A stretch of DNA of 39,450 bases from a virus: IMG/VR virus record IMGVR_UViG_3300046530_000358, positions 1 to 39,450 of that record; one strand, written 5' to 3'. This document shows, in pieces, positions 1 to 39,450 of the stretch (positions are counted from its first letter, which is position 1; each line of letters begins with the position of its first letter). A program made the position numbers and the translations under genes. Below the pieces are notes generated by a model. It was given only the letters and a program-made list of their open reading frames with translations. It was not told the origin of the DNA and did not search any database.

Positions 1-1071
1 TTATTCAAACCGAATCTTTCCGGGTTGAACGCGCTCTGGCTTCCGGCGGTATATGCGATCCGTCACCCGGCTGTCGACATGCGATAGAAGCGCGCGAGCG
101 TGTTCGAGCGTCTCGGCATCGCTGGCGCACTTGGCGCGCAGGTCGTGCTCGGTGAACCTGGCGGTGAGCTTTGTCTCGTTCATCACGCGGATCATAAAGC
201 GCTGCCACATCGAATCCCAACCGCTAACCGTTTCCTTGACGACGTGAATATAGCACTCGCCCGCGCGCGTGCAGAACAGCAGGTGGTCCACTTTGGCTGG
301 CCGGACGGCGATGGCGGTGGCCACGGCCGCGCGCAAATCATCGTTCCACTCGTAAATCGTCGATTTTCCCGTTTTTCCGGCGGTCTTGTGCCTAGTGACG
401 TGTATGCCGTCCTCCTTGAAGGCCTTTTCCGGGTTCAGGCGCAGCAGATCACTCCGGGCCAAGCCGGTTAGAAGCTTGAGCCGGATGTATGCCTGCAGCA
501 TCAGAACGCTGCCTTGCTTGCGCTTGCTGGGCAGGGCCAGTACTTCGATCAGCTCCCAATCCTCCACGTAGCGCACTCGTGCGTCCTCGCCCTCCAAGCG
601 AACCTCGCCTTTGAACGGGTGGCGGGCCATTAGCCCCCATTCAACAGCTTTGGTGAAGGCGTGCGACAGCGCATCCACGGCCCGGTGGGCGGCAATCCGC
701 GTCGCTTTCCTCGACTCAACGTACTGATAAATGTTCTGCGGCTGGATCCAGTCCAGCGGCGCGTCGCCGAAAACGGCCTTCAGATTCCGAAGCGCGCGCC
801 TGCGCTCGACCTGGTGGCGAGGTGACTTCTTGGGCAGCTCCTCCAGTGCATAGCGGTCAAGCAGGGCCCCGATGGTCTTCGCGGCGTCGACAACCTCTAG
901 GCGCTTAGCCCATTCGGCGTATGCCTCGGGCAGCGTGGCGCCCAACCGGAATTTCCGTTTGCCGTCCCAACGGCCCTCCAGCCCGGCCGGCACCTGATAG
1001 TAGTAGGCGCCATGCGCAAGCACCCAGCGCGCCGGCAGGCCGGCGTTTTCCTTTAATCGTTTCCTAGGCAT
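1..1071 (-). CDS. Tyrosine-recombinase integrase of the prophage
   Basis: Site-specific recombinase expected to integrate and excise the phage chromosome. Counting from the ATG at 1071 the protein is 356 aa. An N-terminal arm-binding-like part (about 1-60) precedes a SAM-like core-binding part (about 65-150) and a catalytic domain. The full catalytic set is visible: R206 (TGLARSD), a lysine in the beta-hairpin region (K229-K236), H309 and R312 (HDLR), H331 and nucleophile Y341. An open frame extends upstream to 1203, but that part overlaps the next gene and has no family-like sequence, so I chose the ATG at 1071, which overlaps the DUF4224-like gene by 8 bp. It is the last gene of the leftward block. 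The stop codon is the first three bases of the window, so attL/attP cannot be seen. A second recombinase lies at 14204. Confidence 0.93.
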   Translation of the reverse strand: MPRKRLKENAGLPARWVLAHGAYYYQVPAGLEGRWDGKRKFRLGATLPEAYAEWAKRLEVVDAAKTIGALLDRYALEELPKKSPRHQVERRRALRNLKAVFGDAPLDWIQPQNIYQYVESRKATRIAAHRAVDALSHAFTKAVEWGLMARHPFKGEVRLEGEDARVRYVEDWELIEVLALPSKRKQGSVLMLQAYIRLKLLTGLARSDLLRLNPEKAFKEDGIHVTRHKTAGKTGKSTIYEWNDDLRAAVATAIAVRPAKVDHLLFCTRAGECYIHVVKETVSGWDSMWQRFMIRVMNETKLTARFTEHDLRAKCASDAETLEHARALLSHVDSRVTDRIYRRKPERVQPGKIRFE

Positions 1072-1291
1072 TCGCCGCACTCCAGTTCGGTATAAATTCC
1101 TTCTTTTTCGTCGCCACCGCTGGGGCGCCGCCGAGCTCACGCTCAACATGCGAGCGCAGCACCAGCAGGCCGCCGTCGGCGCGGATTCGGTAGACGATGC
1201 CAAGGGCGTTCAGCATCCGCCTCTGCGCTACCCGCGTTTTCCGATCGGTCATTTCGGCAATTTCTTCGTTGTCGAGGAACATTTTGCTCAC
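1064..1291 (-). CDS. DUF4224-like small protein next to the integrase
   Basis: Small protein of about 75 aa. After the start it reads MFLDNEEIAEMTDRKTRVAQ, the pattern of the DUF4224 family (an FLxxEEIAExTGRK-like opening followed by a basic helix). Members commonly sit directly upstream of phage tyrosine integrases and are suspected to be excisionase-like or integrase accessory proteins; that role is inferred from context. An AAGGAGAG ribosome site lies about 7 bases before a GTG at 1291, which overlaps the upstream stop (GTGA). The ATG at 1282 is the alternative start and begins exactly at the family's conserved N-terminus. The 3' end overlaps the integrase start by 8 bp, suggesting translational coupling. 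Confidence 0.75.
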   Translation of the reverse strand: MSKMFLDNEEIAEMTDRKTRVAQRRMLNALGIVYRIRADGGLLVLRSHVERELGGAPAVATKKKEFIPNWSAANA

Positions 1292-1545
1292 GACTTCTCT
1301 CCTTGATGTGCATGGCGCCAAGCCATGAATGGTTTTCTGACGAGTTCGTGAAAACGTTGTGCGGCCGCCGTGTTTCCGTCTAGCTCGCGGCGACTGGTGA
1401 TCCCGCAGATCACCAGGATGAATTCCTTGGCGCCGCGTTCGTTCCAAGGCTCACGCTGCGGATCGATCTCCTCCAGGTAGTCCAAGAAGTCCCGGTACCG
1501 GCAGAAGGCGCAAGCCATGATGCATAGATCTCGCGTGGCACCCAT
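1288..1545 (-). CDS. Hypothetical protein, 85 aa
   Basis: I do not recognise this protein. It has no signal peptide or membrane segment. Near the N-terminus it has three cysteines (C8, C12, C15, including CAFC), which could bind a metal but match no motif I can name. The start at 1545 lies 2 bases after the upstream stop (TAA GC ATG) and the end overlaps the following GTG start, so it is packed between two genes of the same strand, which supports it being real. An internal ATG at residue 10 is the alternative start. No strong ribosome site is seen for either, so coupling to the gene before it is likely. Confidence 0.55.
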   Translation of the reverse strand: MGATRDLCIMACAFCRYRDFLDYLEEIDPQREPWNERGAKEFILVICGITSRRELDGNTAAAQRFHELVRKPFMAWRHAHQGEKS

Positions 1546-1547
1546 GC

Positions 1548-1793
1548 TTATTGCGCGTCCGGCGCCAGAGTGATCTCGCTGGCTGGAATCGGCGTCGCGC
1601 TTCCCCTGAGATACACGATCGTCTCAATCCCCGTTCCGGTCGCGTCGATGTTGACGACCTGCAGAAAGCTGGCCTTGCCACGGTAGATGACGCGCTGTGC
1701 TTTGTAGGCAGCCCGAATCAGCATTTGATCGTGAGCAAATGCCTTAGCAACGGCTTGTTGCGAGACACTATCCCGAGGTTCGTTCGCTCTCAT
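1548..1793 (-). CDS. Hypothetical protein, 81 aa
   Basis: Small soluble protein of unknown function. It has a strong ribosome site (AGGAGGA) about 6 bases before the ATG at 1793. Its first 26 bases overlap the 3' end of the reverse transcriptase gene in another frame. The N-terminal half looks helical and charged; the second half (about residues 36-75) has alternating hydrophobic residues suggesting beta strands. It ends 2 bases before the next gene. Its position directly downstream of the DGR reverse transcriptase makes it a candidate DGR-linked accessory gene, but nothing in the sequence proves that. Confidence 0.6.
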   Translation of the reverse strand: MRANEPRDSVSQQAVAKAFAHDQMLIRAAYKAQRVIYRGKASFLQVVNIDATGTGIETIVYLRGSATPIPASEITLAPDAQ

Positions 1794-2922
1794 GGCTCCT
1801 CCTGTAGGTTTTGGTCAGCGCTCCGTTGACGGCGTGACCACGTTGCAGCACGGCGCGCGCCAGCGCGGCACGATCATGGTGACTACTGCCGGCCTGGCGC
1901 AGAAGGCCGAAGTAACTATTTGCCGACGTGTAGACGTCGGCGGCATCAATGCCTGAGACCCGGCTTATCGCCTCCCGGACGGTGCGCCGCCGGGTGCTGC
2001 GATGCCAGGGTCGGACCACGTGACCAACGAAGTCCACACCGCGCGCCACCGGCTGAAGGATGGTTTTCGATGGATTGAGCCGGGCATGCAGCCGATCAGG
2101 CAGGAATGCATCTATACGCTGGTGCGCGGCATGGAGCCACTGCGGCGACTCGTGCAGCAGGACGAAGTCATCCACGTAGCGAATGTAGTGCCGCGCGCGG
2201 ACCTGGTGCTTCGCAAACTGATCTAGTGTATTCAGGTAGACGTTGGCGAAGAACTGCGACGACAGATTCCCGATCGGCAGGCCCAGATGCGGCGCTTGGT
2301 TCATGAGCCTCTTGTGCGGTGGTACGCGCGCCAGCAGCTCCGGCGCGCCCCGCAGTTCAAAATCTTCGCGCGGGTCGTGATGGAGGATTACGCCCGCCAG
2401 TTGCATCCACCATGGCTCCTCGATGCGCTCCGCCAGCTGGGCGTCGAGAATGTGTTTGTCGATCGATACGAAAAAGTTGGCCAGATCGCATTTCAGGTAG
2501 TGCAGCGGCTTGGACCAGTTCTGACTGGCGCTGCGGATCTTCGCTTCCAGCCGCTGTGCGGCGTACATCGTGCCGCGCCCAGGGATGCATGCGCAGGTGT
2601 CCGCGATGAAGCTGCGGTAGAAGCGCGGCGCTATCTTGTTGTAGAACAGGTGGTGCACGATGCGGTCGCGGAAGTCGGCGGCCCACACCTCGCGCGCCTT
2701 CGGCCGGGTGACTACAAAGCATATCGACCTGCCGGGCCGATAGGCGCCGGCCACCAACTCCTCGTACAGCTCAAAGAGGTTTTGCTCCAGGCGCTCTTCG
2801 AATCGAAGAGCGCTCTGGGTGTTGCGCTTGTTACGCCGGCAGTCGAAATACGCGACCACCAGCTCCTCCAGCGAAAAGTCCGCAGGAATTGCATCGTTTC
2901 GATCTGCGGACGACGCGCGCAC
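1768..2922 (-). CDS. DGR reverse transcriptase
   Basis: Reverse transcriptase that copies the TR RNA into adenine-mutagenised cDNA for transfer to the variable repeats. From the GTG at 2922 it has about 384 aa. Family motifs: an N-terminal LEELVVAYFDCRRNKRN-type region; catalytic Asp of motif A in KCDLANFFVSID (D146); IGNLSSQ (217-223), the DGR-type version of motif 4 with SQ instead of the SP of retroviral and group II enzymes; YVDD (249-252) with the two catalytic Asp; and a thumb containing GVDFVGHVVRP. The start is uncertain: the frame is open to 3414, but the family-like sequence begins only about 2880, just after the TR. GTG 2922 and ATG 2961 both lie inside the TR; ATG 3168 lies upstream of it. 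The translation upstream of the TR does not look like protein. Order avd-TR-RT is as in Bordetella phage BPP-1. Confidence 0.93.
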   Translation of the reverse strand: MRASSADRNDAIPADFSLEELVVAYFDCRRNKRNTQSALRFEERLEQNLFELYEELVAGAYRPGRSICFVVTRPKAREVWAADFRDRIVHHLFYNKIAPRFYRSFIADTCACIPGRGTMYAAQRLEAKIRSASQNWSKPLHYLKCDLANFFVSIDKHILDAQLAERIEEPWWMQLAGVILHHDPREDFELRGAPELLARVPPHKRLMNQAPHLGLPIGNLSSQFFANVYLNTLDQFAKHQVRARHYIRYVDDFVLLHESPQWLHAAHQRIDAFLPDRLHARLNPSKTILQPVARGVDFVGHVVRPWHRSTRRRTVREAISRVSGIDAADVYTSANSYFGLLRQAGSSHHDRAALARAVLQRGHAVNGALTKTYRRSHESERTSG

Positions 2923-3010
2923 GGCCTTCGTTGTCCTTGTGGTTGTAGTTCTGGTTGCCATCGTTGAAGTTCTGGTTCCACGCGTTGGAAGGGTTGGAGG
3001 CGTGCTGCGT
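2902..3010 (-). repeat. DGR template repeat (TR), 109 bp
   Basis: Read on the minus strand, this stretch would encode TQHASNPSNAWNQNFNDG followed by NQNYNHKDNEGRARVVRR, with nine AAC codons. It matches the 3' ends of three genes (3567-3675, 5971-6079, 6684-6792). Hand alignment gives 10 mismatches to the 6684 copy, 14 to the 5971 copy and 16 to the 3567 copy (leaving out that copy's first codon), all 40 at TR adenines. The last 28 bases (minus-strand 3' end, 2902-2929) are identical in all four copies and are the likely initiation-of-mutagenic-homing region. It lies between avd and the reverse transcriptase core and overlaps the RT start candidates. AAC codons are typical of TRs because adenine changes there reach many amino acids. 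Confidence 0.96.
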
Positions 3011-3182
3011 CCGTTCGTGCTATCTACGTCGCCCCACCGAAGGCCGTGGCCGATCAGCGGGAAAACTGCGCCAGGCCTAGTCGGACACCGCCGGCTGGTT
3101 CCTGTGGTACGCATAGCGGTGGCCTTGTGAGCCAGCGGCACGACCAGATTTAAAAATCGCTCAGACATGACGGCCTTGACGG
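3011..3182 (-). ncRNA. Upstream part of the DGR template RNA (predicted)
   Basis: 172 bases between the stop of the avd-like gene and the TR. The reading frame here runs into the RT frame but has no protein-like composition, and an ATG at 3168 is the only plausible start. In characterised DGRs the functional template RNA extends beyond the TR on both sides and folds with Avd and RT. By analogy this segment is part of that RNA. No structure was computed; the boundary is inferred only from position. Confidence 0.45.
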
Positions 3183-3539
3183 TCAAGTAGCGGGCGACGA
3201 TGCGGATTGCTTGCGCCATCCATTGGCCTGGCGGCCGATCTTCCCGGTCAGCTCGATCGCCTTCGCGAACTGGCCCTTCGAGATCAGTGTCAGGTCGACC
3301 GAAAGCCGGAACAGCAGCTCCGTGACCTGCACACGCTCCAGCAGCAGCGTGAGGTGCGGCACTTTGTTGCGGGCGCAGTTCGCCTTGTAGACCAACAGCG
3401 AAAGCTCCAGGCACTCGGCGTTGATCTTCTGGCCGACCGTTCCCTTGTAGTCGCGCCGCATGTTCTTGATCAGCTCCATGGCAAGCAACATCAGTTCGTA
3501 GGTCAGCTTGTAGATCGGCAGTTCGGTATGGATGGCCAT
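3183..3539 (-). CDS. avd: Avd-like DGR accessory protein (four-helix bundle)
   Basis: Protein of 118 aa, almost entirely helical and basic, in the range of Avd and the related 23S-rRNA-intervening-sequence (four-helix bundle) family. It opens with a YKLTYELMLLAMELIKNMRR-type helix, followed by three more helices with family-like patterns (ECLELSLLVYKANCARNK; LLLERVQVTELLFRLSVDL; FAKAIELTGKIGRQANGWRK). In Bordetella phage BPP-1 Avd forms a pentamer that binds RT and template RNA and is needed for cDNA synthesis; the same role is inferred here. It lies directly downstream of variable gene 1 (13 bases between stop and ATG) and upstream of the TR, the standard order. No strong ribosome site precedes the ATG, so translation may depend on the upstream gene. 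Confidence 0.88.
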   Translation of the reverse strand: MAIHTELPIYKLTYELMLLAMELIKNMRRDYKGTVGQKINAECLELSLLVYKANCARNKVPHLTLLLERVQVTELLFRLSVDLTLISKGQFAKAIELTGKIGRQANGWRKQSASSPAT

Positions 3540-3552
3540 AGGAATGACTAAA

Positions 3553-3924
3553 TTATTGAATGACTAATCTGCGGACGACGCGCGCACGGCCTTCGCCGTC
3601 CTTGTGGTTGTAGAACTGGCCGCCACCGAGGAAGAGCTGGAGCCACGCGAGGGAAGGGTCGGAGGCGTGCTGTTCGCCGGACCAGTACCAGCGGCGCTCA
3701 AACTCTTCCGGCAGGTTGGCGAACAGCAGCGCCTGCTCGCGACGCATTGGCAACTCGCCGCCGGCGCCGCTGGCGAATTCTTTCGCTTCGCTCCACGTCA
3801 CGTCGGTGGCTTGGCCCGGCAGCAGCACCAGGTGGTAATCAGGGGCGCCGTCTTTGCCCAGAATCAGTCCGGCGTACACTTCGCCGGGATTGAGGTTCTG
3901 CTTCAGAAATAGTGCTTTGGTCAT
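3553..3924 (-). CDS. DGR variable protein 1 (DUF1566/C-type-lectin-like)
   Basis: Target protein of the DGR, 123 aa from the ATG at 3924, which has a GGAG ribosome site; the longer frame to 4050 has no such support. It is a single small domain: YAGLILGKDGAPDYHLVLLP strands, then the ELPMRREQALLFANL segment typical of DUF1566-type lectin folds, then the variable C-terminus starting at RWYWSGEQHAS. VR1 differs from the TR at 16 adenines, giving D, L, L, L, L, G, G, F and G at varied positions; four AAC codons became CTC. The end RRLVIQ is encoded outside the repeat. It is the target next to avd, the usual place for the primary target. The ligand is unknown. Unlike targets 2 and 3, no hairpin follows the gene. 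Confidence 0.92.
   Translation of the reverse strand: MTKALFLKQNLNPGEVYAGLILGKDGAPDYHLVLLPGQATDVTWSEAKEFASGAGGELPMRREQALLFANLPEEFERRWYWSGEQHASDPSLAWLQLFLGGGQFYNHKDGEGRARVVRRLVIQ
3567..3675 (-). repeat. DGR variable repeat VR1
   Basis: Copy of the TR at the 3' end of variable gene 1. From CAGCAC onward all 16 differences from the TR fall at TR adenines. The first codon (GAA versus TR ACG) differs at non-adenine positions, so the true 5' boundary is probably about 3672. The 28-base invariant 3' end abuts the last codons of the gene. Confidence 0.94.
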
Positions 3925-3986
3925 CTTGGTCTCCAGTTGAGGGATCGCCGCCACTGACGGTAGCGGGCTTTGTGCTGCGTGCTGCG

Positions 3987-4103
3987 TTACCACCAGTTCC
4001 AGATCAATGCAGCGATCAGGATTCCGTAGATCAGGAAAATCTCGCCCCACACCTCGCGCGGACGATTTGGCTTGCGACTCGGTCCTTTATCGATCCGCTT
4101 CAT
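3987..4103 (-). CDS. Small membrane protein, 38 aa
   Basis: Starts at the ATG at 4103, overlapping the stop of the HD-domain gene (ATGA), and ends at 3987. A basic N-terminal half ([19 protein letters not shown]) is followed by one hydrophobic segment ([14 protein letters not shown]) and ends NWW: a one-pass inner-membrane protein with cytoplasmic N-terminus by the positive-inside rule. Function unknown. Tight coupling to the HD gene supports it being real despite its size. The 62 bases between it and variable gene 1 carry only that gene's ribosome site. Confidence 0.6.
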
Positions 4104-4669
4104 GACGCCGCTGCCTTGCTCTCTAAAGGCCGTGAGCTGGTCAATTCGAAATAGCGGGCGAGGAAAAGCGCCTTGGCTGGTGCCGGCGCGAGCGGCGTGA
4201 TCGACTTGGTAAGCGGGACCACGCCAGCCAGACAGGCCCACTCGCCAGAGCCTTGTGGCATGAGGTCGCGTTGCTCGGTAGCCAGCATCACCATGTCGGC
4301 AATTTTGATGTCCGCTGGCAGCGGAAGCCCCACGCCGAAGCGCGCCAGAACTGCGCATTCAACTTTACGCTCCAGTTCCTTGTAGTCGGGCAGCATCGCC
4401 TTCAGCGGGCGCGACACATCACCGATGAATGCCTCTGCCGCGTCGTGAAGCAGCCCTTCCAGTGCAAACTTGCGCGGAACGATCTGACTGACCAGCACAG
4501 AATGCTGCGCTACGGAATAGAACTCGCGCACGTGGCCGGTGAAACGGCAGATGTGCGCCAGGGCGTGGGCAATGTCTTCAATACCGAAGATCGATTCGCC
4601 TGGCGTCACGAAGTTGAAGTAATTACCGGACTGCGTGAAGATATCGGGCCGCATCGTCGCGTAGCTCAT
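4100..4669 (-). CDS. HD-domain phosphohydrolase (YfbR-like)
   Basis: Soluble 189-aa protein with an HD metal-dependent phosphohydrolase domain: H56 (AQHSVL), H75-D76 (LLHDAAEAF), and a conserved IGDVSRPLK loop. The pattern resembles the YfbR 5'-deoxynucleotidase branch, which removes phosphate from deoxynucleoside monophosphates. In a phage this could alter the nucleotide pool; the substrate here is an inference. The start overlaps the stop of rdgC (ATGA at 4669-4666) and its own stop overlaps the small membrane protein, so the three are likely translated together. It lies between two DGR target genes on the same strand. Confidence 0.82.
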
Positions 4670-5565
4670 GCTTTGGCCTCCCCGCCCAGCGCTTCGACGA
4701 TGTCGGCGAGCAGTTTACTCAGCTCGCCCGTCATCAGCATGAAATCGCCATCGAAGCGCTCTTCATCGCTCTTCGCACCCAAGTCTTTCTCATTCAAGAC
4801 GTCGAGCGCCTTGACCCCTTTAATCGCCAGCGATTCGGTGAGTACGAAGGAGATCTTGCTATCCCACGTCATTGCCAGGCGCGTGCATTGCTTGCCGGCG
4901 GCGATGTGGCGGCGCACCTCGTCCGGATCGAGCGAGTGCTTCACATAGCGCACCGCAGCCTTGCTGGCACCGGTCGAGCGTAGCTCGGCGTCCATATCGA
5001 CAGTGAACCCGGCTGGCGCCGCGTCGTCTTGCAGCCATGCGGTCATGATCGCAACCGGCGAGCGTTGGACGCGCAGGCTTTCCAGCGGCATACGGTCGAC
5101 TGCCTTGAGCAGCATCTTGATTACTTCATCAGCCTTGGCTGGCGAAGCTGCATCGACAACAAGCCAGCCGTTGACCGGATCGATCCACACCCGCGTGTGA
5201 TTGGGGACGATCAACGCGTTCGGCAGCAGCTCATCGGCGATAAGCTCCTTCAGTTCCTTCATCGCCTTTTTGCCCGGAGCGAATCCTTGTTGCTGCTCCA
5301 GTTCGGCCGCGCGCTCTTTCGCCAGTTTGTTGATCGCCTTTGCCGGCATCACTTTCTTTTCCGTCTTCAGCTGCAGCAGCATCTGCCGATTGACGGTGTG
5401 CACCAGGTCGCCATCGTCGCGTGGCGGCACCCAGCCTTGGCGCTCCAGATCATTGCTTCCGAGTGGCACGAACCACTGTGGCAGCAGCAATTCGATCAGT
5501 GCAGCTGGCGTCATAGCCCAGTTTGTTGGCAGGCGGTAGACCTGCAAATTTTTCAGCCAAGTCAT
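4666..5565 (-). CDS. rdgC: Recombination-associated protein RdgC
   Basis: 299-aa protein with the RdgC family signature: N-terminal [12 protein letters not shown], then GWVPP and [21 protein letters not shown]-type segments, and a C-terminal region with [20 protein letters not shown]. RdgC forms a ring-shaped dimer on DNA and moderates RecA loading. It is usually chromosomal in Beta- and Gammaproteobacteria but is also found on phages. Full family length. Here it is inside the leftward operon between two DGR target genes, so it would be induced with them; whether it affects homing of cDNA or only phage recombination cannot be told from sequence. Confidence 0.9.
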
Positions 5566-5574
5566 AATTATTTC

Positions 5575-5769
5575 CTAGTTGTTGGATTTAAGAAGCGCTT
5601 CCATGCGATCTGCAGCCGCGCTCTCGGCCGCCAGCGCCGCGCGCAGCTCAGTGCGCCGCGCGTTGAATTCCGCGAAGAGTTCAGCCGTCCGCTCGGTGCA
5701 CTGACGGTAGGCACGGATCGCTGCGCGCCGGCGAAAGTAGAGCGCCCAGGCGCTTACGATGCGCTTCAT
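5575..5769 (-). CDS. Hypothetical protein, 64 aa
   Basis: Small basic, alanine- and arginine-rich helical protein (MKRIVSAWALYFRRRAAI...), with a predicted helix from about residue 25 to the end (TAELFAEFNARRTELRAALA) that could form a coiled coil. The start overlaps the stop of the preceding small gene (ATGA at 5769-5766). It lies 9 bases upstream of rdgC. No family recognised. Its coupling to neighbours is the main evidence for it. Confidence 0.55.
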   Translation of the reverse strand: MKRIVSAWALYFRRRAAIRAYRQCTERTAELFAEFNARRTELRAALAAESAAADRMEALLKSNN

Positions 5770-5897
5770 GGCCGCACCATCGCGGTGACGCCCAGCGCTC
5801 CGGCGTCGTATGCTGCATCGATGAGCAAACCCAGATCGCCGATTGCGGCGTAGCTGCGCATTCCATCGGCGGTGCGTTCGGTGATGAGGTACTTCAT
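5766..5897 (-). CDS. Hypothetical protein, 43 aa
   Basis: Short protein starting MKYLITERTADGMRSYAAIG. The ATG at 5897 is preceded by a GGAGATACAC leader almost identical to that in front of variable gene 2 (GGAGATACACC before 6601), so it has its own ribosome site. The sequence predicts two short beta strands and a helix; no family recognised. Its stop overlaps the next start (ATGA). Confidence 0.55.
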   Translation of the reverse strand: MKYLITERTADGMRSYAAIGDLGLLIDAAYDAGALGVTAMVRP

Positions 5898-5921
5898 GTG
5901 TATCTCCATCAGGTTGCGGAT

Positions 5922-5937
5922 GCGCCGTCGCCGGCGC
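5922..5937 (-). other. GC-rich hairpin with GNRA loop downstream of VR2
   Basis: On the minus strand: a 6-bp stem GCGCCG/CGGCGC closed by the tetraloop GCGA, 33 bases after the end of VR2 and about 20 after the stop codon. No T tract follows, so it is a poor terminator. In Bordetella phage BPP-1 a GC-rich hairpin downstream of VR enhances retrohoming; this may be the equivalent, though further from the VR. Confidence 0.5.
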
Positions 5938-5956
5938 GGCGTTTTGAATTGATGAA

Positions 5957-6601
5957 TTACTGAATTGGCAATCTGCGGACGACGCGCGCACGGCCTTCGT
6001 AGTCCTTGCGGCTGAAGTCCTGGATGCCAGCGTCGAAGCCCTGGCCCCACGCGTTGGAAGGGTAGGAGGCGCGCTGCGTGCTGGACCAGTACCACCAGTC
6101 TTCGAACGCGTCGGCGCCGCCTTCGCGGAAGTTCTCCAGCGCGGTTTGCGCAGGGAATTCGTCGGTATAGGCATCGCCAACTGGCACGCTGCTCGGATTA
6201 ATTCCGTCCTCGCCGTCGGCGTAGTTCTCGTAGCTGGTCGGCTTGAATGCGCGGTATTGCAGCTCCTGCTCGTCGCGAGACGGCACGTACCAGTCGCTGT
6301 AGCCGTTGATCGTCAGTGCCAGCGCTGCCTTGGCCAGTTCGCTGCCGGCGCCAGCCAGGGCCTCGGTGTTCTTCTGTCCGTCGGCGCGGTGATCTGCGCC
6401 ATCAACAGCGGTCAGGTCCGGCTGCAGCTTGCCGCGCAGTGTACCGGCGGCGCCGGCCGTGATCAGCGCGAACTGCTTGTCGCCCACCTGGATGATGCCG
6501 GTGTAGAAGCCGCCAGCGAAGGCCGCGCCGATGGTCGGCAATGCCGCCAACGGGACGGTTGGAAAGGCGGTTTCAGTTGCTGCGGCTACAGAAGTGCTCA
6601 T
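5957..6601 (-). CDS. DGR variable protein 2 (DUF1566/C-type-lectin-like)
   Basis: 214-aa target protein. The ATG at 6601 has a GGAG ribosome site. After a short Ala/Thr-rich N-terminus, residues from about 29 on resemble variable protein 3: GGFYTGIIQVGDKQFALITAG, then NGYSDWYVPSRDEQELQYRA, the hallmark of DUF1566-type lectin folds, then the variable end from YWSSTQRAS. VR2 differs from the TR at 14 adenines, including a His-to-Arg at TQR and changes at GAT and TAC codons. No signal peptide is seen, so export would have to occur by virion attachment, lysis or another route. Together with protein 3 it forms a pair of paralogues; both end RRLPI. Ligand unknown. Confidence 0.92.
   Translation of the reverse strand: MSTSVAAATETAFPTVPLAALPTIGAAFAGGFYTGIIQVGDKQFALITAGAAGTLRGKLQPDLTAVDGADHRADGQKNTEALAGAGSELAKAALALTINGYSDWYVPSRDEQELQYRAFKPTSYENYADGEDGINPSSVPVGDAYTDEFPAQTALENFREGGADAFEDWWYWSSTQRASYPSNAWGQGFDAGIQDFSRKDYEGRARVVRRLPIQ
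5971..6079 (-). repeat. DGR variable repeat VR2
   Basis: 109-bp copy of the TR at the 3' end of variable gene 2; 14 mismatches, all at TR adenines, and an invariant 28-base 3' end. Confidence 0.95.
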
Positions 6602-6635
6602 GGTGTATCTCCATAGGTTAGAAATAAAAGAAACT

Positions 6636-6652
6636 CCGGCGCCGCGCGCCGG
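6636..6652 (-). other. GC-rich hairpin downstream of VR3
   Basis: Stem CCGGCGC/GCGCCGG with a 3-base loop, 31 bases after the end of VR3 and about 20 after the stop codon of variable gene 3. No T tract. Position matches the hairpin after VR2, supporting a shared role, for example in DGR homing. Confidence 0.5.
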
Positions 6653-6672
6653 CTTACGAAATTACTGAAGGA

Positions 6673-7479
6673 CTAAATTGGCAATCTGCGGACGACGCGC
6701 GCACGGCCTTCGTCGTCCTTGTGGCCGTAGTCCTGGTAGCCATCGTTGAAGTACTGGACCCACGCGTAGGAAGGGTAGGAGGCGTGCTGCGTGCTGGACC
6801 AGTACCAGGCCTCGGCGAACGCGTCGACACCACCGGAGCGGAAGTTGGAGGCGCCGGTCTGCGCCGGCAAATCCTTCGTGTACAGCTTACCGACTGGTGC
6901 GCTACTTGGGTTTTCGCCATCGCCGCTACTGACGTAGTTGGGTCGCGTGGTTGGCTTGAGGTTGCGGTACTGGAGTTCCTGCTCGTCACGCGATGGGATG
7001 TACCAGTCGTTGTGGCTGTTGGTATTGAGCGCGAAGGCCTGCGCGGCAATGGTGCTCCCGGCCATCGCCATCTTGCGGGTGTTGGCGAGCCCATCGCAGC
7101 GGCTGGTGGCACCTTCGACGCTGGCGCCGCTCCATGCTCCGCGCAGCTCGCCGTCGACGCCGGCCGTGATCAGCGCGTATCGCTGACCATCAACCACGAT
7201 GATGCCGGTGAAGTATCCGCCGCCCAGCGGCGCGCCGAAGCGCATGCCTTCGAAGAAGGTCGCCGCGCCGGCGCCCAGATGGGCAATCAGTTCAGGGGAC
7301 GCGGTGATGATGCGCTGCTCGGCGTCGAGCACAATGAGGTGCTGGCCGGCGCGGTCGGTGTATTCGGTGAGGCCTTTCCACGTCGAGGAGATGGCCAGGC
7401 CAGTAATTGTGCGATCACCCAGCTTGGCGCTATAGGTGCGTTCTTCGGTGATGCTCAGGACTGCGGCGGTAGGCGCCAT
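6673..7479 (-). CDS. DGR variable protein 3 (DUF1566/C-type-lectin-like)
   Basis: 268-aa target protein and first gene of the leftward operon. I chose the ATG at 7479 because GGAG lies 6 bases before it; the ATG at 7491 would include that ribosome site in the coding sequence. An N-terminal part of about 75 residues absent from protein 2 (containing TITGLAISSTWKGLTEYTD) is followed by GGGYFTGIIVVDGQRYALI, the NSHNDWYIPSRDEQELQYRN lectin-fold signature and the variable end from YWSSTQHAS. VR3 differs from the TR at 10 adenines; five AAC codons are altered to TAC or GTC and others to GAC or GGC, giving an aromatic-rich surface (Y, Y, V, Y, Y). It is the least diverged of the three VRs, so it may be the most recently rewritten or under selection. 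Confidence 0.92.
   Translation of the reverse strand: MAPTAAVLSITEERTYSAKLGDRTITGLAISSTWKGLTEYTDRAGQHLIVLDAEQRIITASPELIAHLGAGAATFFEGMRFGAPLGGGYFTGIIVVDGQRYALITAGVDGELRGAWSGASVEGATSRCDGLANTRKMAMAGSTIAAQAFALNTNSHNDWYIPSRDEQELQYRNLKPTTRPNYVSSGDGENPSSAPVGKLYTKDLPAQTGASNFRSGGVDAFAEAWYWSSTQHASYPSYAWVQYFNDGYQDYGHKDDEGRARVVRRLPI
6684..6792 (-). repeat. DGR variable repeat VR3
   Basis: 109-bp copy of the TR at the 3' end of variable gene 3; 10 mismatches, all at TR adenines, with the invariant 28-base 3' end. Confidence 0.95.
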
Positions 7480-7514
7480 GTTGTTCTCCATCGGTTTGGT
7501 GAGTCGATGGAGTG

Positions 7515-7542
7515 ATTATAGCTAATAGCTAAATTAAGTAAA
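7515..7542 (-). promoter_or_regulatory. Leftward early promoter (pL-like) of the DGR operon
   Basis: Read on the minus strand: -35 TTTACT (7542-7537), 16-bp spacer, perfect -10 TATAAT (7520-7515). Transcription would start near 7508, giving a leader of about 30 bases before variable gene 3. Operator 7519-7531 overlaps the spacer and the last two bases of the -10. The arrangement is the same as at the cro promoter. Confidence 0.8.
7519..7531. promoter_or_regulatory. Repressor operator-like palindrome oL-a
   Basis: TAGC-TAATA-GCTA. Same half-sites and spacing as the palindromes between cI and cro; overlaps the leftward promoter. Confidence 0.7.
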
Positions 7543-7551
7543 GAAAAAATA

Positions 7552-7564
7552 TAGCGATTAGCTA
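7552..7564. promoter_or_regulatory. Repressor operator-like palindrome oL-b
   Basis: TAGC-GATTA-GCTA, the exact reverse complement of the site at 8830-8842. Lies just upstream of the leftward -35 element, centre 33 bp from oL-a. Confidence 0.7.
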
Positions 7565-7622
7565 AATTATTTTTTACCCTTAGTTATGCGCGTTGTGTTT
7601 CCGCACTGCGAACTTTGTTGCT

Positions 7623-8012
7623 TTATCGGTACTCGCCGCCCAGCGCAACGCAGTTGATGCTTTGGGGATCATCTAGCTTGACCGCTGTCCCCTTGCCTAC
7701 TGGTCGAGACCAGGCGAGCAGCCCGAATTTTTGGCCTGTATCCATGCTCACGATGGCGTCTGCGCCGATCCGCCTGGCGTCCGCCGCCATCAACGGGAGC
7801 AGTTCATTTACGCTGCCATACGTGCGCTTTGAACTATCTATCAAGCCGATAGTCGTCGCCGTGACGCCAACGGGGAGCGGGGATTTGAGCATACACACCG
7901 GTCCGGTGTGGCTGGCATACGTTTTCTCTGGGTAAGGTGAGAGTTTCACCGTCGACCTAGCGGCACACCCGCAAAGAACCATCGTTATCACAATTCCTGA
8001 AATGATCTTCAT
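7623..8012 (-). CDS. Putative lipoprotein, possible lysogenic conversion gene
   Basis: 129 aa from the ATG at 8012. The N-terminus is a lipoprotein signal: MKIISGIVITMVLCGCAARS, with lipobox LCGC and Cys about residue 16. A longer frame to 8135 overlaps the repressor gene and would hide the signal, so I rejected it. The mature part contains ADARRIGADAIVSMDTGQKF, which resembles the repeated-gene/metal-binding-like lipoproteins with a 'xADAIVxM' core, but I cannot assign a family firmly. It follows cI on the same strand with 28 bases between and could be expressed from the prophage with the repressor. Morons in this place often alter the cell surface or block superinfection; that is an inference. 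Confidence 0.75.
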   Translation of the reverse strand: MKIISGIVITMVLCGCAARSTVKLSPYPEKTYASHTGPVCMLKSPLPVGVTATTIGLIDSSKRTYGSVNELLPLMAADARRIGADAIVSMDTGQKFGLLAWSRPVGKGTAVKLDDPQSINCVALGGEYR

Positions 8013-8040
8013 AAATCCCCTATTATGGCCAGCGCCTGGT

Positions 8041-8769
8041 TTAAAATTTTGAGCCTTCCCGCCGAACAACTCGCCCGACGACAATACATTCGCCGCCCCG
8101 GCATGATCGCCTATGAAATCGCCGCTGGTCAGCATTGTCTGACATTAGCCACCATTGCCCTTGGTCCCGCGCCAAGCGTTTGACGATTGCCTCGCCCTCA
8201 TAGTTCACCGCGTAAATTGCGTTGTCTACCAATTTGCGGTCAGCCAAATTGATCACGATGGTATCGCCCTCGTAGAGGGTCGGCTCCATGCTTTCACCCT
8301 TAACCTGGATTGCGACGAGATGTGCAGGGTCCAGGCCTTCACGATCCGTCCAGTCGCGAGGGATGCTTTTCTTGCCACCCGATTGATACTCTGGATCCGT
8401 TCGTAAGCCTTGAACACCGGCTTGCAGCCTAAGTCTCACCAGGGGAATCTGATAAAAATGTTCGGAATCAGCATCCACTGCTACTACCGGCACGCCACCT
8501 GGGAAAATCTGTTCGACTGCCGCCAAATCGAGCTGATCGTGATCCGTATCCATCCAGCCTGGCGCTTCATCCAATGCAGATTCGATCCGGCGGGCCAGGT
8601 CTTCGCCCATAGTCTTCGGCTTCCCCGTCTTGCTTTCGGGGGTCTGGTTTTTCAACTGGCTCAAATAGGCAGCCGAAGTCCCGACGCGCTCCGCCAGCTT
8701 CGCAGCCGTTTGCATTCGATCTATTGCCAGCAGCAGATTCGCTCGGCGGATTTCATCGTTAGTTTTCAT
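8041..8769 (-). CDS. CI-type repressor with S24 (LexA-like) peptidase domain
   Basis: 242 aa. N-terminal helix-turn-helix (about 12-45, with TAAKLAERVGTSAAYLSQLK), linker, and C-terminal S24 domain with the Ser-Lys dyad: S160 in GESMEPT and K197 in EAIVKRL. A likely self-cleavage site is A117-G118 (RLQAGVQ). Such repressors hold the prophage silent and are inactivated through RecA after DNA damage. I chose the ATG at 8769; the ATG at 8787 lies inside an operator. No ribosome site is seen before 8769; a TATCTA element ends 8 bases upstream, so the mRNA may be leaderless as for lambda cI. It faces the Cro-like gene. Identical operator motifs at the leftward promoter imply it also silences the DGR operon. 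Confidence 0.92.
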   Translation of the reverse strand: MKTNDEIRRANLLLAIDRMQTAAKLAERVGTSAAYLSQLKNQTPESKTGKPKTMGEDLARRIESALDEAPGWMDTDHDQLDLAAVEQIFPGGVPVVAVDADSEHFYQIPLVRLRLQAGVQGLRTDPEYQSGGKKSIPRDWTDREGLDPAHLVAIQVKGESMEPTLYEGDTIVINLADRKLVDNAIYAVNYEGEAIVKRLARDQGQWWLMSDNADQRRFHRRSCRGGECIVVGRVVRREGSKF

Positions 8770-8781
8770 AGGGCTATTAGA

Positions 8782-8794
8782 TAGCATATCGCTA
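8782..8794. promoter_or_regulatory. Repressor operator-like palindrome near cI
   Basis: TAGC-ATATC-GCTA. Centre 8788, exactly 24 bp from the degenerate middle site (8806-8818, only the GCTA half preserved, centre 8812), which is 24 bp from the cro-proximal site (centre 8836). Overlaps the probable cI promoter. Confidence 0.7.
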
Positions 8795-8818
8795 AATAAG
8801 AAAATGTGTGATTCGCTA

Positions 8819-8846
8819 TTGCATTTATTTAGCTAATCGCTATACT
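8819..8846 (+). promoter_or_regulatory. Rightward early promoter (pR-like) of cro
   Basis: -35 TTGCAT (8819-8824), 16-bp spacer, -10 TATACT (8841-8846). Same length as the leftward promoter, with 21 of 28 positions identical between the two. Transcription should start at about 8852-8854, right at the cro ATG (8853), so the cro mRNA is probably leaderless. Confidence 0.78.
8830..8842. promoter_or_regulatory. Repressor operator-like palindrome near cro
   Basis: TAGC-TAATC-GCTA, overlapping the first two bases of the cro -10 element, the same overlap as oL-a has with the leftward -10. Confidence 0.72.
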
Positions 8847-8852
8847 TCTCGC

Positions 8853-9077
8853 ATGAACTTACGTGACTACCTAACTCAAGAGCGCGGCCGCCAAGCGATG
8901 CTGGCAAAGATCATCGGAGCGCATGCGCCAGACGTCAGCCGGTGGGCAGACGGATCACGACCCGTTCCTGCGGAGCGGTGCGCAGATATTGAGATCGCAA
9001 CCGCCGGCGCCGTGACAAGGAAGGATCTGCGCCCCGAGGATTGGCATCGAATCTGGCCTGAGCTGAACGCTAAATAG
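8853..9077 (+). CDS. Cro/YdaS-like DNA-binding protein
   Basis: 74-aa protein starting MNLRDYLTQERGRQAMLAKI. Its helix-turn-helix (about residues 12-32, AMLAKIIGAHAPDVSRWADG) and following RPVPAERCADIEIAT segment match the YdaS/Cro type found as first rightward gene in many temperate phages. By analogy it binds the same operators as the repressor and favours lytic growth. The frame is open to a GTG at 8808, but that would place three operators in the coding sequence; ATG 8853 lies at the predicted transcription start. The 141 bases after the gene are AT-rich toward the end and carry only the ribosome site of the CII-like gene that I can see. Confidence 0.82.
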   Translation: MNLRDYLTQERGRQAMLAKIIGAHAPDVSRWADGSRPVPAERCADIEIATAGAVTRKDLRPEDWHRIWPELNAK

Positions 9078-9218
9078 CTGACCGCTCCCGATGGGCTGGC
9101 AGCAGCCGTTCTGTTCATGTGGCGCCCTTCTGTCTTGTGTGATCACGACATTTCCTCAGTTTCAATAAGTATCACATTTCTTTTCGTTAATAACCTCATT
9201 TGTTTTAAAGGCTTGCAA

Positions 9219-9662
9219 ATGAATATCCCCGACACCCTGTACAAGACCGCGCACGACTTCGCCGGTGGCTGCGAAGCGCTGGCTCAGCGGCTGGGCATGT
9301 CTGCGCAGGTCCTGCGCAACAAGGTCAATCCGAACAACGCCTCGAACACCGCCTCGCTGGAAGACGCTGATCGGATCATGGCAATCACCAACGATCACGC
9401 GGTTCTGCACGCGCTGGCACGCAGCCACGGCTTCGTCTGCGTGCGCGTGGATACCGGCGCCGTCGCATCGGACATGGCGGTGCTGGAGCTGGTGATGCAG
9501 GTTTGGTCCGCTAGCGGCGACGTCGGAGCCGAGGTGCACGCCACTCTGGCGGACGGCATCGTCGAGCAGCACGAAGTGGAGCGCGTAGAGGCTGCTGTCT
9601 ACCGCGTCAATCGCTCGCTGAGCGAAATGGCCGCCCGCTTGAAAGGCATGGTGAAGAAATGA
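9219..9662 (+). CDS. CII-like phage regulatory protein (Phage_CP76 family)
   Basis: 147-aa protein. The first 70 residues (MNIPDTLYKTAHDFAGGCEA, LAQRLGMSAQVLRNKVNPNN) are characteristic of the Phage_CP76/CII-like family: a helix-turn-helix with a conserved LRNKxNP motif. The C-terminal part is helical. Its role is likely early regulation, possibly the lysis-lysogeny choice. I chose ATG 9219 (AAAGG upstream); the longer frame to 9117 covers AT-rich leader. The stop overlaps the next small start (ATGA at 9659). Confidence 0.85.
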   Translation: MNIPDTLYKTAHDFAGGCEALAQRLGMSAQVLRNKVNPNNASNTASLEDADRIMAITNDHAVLHALARSHGFVCVRVDTGAVASDMAVLELVMQVWSASGDVGAEVHATLADGIVEQHEVERVEAAVYRVNRSLSEMAARLKGMVKK

Positions 9663-9787
9663 CAGTGGCATCGAATAAAGAATCGAAGGAACCGGTGGCG
9701 CCAGCCACGCGGGAGTTTGATCCGGGCCATGTAATGACCCGGCAGCACTACGAGCGCCTGGCCCGCGAAGCTGCGGCCCAGAAATAG
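9659..9787 (+). CDS. Small hypothetical protein, 42 aa
   Basis: Starts MTVASNKESKEPVAPATREF, charged and soluble, with a helical C-terminus (TRQHYERLAREAAAQK). It overlaps the CII-like gene stop (ATGA) and ends 2 bases before a hairpin terminator. No family recognised. Coupling and correct spacing to the terminator support it. Confidence 0.55.
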   Translation: MTVASNKESKEPVAPATREFDPGHVMTRQHYERLAREAAAQK

Positions 9788-9789
9788 GA

Positions 9790-9812
9790 AAGGCCCGCGT
9801 GGGGCGGGCCTT
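9790..9812 (+). terminator. Hairpin terminator after the CII-like gene pair
   Basis: 9-bp stem AAGGCCCGC/GCGGGCCTT with a 5-base loop directly after the small gene. Only two T follow the stem, so termination may be partial; an early-gene terminator here resembles lambda tR1 in position. Confidence 0.55.
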
Positions 9813-9843
9813 AGGTACAACGAAACGAATAAGGACATTATCC

Positions 9844-10191
9844 ATGAAACTTCCTCCTTCGCATAGCCGCGCGCGCACTATTTTGTCCGCGCTGCTGAAC
9901 AAGTCGGCCACCGTGGCCGATGGCATCGAACGCCACAGCGCCCTCGGCCTGTCCAAGCAGGGCGTAGCTGATCTCTATCTTCACCTGGAAATCGGCGGCT
10001 GGCTGGTCAAGTCGGGCGATACCTACTCGGTCAGCACCGCTGGTCGCAAGCGCCTGGCGCCGACCGAGCAGACCGACGACACGCCTCCAACCGAGCCTGC
10101 ATATCGCGGCAACTGGCAGATTGGCTCGCTGAACGCCGCCACCGCGCGCCGCTCTGGCGCCGCCTTCGGCCTTGACTGGATTCGCCCATGA
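9844..10191 (+). CDS. Putative winged-helix-like small protein
   Basis: 115 aa from ATG 9844, with an AAGGA ribosome site. Residues about 8-65 (ARTILSALLNKSATVADGIE, VADLYLHLEIGGWLVKSGDT) look like a winged helix-turn-helix with a beta hairpin, as in many small DNA-binding proteins; the C-terminal 45 residues are low-complexity and end FGLDWIRP. No exact family recognised. First gene of the early right operon after the terminator; its stop overlaps the next start (ATGA). Confidence 0.65.
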   Translation: MKLPPSHSRARTILSALLNKSATVADGIERHSALGLSKQGVADLYLHLEIGGWLVKSGDTYSVSTAGRKRLAPTEQTDDTPPTEPAYRGNWQIGSLNAATARRSGAAFGLDWIRP

Positions 10192-10301
10192 ACGCCGGCG
10201 CGTATCGCTGCGTAGGTTGCCAGCGTGAGCGCGGTGCGGCTCATGCTGCTGCGTGCCCATTCCGTTTGCTGTCCTGCCTGAGCAACCGGGAGGCATCATG
10301 A
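10188..10301 (+). CDS. Small cysteine-rich protein, 37 aa
   Basis: MNAGAYRCVGCQRERGAAHA followed by AACPFRLLSC. Four cysteines (C8, C11, C23, C30), the first pair as CxxC, suggest a small zinc-binding fold. It overlaps both neighbours by ATGA (10188 and 10298), which supports translation. Its first five codons repeat those of the following gene (ATGAACGCCGGCG at 10188 and 10298), a local duplication. Confidence 0.5.
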   Translation: MNAGAYRCVGCQRERGAAHAAACPFRLLSCLSNREAS

Positions 10302-10595
10302 ACGCCGGCGCAGAAGTGATGATCGCCGGGGGGGGGGCATCAATTTCAGCATGGTCGCCTGCGCAGACTGGACGCGGCCTCCTACACAATTCCTTTCGCA
10401 CACGTTCAGCTGCGCGGCGTCAAGGGAACGTTGCTGAAAAATCGTTGGGCCTTCGTGCCGGCGAAGTATCTGGTCGAGTTCGACGTGGAAGCGCTCCGCG
10501 AGGGCGAAATGCGCAAGACGGCCGAGCGCTATGGTGCCGACTCGGACGCATACAAGCGCATGCTCAAGCTAATGGAGGTCGCGCATGAAGCGTGA
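10298..10595 (+). pseudogene. Gene split by a frameshift at a G10 tract
   Basis: The ATG at 10298 (overlapping the previous stop) reads MNAGAEVMIAGGG and reaches a run of ten G at 10328-10337. The downstream part with clear coding character (SYTIPFAHVQLRGVKGTLLK, NRWAFVPAKYLVEFDVEALR, then EGEMRKTAERYGADSDAYKR and MLKLMEVAHEA) is in another frame, open from 10323 to a TGA at 10593 but with no start codon. With nine G instead of ten the two parts join into one protein of about 98 aa. Causes could be a sequencing error, a real mutation, or slippage-based on/off switching. The 3' end overlaps the methyltransferase start by 11 bases. No family recognised. Confidence 0.6.
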
Positions 10596-12681
10596 TTTCC
10601 TGACCTTGCAACTTGACCTCGGACACGAACTGATCATCGACAACTTTGCTGGCGGTGGTGGTACCAGCACTGGCCTTGAGGAGGCATTTGGTCGGCCGGT
10701 CGACATCGCGATCAATCACGACCCAGAGGCATTGGCGCTTCACGCCATGAATCATCCGCACACGAAGCACTTGTGTGAAAGCGTGTGGGACGTGGACCCG
10801 ATCAAGGTGACGAACAACCAGCCGGTCGGGCTGGTCTGGCTCAGCCCCGATTGTAAGCATTTTAGTAAGGCGAAGGGCGGCACGCCGGTGGCGAAGAACA
10901 TTCGCGGCCTGGCCTGGGTGACGCTGCGCTGGGCGGCGAAGTGCAAACCGCGCGTGATCATGCTGGAGAACGTCGAAGAATTTAAAACGTGGGGGCCGCT
11001 GCTGGTCGACGCCGAGGGCAACTTCAGGCCGGACCCGGCGAAGAAGGGCAAAACCTTCGAGAGCTTCTTGCGCCAGTTGCGCGGCCACGGCTACACGGTC
11101 GACCACAAGGAACTTCGCGCAAGCGACTTCGACACGCCGACCATCCGGAAGCGCTTCTTCCTGGTGGCGCGCCGCGACGGCCTGCCGATCCGCTGGCCAG
11201 CGCCGACCAACGGCGCCCCGACTTCCGCCGGCGTGCTGGCCGGGAACCTAGCACCGTGGCGCACGGCCGCCGAATGCATCGACTGGTCTATTCCATGCCC
11301 ATCGATCTTCGAGCGCAAGCGCCCCCTGGCCGACGCCACGCTGCGCCGCATAGCCAAAGGCATCCAGCGCTACGTGGTGGACGCTGAGACGCCGTTCATC
11401 ATCGGCCAGGGCGGCCCTATTTATTCCGGCAAGCCGGTGTCGGCCGAGCAGCCGTTCGGCACGCTGACTACCGAAAATCATCGCGCGTTGGTCGTCCCGA
11501 GCATCGTGCCTGTAACGCACCAGGGTAGCGACCGCAGCGAATCGGTGCACGAGCCGTTCCGCACTATCACCAGTGCGCAGCGCGGCGAGAAAGCGCTGGC
11601 CGTCGCCACCATGGTGCAGACCGGCTACGGCGAGCGCGATGGGCAGACGCCACGCGCGCTAGACATCGAGAAGCCGCTGGGCACGGTTGTGGCCGGCGCC
11701 AGCAAGGCGGCGCTGGTGACCGCTTTCCTGAACGAGCACGCCAATTCCAGCAATCAGCGCACGATGCCAGCCGACGAGCCGCTGCGCACGATCTGCGCAC
11801 AGGTCAAAGGCGGTCACTTCAGCATGGTGTCGGCCGAGCTGGCGCCGTTCGTCATGACCAACACAACCGGCCACACAGGTGCTCAGGTTGGTGCTCCAGT
11901 GCCTACAGTTACGGCTGCAGGAAATCAGGCGCTGGTCACAGCCCACATCACCAAATTCCGCACCGGCGCCACCGGCAGCGACATGAACGACCCTGTGCCG
12001 ACGATTACCGCCGGTCCGAAGGAAAACCCGGCCGGCGCGCCGCACGCGCTGGGCGTGGTCACCGCGAGCTTGGTCCACATGGGGCACGGAGAAGGGGCTG
12101 GCGGCGGCAAGCGCTTCAGCCATGGTATTCGCGATGTCGAGCAACCGCTGAATACCATCACCGCAAGCGGCAGCCCGGGAGCGGTCGTCACGAGCAGCCT
12201 CGTCAAGCTGCGCGGCACCAGCAGCACGGCCGGCATGGACGAGCCGCTGCACACAGTCAGCGCCGGCGGCCAGCACCACGCAGAGGTGCGCGCCTTCCTT
12301 GTGAAATACTACGGCACCGACCAGGATCCGCGCCTCGAAGAACCGCTGCACACGGTTACTACCAAGGACCGCTACGGTTTGGTGACGATCGAGGGCGTCG
12401 ATTATCAGATCGTCGATATCGGTCTGCGCATGCTGGAGCCAGCCGAGCTTTATCGCGCACAGGGCTTCCCGGCCAGCTACGTAATCCGCGAAATCCCGGA
12501 TCCAAAGCTGCTGTTCAGGGATGGCCACCAAGCCGATGGTGACCCCTTGGCGCTGCCACGCGTGCCGCTGACGAAATCGGCGCAGGTGCGCATGTGTGGC
12601 AACAGCGTCTGCCCACCGATGGCGCGGGCGTTGATTCAGGCCAATTTCGCGCACGAACAAAGAATGATGAGGGTTGCATGA
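10585..12681 (+). CDS. DNA cytosine-5 methyltransferase with internal repeats
   Basis: 698 aa. It has the m5C methyltransferase motifs: motif I FAGGGGTSTGLEEAFG (21-36) for AdoMet, motif IV SPDCKHFS with catalytic C90 (PDC in place of the usual PPC), motif VI LENVEEF (127-133), motif VIII-like region near 185-195, and motif IX/X (YRAQGFPASYVI; RMCGNSVCPP at 669-678). Between residues 285 and 600 there are nine repeats of an EPLxTIxA-like unit at about 288, 323, 363, 398, 437, 470, 519, 553 and 586, in the place of the target-recognition domain. No endonuclease partner is adjacent, so it is likely an orphan enzyme protecting phage DNA from host restriction. It overlaps the replication gene at its end (ATGA). 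Confidence 0.92.
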   Translation: MKRDFLTLQLDLGHELIIDNFAGGGGTSTGLEEAFGRPVDIAINHDPEALALHAMNHPHTKHLCESVWDVDPIKVTNNQPVGLVWLSPDCKHFSKAKGGTPVAKNIRGLAWVTLRWAAKCKPRVIMLENVEEFKTWGPLLVDAEGNFRPDPAKKGKTFESFLRQLRGHGYTVDHKELRASDFDTPTIRKRFFLVARRDGLPIRWPAPTNGAPTSAGVLAGNLAPWRTAAECIDWSIPCPSIFERKRPLADATLRRIAKGIQRYVVDAETPFIIGQGGPIYSGKPVSAEQPFGTLTTENHRALVVPSIVPVTHQGSDRSESVHEPFRTITSAQRGEKALAVATMVQTGYGERDGQTPRALDIEKPLGTVVAGASKAALVTAFLNEHANSSNQRTMPADEPLRTICAQVKGGHFSMVSAELAPFVMTNTTGHTGAQVGAPVPTVTAAGNQALVTAHITKFRTGATGSDMNDPVPTITAGPKENPAGAPHALGVVTASLVHMGHGEGAGGGKRFSHGIRDVEQPLNTITASGSPGAVVTSSLVKLRGTSSTAGMDEPLHTVSAGGQHHAEVRAFLVKYYGTDQDPRLEEPLHTVTTKDRYGLVTIEGVDYQIVDIGLRMLEPAELYRAQGFPASYVIREIPDPKLLFRDGHQADGDPLALPRVPLTKSAQVRMCGNSVCPPMARALIQANFAHEQRMMRVA

Positions 12682-13403
12682 GCATTACATTGATGACTTT
12701 GGCGTGGAAAATGGACATGGCAACGCACGCCAAGATGGTCCTGCTCGCGCTTTGCGACAACGCTAACGACCAGGGAGAATGCTATCCGTCCGTCTCGATG
12801 CTGGCCGAAAAATGCAGCATGGCGGAAAGGAGCGTACAAAAGCACATTTCCGACATGGAATCGGCTGGCATTGTTGCGCGTGGATACCGGAATGGTCGCA
12901 GTACGCTGTACCAGATCAACCCCCGCAAACTGTGCACCCCTGCACCAAATGCACCCCTGCACCAAATGCACCCCACCCCCGCAACTGGTGCACCCACCCC
13001 CCCGCAACTGGTGCACCCCACCCCCGCAACTGGTGCACCCATAACCATCATAGAACCATCAATAGAACCATCAAGTAAACATAAACGCCGCGCCAAGCCG
13101 GCGTCAGATGATTTCTGCGTCGAGTCCGCGTTGCTTGCCGAAGGCGTCCTGCCGCAGACCGCGAAGGACTGGCTGGCATTCCGCAAGACCAAGCGTGCGG
13201 CGGTGTCGAAGACGGTCGTGGAGACGTTCGTGCGTGAGGCCGCCAAAGCCGGCATGACTTTGGAGGCCGTGCTTTCGCTGTGCCCCATGCGCGGCTGGAC
13301 CGGGTTCGAAGCCGACTGGGTTTTGCGGAGCCCACGCGGTGGTGGCGAGACGCGATTTGACGCAACCTCCCACGTCAACCGCAACCGCCCGGGCCAGCAA
13401 TGA
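12678..13403 (+). CDS. O-like replication initiation protein
   Basis: 241 aa from the ATG at 12678, overlapping the methyltransferase stop. Residues about 1-80 form a helix-turn-helix domain of the HTH_36/replication O type (AKMVLLALCDNANDQGECYP, SVSMLAEKCSMAERSVQKHI). A proline-rich linker (about 82-135) is encoded by an array of repeats and an AT-rich stretch. The C-terminal domain (about 145-225, with KDWLAFRKTKRA and MRGWTGFEADW) is common in phage replication proteins and may contact the helicase loader. The gene directly follows with a 4-bp overlap and looks P-like, giving a lambda O-P arrangement. The repeats inside the gene suggest the origin is there, as in lambda. Confidence 0.82.
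   Translation: MSITLMTLAWKMDMATHAKMVLLALCDNANDQGECYPSVSMLAEKCSMAERSVQKHISDMESAGIVARGYRNGRSTLYQINPRKLCTPAPNAPLHQMHPTPATGAPTPPQLVHPTPATGAPITIIEPSIEPSSKHKRRAKPASDDFCVESALLAEGVLPQTAKDWLAFRKTKRAAVSKTVVETFVREAAKAGMTLEAVLSLCPMRGWTGFEADWVLRSPRGGGETRFDATSHVNRNRPGQQ
12925..13040 (+). repeat. Iteron-like repeat array inside the O-like gene
   Basis: Three copies of GCAACTGGTGCACCC at 12981-12995, 13004-13018 and 13026-13040 (22-23 bp apart), a related copy at 12925-12939, and two perfect tandem 17-bp copies of TGCACCAAATGCACCCC at 12941-12957 and 12958-12974. All share the GGTGCA/TGCACC core. Regular spacing near two helical turns fits protein-binding iterons. Confidence 0.75.
13041..13086 (+). other. 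AT-rich stretch next to the iterons (candidate origin unwinding region)
   Basis: AT-rich in otherwise GC-rich DNA, with three copies of AACCATCA at 13043-13050, 13054-13061 and 13066-13073. In lambda, iterons inside gene O are followed by an AT-rich unwinding region; the order here is the same. It encodes ITIIEPSIEPSSKHK in the O-like linker. Confidence 0.55.
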
Positions 13404-14182
13404 GCAACTCCGCGATCACAGAAGCTGCTGGCACAGCCGTGACGCCGAGCACCGCGCCGGACTCGTCGTGGCTGAGCGTGCACCCTGCACTTGGGATTTC
13501 GCTGATGGATCATCTTTGGAATCGCCTTGACGGGGCCTATCCCAAAAAATGGCGGGAGAGCTTCCCGAGCAAGCAGTCCGTCGACAACTGGCGCGAAAGC
13601 TGGGTCGAGGCATTCGAAGAGGAAGGCGTACTGCCCGCCGACGTCAGCGTCGGCTTGAAGGAATGCCGCCGCCGGTTCGCCTGGCCGCCGTCCTGCGCCG
13701 AATTCATCCAGGCGTGCAAGCCGTTCATGGACCCGACAGCAGCCTATCACGAGGCCATCGATGGGTTGCAGGAACGGGGCAGGGGCGAGATGGGGACCTG
13801 GTCACATCCGGCGATCTTCTGGGCGACGACAGGCCTGTCGCGCGATCTGATGGAGCAGACGCACGCCATGGTCAAAGACCGCTGGGCCTCAGCGTTAAAG
13901 CGGCAGTTAGCGCGCGGCACATGGGAGCCGGTGCCGCCACCCCGGCTTCAGTTGCCGCCGCCGGAGCGGGGCGCGATGGCGAAGGAGTCGGCCGAGCAGT
14001 TCATGCGTGACGTCGGCGCCGCTGGCATTGGCAAGCCTCCAGTGGACGGAGTGGACCAAAAGCGATGGGCACGCCGCATTCTTGAGCGGGCGGCAAACGG
14101 CGACCAAAGCGTTACGCTGGCAGTGCTGCACAACGCCCAGGAAGCGCTAGGCCTGCGCAAGCGCCCGAACGCGTATTTCTGA
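13400..14182 (+). CDS. P-like replication protein (putative helicase loader)
   Basis: 260 aa, overlapping the O-like gene stop. The central part (WNRLDGAYPKKWRESFPSKQ, NWRESWVEAFEEEGV, GLKECRRRFAWPPSCAEFIQ) follows the pattern of phage lambda P-like proteins, which recruit the host DnaB helicase to the origin. The C-terminal region is proline-rich and then helical. Length is in the range of the family. The lambda-P assignment is from pattern and order (O then P) and could be a related but distinct replication protein. Confidence 0.7.
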   Translation: MSNSAITEAAGTAVTPSTAPDSSWLSVHPALGISLMDHLWNRLDGAYPKKWRESFPSKQSVDNWRESWVEAFEEEGVLPADVSVGLKECRRRFAWPPSCAEFIQACKPFMDPTAAYHEAIDGLQERGRGEMGTWSHPAIFWATTGLSRDLMEQTHAMVKDRWASALKRQLARGTWEPVPPPRLQLPPPERGAMAKESAEQFMRDVGAAGIGKPPVDGVDQKRWARRILERAANGDQSVTLAVLHNAQEALGLRKRPNAYF

Positions 14183-14203
14183 TTCAGTAGGAGGAGAGCA
14201 GTT

Positions 14204-15247
14204 TTGAGCATTGACGTTTGGCGTGTGGGCCGCATTTACCACTACCGGTTCCAGGTGAAGCCGTTCCGGCGCGTGCAGCGAAGCACCCGGCTGCGCGACA
14301 AGCAAAAGGCGCTGGTCGTGGCGGAGCGTGCCTACAGTGCGGCAGTGGCGCGCGCCAACGGCGGCAATCCGATACCGACGCTGATCGAGCTGATCAACGA
14401 ATGGCACCATGTGCACGCATGCCACTCCAGCGCGCACCACGTGCGCAGCATCAAGACTTTCACGAAACTTCACCTGTACGGCATGGGCGACCGGCTGGTG
14501 AGCGAGCTGGACACCATCACCGTCGAGCGCGCCCGCGCCCTGCATCTGAATGGTCGGGCCTTCTCCACTGCCAACCACTGGCTGCGCATCCTCAAGCTGC
14601 TGGTCAGCTGGGCGGTGAAACGCAAAATCCTCCCACGCCTGCCGTGGGACGTCGCGATGCTCAGCGTACAGAAGCGCCCGCGCGCCATTCTGCCCATGGC
14701 CGATGTCCTGTCGTGGTTCGAAGTGGTCGACCAGGCCGGCCGCGCCCCGGCGCTCAGCACCGCCGCCCGCTTGATGCTGTGGCTGGGCCTGCGTGAATCC
14801 GAGGTTATCACTGCCCGATGGGAATGGTTCGACTGGGAGCGCGCCACCTACACCCCGGGCCTAACCAAGGGGAGGGAGGCCGATGCGCTGCGCGTGCTGC
14901 CGCAATTGGCCGGCTACCTGGCGCCATTGCGAGCCACCGAAGGCCTCGTGGCCTGCCGCGCCGACGGCACTCCGTACGGCCCCGGCTTCATGCGCGACGT
15001 CATCCGTGTCGCCAACGCCGCATGCAAGATCAAGGGCATCACCCCGCACCGCCTGCGCGGCACGATCGCGACCTGGCTGTCCGAGAGCGGCACCCCGGCG
15101 CAAGACGTACAGGCTTTCCTGCGGCACAAAGACATCAGGACAACGATGGCCTACCTCGAAAAGAACATGGACCGCGTCAGCGCGGCGCAAGAAAAAATCG
15201 CCGAAAAAGCGGGTTTAACATGGCGAGAAAATGGCGAACAACTTTGA
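14204..15247 (+). CDS. Second tyrosine recombinase
   Basis: 347 aa, starting at a TTG (14204) with a strong AGGAGGAG ribosome site 7-8 bases before it. Domains: N-terminal arm/SAM-like region (about 1-155) and catalytic domain with all key residues: R197 (LGLRESEV), H282 and R285 (PHRLRG), H308 (LRHKD) and Y317. It is unlike the integrase at 1-1071 and lies on the opposite strand in the early operon, between the replication genes and a candidate late regulator. Possible roles: resolution of replicated concatemers or dimers, a second integration specificity, or excision. Nothing in the window shows which. The 118 bases after it hold no gene I can support. Confidence 0.9.
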   Translation: MSIDVWRVGRIYHYRFQVKPFRRVQRSTRLRDKQKALVVAERAYSAAVARANGGNPIPTLIELINEWHHVHACHSSAHHVRSIKTFTKLHLYGMGDRLVSELDTITVERARALHLNGRAFSTANHWLRILKLLVSWAVKRKILPRLPWDVAMLSVQKRPRAILPMADVLSWFEVVDQAGRAPALSTAARLMLWLGLRESEVITARWEWFDWERATYTPGLTKGREADALRVLPQLAGYLAPLRATEGLVACRADGTPYGPGFMRDVIRVANAACKIKGITPHRLRGTIATWLSESGTPAQDVQAFLRHKDIRTTMAYLEKNMDRVSAAQEKIAEKAGLTWRENGEQL

Positions 15248-15365
15248 ATGGAACCTTATGGATACTGGAACCCATGATTATTGAGGATCATCAGAAACAA
15301 ACCAGCCCGGCGCCGCAGAAGTGCTGGCAAGAAGACAAGAACCAACTGCCAAACGAGGGATCATC

Positions 15366-15761
15366 ATGCTGCAGCGAGTGAAAAAACAAGATGTACAGGC
15401 CGATGCCTGGGTTCGTCCGGAACCGCTAGACTACTGCTTGGCCGTCTGGAAGGATTGGATGGCCAGCACAGGTCAGCGTAACCTCGGCGCCCGGATCATG
15501 GGCGGCCTGGTTGGGGAGTCCGACGGCCACGGCCAAGACCTGCACGAGGCCCAGCACAGCCATGACATGCAGATTGCTGCAGCGACCGACGCTATGATTG
15601 ATAGCCTGGACCGCATTCACGTCTGGGCGATCTACGCTAGTTGCCGTATCGCCACCGCCTGGCGCTTCCCGAATGCTGACTTGGTCACGACCGCCGCCGA
15701 TGCCCGCGCCGAGCTGATCATTAAATTGAAAAAAAATGAGTGCACCCGGAATTTGTTCTGA
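15366..15761 (+). CDS. Putative Q-type late antiterminator
   Basis: 131 aa from ATG 15366 with a GAGGGA ribosome site. The C-terminal part (DSLDRIHVWAIYASCRIATA, WRFPNADLVTTAADARAELI, then IKLKKNECTRNLF) resembles a group of small phage proteins found just before the late genes that are annotated as antitermination or RinA-like regulators: a WRFPN motif followed by a helix and an ATxxxF-like end. The family link is from memory of the pattern and is weak alone. It is strengthened by the promoter-terminator pair at 16316-16412, which is what a Q-type factor acts on. The alternative is an unrelated small phage protein. Confidence 0.5.
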   Translation: MLQRVKKQDVQADAWVRPEPLDYCLAVWKDWMASTGQRNLGARIMGGLVGESDGHGQDLHEAQHSHDMQIAAATDAMIDSLDRIHVWAIYASCRIATAWRFPNADLVTTAADARAELIIKLKKNECTRNLF

Positions 15762-15774
15762 TTTCCCATCTAAG

Positions 15775-15803
15775 TTGCGTCCCACGGGAAATTAAGTTAT
15801 TGT
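15775..15803 (+). promoter_or_regulatory. Candidate sigma-70 promoter before the 15833 gene
   Basis: TTGCGT (15775-15780), 17-bp spacer, TATTGT (15798-15803) in a locally AT-rich intergenic stretch directly before the gene at 15833. Confidence 0.4.
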
Positions 15804-15832
15804 TTATATAACCAAATTAAATAGGGATCGCA

Positions 15833-16303
15833 ATGAATAATTTTATTAATCGAAGCATATGGGCAAAGACCGCTGCGGAAATTGATGACTTCGCGCAGCG
15901 GTTGGTGGAGGTGTTGTGCGCGGACGAAGAAGGCAACTCTAAGCCCTCCGTTCGGTTTGCCGTCGTTCCCGATGACCCCCAGTCTTTTGACGCTTGCGCT
16001 CACCGGGTGACAATCCGTTTCGAGTTGGTGCACGCAGTCTTTGAGGCGCCATTGAATGCCGGCGGCGACTCGCTGGTCGGCCGGTACAATGCATTTGTCG
16101 TTGATAAAAAAGGGGACTTGAGTGGTCGTGATGGCGGTTTCACCATATTCCCACCGAAGGATATCCTCTTGGATGATAAGTCGCATTTGACGCTTACACA
16201 GGCACCTAGCCCTTACGAGAAGGGGTATTTGCGCGACATCATTGCGCGCACGGTTCTTGATGTTGTGCAAGCCAGCCTGCCAAAAATAGGCAATCGCGCT
16301 TGA
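15833..16303 (+). CDS. Hypothetical protein, 156 aa
   Basis: I recognise no family. It is soluble, with no signal or membrane segment, and has mixed alpha/beta character (VRFAVVPDDPQSFDACAHRV; GRYNAFVVDKKGDLSGRDGG). Start ATG 15833 with a GGGA ribosome site. It stands alone between an AT-rich promoter-like region and the late promoter, with apparently its own promoter, so it may be a moron-type gene expressed independently of the late operon. Confidence 0.65.
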   Translation: MNNFINRSIWAKTAAEIDDFAQRLVEVLCADEEGNSKPSVRFAVVPDDPQSFDACAHRVTIRFELVHAVFEAPLNAGGDSLVGRYNAFVVDKKGDLSGRDGGFTIFPPKDILLDDKSHLTLTQAPSPYEKGYLRDIIARTVLDVVQASLPKIGNRA

Positions 16304-16315
16304 GCATAAAAGAAC

Positions 16316-16345
16316 TTGCGCTAGCATTTCTTTTTAAGTTATAGT
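16316..16345 (+). promoter_or_regulatory. Late promoter (pR'-like)
   Basis: TTGCGC (16316-16321), 18-bp T-rich spacer, TATAGT (16340-16345). Transcription would start near 16352 and meet a strong terminator at 16382. All packaging, head, tail and lysis genes lie downstream on the same strand. Confidence 0.68.
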
Positions 16346-16381
16346 TGCTGCACACGGGGATTCGCTCGCCCGGAGAAAAGT

Positions 16382-16412
16382 AAGCCCACCACCGCAAGGT
16401 CGTGGGCTTTTT
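16382..16412 (+). terminator. Intrinsic terminator just after the late promoter (tR'-like)
   Basis: Stem AAGCCCAC/GTGGGCTT extended by an inner ACC-GCAA-GGT (GNRA loop), followed by TTT. Only about 30 bases from the predicted start of transcription, so late expression must depend on antitermination. Confidence 0.82.
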
Positions 16413-16440
16413 GCATTGGCGCACTGATTGCGAGGCTGCC

Positions 16441-16614
16441 ATGACCGACACGACGCACCCTTCCAAGGAAACCGTCCGCGAGTACATGGAGCGCAGGACT
16501 CACGCGCCGATGGACCCGCCGCCAACGCCCGACGAGATCCGCCGGCAGCTTGGTTGGCACCTGATCCCCGAGAGCCGCAGGCCACTATGCAGACCATCCA
16601 CCGACGCGACCTGA
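16441..16614 (+). CDS. Small hypothetical protein, 57 aa
   Basis: MTDTTHPSKETVREYMERRT and a proline-rich second half (MDPPPTPDEIRRQLGWHLIP). Soluble, unknown. GAGG lies before the ATG. Overlaps the next gene by 28 bases. First gene after the late promoter-terminator. Confidence 0.5.
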   Translation: MTDTTHPSKETVREYMERRTHAPMDPPPTPDEIRRQLGWHLIPESRRPLCRPSTDAT

Positions 16615-16781
16615 TCATCCGGGCTGTTCGAAGTGGTGATCGTACGCGCATTGACCAGTTGGTTGAGCGCTTGGCCGACGCGGAGCGGGCGTTGCAGATC
16701 TTACATGCCAAAGGCTACGGCGCGACAGGCATGACGGCCAGCGCCACCGCCGCTCAAGTTCCCAACTACACCAAGCCCTGA
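16587..16781 (+). CDS. Small hypothetical protein, 64 aa
   Basis: MQTIHRRDLIIRAVRSGDRT opens a charged helical protein with a second helix (RIDQLVERLADAERALQILH) and an Ala/Thr-rich tail. No family recognised. It begins inside the preceding gene and ends 11 bases before the next ATG, which has AAGGAAG as its ribosome site. Confidence 0.5.
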   Translation: MQTIHRRDLIIRAVRSGDRTRIDQLVERLADAERALQILHAKGYGATGMTASATAAQVPNYTKP

Positions 16782-16792
16782 AGGAAGACATC

Positions 16793-16954
16793 ATGTTCGG
16801 ACTACTGAAATCAGTTGTTGGCCTGGCTACCGACGTGGTGCAGGTTGCGGTCGCTCCGGTCGAGATCGTTGCCGACCTGGCTGGCGCCGCCGTCAAGCCC
16901 GTCTCCGAAGCCGCCAGGGCGCTAGTCGCCGATGTCAAGAGTCTGAAGGACTGA
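16793..16954 (+). CDS. Small hydrophobic phage protein, 53 aa
   Basis: MFGLLKSVVGLATDVVQVAV then APVEIVADLAGAAVKPVSEA and a charged end. The first 30 residues are strongly amphipathic or hydrophobic and may lie on a membrane; similar 'MFGLLK...' proteins are common in betaproteobacterial phages but have no known function. Good ribosome site (GGAAG). Two bases separate it from the next ATG. Confidence 0.6.
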   Translation: MFGLLKSVVGLATDVVQVAVAPVEIVADLAGAAVKPVSEAARALVADVKSLKD

Positions 16955-16956
16955 CC

Positions 16957-17538
16957 ATGCGCATATCGTCCGACAGCAGTAGTCCCGACTATCGCTCGGA
17001 TTACATGGGCGCCGCTGTGTATTTGAACGGGCAGCTGCTTGAGCGCGTGATGGCAGCCGACGATATTGCGGGTGAGGTAACGCTTGCCAGCCTGAACGAG
17101 TTGGGAAACGTTTATCTGGTCGATGGTGACCGGATCGCCACCGAAGTGCGCAAAGGTGCAGTGCAGATCGTGAAGTATGGATCCTGGCAGGGCGCCAAGG
17201 ACATCGGCTTCGATGCATGGATGCGTGAGCGCACCGATCGCGCCCACGCTGCGTACATGGCCGGCCACGCTGCCGGCGGAATCGACTATGCCGCCAAGCA
17301 GCGCGCCGAGCCCGGCAGTCCCGCGCCCACTGAGCTCACTCTTGCCATCGGTCGACTCAACGGTGCCCCGATCAAGGAGGTAGTTGCCGGCAGCGAAACT
17401 TGGAAGTCCATCAAGGCCTATAAGCTCTGGCTTCAGGGCGCCGGGTATCGGCCTTGCGACCACGACTATCAGCAAGACCGATTTGGTCCGGCTGGGCAGT
17501 ACATCTGCCTGTACTGCCGCGATATCAAGACGCAGTAG
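16957..17538 (+). CDS. Hypothetical protein, 193 aa
   Basis: No family recognised. It has a beta-rich N-terminal part (GAAVYLNGQLLERVMAADDI, then LNELGNVYLVDGDRIATEVR), a helical middle, and a C-terminus with C and H residues (YRPCDHDYQQ ... YICLYCRD) that could hold a zinc ion. It precedes the HNH endonuclease by 3 bases and lies before the packaging genes. Confidence 0.6.
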   Translation: MRISSDSSSPDYRSDYMGAAVYLNGQLLERVMAADDIAGEVTLASLNELGNVYLVDGDRIATEVRKGAVQIVKYGSWQGAKDIGFDAWMRERTDRAHAAYMAGHAAGGIDYAAKQRAEPGSPAPTELTLAIGRLNGAPIKEVVAGSETWKSIKAYKLWLQGAGYRPCDHDYQQDRFGPAGQYICLYCRDIKTQ

Positions 17539-17541
17539 CTC

Positions 17542-17931
17542 ATGGGTCGCCTTCAGAACCTGAAGACCCGGATCGCATCAGCACCGGCCCGACTGGCGAC
17601 GATGCAGCCCGGTAGTTGGCGCACCAACAAGACAAGCAGTACCGCACGCGGCTACGGCTACAAGTGGCAGCAGGCACGCGCCGGCTACTTGGTGCTGCAT
17701 CCGTTCTGCGCATACTGCTTGCGCGAGGCGGGCATCAGCTACGACCAGGAGGCCGTGAGCATCGGCCTCCAATGCACGCGCGCTGGCATCGGCCTGCCGT
17801 ATGCCCAGGTAGTCGATCACGCGACGCCGCACCGAGGCGACATGAAGCTGTTCTGGGACTCGGCCAACTGGCAGTCGCTATGCTCGACACACCACAGCCG
17901 CGACAAGCAGCGCGAGGAAGCGCAGGGCTGA
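17542..17931 (+). CDS. HNH endonuclease
   Basis: 129 aa. HNH fold features: PFCAYCLREAG (zinc Cys pair), a VVDHATPHR motif with the first His, an SANWQSLC segment with the Asn, and the closing CSTHHSRDK with Cys and His. In HK97-like phages an HNH protein next to the terminase (gp74) is needed for DNA packaging and cos cleavage. Here it is directly upstream of the terminase genes, fitting that role. Length is typical. Confidence 0.9.
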   Translation: MGRLQNLKTRIASAPARLATMQPGSWRTNKTSSTARGYGYKWQQARAGYLVLHPFCAYCLREAGISYDQEAVSIGLQCTRAGIGLPYAQVVDHATPHRGDMKLFWDSANWQSLCSTHHSRDKQREEAQG

Positions 17932-18017
17932 AGGAGCAAACCAGACCTCGTTCGACGCACCACGGGGCTGCGGCAAGGCGGCAGAGGCATTGACGAAGGG
18001 GCCGAAGGGCCGAAAAG

Positions 18018-18051
18018 GGAGGGGGTGGTCGAAAGTCTGGCCGCCCCCTCC
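18018..18051 (+). other. GC-rich inverted repeat before terminase; candidate cos region
   Basis: Arms GGAGGGGG (18018-18025) and CCCCCTCC (18044-18051), 18 bases apart, within the 178-bp gap between the HNH gene and the small terminase. No T tract follows. In cos-type phages the packaging site lies here. The cut site itself cannot be seen. Confidence 0.35.
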
Positions 18052-18109
18052 GTCTAGACCGCATGTACTCTCACGTACAGATTATTTCCCTCGATAGGAG
18101 GTCGTGTTA

Positions 18110-18571
18110 ATGGAGTTAACTGGCAAACACCGGGCGTTCGCGGTCGCTCGCCTTGCCGGAAAGTCCAAAAAGGACGCGGCAATCGCTGCCGGGTACAGCG
18201 CGAAGACCGCAGGGCCGGCAGGAACGAGGTTGGCCAAGATTCCGCAGATCGCGGAATTCATCGCAAAGTACCAAAAGCCTGAAGCGGGGCCGCTGCCGCC
18301 GCCTCCGCCAGCGAAACCGGTCCCAACGTTTGACGTCAACACCGCGATCATGTTCTCGGACCCTAAGAATTTCCTGCTGGCGGCCATGAACGATCCGGCG
18401 GCGCCCGGCGCGCTACGTGTGGACGCCGCCAAGGCATTGATGCCGTTCATGCATAAGAAGGTAGGTGAAGTCGGCAAGAAGGAAGAAGCTGCCGCCGCAG
18501 CCAAGAAAGCGGCAAATAAATTTGCCGTTAGCGCGCCACCTAAACTGGTGGTCAACAACGGGAAGAAATGA
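18110..18571 (+). CDS. Terminase small subunit
   Basis: 153 aa, DNA-recognition subunit of the packaging motor. The N-terminus has the terminase_2-like pattern: LTGKHRAFAVARLAGKSKKD then AAIAAGYSAKTAGPAGTRLA, a helix-turn-helix with the GYS motif. A proline-rich linker (PLPPPPPAKPVP) and a basic, Ala/Lys-rich C-terminus follow. ATG 18110 has GGAGG 8 bases before it; a GTG 6 bases upstream is too close to that site. The stop overlaps the large subunit start. Confidence 0.9.
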   Translation: MELTGKHRAFAVARLAGKSKKDAAIAAGYSAKTAGPAGTRLAKIPQIAEFIAKYQKPEAGPLPPPPPAKPVPTFDVNTAIMFSDPKNFLLAAMNDPAAPGALRVDAAKALMPFMHKKVGEVGKKEEAAAAAKKAANKFAVSAPPKLVVNNGKK

Positions 18572-20244
18572 TGGAATGGTCGACCGCGTGCACGGACTGG
18601 GAAGCCCGGCTGATGGCGCGCACCTCGATCATCCCGGCGCCGATTTATCCGGAGGAAGCGGCGCGTGCATTGGCGATCTTTAAACAGCTGCGCATCGTGG
18701 ATGCGCCCGGTAGCCCGACCTTCGGCGAGGCCTGCGACGCATGGGTATTCGATTTCGTTGCCGCGATCTTCGGGTCATACGACGCTGAAAGCGGTCGTCG
18801 CCTGATCAAGGAGGCTTTCCTCCTGATCCCGAAGAAAAATAGTAAGAGCACTATCGCAGCCGGCATCATGGTAACGGCCCTGATCCTCAACTGGCGCGAG
18901 CTGGCTGAGCTGATCATCCTGGCGCCAACGATTGAGATCGCGAACAACGCGTTCGCGCCGGCGCGCGGCATGATCCGCGCCGACGATGATCTTCAGGAGT
19001 TGCTGCAGGTGCAGGAGCACATCCGAACGATCACCCACCGGACGACTGGCGCAACGCTGAAGGTGGTTGCCGCCGACAATGACACTGTCGGCGGAAAGAA
19101 AGCGGCATGGGTGCTGATCGATGAGGAATGGATTTTCGGTAAGCGAGCCAACGCGGAAAATATGTTTCGCGAAGCGATTGGTGGCTTGGCGTCGCGCCCC
19201 GAGGGCATCGTCATAAAGCTAAGCACGCAGTCGGACGAGCCGCCGGCGGGCATTTTCAAACAGGACCTGCAATACGCCCGCGATGTCCGCGATGGCAAGA
19301 TCATCGACAAGAATTTCCTGCCGGTTATCTACGAGTACCCGCTTGCAATGGTCAAGAGTAAAGCGTACTTAGAAGAAAAGCATTTCGGAGTGGTCAATCC
19401 GAATCTGAATTTTTCGGTGGACGTAGAGTTTTTGCTGCGCGAGCTTGCGAAAGCGCGGCTCGCCGGTGAGGAGTCGCTGCGTGGCTTCCTGGCGAAGCAC
19501 TTCAACATCGAAATCGGCCTGAATCTACGGTCGGATCGCTGGGCTGGCGCTGACTTTTGGGAAGCGCAGGCCCGCGTCCTCACGCTGGAATCGCTTCTGG
19601 CACGCAGCGAGGTAGCGGTGGTAGGCGTTGATGGCGGCGGCCTGGATGACCTGCTGGGCTTGGCGGTGATCGGCCGTGAGCGCGGCACCCGGCGCTGGCT
19701 ACTGTGGGCACACGCTTGGGCGCACAAGATTGTCCTGACGCGGCGGACCGAGATCGCGTCGATGCTGCTCGGGTTCAAGGCGGATGGGGACCTAACCATC
19801 GTAGAGCGACCTGGTGATGATGTGATTGAGGTCGCGGATCTAATCTGCAAGGTCCGCGACTCAGGTCTGCTGCCGGAAGAAAAATCCATCGGGGTTGACG
19901 CTGCCGGTATCGGTGACATCGTCGACGAGCTGACCGCGCCGGAGCGCGGCTTCACGATGGAGCAAATCATCGGCGTATCCCAAGGATGGCGGCTCGGTGG
20001 TGCTATTAAAACGACGGAGCGGAAAGTCGCCGGCGGCGAAATCGAGCACGCCGGGCGACCGATGATGGCGTGGTGTGTTGGCAATGCAAAGGTCGAGCCG
20101 AAGGGGAACGCCATTTTGATAACCAAGCAAGCATCGGGCTCGGCAAAGATCGACCCACTGATGGCTGCGTTTAATGCGGTGTCGCTTATTTCGCTGAACC
20201 CAGAGGCACAAGCCTCATCTGAACCTGGAATTATGATCCTATGA
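18568..20244 (+). CDS. Terminase large subunit
   Basis: 558 aa ATPase-nuclease of the packaging motor, HK97/terminase_1 type. Walker A-like LLIPKKNSKST (about 86-96), Walker B AAWVLIDEEW (about 184-193), and nuclease Asp residues in VVGVDGGGLDDL, IGVDAAGIGDIVD and KIDPLMAAFNA. The start is ATG 18568 (ATGATGG, overlapping the TerS stop). The stop overlaps the portal start (ATGA). Full length. Confidence 0.96.
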   Translation: MMEWSTACTDWEARLMARTSIIPAPIYPEEAARALAIFKQLRIVDAPGSPTFGEACDAWVFDFVAAIFGSYDAESGRRLIKEAFLLIPKKNSKSTIAAGIMVTALILNWRELAELIILAPTIEIANNAFAPARGMIRADDDLQELLQVQEHIRTITHRTTGATLKVVAADNDTVGGKKAAWVLIDEEWIFGKRANAENMFREAIGGLASRPEGIVIKLSTQSDEPPAGIFKQDLQYARDVRDGKIIDKNFLPVIYEYPLAMVKSKAYLEEKHFGVVNPNLNFSVDVEFLLRELAKARLAGEESLRGFLAKHFNIEIGLNLRSDRWAGADFWEAQARVLTLESLLARSEVAVVGVDGGGLDDLLGLAVIGRERGTRRWLLWAHAWAHKIVLTRRTEIASMLLGFKADGDLTIVERPGDDVIEVADLICKVRDSGLLPEEKSIGVDAAGIGDIVDELTAPERGFTMEQIIGVSQGWRLGGAIKTTERKVAGGEIEHAGRPMMAWCVGNAKVEPKGNAILITKQASGSAKIDPLMAAFNAVSLISLNPEAQASSEPGIMIL

Positions 20245-21542
20245 CACAAGCCACTTGGTACAACGCAGCAAGGGTGAGTCAGCCCGGCAGCGTGATCCTG
20301 AACGAGTGGCGCTCTGGCCGGGTGAAGGCGTCGAACGAGAGCACGCAGGACATGACGATTCAGGAGTTGGCGAACCTTGTCGGAGGCGCTTGCCTTGGCG
20401 GTGGTCCGGCCGTCACGGAAAGCACGGCGATGCGCGTCAGCGCGGTGTACGCCTGCGTGGCGCTACTGAGTGGAGCCGTCGCAACGCTGCCGATGCCCGT
20501 GTTCGCGAAAACGGCAACGGGCCGAGAGCCAGTGGATCATCCGTATTACTGGCTACTGAACGAGTCGCCGAACGATGATATTTCCGCTGCGGTGTTCTGG
20601 GAATATCTGATGAGTTCCAGGCTGTTCTACGGCGATGGCTTTGCGGAAATTCTTCGCTCGTCGTTCCGCAGCTCTGCGGTGACCGGATTTTTACCGCACC
20701 ACCCGAATCGCGTGATGCCTTTCCGCGACTCGCAAAGTGGGCAACTTTACTATCGCGTGACGCCGTTGATCGGGGCAGCATATATCGTCCACCCATCGGA
20801 CATGATCCACATCCCAAGTTTGGGGTTTGACGGCCTGCGCAGCCCATCGCCGATCACCTATGCTGCCCGCCAGGCGGTTGGCACTGCACTCTCTGTCGAT
20901 GAGTACAACTCGCGCTTCTTCACCAACGGCGCACGACCAGACTTCGCAATCACCTCTCCGAAAAAGCTCGATCCGGAACAGGCTGAGATGATCCGCGCCA
21001 CTTGGGGCGAAGCGCATGGTGGCGTGGCCCGCTCGCACAAGCCGGCGGTGCTGATGGGTGGGCTTGACATCAAGCAGTTGAGCCTGTCGGCAATCGATTC
21101 GGAAATTATCGCCGCCGGCATGTTCCAGGTTGAGCAGATCTGCCGGATCCTGGGCGTGCCACCACACATGGTCGGGCATACCGATAAGAACACGTCATGG
21201 GGAGCGGGCGTCGAGAACATGGGGCGCGGCTTTGTGAAGTTCACGCTCAAGCGCGACTTGGTAAAGATCGAGCAGGAATTCAACCGAAAGCTATGGCCCC
21301 TGCGTGAGCGCCTGTGCGTGAAGTTCGATCTGGCCGACATCGAGCGCGGCGACTTGAAGAGCGAGAACGAGGCGCTGCGCATCGCTCTAGGCCGCGCTGG
21401 CGAGCCTGGCTGGATGACCCAAAACGAAGTGCGCAAGGCCAAGATGCTGCCGCCAAAGGATGGCGGCGACGAGCTGCTCGAAGTGACGGCGCCGGCCGCA
21501 ACCAAAGGAAAAACCGTTGAAGAACCTACTCCAGCTGCTTAA
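20241..21542 (+). CDS. Portal protein (HK97 type)
   Basis: 433 aa, forms the dodecameric ring for DNA entry and tail attachment. HK97-family features: MRVSAVYACVALLSGAVATL near 70-90, the PNRVMPFRD and YRVTPLIGAAYIVHPSDMIH strands, GFDGLRSPSPITYAAR, and VEQICRILGVPPHMVG in the C-terminal half. Overlaps the terminase stop and, at its end, the start of the protease. Confidence 0.95.
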   Translation: MTQATWYNAARVSQPGSVILNEWRSGRVKASNESTQDMTIQELANLVGGACLGGGPAVTESTAMRVSAVYACVALLSGAVATLPMPVFAKTATGREPVDHPYYWLLNESPNDDISAAVFWEYLMSSRLFYGDGFAEILRSSFRSSAVTGFLPHHPNRVMPFRDSQSGQLYYRVTPLIGAAYIVHPSDMIHIPSLGFDGLRSPSPITYAARQAVGTALSVDEYNSRFFTNGARPDFAITSPKKLDPEQAEMIRATWGEAHGGVARSHKPAVLMGGLDIKQLSLSAIDSEIIAAGMFQVEQICRILGVPPHMVGHTDKNTSWGAGVENMGRGFVKFTLKRDLVKIEQEFNRKLWPLRERLCVKFDLADIERGDLKSENEALRIALGRAGEPGWMTQNEVRKAKMLPPKDGGDELLEVTAPAATKGKTVEEPTPAA

Positions 21543-22287
21543 TGAAAATCGCCACCCGTTCACGCCGATTGAATCGCGTATTGTGGCCAAGGACAAGACT
21601 GCAGCGATCTACCTGTACGATCCGATCGTAGGTGACCGCGCAACGGCGGAGTGGTGGGGGGGTGTATGCCCGCAGGATTTTGTCCCTGCGGTCCGCGCCC
21701 TTGATGCGGATGAGATCAAGATCTACACCAATTGCCCGGGTGGCGACGTTTTCGCCGCCGAGGCGATGTGCCAGGCACTGCGGGAGCATCCGGCCAAGGT
21801 CACCATGCAGATTGAAGGCTGCGCAGCGAGTGCAGCGACCGCAATCGCTTGCGCCTGCGACGAAGTGGTGATGACACCGGCTTCCAAATACATGATCCAC
21901 AAGACGTGGATGCTCGCAATGGGCAACGACGATGACATGATGGCCGCAGCTGAGCTGCTGCGCAAGTGCGACCAGTCGATGTACGACGAATATGTGCGCC
22001 GCTCGGGAAACACGCTGGAGCAGGTGAGCGCCTGGTGCGCCGCCGAAACCTGGTTCACGGCCGAAGACGCTGTGAAATTCGGATTCGCGGACAGCGTCAT
22101 CGCGGCGCCGGCCACTGCGGCCACCGCCCGCGCCGCGCAGAAATGGAACCTCAGCGCATACAAAAACGCGCCGTCCGCGCCGCCGGAGCCAGATCTCGTG
22201 CCCGCGCCAGCGCCTGCCGCGTCCGAAGACCACCGCGCGCGTCAGCAGCAACGCCTGTCGATGCTGACGCGCTTACAGATTAGCTGA
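21517..22287 (+). CDS. ClpP-type head maturation protease
   Basis: 256 aa. Cleaves the scaffold-like delta domain of the capsid protein during head maturation. Catalytic S105 in GCAASAATAIA and H128 in YMIHKTWM; oxyanion-region NCPGGDVFAA at 72-81. The C-terminal 50 residues are proline- and alanine-rich, a scaffold-like tail. The frame starts with a TTG at 21517, overlapping the portal end by 26 bases, with an AAAGGA ribosome site; no in-frame ATG precedes the fold. The rare start may set its level low relative to the capsid. Confidence 0.92.
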   Translation: MKNLLQLLNENRHPFTPIESRIVAKDKTAAIYLYDPIVGDRATAEWWGGVCPQDFVPAVRALDADEIKIYTNCPGGDVFAAEAMCQALREHPAKVTMQIEGCAASAATAIACACDEVVMTPASKYMIHKTWMLAMGNDDDMMAAAELLRKCDQSMYDEYVRRSGNTLEQVSAWCAAETWFTAEDAVKFGFADSVIAAPATAATARAAQKWNLSAYKNAPSAPPEPDLVPAPAPAASEDHRARQQQRLSMLTRLQIS

Positions 22288-22308
22288 CGCTCTCGCGCCA
22301 CTAAGCAG

Positions 22309-22329
22309 CCGCCTCCGGGCGGTTTTTTT
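22309..22329 (+). terminator. Intrinsic terminator between protease and capsid genes
   Basis: CCGCC-TCCG-GGCGG followed by seven T. Inside the late operon, so it must be read through, or it trims the mRNA ahead of the capsid gene. Confidence 0.8.
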
Positions 22330-22377
22330 CGTCCAAACCCAGCCGCGAGAGCGGATTCCTACCGAAAGGCACCAAAT

Positions 22378-23637
22378 ATGAGCAAGCTCGCCCAGCTGCG
22401 CGAACAGCGCAACATCGCCGCCAAACAGGCCAATGAACTGAGCAATAAATACCCTGCCGACCAGCGCATGCCGGCCGCTGAAGCAGAAAAACTGGACCAG
22501 ATCCTCGCACAGGTCGAGGCAATCGACGGTGAAATCGCCCGCGAAGGCCGCATGGCTCAGCTGGCTCTTGACAATCCGGAGGCGCAGCATTTGGCTGCGC
22601 TGAATGCCGCCACCCGCAATCCAGCAAACCATGGTGAGGAGTCCACCGCATTGCGCGCCTTCCTCGCTGGTGGTGTGTCGAACATGGCCGATTCCGACCG
22701 CGCCCGTATGCTGGCCCGCCAGACGCCAGACATCCGCAATGCCATGTCGACCTCGACGAACACCGAAGGGGGCTACACCACGGCGATCGAATACCAGCGC
22801 TCGTTGGAAAAGGCGATGAAAGCCTTCGGCGGCATGCGAAATGTCGCGACGACCATTCGCACCGGTACCGGCATCACGATGAACTTCCCAACCACCGATG
22901 CAACTGCGGAGATTGGTGAAATCGTCGGCCAAAACGCTGCCGTTACCCTGGGCGAGACCACCTTCGGCAATACGACGCTGGACGTGTTCAAGTACTCGTC
23001 GAAGAAAATCGCATTGCCTTTCGAGCTGGTGCAGGACTCATTTATCGATATCGAAGCCTACATCCAAGAGCTGCTGGCAATGCGCCTCGGCCGCATCACC
23101 AATCTGCATTACACCACCGGCGACGGCTCCAGCAAGCCGTTCGGCATCGTTCCACGCGCCGGCGTTGGTAAGGTTGGCGCCACCGGTCAGACCGTCTTGA
23201 TCACCTACGACGACTTCGTGGATCTGGAGCATTCGGTTGATCCGGCTTACCGCAGTCAGCCCGGTGTTGGCTACATGATGCACGACTCGTCTGTCAAGGT
23301 TGTCCGCAAGATCAAAGACGGCAACGGCCGTCCGATCTTCGTGCCCGGCTACGAGGCTGATGCGCTGGTCAACGGTGGCGCACCCGATCGTCTGATGGGT
23401 CGTCCGATCAACATCAACCAGGATATGCCGGTGATGGCCGCCAACGCGAAATCTATCGCGTTCGGCCAGCTGAGCAAGTACGTGATCCGCGACGTAATGG
23501 ACCTGACCCTCTTCCGCATGACCGACTCAGCCTTCACGCTGCTGGGCCAGATCGGCTTCGTCGCCTTCATGCGCTCGGGCGGCAACCTGATCGATGCAGG
23601 AGGCGCGATCAAGGTCTACCAAAACAGCGCCACCTAA
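22378..23637 (+). CDS. Major capsid protein (HK97 fold)
   Basis: 419 aa. The N-terminal about 100 residues are a charged coiled-coil delta domain (MSKLAQLREQRNIAAKQANE ...), removed by the protease in this class. The mature part starts near STNTEGGYTTAIEYQ, with HK97-family strands TIRTGTGITMNFPT, LPFELVQDSFIDIEAYIQEL, GDGSSKPFGIV and the C-terminal FGQLSKYVIRDVMDLTLFRM. ATG 22378 with GAAAGG before it. A hairpin without T tract (23649-23670) follows. Confidence 0.96.
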   Translation: MSKLAQLREQRNIAAKQANELSNKYPADQRMPAAEAEKLDQILAQVEAIDGEIAREGRMAQLALDNPEAQHLAALNAATRNPANHGEESTALRAFLAGGVSNMADSDRARMLARQTPDIRNAMSTSTNTEGGYTTAIEYQRSLEKAMKAFGGMRNVATTIRTGTGITMNFPTTDATAEIGEIVGQNAAVTLGETTFGNTTLDVFKYSSKKIALPFELVQDSFIDIEAYIQELLAMRLGRITNLHYTTGDGSSKPFGIVPRAGVGKVGATGQTVLITYDDFVDLEHSVDPAYRSQPGVGYMMHDSSVKVVRKIKDGNGRPIFVPGYEADALVNGGAPDRLMGRPININQDMPVMAANAKSIAFGQLSKYVIRDVMDLTLFRMTDSAFTLLGQIGFVAFMRSGGNLIDAGGAIKVYQNSAT

Positions 23638-23648
23638 CCAATTCATCA

Positions 23649-23670
23649 GCGGCGGGCGCGGGCCCGCCGC
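23649..23670 (+). other. Strong hairpin after the capsid gene
   Basis: Stem GCGGCGGGC/GCCCGCCGC with a 4-base loop, no T tract. Could stabilise the 3' end of the capsid message or weakly terminate. Confidence 0.5.
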
Positions 23671-23688
23671 AATTCCATCGGAGCGAAT

Positions 23689-23886
23689 ATGAGCAAAAAC
23701 CAACCGAAGGCCGTCGCTGCATCAGTGCCCGAAGGCGAAGTCAAGGCACGCCTCTTGGTCGACTGCGACCTCGGCAAGTGCAACGACGTGGTGCTGGTCG
23801 ATGCAGCCCATCTTGAGGCGCTGGCCGGTGTCGTCGATGCCGATCCTGCAGCAGTCGACTACGCAGAATCCACCGCGAAAGTGTAA
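23689..23886 (+). CDS. Small protein after the capsid gene, 65 aa
   Basis: MSKNQPKAVAASVPEGEVKA then RLLVDCDLGKCNDVVLVDAA. Acidic, soluble. Small proteins of this type are frequent directly after the capsid gene in HK97-like phages (head-associated or unknown). Function not established. GGAG precedes the ATG. Confidence 0.65.
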   Translation: MSKNQPKAVAASVPEGEVKARLLVDCDLGKCNDVVLVDAAHLEALAGVVDADPAAVDYAESTAKV

Positions 23887-23888
23887 CC

Positions 23889-24437
23889 ATGACCATCCGC
23901 CTGCTGTGTGCTTATGCGATTTATCCGCAGAACGCCATCATCACGCTCGATGCCGGCACCGAGACGGGCCTGGTCAATGCAAAGATGGCGTCGACTAACT
24001 TGACTGGCGGCGTGCCATACGTGCCGCCGCCTATTCCCAATCAGCTGGTGAACGCGCAGCTGATTGTCGATTCGTCGAAGAACGTGCTGGGAATTTTGGG
24101 GCCAAGTGGAGAAACCCTGCCCATCGGCGGGGGAGGCACCGGACTGTGGAAAGTCAGTGGCCCATTGGCTGACGCGACGCCAGTGGTGGTCGCCCTCGGC
24201 GGCATTGCGACCTCCGTCTATCGTGCGTCAGTGAATCCAGTTGCCGGCGATAGCGTGCTGGTGGAAAGCGGCACCAGCGCCACCGGTCCTTGGACGCCTT
24301 GGCCGAACGGCGCCGTCGGCGTCCCGGACAGCGCCACCAGCTATCCAAGCACGCCGGCGGTCACACACATGCGTTTTACGCGCACCGCCGGCGGCGGAAC
24401 TACCTCGCGCTACTACGTTAACGAAATCTCGAACTGA
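23889..24437 (+). CDS. Hypothetical head-region protein, 182 aa
   Basis: Unrecognised. N-terminal segment YAIYPQNAIITLDAGTETGL then a glycine/proline-rich linker (GVPYVPPPIPNQLV; LPIGGGGTGLWKVSG) and a beta-rich C-terminal part of about 85 residues (VYRASVNPVAGDSVLVESGT; THMRFTRTAGGGTTSRYYVN) that resembles a small beta-sandwich. Position between capsid and connector genes fits a head decoration or fibre protein; inference only. Confidence 0.65.
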   Translation: MTIRLLCAYAIYPQNAIITLDAGTETGLVNAKMASTNLTGGVPYVPPPIPNQLVNAQLIVDSSKNVLGILGPSGETLPIGGGGTGLWKVSGPLADATPVVVALGGIATSVYRASVNPVAGDSVLVESGTSATGPWTPWPNGAVGVPDSATSYPSTPAVTHMRFTRTAGGGTTSRYYVNEISN

Positions 24438-24449
24438 TCGGAGAACAGC

Positions 24450-25967
24450 ATGGTTTGGGATCAAAAAAACGCGGTATTGCGGCGCCCTACGAAGCTCCAG
24501 TTGGCGCAAGTGCAGATCACTCCATATTCCTCCGGCGTGGGCCTCCTGACGGGTGTGCTAGCGCAAGGCCGCATCCCGATTAAAGCGGTCCCGTGGCCGA
24601 TAAATAAAGTCGTGCAGCCGGTCGTGGGCTTCACCTGCCCAGGCAACGGCACTCGCGTCAACATAGCCAAAGCGCAGACCTTAAAGTTCTGGGTGGAGGT
24701 TATGGCCGGCAGTAGCCTCGTATCAATTCCAATCACATGGACCGGGTCCGAGACCAAAATTGTCAATCCCGGCGATGAGCTGGCGCTCTCCGATGATTGG
24801 TGCTTGCTTAATGGGGCGATTCCAGCCGGCGCCAGCTGGTGGATGCGTTGGGAGGCCAGCGTGGCCACCGCAGGATCGGGCGGGTTCCTGTTCTCGGCGT
24901 TGCAGCAGTCCGGTGGAACTGGCAGCCAGTTCGCGCAAGCTACGTGGTGGTACAACGCTGGCGTTCCTTCGCAAGATAATATGGCAGGGACGGGGCCACT
25001 GGTCGGCACAGGAAGCAGCGGAAACACATCGGGAGCGCCTAACACGATCCATTCGGTTCTGGTGGCGTATGACTATCAGCGCACCTCCGCGCTACTGTTA
25101 GGTGACAGCAAGTTCGTTGGATCAGGCACGCCAAATGCACGTGGCAATCCAGACGGCGGCGCGTCGCATATTTCCAATGCGCTCGCTCAGATGAATATCC
25201 CGTACATCAATTACGGCTTCGCCGGGACGACAATGCAGGGCTGGTCCCAGGTCTCGGCAGCAGCGTGGGCAATGGCAGCGTACGTGACCGACGTGGTCAT
25301 CGGCTACCCGATCAATGACATCAACACCGGATCGCCGACGCTGGCAAATCTCCAAAGCTGGTTCAATACGTTGGTGGCGAAACTACTGTCGATCAACCCG
25401 ACGCTGCGCATCTGGGTTGTACAGTGCGAGCCCGGCACGAACACCAAGCAATATGCGGTAACGCAGGCGACATCAAGCGGAACGGTAGCCACACTGTCCA
25501 TGGCGGACACATCAGGTCTTACAGTGGGCGGCAAACTGTCGGTGACCGGCGCCACGCCCATTGCCTACAACGTCACCGCCGCAACCATCACCGAAATTGT
25601 GCCGAATGTGTCGGTATCCTACAACTTCGCCGGTGGTACCAGTCCCGCAACCGGCACAGTGGTGGCAACGGATGCCTGGTCGACAACCGCGAACCAGACA
25701 CCGCGCGCCGGCTGTGAGTATCCGACGTCCACGCTCGTGTCGTATAAGGCTTGGATCACGTCGCTCAAGTCGCTGGGCACCATTTTCGGCATCCTTGACC
25801 CTAACGTCGTGGTGGAGGCCGGCGGCTCGGGGCAGTCGGGAAAATGGACCATCGGCTCTACCGGGGACGGCATTCATGAATTGGAATGGTCCTATATCGC
25901 ATGCGTCTACGCTTTCAAAAGCCAGTATCTGGCTCAGGGCGGCATCCCCAATACCGGGGTGTTTTAA
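24450..25967 (+). CDS. SGNH-hydrolase-domain protein in the head region
   Basis: 505 aa. Residues about 1-205 are beta-rich and unrecognised (contains WTGSETKIVNPGDELALSDD). Residues about 213-490 carry SGNH/GDSL esterase blocks: LLLGDSKFVG with nucleophile S220, NYGFAGTTMQGW with the block II Gly, VVIGYPINDIN with N289, and DGIHELEW with D473 and H476. A beta-rich insert (about 335-405, TSSGTVATLSMADTSGLTVG ... YNFAGGTSPATGTVV) interrupts the fold before the last block. Family members remove acyl groups from polysaccharides or lipids. No signal peptide. Location between capsid and head-tail connector suggests a virion surface enzyme, for example removing O-acetyl groups from host capsule. 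The substrate is not known. Confidence 0.8.
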   Translation: MVWDQKNAVLRRPTKLQLAQVQITPYSSGVGLLTGVLAQGRIPIKAVPWPINKVVQPVVGFTCPGNGTRVNIAKAQTLKFWVEVMAGSSLVSIPITWTGSETKIVNPGDELALSDDWCLLNGAIPAGASWWMRWEASVATAGSGGFLFSALQQSGGTGSQFAQATWWYNAGVPSQDNMAGTGPLVGTGSSGNTSGAPNTIHSVLVAYDYQRTSALLLGDSKFVGSGTPNARGNPDGGASHISNALAQMNIPYINYGFAGTTMQGWSQVSAAAWAMAAYVTDVVIGYPINDINTGSPTLANLQSWFNTLVAKLLSINPTLRIWVVQCEPGTNTKQYAVTQATSSGTVATLSMADTSGLTVGGKLSVTGATPIAYNVTAATITEIVPNVSVSYNFAGGTSPATGTVVATDAWSTTANQTPRAGCEYPTSTLVSYKAWITSLKSLGTIFGILDPNVVVEAGGSGQSGKWTIGSTGDGIHELEWSYIACVYAFKSQYLAQGGIPNTGVF

Positions 25968-25968
25968 T

Positions 25969-26574
25969 ATGACGAAGATCCGCACCGCCGCGCCGACCGT
26001 CCTGGCGGTGTCGCTGGAGGCGGCCAAGGACGCCCTGCGCATTGACGGTAACGATATGGACACGCTGGTGACCATCTGGACTAAGGGCGTCATTGCGGAA
26101 CTGGAGCACGAGGTCGGCCAATGCATGATGGAGCAGACGTGGGAAGTGCGCCTGCCACGCTTTCCAGGCGCGCCATGCTGGTCACTCGGCCAGCCGGCAC
26201 CGCGCCAGATGGCCGCCGAGATCAGCCTTCCACACCCGGTGCTGAGCATCACCTCCGTCAGCTACATCGACGCGGACGGCGCCGCACAGACTCTGCAGCC
26301 GGAAGCGTACCGGCTCAACAAGGCGCGGTACACCAGCACGCTGTCACCCGCGCGCGGCACCAGCTGGCCAGCAACCGCCGAGGACGATGCCGCAGTAGTC
26401 GTGGTGCTCCAGGCCGGATACGGCAACACGCCGGATGTCACTCCGGACGAGGTTCAGCTGTACATTCTGGCGAAGCTGGCGGAGCAGTTTGACCCGGCAA
26501 CGCGCCTGGAGCGTGACACTGTGCAGTCGAAGTTTGTCGATGGCCTGCTGGACCGCTGCCGGAGCTATTCATGA
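25969..26574 (+). CDS. Head-tail connector (gp6-like)
   Basis: 201 aa from ATG 25969, right after the hydrolase stop. It follows the phage connector gp6-like pattern: LEAAKDALRIDGNDMDTLVT near the N-terminus, a central beta part (ISLPHPVLSITSVSYIDADG), and a helical end TPDEVQLYILAKLAEQFDPA. It joins the portal to the tail. The frame is open far upstream, but that part is a shadow of the hydrolase gene. Confidence 0.9.
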   Translation: MTKIRTAAPTVLAVSLEAAKDALRIDGNDMDTLVTIWTKGVIAELEHEVGQCMMEQTWEVRLPRFPGAPCWSLGQPAPRQMAAEISLPHPVLSITSVSYIDADGAAQTLQPEAYRLNKARYTSTLSPARGTSWPATAEDDAAVVVVLQAGYGNTPDVTPDEVQLYILAKLAEQFDPATRLERDTVQSKFVDGLLDRCRSYS

Positions 26575-26897
26575 GCCTGTCGATGCGCCTCAACAAGCGC
26601 GTTGAGCTCTACACCACAGGCCCTGGACGGGATGCTATTGGTCAGCCTATCGATTCACCCGTGCTGATTGATACCGTGTGGGCTGAGGTTAAAGACAAGG
26701 ACGGCGACCTGGTGGTGGAGGCTGATCGGATGCACCGCACGGTCAAAACCAATATTCTTATCCGGTACCGCGAACTGCCGGACAAACTGACTGTTCGCTA
26801 CAAGGGCTATCAGTATCGAGTCGACGCAGTGCTTGGCCAGGACAACCGTACGCTGCTACTGGCATCGGTCAAAGTCGGCGTGGTGCCACCACCATGA
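26571..26897 (+). CDS. Head closure / head-tail adaptor protein
   Basis: 108 aa of the SPP1 gp16-like head-tail joining family: LNKRVELYTTGPGRDAIGQP ... DTVWAEVKDKDGD ... RYKGYQYRVDAVLGQDNRTL. Beta-barrel stopper that retains DNA after packaging. Overlaps both neighbours by 4 bp. Confidence 0.9.
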   Translation: MSLSMRLNKRVELYTTGPGRDAIGQPIDSPVLIDTVWAEVKDKDGDLVVEADRMHRTVKTNILIRYRELPDKLTVRYKGYQYRVDAVLGQDNRTLLLASVKVGVVPPP

Positions 26898-27358
26898 GTT
26901 TTACCGTTGATCTGTCGCAGCTGGTCGTCCTGCAGCGGGACATCCGATCATTTGGCGAGGCGGTTAAGGACGAGGTGGCCATGGCCGGCGTTGCCGCCGG
27001 CGCGAAGGTGATTTACGACGAAGCAAGGGCGCGAGCGCCAGTATCAGAGGAAGTACATATCTTCTACGGCCGCGATTCATTAAGAACCGGTGTGACCTAC
27101 ACATTTGCGCCTGGAAACCTTCGTGATTCTATTTACCGCGCGTATTCGCCGGAGCGAAGTGGTCCTGTGCGGAAAGAATACTCAATTAGCTGGAATCACA
27201 CGCAGGCCCCATATGGCTACATGGTCGAATTCGGAACATCGAATGCGTCGGCCAGCCCGTTCTTGGGGCCTTCCCTTTCCATGCTCCCCGAGGCATACAC
27301 GTCTGCCAAAGTAGCCATGGGGGCACAGCTGATGACCATTCAAGGACGCGCACTATGA
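26894..27358 (+). CDS. HK97 gp10-like tail component
   Basis: 154 aa. N-terminal VDLSQLVVLQRDIRSFGEAV, a VAAGAKVIYDEARARAPVSE segment, and a C-terminal YMVEFGTSNASASPFLGPSL motif typical of the HK97 gp10 family (neck/tail attachment). In order after the head-closure gene, overlapping by 4 bp at each end. Confidence 0.92.
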   Translation: MSFTVDLSQLVVLQRDIRSFGEAVKDEVAMAGVAAGAKVIYDEARARAPVSEEVHIFYGRDSLRTGVTYTFAPGNLRDSIYRAYSPERSGPVRKEYSISWNHTQAPYGYMVEFGTSNASASPFLGPSLSMLPEAYTSAKVAMGAQLMTIQGRAL

Positions 27359-27720
27359 GCATGGAGCTACTGCTTTTCGAAACATTGCGGGGGCTGGTTG
27401 GCGACCGCGTCTATCCGCATATCGCTCCCGAGAATGAGCCAACGCCGTATATCACCTGGCACGTGCCGGGCGGCGGCCAAGCGGTCAACTTTGTGGACGG
27501 TAGCCAGCCGAGCAAGAGGAACGCTCGCATTCAGGTGAATGTGTGGTCAAAGTCGCTGGCTGAGGCGCTGCTTGTCGCTCAGCGCGCGGAGACTGCTCTC
27601 CGTGGCGCAGTCGCGTTGAGCACTACGGTTCAGACCGACCAACACACCCGGCACGAGGAAGACACGAAGTTGTTCGGAACGATTCAGTTTTTCAGTTGCT
27701 GGGCAGATATCTCAGCTTAA
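27355..27720 (+). CDS. Tail terminator/completion protein (DUF3168-like)
   Basis: 121 aa with the DUF3168 pattern: LLFETLRGLVGDRVYPHIAP, TPYITWHVPGGG, and NARIQVNVWSKSLAEALLVA. Caps the tail tube and joins it to the head. Overlaps the gp10-like gene by 4 bp; two terminators follow. Confidence 0.88.
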   Translation: MSMELLLFETLRGLVGDRVYPHIAPENEPTPYITWHVPGGGQAVNFVDGSQPSKRNARIQVNVWSKSLAEALLVAQRAETALRGAVALSTTVQTDQHTRHEEDTKLFGTIQFFSCWADISA

Positions 27721-27729
27721 TCAACACCG

Positions 27730-27752
27730 GGCCCGCAGACGCGGGCCTTTTT
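27730..27752 (+). terminator. Intrinsic terminator before the tail tube gene (first)
   Basis: GGCCCGC-AGAC-GCGGGCC followed by five T. Confidence 0.8.
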
Positions 27753-27781
27753 CTTTGTGGCCCCAAGAGGGGTCGTCAACC

Positions 27782-27805
27782 AGCCGCCGCAAGCGGCTTT
27801 TTTTT
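27782..27805 (+). terminator. Intrinsic terminator before the tail tube gene (second)
   Basis: AGCCGC-CGCAA-GCGGCT followed by eight T in total. Together with the hairpin at 27730 it forms a tandem just 5' of the tail tube gene. Confidence 0.78.
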
Positions 27806-27826
27806 CGCCCGTCGAAAGGAAACCTC

Positions 27827-28471
27827 ATGTCTGTCCAACTGCCTAACGGCATCATCCTGGCGCTGGCTACCGCTTATGCGCCCGTGCTCACCGTGACTGC
27901 CGCGACCAACGCGGCCGAGGCGGTGATCAGTGTGACCAACACCTACTCCTCGGGTGACCTGGTTGAATTCAACTCCGGCTGGTCGCGCGCGAATGGTCGT
28001 ATCTTCCGCATCAAAACCCCGACCGGCACCAATGCGGTGCTGGAAGGCCTGGATACGTCCGATCTAACCCAGTTCCCTGCCGGCAGCGGCGCCGGCACGA
28101 TCCGCAAGATCAACACCTGGACCCAGATCCAGCAGGTCACCGAGCTGACCAGCTCGGGCGGTGAGCCGCAGTACGTGCAATACGAGTTTCTGGAGAACGA
28201 CTACCAGAGCCAGATCCCGTCCACCACCACCGCGCAGTCGATCGCCATCACCGTGGCAGACGACCCGACCCTACCAGGGTACGCGGCCCTGAAAGCTGCG
28301 CGCGACAGCCGCAAGCTGGTGGCCCTGCGCGCAACGCTACCGCAAGGCGGCGTGCTGCTCTACAACGGCTACGTCTCCTTCGACGAGACGCCAAGCATGA
28401 CCAAGGGCCAGATCATGGCCTGCCGTGGCGGCTTCGCGCTGCAAGGTCGCCCTGTTCGTTACGCGACCTAA
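27827..28471 (+). CDS. Major tail tube protein
   Basis: 214 aa, beta-rich, between the tail terminator and the tail chaperone genes, where siphophages keep the tube protein. Features: an N-terminal LPNGIILALATAYAPVLTVT, YVQYEFLENDYQSQIPSTTT, and a C-terminal RKLVALRATLPQGGVLLYNG ... SFDETPSMTKGQ that fits the tail tube TTP families. ATG 27827 has AAAGGA before it; the upstream extension of the frame covers the two terminators and is not coding. It is followed by two further terminators, expected for a highly made product. Confidence 0.88.
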   Translation: MSVQLPNGIILALATAYAPVLTVTAATNAAEAVISVTNTYSSGDLVEFNSGWSRANGRIFRIKTPTGTNAVLEGLDTSDLTQFPAGSGAGTIRKINTWTQIQQVTELTSSGGEPQYVQYEFLENDYQSQIPSTTTAQSIAITVADDPTLPGYAALKAARDSRKLVALRATLPQGGVLLYNGYVSFDETPSMTKGQIMACRGGFALQGRPVRYAT

Positions 28472-28488
28472 CCCAACCAAGTGCCTTG

Positions 28489-28509
28489 CCCGCCACCGCG
28501 CGGGTTTTT
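28489..28509 (+). terminator. Intrinsic terminator after the tail tube gene (first)
   Basis: CCCGC/GCGGG stem, 6-base loop, then TTTTT. Confidence 0.65.
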
Positions 28510-28540
28510 CCAGCCGGGATAGCTTCCCGGCTGGCTTTTT
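28510..28540 (+). terminator. Intrinsic terminator after the tail tube gene (second)
   Basis: Perfect 10-bp stem CCAGCCGGGA/TCCCGGCTGG with a TAGCT loop, then C and five T. Directly abuts the first hairpin. Confidence 0.85.
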
Positions 28541-28567
28541 AATTCCCATCAAAGAGAGAAAAACACC

Positions 28568-28978
28568 ATGGCAATCATCCTCGGCAATAACCCGAAAGAC
28601 TTCCAGCGCCCAGTCGAAGTTGTCCGTTTTGGCGGCGGCAAAGACTCCATCAGCCTCACTTTCATCTATCGCACCAAGCGCGAGTTCGCAGCACTGGTGG
28701 ACGAGCGTGCCGCAGCAACTCGCGCCAAGGAAAAGGAAGCGGACGACGTCCTGCAGGCGAACGGTGGCGTGGCAGCACCGATCAGCGTGGAGGGCGCCTA
28801 TCTGGAGTGGAGCAAAGAGCAGGCCGAATACGTGCTGCAAATCGCTAGCAAGTGGGATCTCAAGGACGAGATGACGGTTGAAAAGCTGCAGCAGCTGGAA
28901 GACGAATTCCCTGGCGCGCTGGAGCACATCCAATCCGTCTACCAGAAGGCCGTCGCGGAAGTCCGCATAAAAAACTAG
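28568..28978 (+). CDS. Tail assembly chaperone (gpG-like)
   Basis: 136 aa, made in the normal frame and ending VRIKN at a TAG (28976-28978). An N-terminal beta part (MAIILGNNPKDFQRPVEVVR, SISLTFIYRTKREFAALVDE) and a helical C-terminal half are as expected for tail chaperones that coat the tape measure. The last sense codons contain the slippery heptamer A AAA AAC, so a fraction of ribosomes should shift -1 and continue into the next frame. Confidence 0.9.
   Translation: MAIILGNNPKDFQRPVEVVRFGGGKDSISLTFIYRTKREFAALVDERAAATRAKEKEADDVLQANGGVAAPISVEGAYLEWSKEQAEYVLQIASKWDLKDEMTVEKLQQLEDEFPGALEHIQSVYQKAVAEVRIKN
28969..28975 (+). other. -1 ribosomal frameshift site in the tail chaperone gene
   Basis: Heptamer A AAA AAC in the correct phase (codons ATA AAA AAC TAG), immediately before the zero-frame stop. 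A -1 slip reads AAA AAA CTA GAA and enters the frame of the downstream part, the same logic as lambda G/GT. Confidence 0.87.
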
Positions 28979-29292
28979 AAGCCGTCGCACGGGAGTTCTA
29001 CAGCACCCCGCCTTCCGATCAAGAGCTGGAAGGACTGGGGTTGCTGGCTTCCGATATCGCGGCGGTGGAAGTGTTCGAAGACAACTACCCGGCGTTCGAT
29101 TTGCTCTGCTACATGAGCACGCAATGGAACGTCGGCATGGCCGGCGCCACTGGCCTCAAGTATGAAGTGGCGCATCACAAGCTCGACCGGGCCCGGCTGG
29201 ATCCGGATGAGTACGAAATCCGCATGCAGGACCTGCGGATTATGGAACAAGAGGCGCTCAAAGTGATGCGCGAGCGGCAGAAGGAGGATTAG
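28975..29292 (+). CDS. Tail assembly chaperone extension (gpT-like, DUF1799-like), made by frameshift
   Basis: About 105 residues read only after the -1 shift, starting LEAVAREFYSTPPSDQELEG and ending VMRERQKED. The DUF1799-like core is VFEDNYPAFDLLCYMSTQWN followed by VGMAGATGLKY. There is no convincing start codon at the beginning of this frame; a TTG at 29041 without a ribosome site is the only internal candidate. The product is therefore a fusion with the upstream chaperone, about 240 aa, which in lambda binds both tape measure and tube protein. It ends just before the AAGGAGG site of the tape measure gene, which overlaps its last codons. Confidence 0.88.
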   Translation, partial: LEAVAREFYSTPPSDQELEGLGLLASDIAAVEVFEDNYPAFDLLCYMSTQWNVGMAGATGLKYEVAHHKLDRARLDPDEYEIRMQDLRIMEQEALKVMRERQKED

Positions 29293-29293
29293 A

Positions 29294-32200
29294 ATGTCAG
29301 ATCAAATCGGCTCGGCGTCAATCGGCTTGGCGGTAGATGCGAGCGGCGTCGATGCAGGTTTGAATACTATGGAGGCGACGGTCGCGCGCGCCGGTCGCAG
29401 TCTGTCCAGCCTGGGGCGTCAAGGCGCCCAGTCGATCGATGGAATCGCCGCTGGCGCCACGTCGGCTGCATCAACGACCGAGCGCGCGACCCGCCGCATC
29501 CAGAATGAAATCCAGCGCGTCACCGCTGCAGCCCAGGCAGGCGAACGAGGCACGCGTGCTTTTTACGAAGCCCTTGCCAGCCAACGTGGTGCCGACCTTA
29601 ACACCCTGCGGCCGTACCTCGATCAGCTTGACCAGGTTCGTGACGCACAGCAGGCCGCCGGCGCCGCCGCGCTGCGCAGCGGCTCTGCATTCAACACGCA
29701 ATCGCAATCCGCTGCGCAGCTGGCCGCCAACCTACGTGGTGTGCCGGCGCAGCTGACCGACATCGTGACGTCGTTGCAGGGCGGCCAGGCGCCGCTGACA
29801 GTGTTCCTGCAGCAGGGCGGCCAGTTGCGCGATATGTTTGGCTCTGCCGGCGGCGCGGCCCGAGCGCTGGGCGGTTATCTGGCGAGTTTGATTTCGCCGC
29901 TTACCGTCGGCGCTGCTGCCGTGACAGCCTTGGCTGTGGCGTACAGCCAGGGCAGCAAGGAGGCCGACGCTTACCGTCTCTCCTTGGTGTTGACCGGAAA
30001 CGCTGCTGGTGTCACCACTGGGCAATTGTCAGCGCTAGCAAAACAGGCGTCGGAAGCCGCCGGCACTCAGGGTGCGAACGCGGCCGCGCTGGCGCAGCTT
30101 GTTGGAACTGGCAAGGTTGCCGCCGACCAGCTGGCAAAGGCCTCCGTAACTGCCGTCCAGTCACAGAAATTCTTGGGTATCGCGGTCGAGGAGACGGTAA
30201 AGAATTTTGCCGATCTCGGGAAAGCCCCGCTGCAGGCAACGCTTAAACTGAACGAGCAGTACAACTACCTGACGCTGGCCACCTACAATCAGATCAAGGC
30301 GTTGGAGTTGCAGGGCAAGACGTCGGAATCCGCAAAGGTCGCTCAGTCGGCCTACGCGGACGCCATGAAGCAAAAGAGCAAAGAGGTTGAGGCGGGCCTC
30401 GGGTCGTTGGAAAAAGGCTGGAATTTCGTTGGCACTGCTGCCAAGTCGGCCTGGGATCGCATGCTCGATATTGGCCGCGAATCATCTATCGACGAAAAAA
30501 TTGCGGCAGCAAGGAAGCGACTTGAAGACGCCCAAAAGGGGTTTCAGGCCGCGCCGGTGCAATCAAGCGTCGGCCTCGCGCCATCGCTGGGGTTCGGTAC
30601 CGGCCTGAAAGATACAAAGGCGCAAGCGAAGGCGCAGCTTGACGCGTTGCTGCAGCAGAAGGACGAGAGCGAGCGAATCGCAAAGATCGAGGCGGAGCGT
30701 GTCCGTCTGGCCCAGGCTGGGGTAGCCTGGGCCTCTGAGGGGGAGCAATACCTCAGCCGATCCAAAAAGCTCGAACTTGAACTTGTCGCTAGCCGAGAAA
30801 AAGGTCTTGCCGCAGGCGAATCCGATGCTGACATCGCCACGCGCGCGCTGAATATCCGCCGTCAGTACGCCGATGTGGCAAATGCAAGTATCGAAGCGCA
30901 GATTGCCGCAGTTGGCCGACTTGCGGCCGCCCAAGAGGCGGCCGCTCAGCGCGCCAAGATTCTCCTTCAAGGCGATCAAGATGCGGGTCTGAATAAAGCA
31001 TTCGATAGGCAGGATGCGTATCAGAAGGCCATGTCAAAAATCGACGCGGAAGTTCTGCAGAGGCAAAAGGCTGCACTGCAGCGAGAACTCGAGCTTACGG
31101 CTCAGAAAACTGTCAGCATCGATGAGCAGATCGCACATCAGCAGAAGCTCGCTGATCTCCGCTCGGAAATCGCAAAAAGGGATGTCGATATTGGCAATCG
31201 ACAGCTACAGCTTTCGATAGATCTGCGCAACGCCGACATCGCGCGTAATCGATCCGCGTTTGAAATGCTCGATAACCTACTGGATTCCCGCACCGCTGAC
31301 ACCGAGGCCTTGAAGCAGCAGTTGCAAGCCCAGAACGACCAGAACGCCGCTATTGGACTGAGCGGCAAGGCGCTTGAAGCTTTCAACACGAAGCTGGTGG
31401 AAGAGCGCGCCACGCGGCTTGAATTGAAGGCCGACATTCTCAATACGATCCCAGCACGGGCGGCAGAAGCTGAAGAGCTCCGCAAGCAGGCGCAATTGTT
31501 GCGCGACCTGAATAAAGCGCAGATCGAAGGTGCCCGCAAGACCGCGAACGTCAAGGTCTACCAGGAATTCTGGGAATCGGTCGACCACGCCGCTCAGGAT
31601 GCTTTCACGCATATTTTTGAGGGCGGCAAGTCGGTATTCGACCGTCTCAAAGATAGCCTGAAAACCGGTCTGCTGGACGTGTTGTACCAGTTGACGGTCA
31701 AGCAGTTCATCGTCAACGTCAAGACGAATCTTTCCGGTGACCTGTTTAGCAATTTGACCAGCGCGCTGAATCCAAGCGCTAGCGGGTCGAGTGGCTCCAG
31801 CCTGCTAGGCACCGCCACAAACTTGTTCAGCATCGGCAAGACGATCTACAGCGGCTTTTCCGCAGGGATTGCGAGTTCACTCGGCACTCAGATTGCTGGG
31901 CTGGGCAACCTGTTCGGCTCGCAAGCGGTGTCGGCTTTCGGAACAGGCATGACGCTCACCACCAGCCAGGCGGCCACAGCGGCCGGTGCATACGGCGCCG
32001 CTGGCAACACCGCTGCAGCTGGCGGACTGACGGCCGGCGCTGGCGCGGCGTCGGCGATTCCTATCATCGGCTGGATCATCGCCGGGATGATGGCCAACGA
32101 CGACTTCTATAAGCAAGGGTATCGGATTGATGGGCAGCGCGGCGACATCACGAAGGAGTTGATGGCCAGCACGCTGAAAGGCAACATCCTGGGGCCAATT

Positions 32201-34429
32201 GGTGCTACTGCCACGGTTGGTATCGGCGCCGCCGACTCCCTGTTGCGCACGCTGGGCCTGGACAGCCGGACTGCCTCTCTTCTGTCTGGAAGCTCGCTGT
32301 GGGCAAAGGCCTTTGGCCGCCAATCCCCAACGATTCAAGAGCAAGGTATCCAGGGCACCATCACCGCTTCGGGTGTCACGGGTGAGAGTTACGCCAAGAT
32401 CCTGGAAAAGGGCGGCTGGTTCCGTAGCGATAAGCGCTACACGAATACGCAGGTCTTGGATACCGACACCGATTCGCGCTTCGACAAGCAGGTGACATCA
32501 ATCATCTCAGCGGTAAAGGGTTTCGGCTCTGCCCTGGGTGAACAAACTTCGCAAATCGACAGCTACAGCAAGCAGTTCAAGCTGATGCTCACCGGTAAAG
32601 CGGACGAGGATGAGAAGGCTGTTGCCGCCTTGTTTGCCGGCATTGGCGACGACCTGGCGACATTGCTGGTGCCATCGATTGCCAAGCTGAGTGCCGAGGG
32701 TGAGTCCGCCGCCGCAACCCTGGCGCGGGTAGCTAACGACTATACGGTCATGAACGCGGCGCTCGGCGCTATTGGTCTGAATTTTGGTGCGGTCGGCGTC
32801 TCATCGCTGGAAGCGCGCGAGAAGCTGATCGCCCTTACCGGCGGGCTGGATAGCTTTGTAAGCCAAGCGGAATTCTTCTCGCAGAATTTCCTCAGTGAGG
32901 CCGAGCGCACGGCCGCAGTTCAAAAGCAGCTGCAGTCGGCCTTCGGCGACCTTGGGGTCAAAGCCATTCCGAAGACGCGCGACGAGTTCGCCGCCCTGGT
33001 GAAAAGTCTCGATCTGACCTCGGATGGCGGGCAAAAAACGTACGCCGGCCTAATGAATCTGCAGCAGGCATTCGCCAGCGTCACGCCGTTCATCGACAAG
33101 GCGGCATTACTCCAGCAGGAAATGCAGCTGCAGGCCCAGAAACAGGCTCAGCAGCGGCAGTTGGACATTCAGCTAATGGAGGTCCTGGGCAATTCCGAAG
33201 GCGCGCTGGCTGCGACACGCAATGATGCGCTGGATGCATTACTTACTGATCAGGCTCGGATCGCGCAAGCACAGATCTATGCGGCTCAGGATGCGAAAAA
33301 AGTCTACGACTCGCTGGTTGGCGTTGCAGACGGCGCGCTCGCCCGCTTGACCACGTCCATCAATGCAGAGAAGGATCGCATCAATAGCGCCTATAACTCA
33401 CAGGCTCAAGCGATCCGGGACGCCACGTCGACAGCAGTGAAGTCGGCGCAGGAAAGCCTGCAGGCCGCTCAAGATCAGGCCAACGCCATCCAGACCGTAT
33501 TCAATGCCCTCGACGGCGCGCTGAATTCCATCAAGATTGAGTCCGACGCCGCTACGCTGGCTCGCCGGCAATCGGCCCAAGCAACGCTCGGCGCCGCGCT
33601 GACCAACCCGGCCGCCCTGGGCAGCAACAAAGCCTTGGCCGAAGCGTTGTCGACGATTACCGGCCAAGGAAGTGAGCGACTTTTCGGGACATTTGAGGAA
33701 TATGCACGCGACCAGGCTCGCACGAACAATACGATTGCTGCGCTGAAGGCCGTCGCGGGTGAGCAGGTCGACAACGCGGCGCTGACGGTGAAGCGGCTCG
33801 GCGACAACATTGACGCGATTCAGCGCGCCAGCGAAAAGCAGCTGGCGCAGCTGCAGATTGACACACAGGCGCAGCTCGACAAACTCGACCAGCAACTCGC
33901 TGGCCAGACGGCCCAGATTGACGCGCTTAAAGGAATCGACAACTCCGTGCTGAGCGTGAAATCTGCCGTCGAGATGGTCGCCGCCGCGATCAACAACCTT
34001 AAGAGCAACCCTACTGGGCAGCAGAACTCCACGGACATATTCACCGCGCAAATCAACGAACTTTACCGCTCGGTACTGGGGCGTGAAGGAAAGCAGGAGG
34101 GCATTAATTTCTGGGTCAATGCACTCAAGTCCGGGGTTGGTCTGGATCAGATCCGCCGCGAATTTATGGCAACTGACGAATACAAAAATCTCCAGGCGAT
34201 CAAGACGCCAATTCAGTCTGTCTCGGCAGATCAGACGTATGCCCTGATGGCACGAGTATCAGACTCGAACCAGAACAATGCGGCCCTGTTGGCTGAGGTT
34301 CAGCGACTCAATGTTCTGACCGCCGCGCAGCAGGTAACGCTCGATGCGATTGCCGAGGCTACCGGGATCGCCGGCGATGTCCTGGATAAAGCTCAAAAAG
34401 GTCAGCCACTTGCAACGGAGTCTAAATAA
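29294..34429 (+). CDS. Tail tape measure protein
   Basis: 1711 aa, the longest gene, predicting a long tail. The N-terminal part (about 1-170) matches the prophage tail-length tape-measure family (SIGLAVDASGVDAGLNTMEA ... GVPAQLTDIVTSLQGGQAPL). Hydrophobic segments lie at about 192-217 and about 915-930 (AIPIIGWIIAGMM). Long coiled-coil stretches are at about 360-750 and 1270-1560. Near the C-terminus (about 1583-1635) is a DUF4214 motif: INELYRSVLGREGKQEGINF then WVNALKSGVGLDQIRREFMA. The Ala/Gln-rich middle is expected for a ruler protein. Strong ribosome site AAGGAGG. The stop overlaps the next start (TAATG). Confidence 0.95.
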   Translation: MSDQIGSASIGLAVDASGVDAGLNTMEATVARAGRSLSSLGRQGAQSIDGIAAGATSAASTTERATRRIQNEIQRVTAAAQAGERGTRAFYEALASQRGADLNTLRPYLDQLDQVRDAQQAAGAAALRSGSAFNTQSQSAAQLAANLRGVPAQLTDIVTSLQGGQAPLTVFLQQGGQLRDMFGSAGGAARALGGYLASLISPLTVGAAAVTALAVAYSQGSKEADAYRLSLVLTGNAAGVTTGQLSALAKQASEAAGTQGANAAALAQLVGTGKVAADQLAKASVTAVQSQKFLGIAVEETVKNFADLGKAPLQATLKLNEQYNYLTLATYNQIKALELQGKTSESAKVAQSAYADAMKQKSKEVEAGLGSLEKGWNFVGTAAKSAWDRMLDIGRESSIDEKIAAARKRLEDAQKGFQAAPVQSSVGLAPSLGFGTGLKDTKAQAKAQLDALLQQKDESERIAKIEAERVRLAQAGVAWASEGEQYLSRSKKLELELVASREKGLAAGESDADIATRALNIRRQYADVANASIEAQIAAVGRLAAAQEAAAQRAKILLQGDQDAGLNKAFDRQDAYQKAMSKIDAEVLQRQKAALQRELELTAQKTVSIDEQIAHQQKLADLRSEIAKRDVDIGNRQLQLSIDLRNADIARNRSAFEMLDNLLDSRTADTEALKQQLQAQNDQNAAIGLSGKALEAFNTKLVEERATRLELKADILNTIPARAAEAEELRKQAQLLRDLNKAQIEGARKTANVKVYQEFWESVDHAAQDAFTHIFEGGKSVFDRLKDSLKTGLLDVLYQLTVKQFIVNVKTNLSGDLFSNLTSALNPSASGSSGSSLLGTATNLFSIGKTIYSGFSAGIASSLGTQIAGLGNLFGSQAVSAFGTGMTLTTSQAATAAGAYGAAGNTAAAGGLTAGAGAASAIPIIGWIIAGMMANDDFYKQGYRIDGQRGDITKELMASTLKGNILGPIGATATVGIGAADSLLRTLGLDSRTASLLSGSSLWAKAFGRQSPTIQEQGIQGTITASGVTGESYAKILEKGGWFRSDKRYTNTQVLDTDTDSRFDKQVTSIISAVKGFGSALGEQTSQIDSYSKQFKLMLTGKADEDEKAVAALFAGIGDDLATLLVPSIAKLSAEGESAAATLARVANDYTVMNAALGAIGLNFGAVGVSSLEAREKLIALTGGLDSFVSQAEFFSQNFLSEAERTAAVQKQLQSAFGDLGVKAIPKTRDEFAALVKSLDLTSDGGQKTYAGLMNLQQAFASVTPFIDKAALLQQEMQLQAQKQAQQRQLDIQLMEVLGNSEGALAATRNDALDALLTDQARIAQAQIYAAQDAKKVYDSLVGVADGALARLTTSINAEKDRINSAYNSQAQAIRDATSTAVKSAQESLQAAQDQANAIQTVFNALDGALNSIKIESDAATLARRQSAQATLGAALTNPAALGSNKALAEALSTITGQGSERLFGTFEEYARDQARTNNTIAALKAVAGEQVDNAALTVKRLGDNIDAIQRASEKQLAQLQIDTQAQLDKLDQQLAGQTAQIDALKGIDNSVLSVKSAVEMVAAAINNLKSNPTGQQNSTDIFTAQINELYRSVLGREGKQEGINFWVNALKSGVGLDQIRREFMATDEYKNLQAIKTPIQSVSADQTYALMARVSDSNQNNAALLAEVQRLNVLTAAQQVTLDAIAEATGIAGDVLDKAQKGQPLATESK

Positions 34430-35367
34430 TGGCGTCGATCCTCCGCATCATGGTGCCCATCACAATCGATGACACCAAGCTCACAAGCACCACGATTCCG
34501 GAAGCAGATTATCCGGTGTGGAACCCAGACACGATCTACGACCTCGGCGTCCGCTGCATCAAAGGCCACCGGATCTATGAGAGTCAGGTAGCGGCGACGG
34601 CCACTCCCCAAAATAAAAATAAGGACCCTGCCGACATGGTGAATCAGTTTGGTACCGTCATCTATTGGAATGACATCGACCCAACAAACCAATACGCGAT
34701 GTTCGACGGTTATGTCAGCACGCAAAGCGTGGCCACCACCAGCATGACGGTGGTGCTCAAAGCCGGCGCGGTCAACATGATCTATCTAGATGGTCTAGAA
34801 GGTGCGAAAACTGTTGACGTAGTGGTTAAGGACGCGCCTGGCGGCAATGTGATCTTCACCTACAGCAGTTCCCTTCGAGGCAATCGGCCTTCGACCTACT
34901 GGCAGTATTGGTTCAACGCTTTCGCCAGCATCAAAAGCAAGATCATCACCGGCATCCCGCCTTATTCCAACATGGAGATCTCGGTAACCCTCACCGGCGC
35001 CGCCGGCGCGCCGATCAAATGTGGGGTGCTCGGCGTGGGGATGGTAAAAGCGCTCGGCCGTACCCAGCAGGGCGCGGAGGCTAAGCCGAAGAACTATGGC
35101 TATGTGAAGACCGACAACTACGGCAGGAACAGCTACAAGCCAGGAAAGAAGGCGCTCGACATTACCGGCAGCGCCGTGATCGACAAGGACGAAGCGCGCC
35201 AAGTGCAGGCCATCCTTGTCGATGCCCTTGGCCTGCCTTGCATGATTTCCTGTAGTGATCTTGATACGTACTCAGGCCTGAATAATTTCGGATTCTGCAC
35301 CGGAAAAGTCACCTACAAAACTGCACTCACCAGCGAAGTTTCATTCACCCAAGAAGGTGTCATTTAG
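34429..35367 (+). CDS. Putative distal tail / baseplate-region protein
   Basis: 312 aa. The N-terminal 75 residues contain YPVWNPDTIYDLGVRCIKGH and VATATPQNKNKDPADMVNQF, a pattern seen in phage tail-tip proteins with a carbohydrate-binding-like 'W/Y-N-xx-T-xY-xxG' element. The rest is beta-rich (VAATSM-type strands, ISVTLTGAAGAPIKCGVLGV) and ends SEVSFTQEGVI. Location directly after the tape measure suggests a distal tail protein. No classical Dit/Tal/gpJ sequence is seen elsewhere, so the tail tip of this phage appears simplified or unusual. Confidence 0.7.
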   Translation: MASILRIMVPITIDDTKLTSTTIPEADYPVWNPDTIYDLGVRCIKGHRIYESQVAATATPQNKNKDPADMVNQFGTVIYWNDIDPTNQYAMFDGYVSTQSVATTSMTVVLKAGAVNMIYLDGLEGAKTVDVVVKDAPGGNVIFTYSSSLRGNRPSTYWQYWFNAFASIKSKIITGIPPYSNMEISVTLTGAAGAPIKCGVLGVGMVKALGRTQQGAEAKPKNYGYVKTDNYGRNSYKPGKKALDITGSAVIDKDEARQVQAILVDALGLPCMISCSDLDTYSGLNNFGFCTGKVTYKTALTSEVSFTQEGVI

Positions 35368-35368
35368 C

Positions 35369-37393
35369 ATGGCTATCGAACCAGTACCATATATCGACCC
35401 GGCGCCAGTTCCTGGCCCGCAGCGCGCCGATGAACCCACTTTTGATGATCGCATGGATGCGAAGATTCGGTGGGATGAAACCAGTGCGCAGCAATTTGGC
35501 GACCTCGCGGACAACGTTGTGCACAACGCCACCGAAGCGGAAGCCAGCGCCACCGAAGCGGGCAACCAAGCCATCGCAGCCGGGAATTACGCCGCCGGCG
35601 CACAAGACAGCGCGGAGGCCTCAGCCGCGAGCGCCGGCGATTCGGCGGCATCCGCTGCAAGCGCTTTAGACAGCGCCGCTGCCGCAGCCGTCTCGTCGAC
35701 AGGCTTGATTGCCAACAGCACGACAGCCATTGCGCTGGGTAACGGCAACAAAGTCTTCGCGGTGCCCATTGGCAAGCAGTTCCAGAGTGGCATAGCCTTG
35801 GCTGCTGTCAGCGCCGGCACGCCGACCGCGAAGATGTTCGGTACCGGCAGCACCTACAGCGGCACGTCGTTGACGATCGCCGTCACCCAGTTCGAAGGGC
35901 CAGTCGGCACTTACAGCGACTGGGTGATCTCGACCAGCGGCGCGCAGGGTCCGCAAGGCGGCACCGCCGGTGGCCAGCTGACCTCCGCGCTCGACGAGAA
36001 GAAGGGGGGCGACCTGGCCAGCGCCGCGACGATCGATCCATGGTCGACTGGCGGCAACTCTATGACACTGACTGGCAGTCTGATAATTACCGGCATTGCC
36101 AATGCGCCGCAGGCAGGCGCGAAGCGCACCCTGCTGGTTGCGGGTGCGCCGGTTATCACGAACAACTCGAATATCGCCGTCAAGGGCGGCACTTTGTTGC
36201 TGGCTGCCGGAGACGAGATCGACATTGAGGCTGAGACGATCACGAAATTCCGTGTGACGGTGCGCCGGGGCGACGGTTCGGCAGTCACGCCGCTGACCTT
36301 CCGGATGGCGGAATTTTTCGACACCGCAACTGTGTGGATCGCACCGTCCGACGGCCTTGTCCGGTTCCATGCTGCAGGTGGCTGCGGCTCCGGCGGCGTG
36401 GCCGCTCGTGCATACGCCTCGGCGCCGGCAGCTGCCTCGGGAGGCTCCGCAGGCGGTTTCAGTATCAAGACGCTTTACGTTAAAGCCGGGGACGCCTTTA
36501 CAATCACGCCCGGTGCTCGGGGCCTCGGCGTAAGCCTGTCTACGGTGAGCGCTGCGGCCAACGGTAATGACGCCGGCACCACCACGATCACCGGCCCTGG
36601 CGTGAGCATCACCTGCAATGGCGGCAAGGGCGGTAAGGGCGCTTTCGGCAGCAACGGCACCGTCACGGCTGCTGGCCAGTCAGGCGGAACTGCGACCGGA
36701 GGCGACGTCAACTACACTGGAGGCAGTTCTGGTACCGCCACCGCGACCACGAACAGCGCGACTACCACCTCAGCGCCGGCCATAGCAGCCACAGGCGGCG
36801 CGGCCATTTCCTATAAGGGAACGGCCTACCACTCTGGCGCGGCAGTTGCGAACTCGTCCGCCGGCGCTTCCAATGCTGGCGACTGCATGGCCGCTACCGG
36901 CGGGTCAAGTGTCGGCGGCAATTCCGGGGATGCCACGTCCACCCTTGCTGCAGGTGCCAGTACTGCAGTTCGCTCCGCGAGCGGCGGCGCCGGTACGGTT
37001 TCTGGTTCGTCGGCTGCAGTAAATACCGGAACCATCGGCGGCACAGGTATGCCGGTCGCGGCCACCCAGACCCCGCTGTCTCTGCGAGATGCTGGGCAAG
37101 TTGCTTTGACTGCCTTGACGACTCCTTCCAGCCTCCCAGCACTTGGGCTTAGTGGCGGTGCGGGTGGTGGATTAGATGTGGTCGGAAATACCGTCATCAT
37201 CGGGGCGTCCGCCACATCTTTCGCTGGATCGTCAGGTCTCGCAGTCAATCAGATCGGCACTGGGTCCTCCGTTGCTGGCGGCAGCTGTAATTACGGCGGA
37301 TCGACTGGTGGCGTCGCTGCAGTGGTGAACACCACCGTCACCATTTCTAGCGGCGATGCCGGCGTCGGTTTCGTTCTCATCGAGCACAACTAA
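35369..37393 (+). CDS. Tail fibre-like protein with Ala-rich stalk and Gly-rich C-terminal domain
   Basis: 674 aa from ATG 35369 (a GTG 12 bases upstream overlaps the ribosome site). Residues 1-45 are a likely attachment part (MAIEPVPYIDPAPVPGPQRA). Residues about 50-110 are Ala/Ser-rich heptad-like repeats (a trimeric stalk). A beta-rich middle follows. From about residue 330 to the end is a glycine-rich domain with many GG and GGxGG units (FHAAGGCGSGG; GGKGGKGAFGSNGT; GGSCNYGGSTGG), like the glycine-rich adhesins of other phages, ending GFVLIEHN. It probably binds the host surface. It contains no copy of the DGR variable repeat, so it is not a target of the DGR here. Confidence 0.85.
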   Translation: MAIEPVPYIDPAPVPGPQRADEPTFDDRMDAKIRWDETSAQQFGDLADNVVHNATEAEASATEAGNQAIAAGNYAAGAQDSAEASAASAGDSAASAASALDSAAAAAVSSTGLIANSTTAIALGNGNKVFAVPIGKQFQSGIALAAVSAGTPTAKMFGTGSTYSGTSLTIAVTQFEGPVGTYSDWVISTSGAQGPQGGTAGGQLTSALDEKKGGDLASAATIDPWSTGGNSMTLTGSLIITGIANAPQAGAKRTLLVAGAPVITNNSNIAVKGGTLLLAAGDEIDIEAETITKFRVTVRRGDGSAVTPLTFRMAEFFDTATVWIAPSDGLVRFHAAGGCGSGGVAARAYASAPAAASGGSAGGFSIKTLYVKAGDAFTITPGARGLGVSLSTVSAAANGNDAGTTTITGPGVSITCNGGKGGKGAFGSNGTVTAAGQSGGTATGGDVNYTGGSSGTATATTNSATTTSAPAIAATGGAAISYKGTAYHSGAAVANSSAGASNAGDCMAATGGSSVGGNSGDATSTLAAGASTAVRSASGGAGTVSGSSAAVNTGTIGGTGMPVAATQTPLSLRDAGQVALTALTTPSSLPALGLSGGAGGGLDVVGNTVIIGASATSFAGSSGLAVNQIGTGSSVAGGSCNYGGSTGGVAAVVNTTVTISSGDAGVGFVLIEHN

Positions 37394-37402
37394 GGAGCCT
37401 AG

Positions 37403-37627
37403 ATGGAATTCTCGCCCTACACATGCTCCGGCTTGGAGGCCCATTCGGCAGTGGAGCTGCTCGACGCCGCCGGAAACTTCATCAACGCCATTGAATCGTC
37501 CCGCTGCTTCGCTGACTGGTACTGCGCCGGCATGGGCTACACCTGGCGCTGGCGCAACGGTGTCGGTCCGGATGATCCGACTACCTGGCCGGTTGAGCCC
37601 GAGGAACAACCCGAAATCAGTAGCTAA
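37403..37627 (+). CDS. Small hypothetical protein after the fibre, 74 aa
   Basis: MEFSPYTCSGLEAHSAVELL then a Trp/Cys-containing part (CFADWYCAGMGYTWRWRNGV) and an acidic Pro-rich tail. No family recognised. It follows the fibre gene by 9 bases with AAGGAG as ribosome site and precedes a terminator; a fibre chaperone or tail accessory is possible but unproven. Confidence 0.6.
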   Translation: MEFSPYTCSGLEAHSAVELLDAAGNFINAIESSRCFADWYCAGMGYTWRWRNGVGPDDPTTWPVEPEEQPEISS

Positions 37628-37633
37628 TTTCAA

Positions 37634-37657
37634 CCCGCCCGCTTTGGCGGGTTTTTT
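37634..37657 (+). terminator. Intrinsic terminator between tail and lysis genes
   Basis: CCCGCC/GGCGGG stem with a 6-base loop, followed by six T. Confidence 0.82.
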
Positions 37658-37679
37658 ATTGTTCCAGGAAAGGCACAGC

Positions 37680-38042
37680 ATGCCAGCAGACGAAGCAACA
37701 GAGGCTCAGCGCCATGAAGATACACAACGCCGGCTGACGGAGGTGGAGGCGAACGTTGCACGCATATCGGAACGACTCGACAAGGTTGCCAGTGACGTGC
37801 ACACCATGAAGGGCAACATGGCCGGTAATACCGCGCTGACGCAGGAGACGCTGGCCGGCGTGGACTCCATCAAGACGCTGATCGGTCAGCTCGACATCCC
37901 GTCTCTGCGCGATATAGCAGAAGCGATGAATTCAATGAAGGGCGGCGTGAAGGTTCTCGGCTGGTTGGAGCGGCCGGCGAAGTGGATCGCCGCAATGGCC
38001 GGCGCTGCCGCAGCGCTCTACGCACTCTGGAAACTCAAATGA
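37680..38042 (+). CDS. Coiled-coil membrane protein (XhlA/holin-associated-like)
   Basis: 120 aa from ATG 37680 (AGGAAAGG before it). A long coiled coil (about 10-60, RRLTEVEANVARISERLDKV) and a C-terminal membrane segment (about 100-117, WIAAMAGAAAALYALW) with a Lys at the end: the architecture of XhlA-type lysis proteins, which act with holins. Overlaps the holin start by 4 bp. Confidence 0.72.
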   Translation: MPADEATEAQRHEDTQRRLTEVEANVARISERLDKVASDVHTMKGNMAGNTALTQETLAGVDSIKTLIGQLDIPSLRDIAEAMNSMKGGVKVLGWLERPAKWIAAMAGAAAALYALWKLK

Positions 38043-38281
38043 AATTTGAACTGATCGACGACTGGCAGGCAGTTGCAAAGAAAGCCTGGTCCATGAAATT
38101 TTCGATCCTGGCAGCCATACTCGGCGGCCTAGAGGTCGGCGTGGCCTATATCAAACCTGCAAGTATTCCTAACGGTATCTTCGCTGGCGTTGCCACATGC
38201 GTGTCGCTGTTCGCTGGTGGCGCACGCCTGCTTGCGCAACAGGAGCTGTCAGGAGGTCGCGATGGCGCAGCCAACCAATAA
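38039..38281 (+). CDS. Putative holin
   Basis: 80 aa with two likely membrane segments (about 20-36, FSILAAILGGLEVGVAYI; about 45-64, GIFAGVATCVSLFAGGARLL), a charged N-terminus and a hydrophilic C-terminus. Small two-segment proteins just before the endolysin are class II-like holins. Overlaps both neighbours. The family is assigned by topology and position, not by a motif. Confidence 0.78.
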   Translation: MKFELIDDWQAVAKKAWSMKFSILAAILGGLEVGVAYIKPASIPNGIFAGVATCVSLFAGGARLLAQQELSGGRDGAANQ

Positions 38282-38795
38282 GGCGCGCTTCGCTGCCGCC
38301 TTATTGGTGCTGAGCTCAGCCGGCTTCGCTACCTGGCAGGCCAGCGAGGGCTTTGCGCCCGTTGCGCACATCCCGACGAAGGGCGATGTGCCGACAATCG
38401 GCAACGGCTCGACTCGCTACGAGGACGACACGCCGGTCAAGCTGGGCGACCGGATCACCCGCCAGCGCGCCGCAGAGCTGGCGCGCAATCTGGCGAATAA
38501 GGACTGTGCACGCATGGCAGCCACCATCGCCACGGTGGAAATCACGCAGGGGGAATTTGACCTGTACTGCAACTTCTCGGGGCAATACGGGCTGGGCAAT
38601 TGGCGCGGCTCGTCGATGCGTAAGCACCTGCTGGCCGGCGACCATGTGGCGGCGTGCAAGTCGCTATTGCTGTATCGCAAGGCCGCTGGCTACGATTGCA
38701 GCACGCTGGTGGACGGCAAGCCCAATGATCGGTGTTGGGGCGTCTGGACGCGGCAACTCGATCGCTACAAAGCATGCATGGGAGAGCAATCGTGA
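38262..38795 (+). CDS. Endolysin (lysozyme, probable SAR type)
   Basis: 177 aa from ATG 38262 with AGGAGG before it. Residues about 9-27 (RFAAALLVLSSAGFATWQA) are a weakly hydrophobic, Ala/Gly/Ser-rich N-terminal segment typical of signal-arrest-release anchors. The GH24 lysozyme domain follows: E29 (SEGF) as catalytic acid, D42 (KGDVPTIGNG) and a Thr (T45) at the expected places. Six cysteines may allow disulphide control. It degrades peptidoglycan after release from the membrane. Confidence 0.88.
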   Translation: MAQPTNKARFAAALLVLSSAGFATWQASEGFAPVAHIPTKGDVPTIGNGSTRYEDDTPVKLGDRITRQRAAELARNLANKDCARMAATIATVEITQGEFDLYCNFSGQYGLGNWRGSSMRKHLLAGDHVAACKSLLLYRKAAGYDCSTLVDGKPNDRCWGVWTRQLDRYKACMGEQS

Positions 38796-39178
38796 TTCCA
38801 ATCGGTCTGATTTCATCGAAGTGGAAGATACTCGGCGGCGTTCTGATGGTGCTGGCTATTCTAGCGGCGGCAGCGGGCGCTGGCGCGACGATCAACGGCT
38901 GGCGCATAGATGCGGCCCATCAGCACGAAATCGCTGCGAAGCGGGACGAATACGCGGCTCTGCTGGCGCAGTACAACGATCTGCGGCTGAAGGTGGAGCA
39001 GCAAAACGGCTCTATCATGCTGCTGGGCTACAAAACCGAGGTGGCCGGCGAGCGCCGGGAGCAGGCCGAGCGCTGGGCCGCCAGCGCGGTACAGTCCGGC
39101 GAGCGCCGTATCGCCGACATCAAGGCCAGCGCCGCCACCAGTTGCGAAGGCGTGCTGCGCGAGGCATGGGGGAAGTGA
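38792..39178 (+). CDS. Rz-like inner-membrane spanin
   Basis: 128 aa starting at GTG 38792 (overlapping the endolysin stop, GTGA; GGAGAG before it). One N-terminal membrane segment (about 12-34, ILGGVLMVLAILAAAAGAGA) and a long periplasmic helical part (HQHEIAAKRDEYAALLAQYN ... ERREQAERWAASAVQS): the layout of i-spanins that fuse the inner and outer membranes in the last step of lysis. The stop overlaps the Rz1 start (ATGA). Confidence 0.85.
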   Translation: MIPIGLISSKWKILGGVLMVLAILAAAAGAGATINGWRIDAAHQHEIAAKRDEYAALLAQYNDLRLKVEQQNGSIMLLGYKTEVAGERREQAERWAASAVQSGERRIADIKASAATSCEGVLREAWGK

Positions 39179-39450
39179 TGAAATCGATATGCATGCTTTG
39201 CGCTATCGCAGCGCTAGCGGGTTGTGCCGGCGCGCCGGTGAAGCCCGAACCTGCGGTGGTGGTCAACAAGGCCGTTGCAGTCGGCTGCCTGGGCGCTGCG
39301 CCGGTGATGCCGATGGACGCGTTCAGCGCCGGTCCGTGGCCGGGCGACAAGGCCGCCGCACAGGCCGCCCTGGTGGACCGCGAGGCATGGAAGCTTTACG
39401 CCACCCGGCTGCTGGCTTCGCAAGCTGGCTGCGATAAAAAACCGCCGTAA
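39178..39450 (+). CDS. Rz1-like outer-membrane spanin lipoprotein
   Basis: 90 aa. Lipoprotein signal MKSICMLCAIAALAGCAG with lipobox LAGC (Cys about 16), then a Pro-containing mature part (PVKPEPAVVVNKAV). It is the o-spanin partner of the upstream Rz-like protein. Here the two genes are in tandem with a 4-bp overlap, not nested as in lambda. The stop codon is the last three bases of the window. Confidence 0.83.
   Translation: MKSICMLCAIAALAGCAGAPVKPEPAVVVNKAVAVGCLGAAPVMPMDAFSAGPWPGDKAAAQAALVDREAWKLYATRLLASQAGCDKKPP

Follow-up and report, generated by a model that had tools for sequence, protein, structure and literature searches.

How does a diversity-generating retroelement (DGR) select the start of its cDNA when no structured spacer follows its template, and what would a phage gain if hypervariable proteins are produced ahead of its virions, as multi-target DGRs in an early repressor-controlled operon would allow? 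To our knowledge, the choice of the cDNA start is known in detail for Bordetella phage BPP-1 only, where it is made via a 3′ spacer. Both questions are raised by a viral stretch of 39,450 nt (IMG/VR record IMGVR_UViG_3300046530_000358; hereafter the window), which derives from a temperate tailed phage, probably of an Oxalobacteraceae host. Its nearest relative lies in Duganella, and no near-identical phage record was found in INPHARED. Coordinates refer to the minus strand unless stated otherwise.

The locus is a DGR: a DGR-type reverse transcriptase (RT), adenine-specific differences between a template repeat (TR) and its variable repeats (VRs), and the accessory variability determinant (Avd) are all present. 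The TR occupies 2902–3010, with homology reaching 2897–3012 at most, and the same four repeat copies were recovered by an independent repeat search and by self-BLAST. When the alignments were recomputed in a 109-nt register, VR1 (3567–3672), VR2 (5971–6079) and VR3 (6684–6792) differed from the TR at 19, 14 and 10 positions, respectively. Three of the 19 mismatches in VR1 are its first three bases and lie outside the repeat, leaving 16, as the preliminary description had stated for VR1's first codon. All 40 in-repeat mismatches fall at TR adenines (16/16, 14/14 and 10/10), and the last 29 repeat positions are identical in all four copies. With about 31 adenines in the shared 106 nt, the chance of an A-only pattern is approximately 0.29^40. 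The earlier claim of a DGR that is complete and serves three targets from a single TR is therefore borne out, with RT and Avd alongside. We take it as demonstrated, by sequence comparison, that three C-type-lectin-fold targets receive copies of one TR made by Avd and the RT, with mutations at template adenines.

The RT gene (1768–2961) was identified by Pfam (RVT_1, E 2.7e-12) and PHROGs (phrog_1423), and avd (3183–3539) by a bAvd match (E 2.5e-10) and by phrog_3206, annotated as 'Avd protein of DGR'. The RT translation contains RYVDD and IGNLSSQ; thus, translation, Pfam and PHROGs agree with the earlier assignment of a YVDD RT with IGNLSSQ and an Avd-like protein. The open reading frame at 1768–3414 is RT only in part, as it also spans the TR and the leader RNA described below. 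The RT proper extends to 1768; the stretch from the TR end to the conserved RT N-terminal motif holds no start codon, so the start is most likely inside the TR, at the in-frame ATG 2961 or GTG 2922. Plasmid-borne relatives of the RT all show less than 60% identity. As the RT frame overlaps the TR, there is no 3′ spacer, and a structured spacer of the RF03022-like, BPP-1 type is absent between TR and RT; the structured RNA here lies 5′ of the TR. We also considered a spacer-like element hidden in the 5′ RT coding region and rejected it, codon conservation there not being raised (1.06 versus 1.11).

The structured 5′ leader RNA lies between avd and the TR (3008–3199) and scores 176.5 bits against Rfam RF03018 (RT-15; E 8e-44), which makes it a clear member at a gathering cut-off of 82 bits. 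Two-sided changes are found in 33 of its 56 pairs, and 91.4% of leader cells are paired, compared to 84.3% when shuffled and 32–43% when slid. A leader model built here matched held-out loci directly 5′ of the TR and found no match in other DGR lineages. In 300 genomes of the order, all six RF03018 matches above the cut-off lie between avd and TR-RT. It follows from these comparisons that the template RNA carries a 5′ structured RT-15 leader. The element is not common to all DGRs: neither the Rfam cut-off nor our own model detected it in BPP-1, phiARM81mr, BalMu-1, VP585 or two further loci (L024 and L027). The Rfam entry gives only the name RT-15 RNA; here, the family is linked to the TRs of DGRs and to a helix in which the TR 3′ end takes part.

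This predicted long-range helix joins a leader strand (3145–3154), which includes the invariant unpaired motif AUCUGG, to the TR 3′-end strand CAGAUCGAAA (2897–2906). The homology between TR and VRs ends at CAGAT, within the helix, and the leader base adjoining that end is usually A. In the window, pairs 1–5 and 8–10 form and pairs 6 and 7 do not, so that the helix there consists of 5 + 3 bp. Across the lineage, pair 7 is complementary in 90% of 90 loci (33% expected) through four pair types, and compensatory changes between leader and TR on the RT tree number 10 against 1.1 expected, specifically in this register. General duplex energies between leader and TR end were alike for own and swapped loci; only the position-specific test gave a signal. 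Across the lineage, covariation thus shows the invariant single-stranded AUCUGG motif to pair with the 3′ end of the TR and the bases that follow.

The same motif also complements the CAGATT found at the ends of VRs, and it could instead be a guide that recognizes the VR 3′ end in target DNA or mRNA. In its favor, the motifs of L098/L100 and of L053 change together with their own VRs, and position 6 of VR1 covaries somewhat with the leader (3 compensatory changes versus 0.5 expected). However, position 7 tracks the TR far better than it tracks VR1, for which the match is 43% and the compensatory changes are 4 versus 2.1 expected. When loci were swapped with their nearest relatives, the VR match was reached in 90 of 2000 draws and the TR match in none. 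We consider a guide for the VR in place of the TR end improbable. Pair 6 fails to form in roughly half of the lineage, and therefore, given its covariation with VR1, the target may be read by part of the motif as well.

Such pairing makes a closed loop of the ~110-nt TR and brings the leader beside the 3′ end, the site of BPP-1's 3′ spacer. There, the leader would stand in for the spacer, recruiting RT–Avd and priming cDNA at the paired end. BPP-1 (mtd-avd-TR-brt; RF03022, Phage_DGR) shares with this locus Avd, adenine-specific transfer from TR to VR, a target of C-type-lectin fold with its VR at the 3′ end and a hairpin after the VR. It differs in having a single tail-module target, a structured RNA that lies 3′ of the TR, as in BalMu-1, and ~144 nt between TR and brt; the window has three targets in an early module, its RNA 5′ of the TR and an RT frame that overlaps the TR. 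Read from its sequence, the locus departs from the textbook DGR in its early-operon cassette, whose targets lack export signals, in its 5′ RNA without a 3′ spacer and in the pairing of leader and TR 3′ end, as if the BPP-1 RNA had been circularly permuted. The preliminary description had mentioned neither the early-operon position nor the 5′ RNA, the missing 3′ spacer or the pairing. We tentatively propose, at somewhat below even confidence, that a 5′ RT-recruiting, cDNA-priming structure is brought to the TR 3′ end by the long-range helix, that the RT gene is thereby free to overlap the template, and that early intracellular targets are diversified rather than tail fibres. A large active lineage without a 3′ spacer, whose 5′ leader covaries with the template end, points to a second solution for the cDNA start, and the covariation supplies an immediately testable base pair.

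The preliminary description had called the DGR active or recently active, and had proposed comparison with related phages. In two phages that are 99.5% identical and have identical TRs, VR differences affect 17/44 and 17/44 TR-A sites, compared with 0 to 1 of 66 others; the relatives that speak for activity include L016/L025 and L010/L011. TRs and VRs evolve in concert: non-A sites of VRs match the TR of the same genome in 10,289 cases versus 74 against. Lineage-wide, TRs and VRs differ at 2875/6899 A and 173/15547 non-A positions, the latter figure being bounded by the search rule. Since VRs diverge at A only and track their own TR, neither a spread over all bases nor a lack of variation was seen, and activity is supported in the relatives. 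Medea1, Aurca01 and vB_Pae_U7 have lost the machinery and kept A-patterned targets, raising the possibility that the window's VR patterns are likewise fossils of a dead system. Against this, the window retains intact RT and avd genes, leader, TR and VRs, its VRs carry their own TR's non-A bases (18/18 versus L031) and other relatives have freshly diverged at A sites only. Decay here is very unlikely; as part of the best overall explanation, which we hold with good confidence, the DGR is judged from its relatives to be functional now or to have been so until very recently. A phage with three targets, earlier described as unusual, is not so in this lineage: among 83 well-covered loci (9 kb or more ahead of the RT), 79 have at least two VRs and 28 at least three, and some have four or five targets. 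All 220 lineage VRs lie upstream of the RT and on its strand.

Target 1 (3553–3924; 123 aa) adjoins avd, target 2 (5957–6601) has 214 aa, and target 3 (6673–7491) has 272 aa, or 268 aa from ATG 7479. Targets 2 and 3 score 35.0 and 38.3 against Lcl_C/DUF1566 (PF07603; gathering cut-off 34.9), target 2 also being supported by PHROGs, and target 1 falls below it at 20.8. A profile of the target 1 group matches the Lcl structure 8q4e (E 6e-9); target 1 alone gave a moderate structure model with weak lectin-fold matches. The targets' C-type-lectin fold resembles the Legionella Lcl adhesin domain (Z 11.9) and a Bacteroides fimbrial protein (Z 11.2). Model confidence is low over the first ~65 residues of target 3, and no known fold was found for them. 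Among 213 lineage targets, a hydrophobic N-terminal stretch and a lipobox-like match occur once each, and both are weak. Proteins that lack a Sec signal may still be incorporated into virions. Downstream, a 6-bp GC hairpin resembling the BPP-1 stem-loop lies ~28 nt past VR2 (5922–5937) and a 7-bp GC hairpin ~26 nt past VR3 (6636–6652). Hairpins past VRs occur at 30% versus 0.7%, and such GC hairpins, ~26–37 nt past VRs, would mark recipients.

The cassette lies within an early operon that runs from a CI/LexA-like repressor (Peptidase_S24; 8041–8787; Pfam, PHROGs) to a tyrosine integrase (1–1203; Pfam), which closes the left module. Between the targets are genes for a 5′-deoxynucleotidase-like protein (4100–4669) and RdgC (4666–5565), both assigned by Pfam and PHROGs. 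Target 3 is the first gene after a predicted pL-like promoter (7515–7542; TTTACT-16-TATAAT, 10/12 matches), a call that is weak alone because promoter-like sites in this region are no commoner than in shuffles. By pattern match, operator-like 20-nt repeats without assigned strand lie at 7517–7536 and 7550–7569, and a third copy (8780–8799) lies beside the repressor gene. The promoter overlaps these repeats, implying repression in lysogens. A repressor-controlled left operon would express the targets and the DGR early in infection or induction, which would make the targets more likely early intracellular binding proteins than late tail fibres, perhaps acting against variable host or rival-phage factors.

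Phage DGR targets are usually host-attachment proteins (PMC8144416), and an ordinary BPP-1-type system, with virion receptor-binding proteins packaged later and an incidental early-operon position, would fit both this precedent and the adhesin-like fold. Yet the targets do not lie in the tail module, as Mtd-like tail-fibre targets would, and the late genes are on the other strand. Annotated relatives likewise have the cassette between repressor and integrase, whereas those of BPP-1, phiARM81mr and VP585 lie among tail or virion genes. The uniform placement of lineage VRs and the 5′ rather than 3′ RNA also argue against this explanation, which we regard as possible but unlikely. Display on the lysogen surface, as adhesins of lysogenic conversion, would agree with the fold and with genes that adjoin the repressor; the scarcity of export signals and the implied repression in lysogens make it very doubtful.

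Several lectin-fold targets served by one system are also found in other lineages. The gut phage DGRs nd4/nd12 have two targets, including a gene for Ig-like domains whose VR is close to its 5′ end (PMC10743442), and Stenotrophomonas SKA14 has a multi-target DUF1566 DGR with two TRs (PMC6642488). The DGR of Burkholderia phage Magia (MT701587) belongs to the same lineage as the window's (RT 65%) and shares the RT-15 leader and the early module, differing from the window in sequence and host. Its annotation names two proteins as possible lectin-fold DGR targets and leaves the leader, the RT/TR overlap and a third VR unnamed; our lineage repeat analysis found this third VR.

We located the template repeat (TR, 2902–3010, −) and its three variable repeats (VR1, 3567–3675; VR2, 5971–6079; VR3, 6684–6792) by repeat search and self-BLAST, in agreement with the preliminary description. 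Read in the coding direction across the shared repeat, mismatches to the TR number 16 in VR1, 14 in VR2 and 10 in VR3 (the first three bases of VR1 lie outside the repeat and are excluded), all at TR adenines as had been claimed; the chance of 40 out of 40 mismatches at A is about 0.29^40 (about 31 A in the 106 bases). Family models also back the reverse transcriptase (RT, 1768–2961, −) and Avd (3183–3539, −) named there, as well as lectin-fold targets, with target 1 scoring under the family cut-off. The system is a diversity-generating retroelement (DGR) by every defining feature that we could assess, and its source is a temperate tailed phage because the window, a 39,450-base IMG/VR virus record, encodes a repressor, integrase, terminase, portal, capsid, tape measure and lysozyme. 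The phage has two tyrosine recombinases (14204–15247, +; 1–1203, −) and a 698-aa C5 cytosine methyltransferase (10585–12681, +) with repeated 'EPL.T..' segments in its middle; a near-palindrome within the RT gene (2787–2818) matches its own reverse complement by self-BLAST.

An RT search returned 22 IMG/VR loci, a handful of annotated phages (60–67%) and 80 bacterial contigs, chiefly from Oxalobacteraceae, other Burkholderiales and Pseudomonas (nearest bacterial relative: Duganella flavida, 88%). We compared every TR region against its entire locus by script and counted VRs in 83 loci, including the window, that extend 9 kb or more upstream of the RT, near-duplicates having been removed: one locus had no VR, 3 had one, 51 had two, 26 had three and 2 had four. 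Several targets per TR are therefore the rule in this lineage, of which the window DGR is a new member, and its three targets are not unusual there, contrary to the earlier remark. In published surveys, about 13% of DGRs have two targets (as cited in PMC10743442) and 28.6% have multiple VRs (PMC6642488). The lineage maximum seen is five VRs for one TR (L009, 1–3047), one of them cut at the end of a contig shorter than the census minimum.

The comparison of related phages proposed in the preliminary description bears out its A-specific pattern and supports DGR activity in relatives. Two relatives (L016 and L025) share one TR and are 99.5% identical across 8 kb. Each of their two VRs nonetheless differs at 17/44 TR-A sites, against 0/66 and 1/66 sites elsewhere in the repeat. 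Similarly, for L010 and L011 (92%) the three VRs show 13, 15 and 16 differences at 33 A sites and none at 77 others. Changes at TR adenines in lineage VRs are to G (1433), T (961) or C (481). At non-A sites where the TRs of two genomes differ, the VR base follows its own TR 10,289 times and the other TR 74 times, an excess partly helped by a search rule that tolerated no more than one non-A mismatch per 60 nt; the window's VRs match their own TR at 18/18 such sites against its nearest relative. Because VRs carry their own TR's non-A bases, the data indicates that they are rewritten from the resident TR.

Immediately 5′ of the TR is a structured RNA of 192 nt (the leader, 3008–3199, −), identified as Rfam RF03018 RT-15 (176.5 bits), whereas the Rfam DGR-associated RNAs of BPP-1 and BalMu-1 are found 3′ of the TR. 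Across 40 loci, 91.4% of cells fit the RT-15 structure, higher than all 500 shuffles and far higher than slid versions, and 33 of 56 pairs show changes on both sides. A leader model built from these loci finds the leader adjoining the TR in held-out loci, and did not find it when applied to other DGR lineages. When 300 genomes of the order were scanned blind to RT, all six RF03018 matches above the cut-off lay between avd and a TR–RT pair; three sub-threshold matches did not. The window's TR continues into the RT frame. For 38 of the 96 loci, including the window, the stretch from the TR end to the conserved RT motif has no start codon but the TR itself has one; for six, neither is the case. 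No codon-level conservation in the RT region pointed to a hidden 3′ element.

An invariant unpaired leader motif, AUCUGG, can pair with CAGAU at the TR 3′ end, giving a predicted ten-pair helix between 3145–3154 and 2897–2906. Pairs 1–5 are nearly invariant in the lineage and pair 6 is frequently open; in the window, pairs 1–5 and 8–10 are formed and pairs 6–7 are not. Pair 7, just beyond TR/VR homology, can form in 90% of 90 loci (33% expected by composition), with C, A, G and T types all occurring. On an RT tree omitting the first 12 residues, both sides of pair 7 change on 12 branches and pairing is kept on 10, compared to 1.1 expected and none above 3 in other registers. Pair-count controls concur (48 two-sided cells versus 18.9 shuffled and 4–26 slid). 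Matches to a leader's own TR exceeded those with nearest-relative leaders in 2000/2000 draws; in the same swap test for VRs, the observed value was reached in 90/2000. Most simply read, the leader would be anchored at the TR 3′ end, and the structure found 3′ of the TR in BPP-1 would here come before it. By analogy with BPP-1 priming (PMC12875486), and because the homology boundary falls within the helix, we infer that priming would occur at this TR 3′ end. The 5′ leader, RT–TR overlap and covarying leader–TR helix set this DGR apart, though part of this may already be known.

The window's targets lie downstream of the repressor on the same strand, and a promoter-like site upstream of target 3 falls within 20-nt repeats common to the repressor's upstream region. 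In Cruim01, Magia and Haboob, repressor and integrase bracket the cassette; in QDWS the cassette precedes the integrase on the same strand, with late genes on the opposite one. From this position and orientation and the promoter-like site, early target expression is likely. In contrast, the cassettes of BPP-1, phiARM81mr and VP585 lie among tail or virion genes.

The C-terminal domain of target 3 is predicted to take a C-type-lectin fold (pLDDT mostly around 90) and matches Legionella Lcl (Z 11.9) and a Bacteroides fimbrial protein (Z 11.2). Among 213 lineage targets, with starts picked by a simple rule, a hydrophobic N-terminal stretch was seen once and a lipobox-like match once. Strong GC hairpins follow 30% of VRs, versus 0.7% in shuffles, and resemble the BPP-1 stem-loop.

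Three phages have lost the DGR machinery and kept two target genes (Medea1, L129, and Aurca01, L132, about 6270–8160; vB_Pae_U7, L131, 5246–6441); of their RT, either nothing or about 65 residues with a stop remains, and the targets, near A-only in pattern against a relative's TR, are frozen. In L045 (about 9600–10060), where we found neither avd nor leader, a target gene with a TR-like A-rich end is continuous with the RT, as if VR-by-TR recombination had looped out the middle of the cassette.

What the first reader, a model, noticed from the sequence alone, without database searches (positions are those of the whole stretch)
6673..8846. DGR operon appears to be under prophage repressor control from twin early promoters
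The first DGR target is preceded by a promoter (TTTACT-16-TATAAT) with an operator-like palindrome TAGC-N5-GCTA overlapping the -10 by two bases. The cro promoter (TTGCAT-16-TATACT) has the same palindrome in the same place; over 28 bp the two promoters share 21 positions. A second palindrome upstream of the leftward promoter is the exact reverse complement of the cro-proximal one. So mutagenic diversification would be silent in the lysogen and switched on with induction, linking DNA damage to protein diversification.
Basis: partly seen in the sequence, partly recalled or inferred. Interest (0 to 1): 0.8.

Follow-up and report, generated by a model that had tools for sequence, protein, structure and literature searches.

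The report
Mutation-making phage operon under prophage repressor
A bacterial virus that can deliberately rewrite some of its own genes keeps that mutation machinery behind the same DNA switch that holds the virus dormant, and related viruses that swapped to a different switch carried the matching control sites with it, which suggests diversification is timed to viral awakening.

Summary
Observation confirmed. The promoter of the first DGR target (7542-7515, minus) and the cro promoter (8819-8846) match at 21 of 28 positions. TAGC-N5-GCTA occurs exactly four times in 39.45 kb: two sites at the DGR promoter, two between cI and cro.

The decisive evidence is comparative. Relatives keep the same DGR but carry different repressor DNA-binding domains and operators. 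In eight immunity types the DGR promoter carries that phage's own cI/cro operator: own pairing is the best score in every row and column, reached by 1 of 40,320 permutations. Homology on the DGR side stops around the promoter and start site and resumes near cII, so promoter, operators, cI and cro move as one cassette.

The DGR promoter sits where lambda has PL: target genes, rdgC, Avd, RT and integrase form the leftward early gene block. Best reading: CI silences the DGR in the lysogen and induction turns it on. Binding, transcription and DGR timing are untested. The SOS link is plausible here (LexA-like CI) but not general: two of six types scanned lack the peptidase domain. Repressor-linked DGR activity was already shown in hankyphage: a new variant of a known kind.

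The parts
7515..7542 (-). DGR-operon promoter (PL-like): -35 TTTACT (7542-7537), -10 TATAAT (7520-7515)
7519..7531 (.). OL1: TAGCTATTAGCTA on the DGR strand, overlaps the -10 by two bases
7552..7564 (.). OL2, 33 bp from OL1; same sequence as the cro-proximal operator when read on the DGR strand
7486..7512 (-). 5' leader hairpin CTCCATCG...CGATGGAG that pairs the Shine-Dalgarno GGAG (7489-7486) of VP1
   Evidence: RNA fold -11.8 kcal/mol, z -5.87
6673..7479 (-). VP1, first DGR target gene (Lcl_C domain, VR at about 6684-6792)
5957..6601 (-). VP2, second DGR target gene
4666..5565 (-). rdgC (recombination-associated) in the same gene block
4100..4669 (-). YfbR-like gene (Pfam match below the curated cut-off)
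3553..3924 (-). VP3, third DGR target gene
3183..3539 (-). Avd, DGR accessory protein
2902..3010 (-). template repeat (TR)
1768..2880 (-). DGR reverse transcriptase (start approximate)
1..1203 (-). integrase at the far end of the leftward gene block
7623..8012 (-). lipoprotein-like accessory gene between cI and PL (the rexAB-like position)
   Evidence: no clear family; signal sequence judged by eye
8041..8769 (-). cI-like repressor with LexA/UmuD-type S24 domain
8782..8794 (.). operator near the cI start / PRM side: TAGCATATCGCTA
8819..8846 (+). cro promoter (PR): TTGCAT-16-TATACT
8830..8842 (.). operator at PR: TAGCTAATCGCTA
8853..9077 (+). cro-like gene (YdaS / P22 Cro HTH)
9219..9662 (+). 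CII-like activator (Phage_CP76)

Best explanation
The DGR genes are the leftward early (PL-type) operon of a lambda-like temperate phage. CI dimers bind two operators (OL1 over the -10 and spacer, OL2 33 bp upstream) and keep the operon off in the lysogen, as they do the cro promoter. When CI is lost (here probably by RecA-stimulated self-cleavage of its S24 domain), PL and PR fire together. The target proteins, Avd, TR RNA and RT are then made early, while the phage genome replicates, so mutated variable regions go into the progeny. Shown here: the shared operators, their exclusive location, their co-variation with repressor type and the cassette boundaries. Inferred: binding, repression, induction and timing of mutagenesis.
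For: Exact operators occur only at the DGR promoter and cI/cro. In 8 immunity types the DGR promoter matches its own cI/cro region best in every row and column; 1 of 40,320 permutations reaches the observed sum (319.4; mean 148.9), and 34 other gene starts in the same records score at most 21.9. Operator-motif scans of whole records find sites only at cI/cro or the first-VR promoter. In all 7 records of the first matrix the best match lies in the cro-promoter direction. Repressor N-terminal halves are at most 31% identical between types where aligned over 48 or more residues, and often do not align. Homology on the DGR side ends at window 7509-7513 (L083, L164, L166), 7536 (L086) or 7548 (L082) and resumes at 9159-9252 in the four relatives that align over cII. 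In 51 of 51 RT-anchored loci with a detectable cI (of 160 RT loci), cI is upstream of and co-oriented with the RT. cI relatives in phages with no DGR gene detected in the fetched DNA (L009, L046, L068, L078) have the same pair of operators 48 bp apart at cI and one or two further sites about 0.9-2.0 kb further on. In hankyphage, silencing the CI-like repressor raised expression of most phage genes, and packaged DNA carried DGR mutations.
Against: No binding, transcript or VR-mutation data exist for this phage. The regions in the permutation test were chosen after the pattern had been seen by eye. L082 is weaker than the rest (4 of 300 shuffles reach it), and in L164 the shared motif is not clearly palindromic. 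A GC-rich hairpin with a loose T-rich tail after VP1 (6652-6636) could weaken read-through into the Avd and RT genes, so VP1 may be more tightly tied to PL than the RT is.
Confidence: 0.88

Rival explanations
1. PL control applies only to the target genes: transcription stops at the hairpin after VP1, and the Avd-TR-RT block has its own unseen promoter, so mutagenesis itself is not repressor-controlled.
For: Terminator-like hairpin at 6652-6636. TR RNA could be made separately; Rfam finds an RT-15 RNA at 3008-3199.
Against: No consensus promoter was found upstream of VP3, Avd, TR or RT. The hairpin sits just past the VR, where DGRs carry a homing hairpin (recalled; only the search listing with the abstract start of PMC3240598 was seen).
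Confidence: 0.25
2. The shared sites are mainly Cro targets: Cro switches the DGR operon off late in the lytic cycle, and CI plays little part.
For: Cro and CI usually share operators in lambda-type switches (established knowledge).
Against: Compatible with CI control rather than exclusive of it. Operators overlap the -10, and the cro-like proteins match different HTH families across types.
Confidence: 0.08
3. The resemblance is a by-product of cassette exchange: promoter and operators came along with cI/cro by linkage, without selection for repressed mutagenesis.
For: Homology boundaries lie close to the PL promoter and start site. PL regions of phages without a detected DGR have the same layout.
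Against: Even then the DGR would be repressor-controlled, so this bears on why, not whether. No test here separates linkage from selection.
Confidence: 0.3
4. Chance AT-rich palindromes near promoters.
For: With one mismatch allowed, the pattern is no commoner than expected in the window.
Against: Simulations of the two regions never gave 4 exact sites in 5000. Co-variation in 8 of 8 types.
Confidence: 0.01

Closest known systems
Lambda immunity region and PL operon (OL/PL-N...int; rexAB-cI-OR/PR-cro; recalled)
   Same: Divergent cI and cro, one operator family at both early promoters, accessory gene next to cI, CII-like gene beyond cro, and a leftward gene block that ends in recombination (rdgC) and integration genes.
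   Different: The leftward operon begins with DGR target genes and carries the DGR. Two exact operators per control region were detected here, against three in lambda. No N-type antiterminator was looked for.
Hankyphage (Bacteroides, Mu-like) DGR under the RepC(HP) repressor (PMC12135933; sections 8 and 9 and passages read)
   Same: Silencing the CI-like repressor raises phage gene expression; DGR mutations are found in the packaged DNA.
   Different: Mu-like phage with a tail-fibre target. I saw no operator evidence at a DGR promoter in the sections read. Some DGR activity was seen without induction.
Bordetella phage BPP-1 DGR (mtd-avd-TR-brt) (recalled; search listings only)
   Same: Avd, TR, RT and adenine-directed diversification of C-type-lectin targets.
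   Different: Target is the tail-tip receptor-binding protein beside structural genes (recalled). Here three targets with Lcl_C-type or related C-terminal regions lie in the early gene block.
Pseudoalteromonas phages ACA1/ACA2 (P2-like) DGR (PMC10612066, passages read)
   Same: DGR in a temperate phage with Avd, TR and RT downstream of the target.
   Different: The target is the antireceptor (tail-fibre part), and no link to an early promoter is described in the passages read.

Membership tests
Diversity-generating retroelement | DGR-type reverse transcriptase | tested here: met
   RVT_1, phrog_1423 reverse transcriptase, 60-86% identity to RTs in the 80 bacterial contigs kept
Diversity-generating retroelement | TR/VR pairs that differ at TR adenines | tested here: met
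   13, 17 and 21 of the mismatches of VR1, VR2, VR3 are at TR A; the rest (6, 7 and 10) lie mostly at the ends of the 122-bp comparison
Diversity-generating retroelement | Avd accessory protein | tested here: met
   bAvd Pfam, phrog_3206 'Avd protein of DGR'
Diversity-generating retroelement | Observed retrohoming or VR diversity in a population | not testable with these tools
   no reads available
Lambda-type immunity region with PL operon | Divergent repressor and cro-like HTH genes | tested here: met
   Window. Other types L082, L083, L086, L164, L166: (the L083 proteins match only PHROGs)
Lambda-type immunity region with PL operon | Same operators at rightward and leftward early promoters | tested here: met
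Lambda-type immunity region with PL operon | Leftward operon with recombination genes and int | tested here: inconclusive
   rdgC and integrase are on the same strand downstream, but a continuous transcript was not shown
Lambda-type immunity region with PL operon | N-type antitermination | not tested
   no search made for N or nut sites
Lambda-type immunity region with PL operon | Repressor binds both operators | not testable with these tools
   needs gel shift or footprint
SOS-inducible LexA/CI-type repressor | S24 autocleavage domain | tested here: met
   Window: Pfam S24, LexA chains in PDB. Not met in L083 and L164

The most novel reading that the evidence does not exclude
In a broad group of Burkholderiales and Pseudomonas temperate phages the DGR is a standard content of the repressor-controlled leftward early operon. 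It diversifies early, non-tail proteins only during lytic growth, and immunity-cassette swaps with a joint near the PL promoter and transcription start keep it matched to whatever repressor the phage carries. DGR mutagenesis would then be a programmed early lytic function, not a constitutive one.
Probability: 0.5. Interest if true: 0.75.

Novelty: new variant of a known kind. Interest (0 to 1): 0.62.

Why it matters
[quoted passage not shown]). This gives a concrete, testable answer for one phage group: mutagenesis genes behind PL, on with induction and replication. It fits a recent report that replication direction governs DGR editing (PMC12875486). It also offers a natural series of eight repressor types on related DGRs, useful for experiments and as an evolutionary demonstration that control follows the repressor.

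Tried and rejected
Tried without use. (1) A one-mismatch operator scan of the window is not enriched. (2) A viral-contig search for the palindrome at the L258 DGR promoter (a fragment without cI) gave at least 120 unspecific AT-rich hits; L258 stays a prediction only. (3) The broad automatic scan (46 clusters) scores high only where the first gene after PL is a VR gene. L039 looked positive by eye (TTAGTGTTTGCTAA against TTAGTGTTCACTAA) but scored at background (rank 11 of 46) and is not counted. L059/L072/L212 and L178 are negative; their VR gene is not next to PL. Most Pseudomonas loci are negative in this test. (4) The scan from the cI end to the RT ranks the own immunity region first in 16 of 43; at least three of these (L145, L173, L218) do not look like operators, so I use it only as support. 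(5) An AlphaFold model of VP1 had mean pLDDT 30.7 and was discarded. (6) Chance, Cro-only control and separate promoters for the DGR core were considered (see rivals).

Limits. Operator motifs for one search were written by eye from the same sequences, so only their absence elsewhere in the records is independent. The eight types were partly selected: six were first seen by eye, and the last two (L008, L173) were added because they scored rank 1. Some loci are copies of one phage in two collections or calls (L083/L085/L165; L166/L244; L219/L246; L089/L174/L245; L163/L171); each type counts once. One search did not remove duplicates and covers 51 of 160 RT-anchored loci; the other 109 had no cI match at E 1e-3.

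Full report
What is in the sequence. The record is an IMG/VR virus contig of 39,450 bp. On the minus strand, from right to left, lie cI (8041-8769), a lipoprotein-like gene (7623-8012), then VP1, VP2, rdgC, a YfbR-like gene, VP3, Avd, TR, RT and, at the end, an integrase. On the plus strand a cro-like gene (8853-9077) and a CII-like gene follow. The DGR is genuine. Three variable repeats differ from the TR at 13, 17 and 21 adenines; the other mismatches (6, 7 and 10) are mostly at the ends of the 122-bp comparison. Avd and RT match their families.

The observation. Every stated detail checks: the two promoters, spacing 16, the palindromes overlapping the -10 by two bases, 21 of 28 shared positions, and the reverse-complement relation. 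TAGC-N5-GCTA occurs exactly four times in the window, two per control region. Simulations of the window give 0.28 on average. Simulations of the two AT-rich regions give 0.03 and never four in 5000. Allowing one mismatch, the pattern is at background (13 against 10.15).

The test that decides it. If the phage repressor controls the DGR, then phages with the same DGR but another repressor should carry another operator at the DGR promoter. Relatives were fetched by repressor, target protein and RT. L082, L083, L086, L164 and L166 keep the VP1-to-RT block (VP1 35-68%, RT 79-84% identical) but have repressor N-terminal halves that are at most 31% identical where aligned over 48 or more residues, and often do not align. 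Each DGR promoter carries that phage's own cI/cro operator: TTAGGCATGCCTAA in L082, TTTATCTTTTTGGTAAG in L083, TTAGTAGGACTAA in L086, TATCCATTCGCGTATA in L166, TGGTTTAGCG in L164. L084 has the window's type and the window's operators. The broad scan added L008 and L173. It also showed L089, L169 and L163 as second carriers of types already counted, and the operator scan did the same for L219.

Statistics. With six types, 1 of 720 permutations reaches the observed sum. With eight types, own pairings are the maximum of every row and every column, and 1 of 40,320 permutations reaches the observed sum (319.4; next 298.2; mean 148.9). Of 35 upstream regions of other genes in the same records, 34 score at most 21.9; the 35th (L008, 35.7) is the DGR promoter region itself. 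Of seven records tested against 300 dinucleotide shuffles each, six have no shuffle reaching the observed score and L082 has four. In all seven records of the first matrix the best match lies in the cro-promoter orientation. Whole-record operator scans find sites only at cI/cro or the first-VR promoter; these motifs were derived from the same regions, so only the absence elsewhere is independent.

How the match is kept. Nucleotide homology to the window from the DGR side ends at 7511 (L083), 7513 (L164) and 7509 (L166), right after the -10 at the expected start of the leader. It ends at 7536 in L086 and 7548 in L082, within the promoter. It resumes at 9159-9252 in L082, L083, L166 and L086, near cII; in L164 the next match beyond is at 9692. 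Between these limits only L082 keeps a patch, over the cI peptidase domain (8123-8319). So promoter, operators, accessory gene, cI and cro appear to travel as one cassette. This is the lambda PL-cI-PR arrangement. cI relatives in phages with no DGR gene detected in the fetched DNA (L009, L046, L068, L078) have two operators 48 bp apart at cI and one or two more about 0.9-2.0 kb further on, so the DGR seems to occupy a common PL slot. In 51 of 51 RT-anchored loci with a detectable cI (of 160 RT loci), cI is upstream and co-oriented with the RT. A looser scan between cI and RT ranks the own immunity region first in 16 of 43 representatives; at least three of these do not look like operators.

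Mechanism. Most likely CI occupies OL1 and OL2 in the lysogen and excludes RNA polymerase, since OL1 covers the spacer and -10. On loss of CI both early promoters fire. The window's CI has an S24 domain related to LexA, so DNA damage is a likely trigger. The L083 and L164 repressors have no S24 match, so the general rule is 'own repressor', not 'SOS'. Cro may later shut PL. Early expression would coincide with phage replication; a recent study found that replication direction governs DGR editing (PMC12875486, passages read). None of these steps was measured here.

Literature. In hankyphage, silencing the CI-like repressor raised expression of most phage genes, and DGR mutations were found in packaged DNA (7.93-fold over non-targeted positions after silencing, 3.32-fold without); uninduced cultures also showed DGR activity (PMC12135933, sections 8 and 9 and passages). 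[quoted passage not shown] A large DGR survey does not use the words temperate, lysogen, prophage, repressor or promoter in its main text (PMC8144416, word search). I found no paper describing operators at a DGR promoter or a DGR in a PL operon in eight searches of an open-access library; most subscription papers are missing from it.

Verdict. Because repressor-linked DGR activity is already reported in one phage and PL control is textbook, I call this a new variant of a known kind, with its interest in the comparative evidence and in making DGR timing testable.

Noticed in passing
window 7486-7512 (minus); L082, L083, L084, L086, L164, L166, L008, L163, L169: The VP1 leader starts with a hairpin (CTCCATCG...CGATGGAG) that pairs the Shine-Dalgarno GGAG. 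Nine of ten leaders folded have z of -2.4 or lower; L166 is weak at -0.94. L173 has a different stem sequence (CCGTATTG...CAATACGG) in the same place, and L076, with no DGR gene detected, seems to have one too, so it may be a PL-leader feature.
   Followed up: partly
window 3008-3199 (minus): Rfam RT-15 RNA (RF03018), full length, 176.5 bits, between Avd and TR; possibly part of the TR RNA.
   Followed up: no
window 6636-6652 and 5922-5942: GC-rich hairpins just past VR1 and VR2, where DGRs have a homing hairpin (recalled); the first has a loose T-rich tail.
   Followed up: no
L258:1-134: A VP1 homologue whose promoter carries two AAACATAGTGTTT palindromes; the fragment lacks cI. Prediction: its repressor binds this sequence.
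   Followed up: partly
window 7623-8012 (minus): Small lipoprotein-like gene between cI and PL; L084 has a 69% identical copy, while no homologue was found in L082 and L083: a candidate lysogenic-conversion slot.
   Followed up: no
window 3553-7479: Three DGR targets lie in the early gene block, not near the tail genes; their role is unknown.
   Followed up: no
window 10328-10337: Run of ten G in a coding-dense region, a possible slippage site or sequencing artefact.
   Followed up: no
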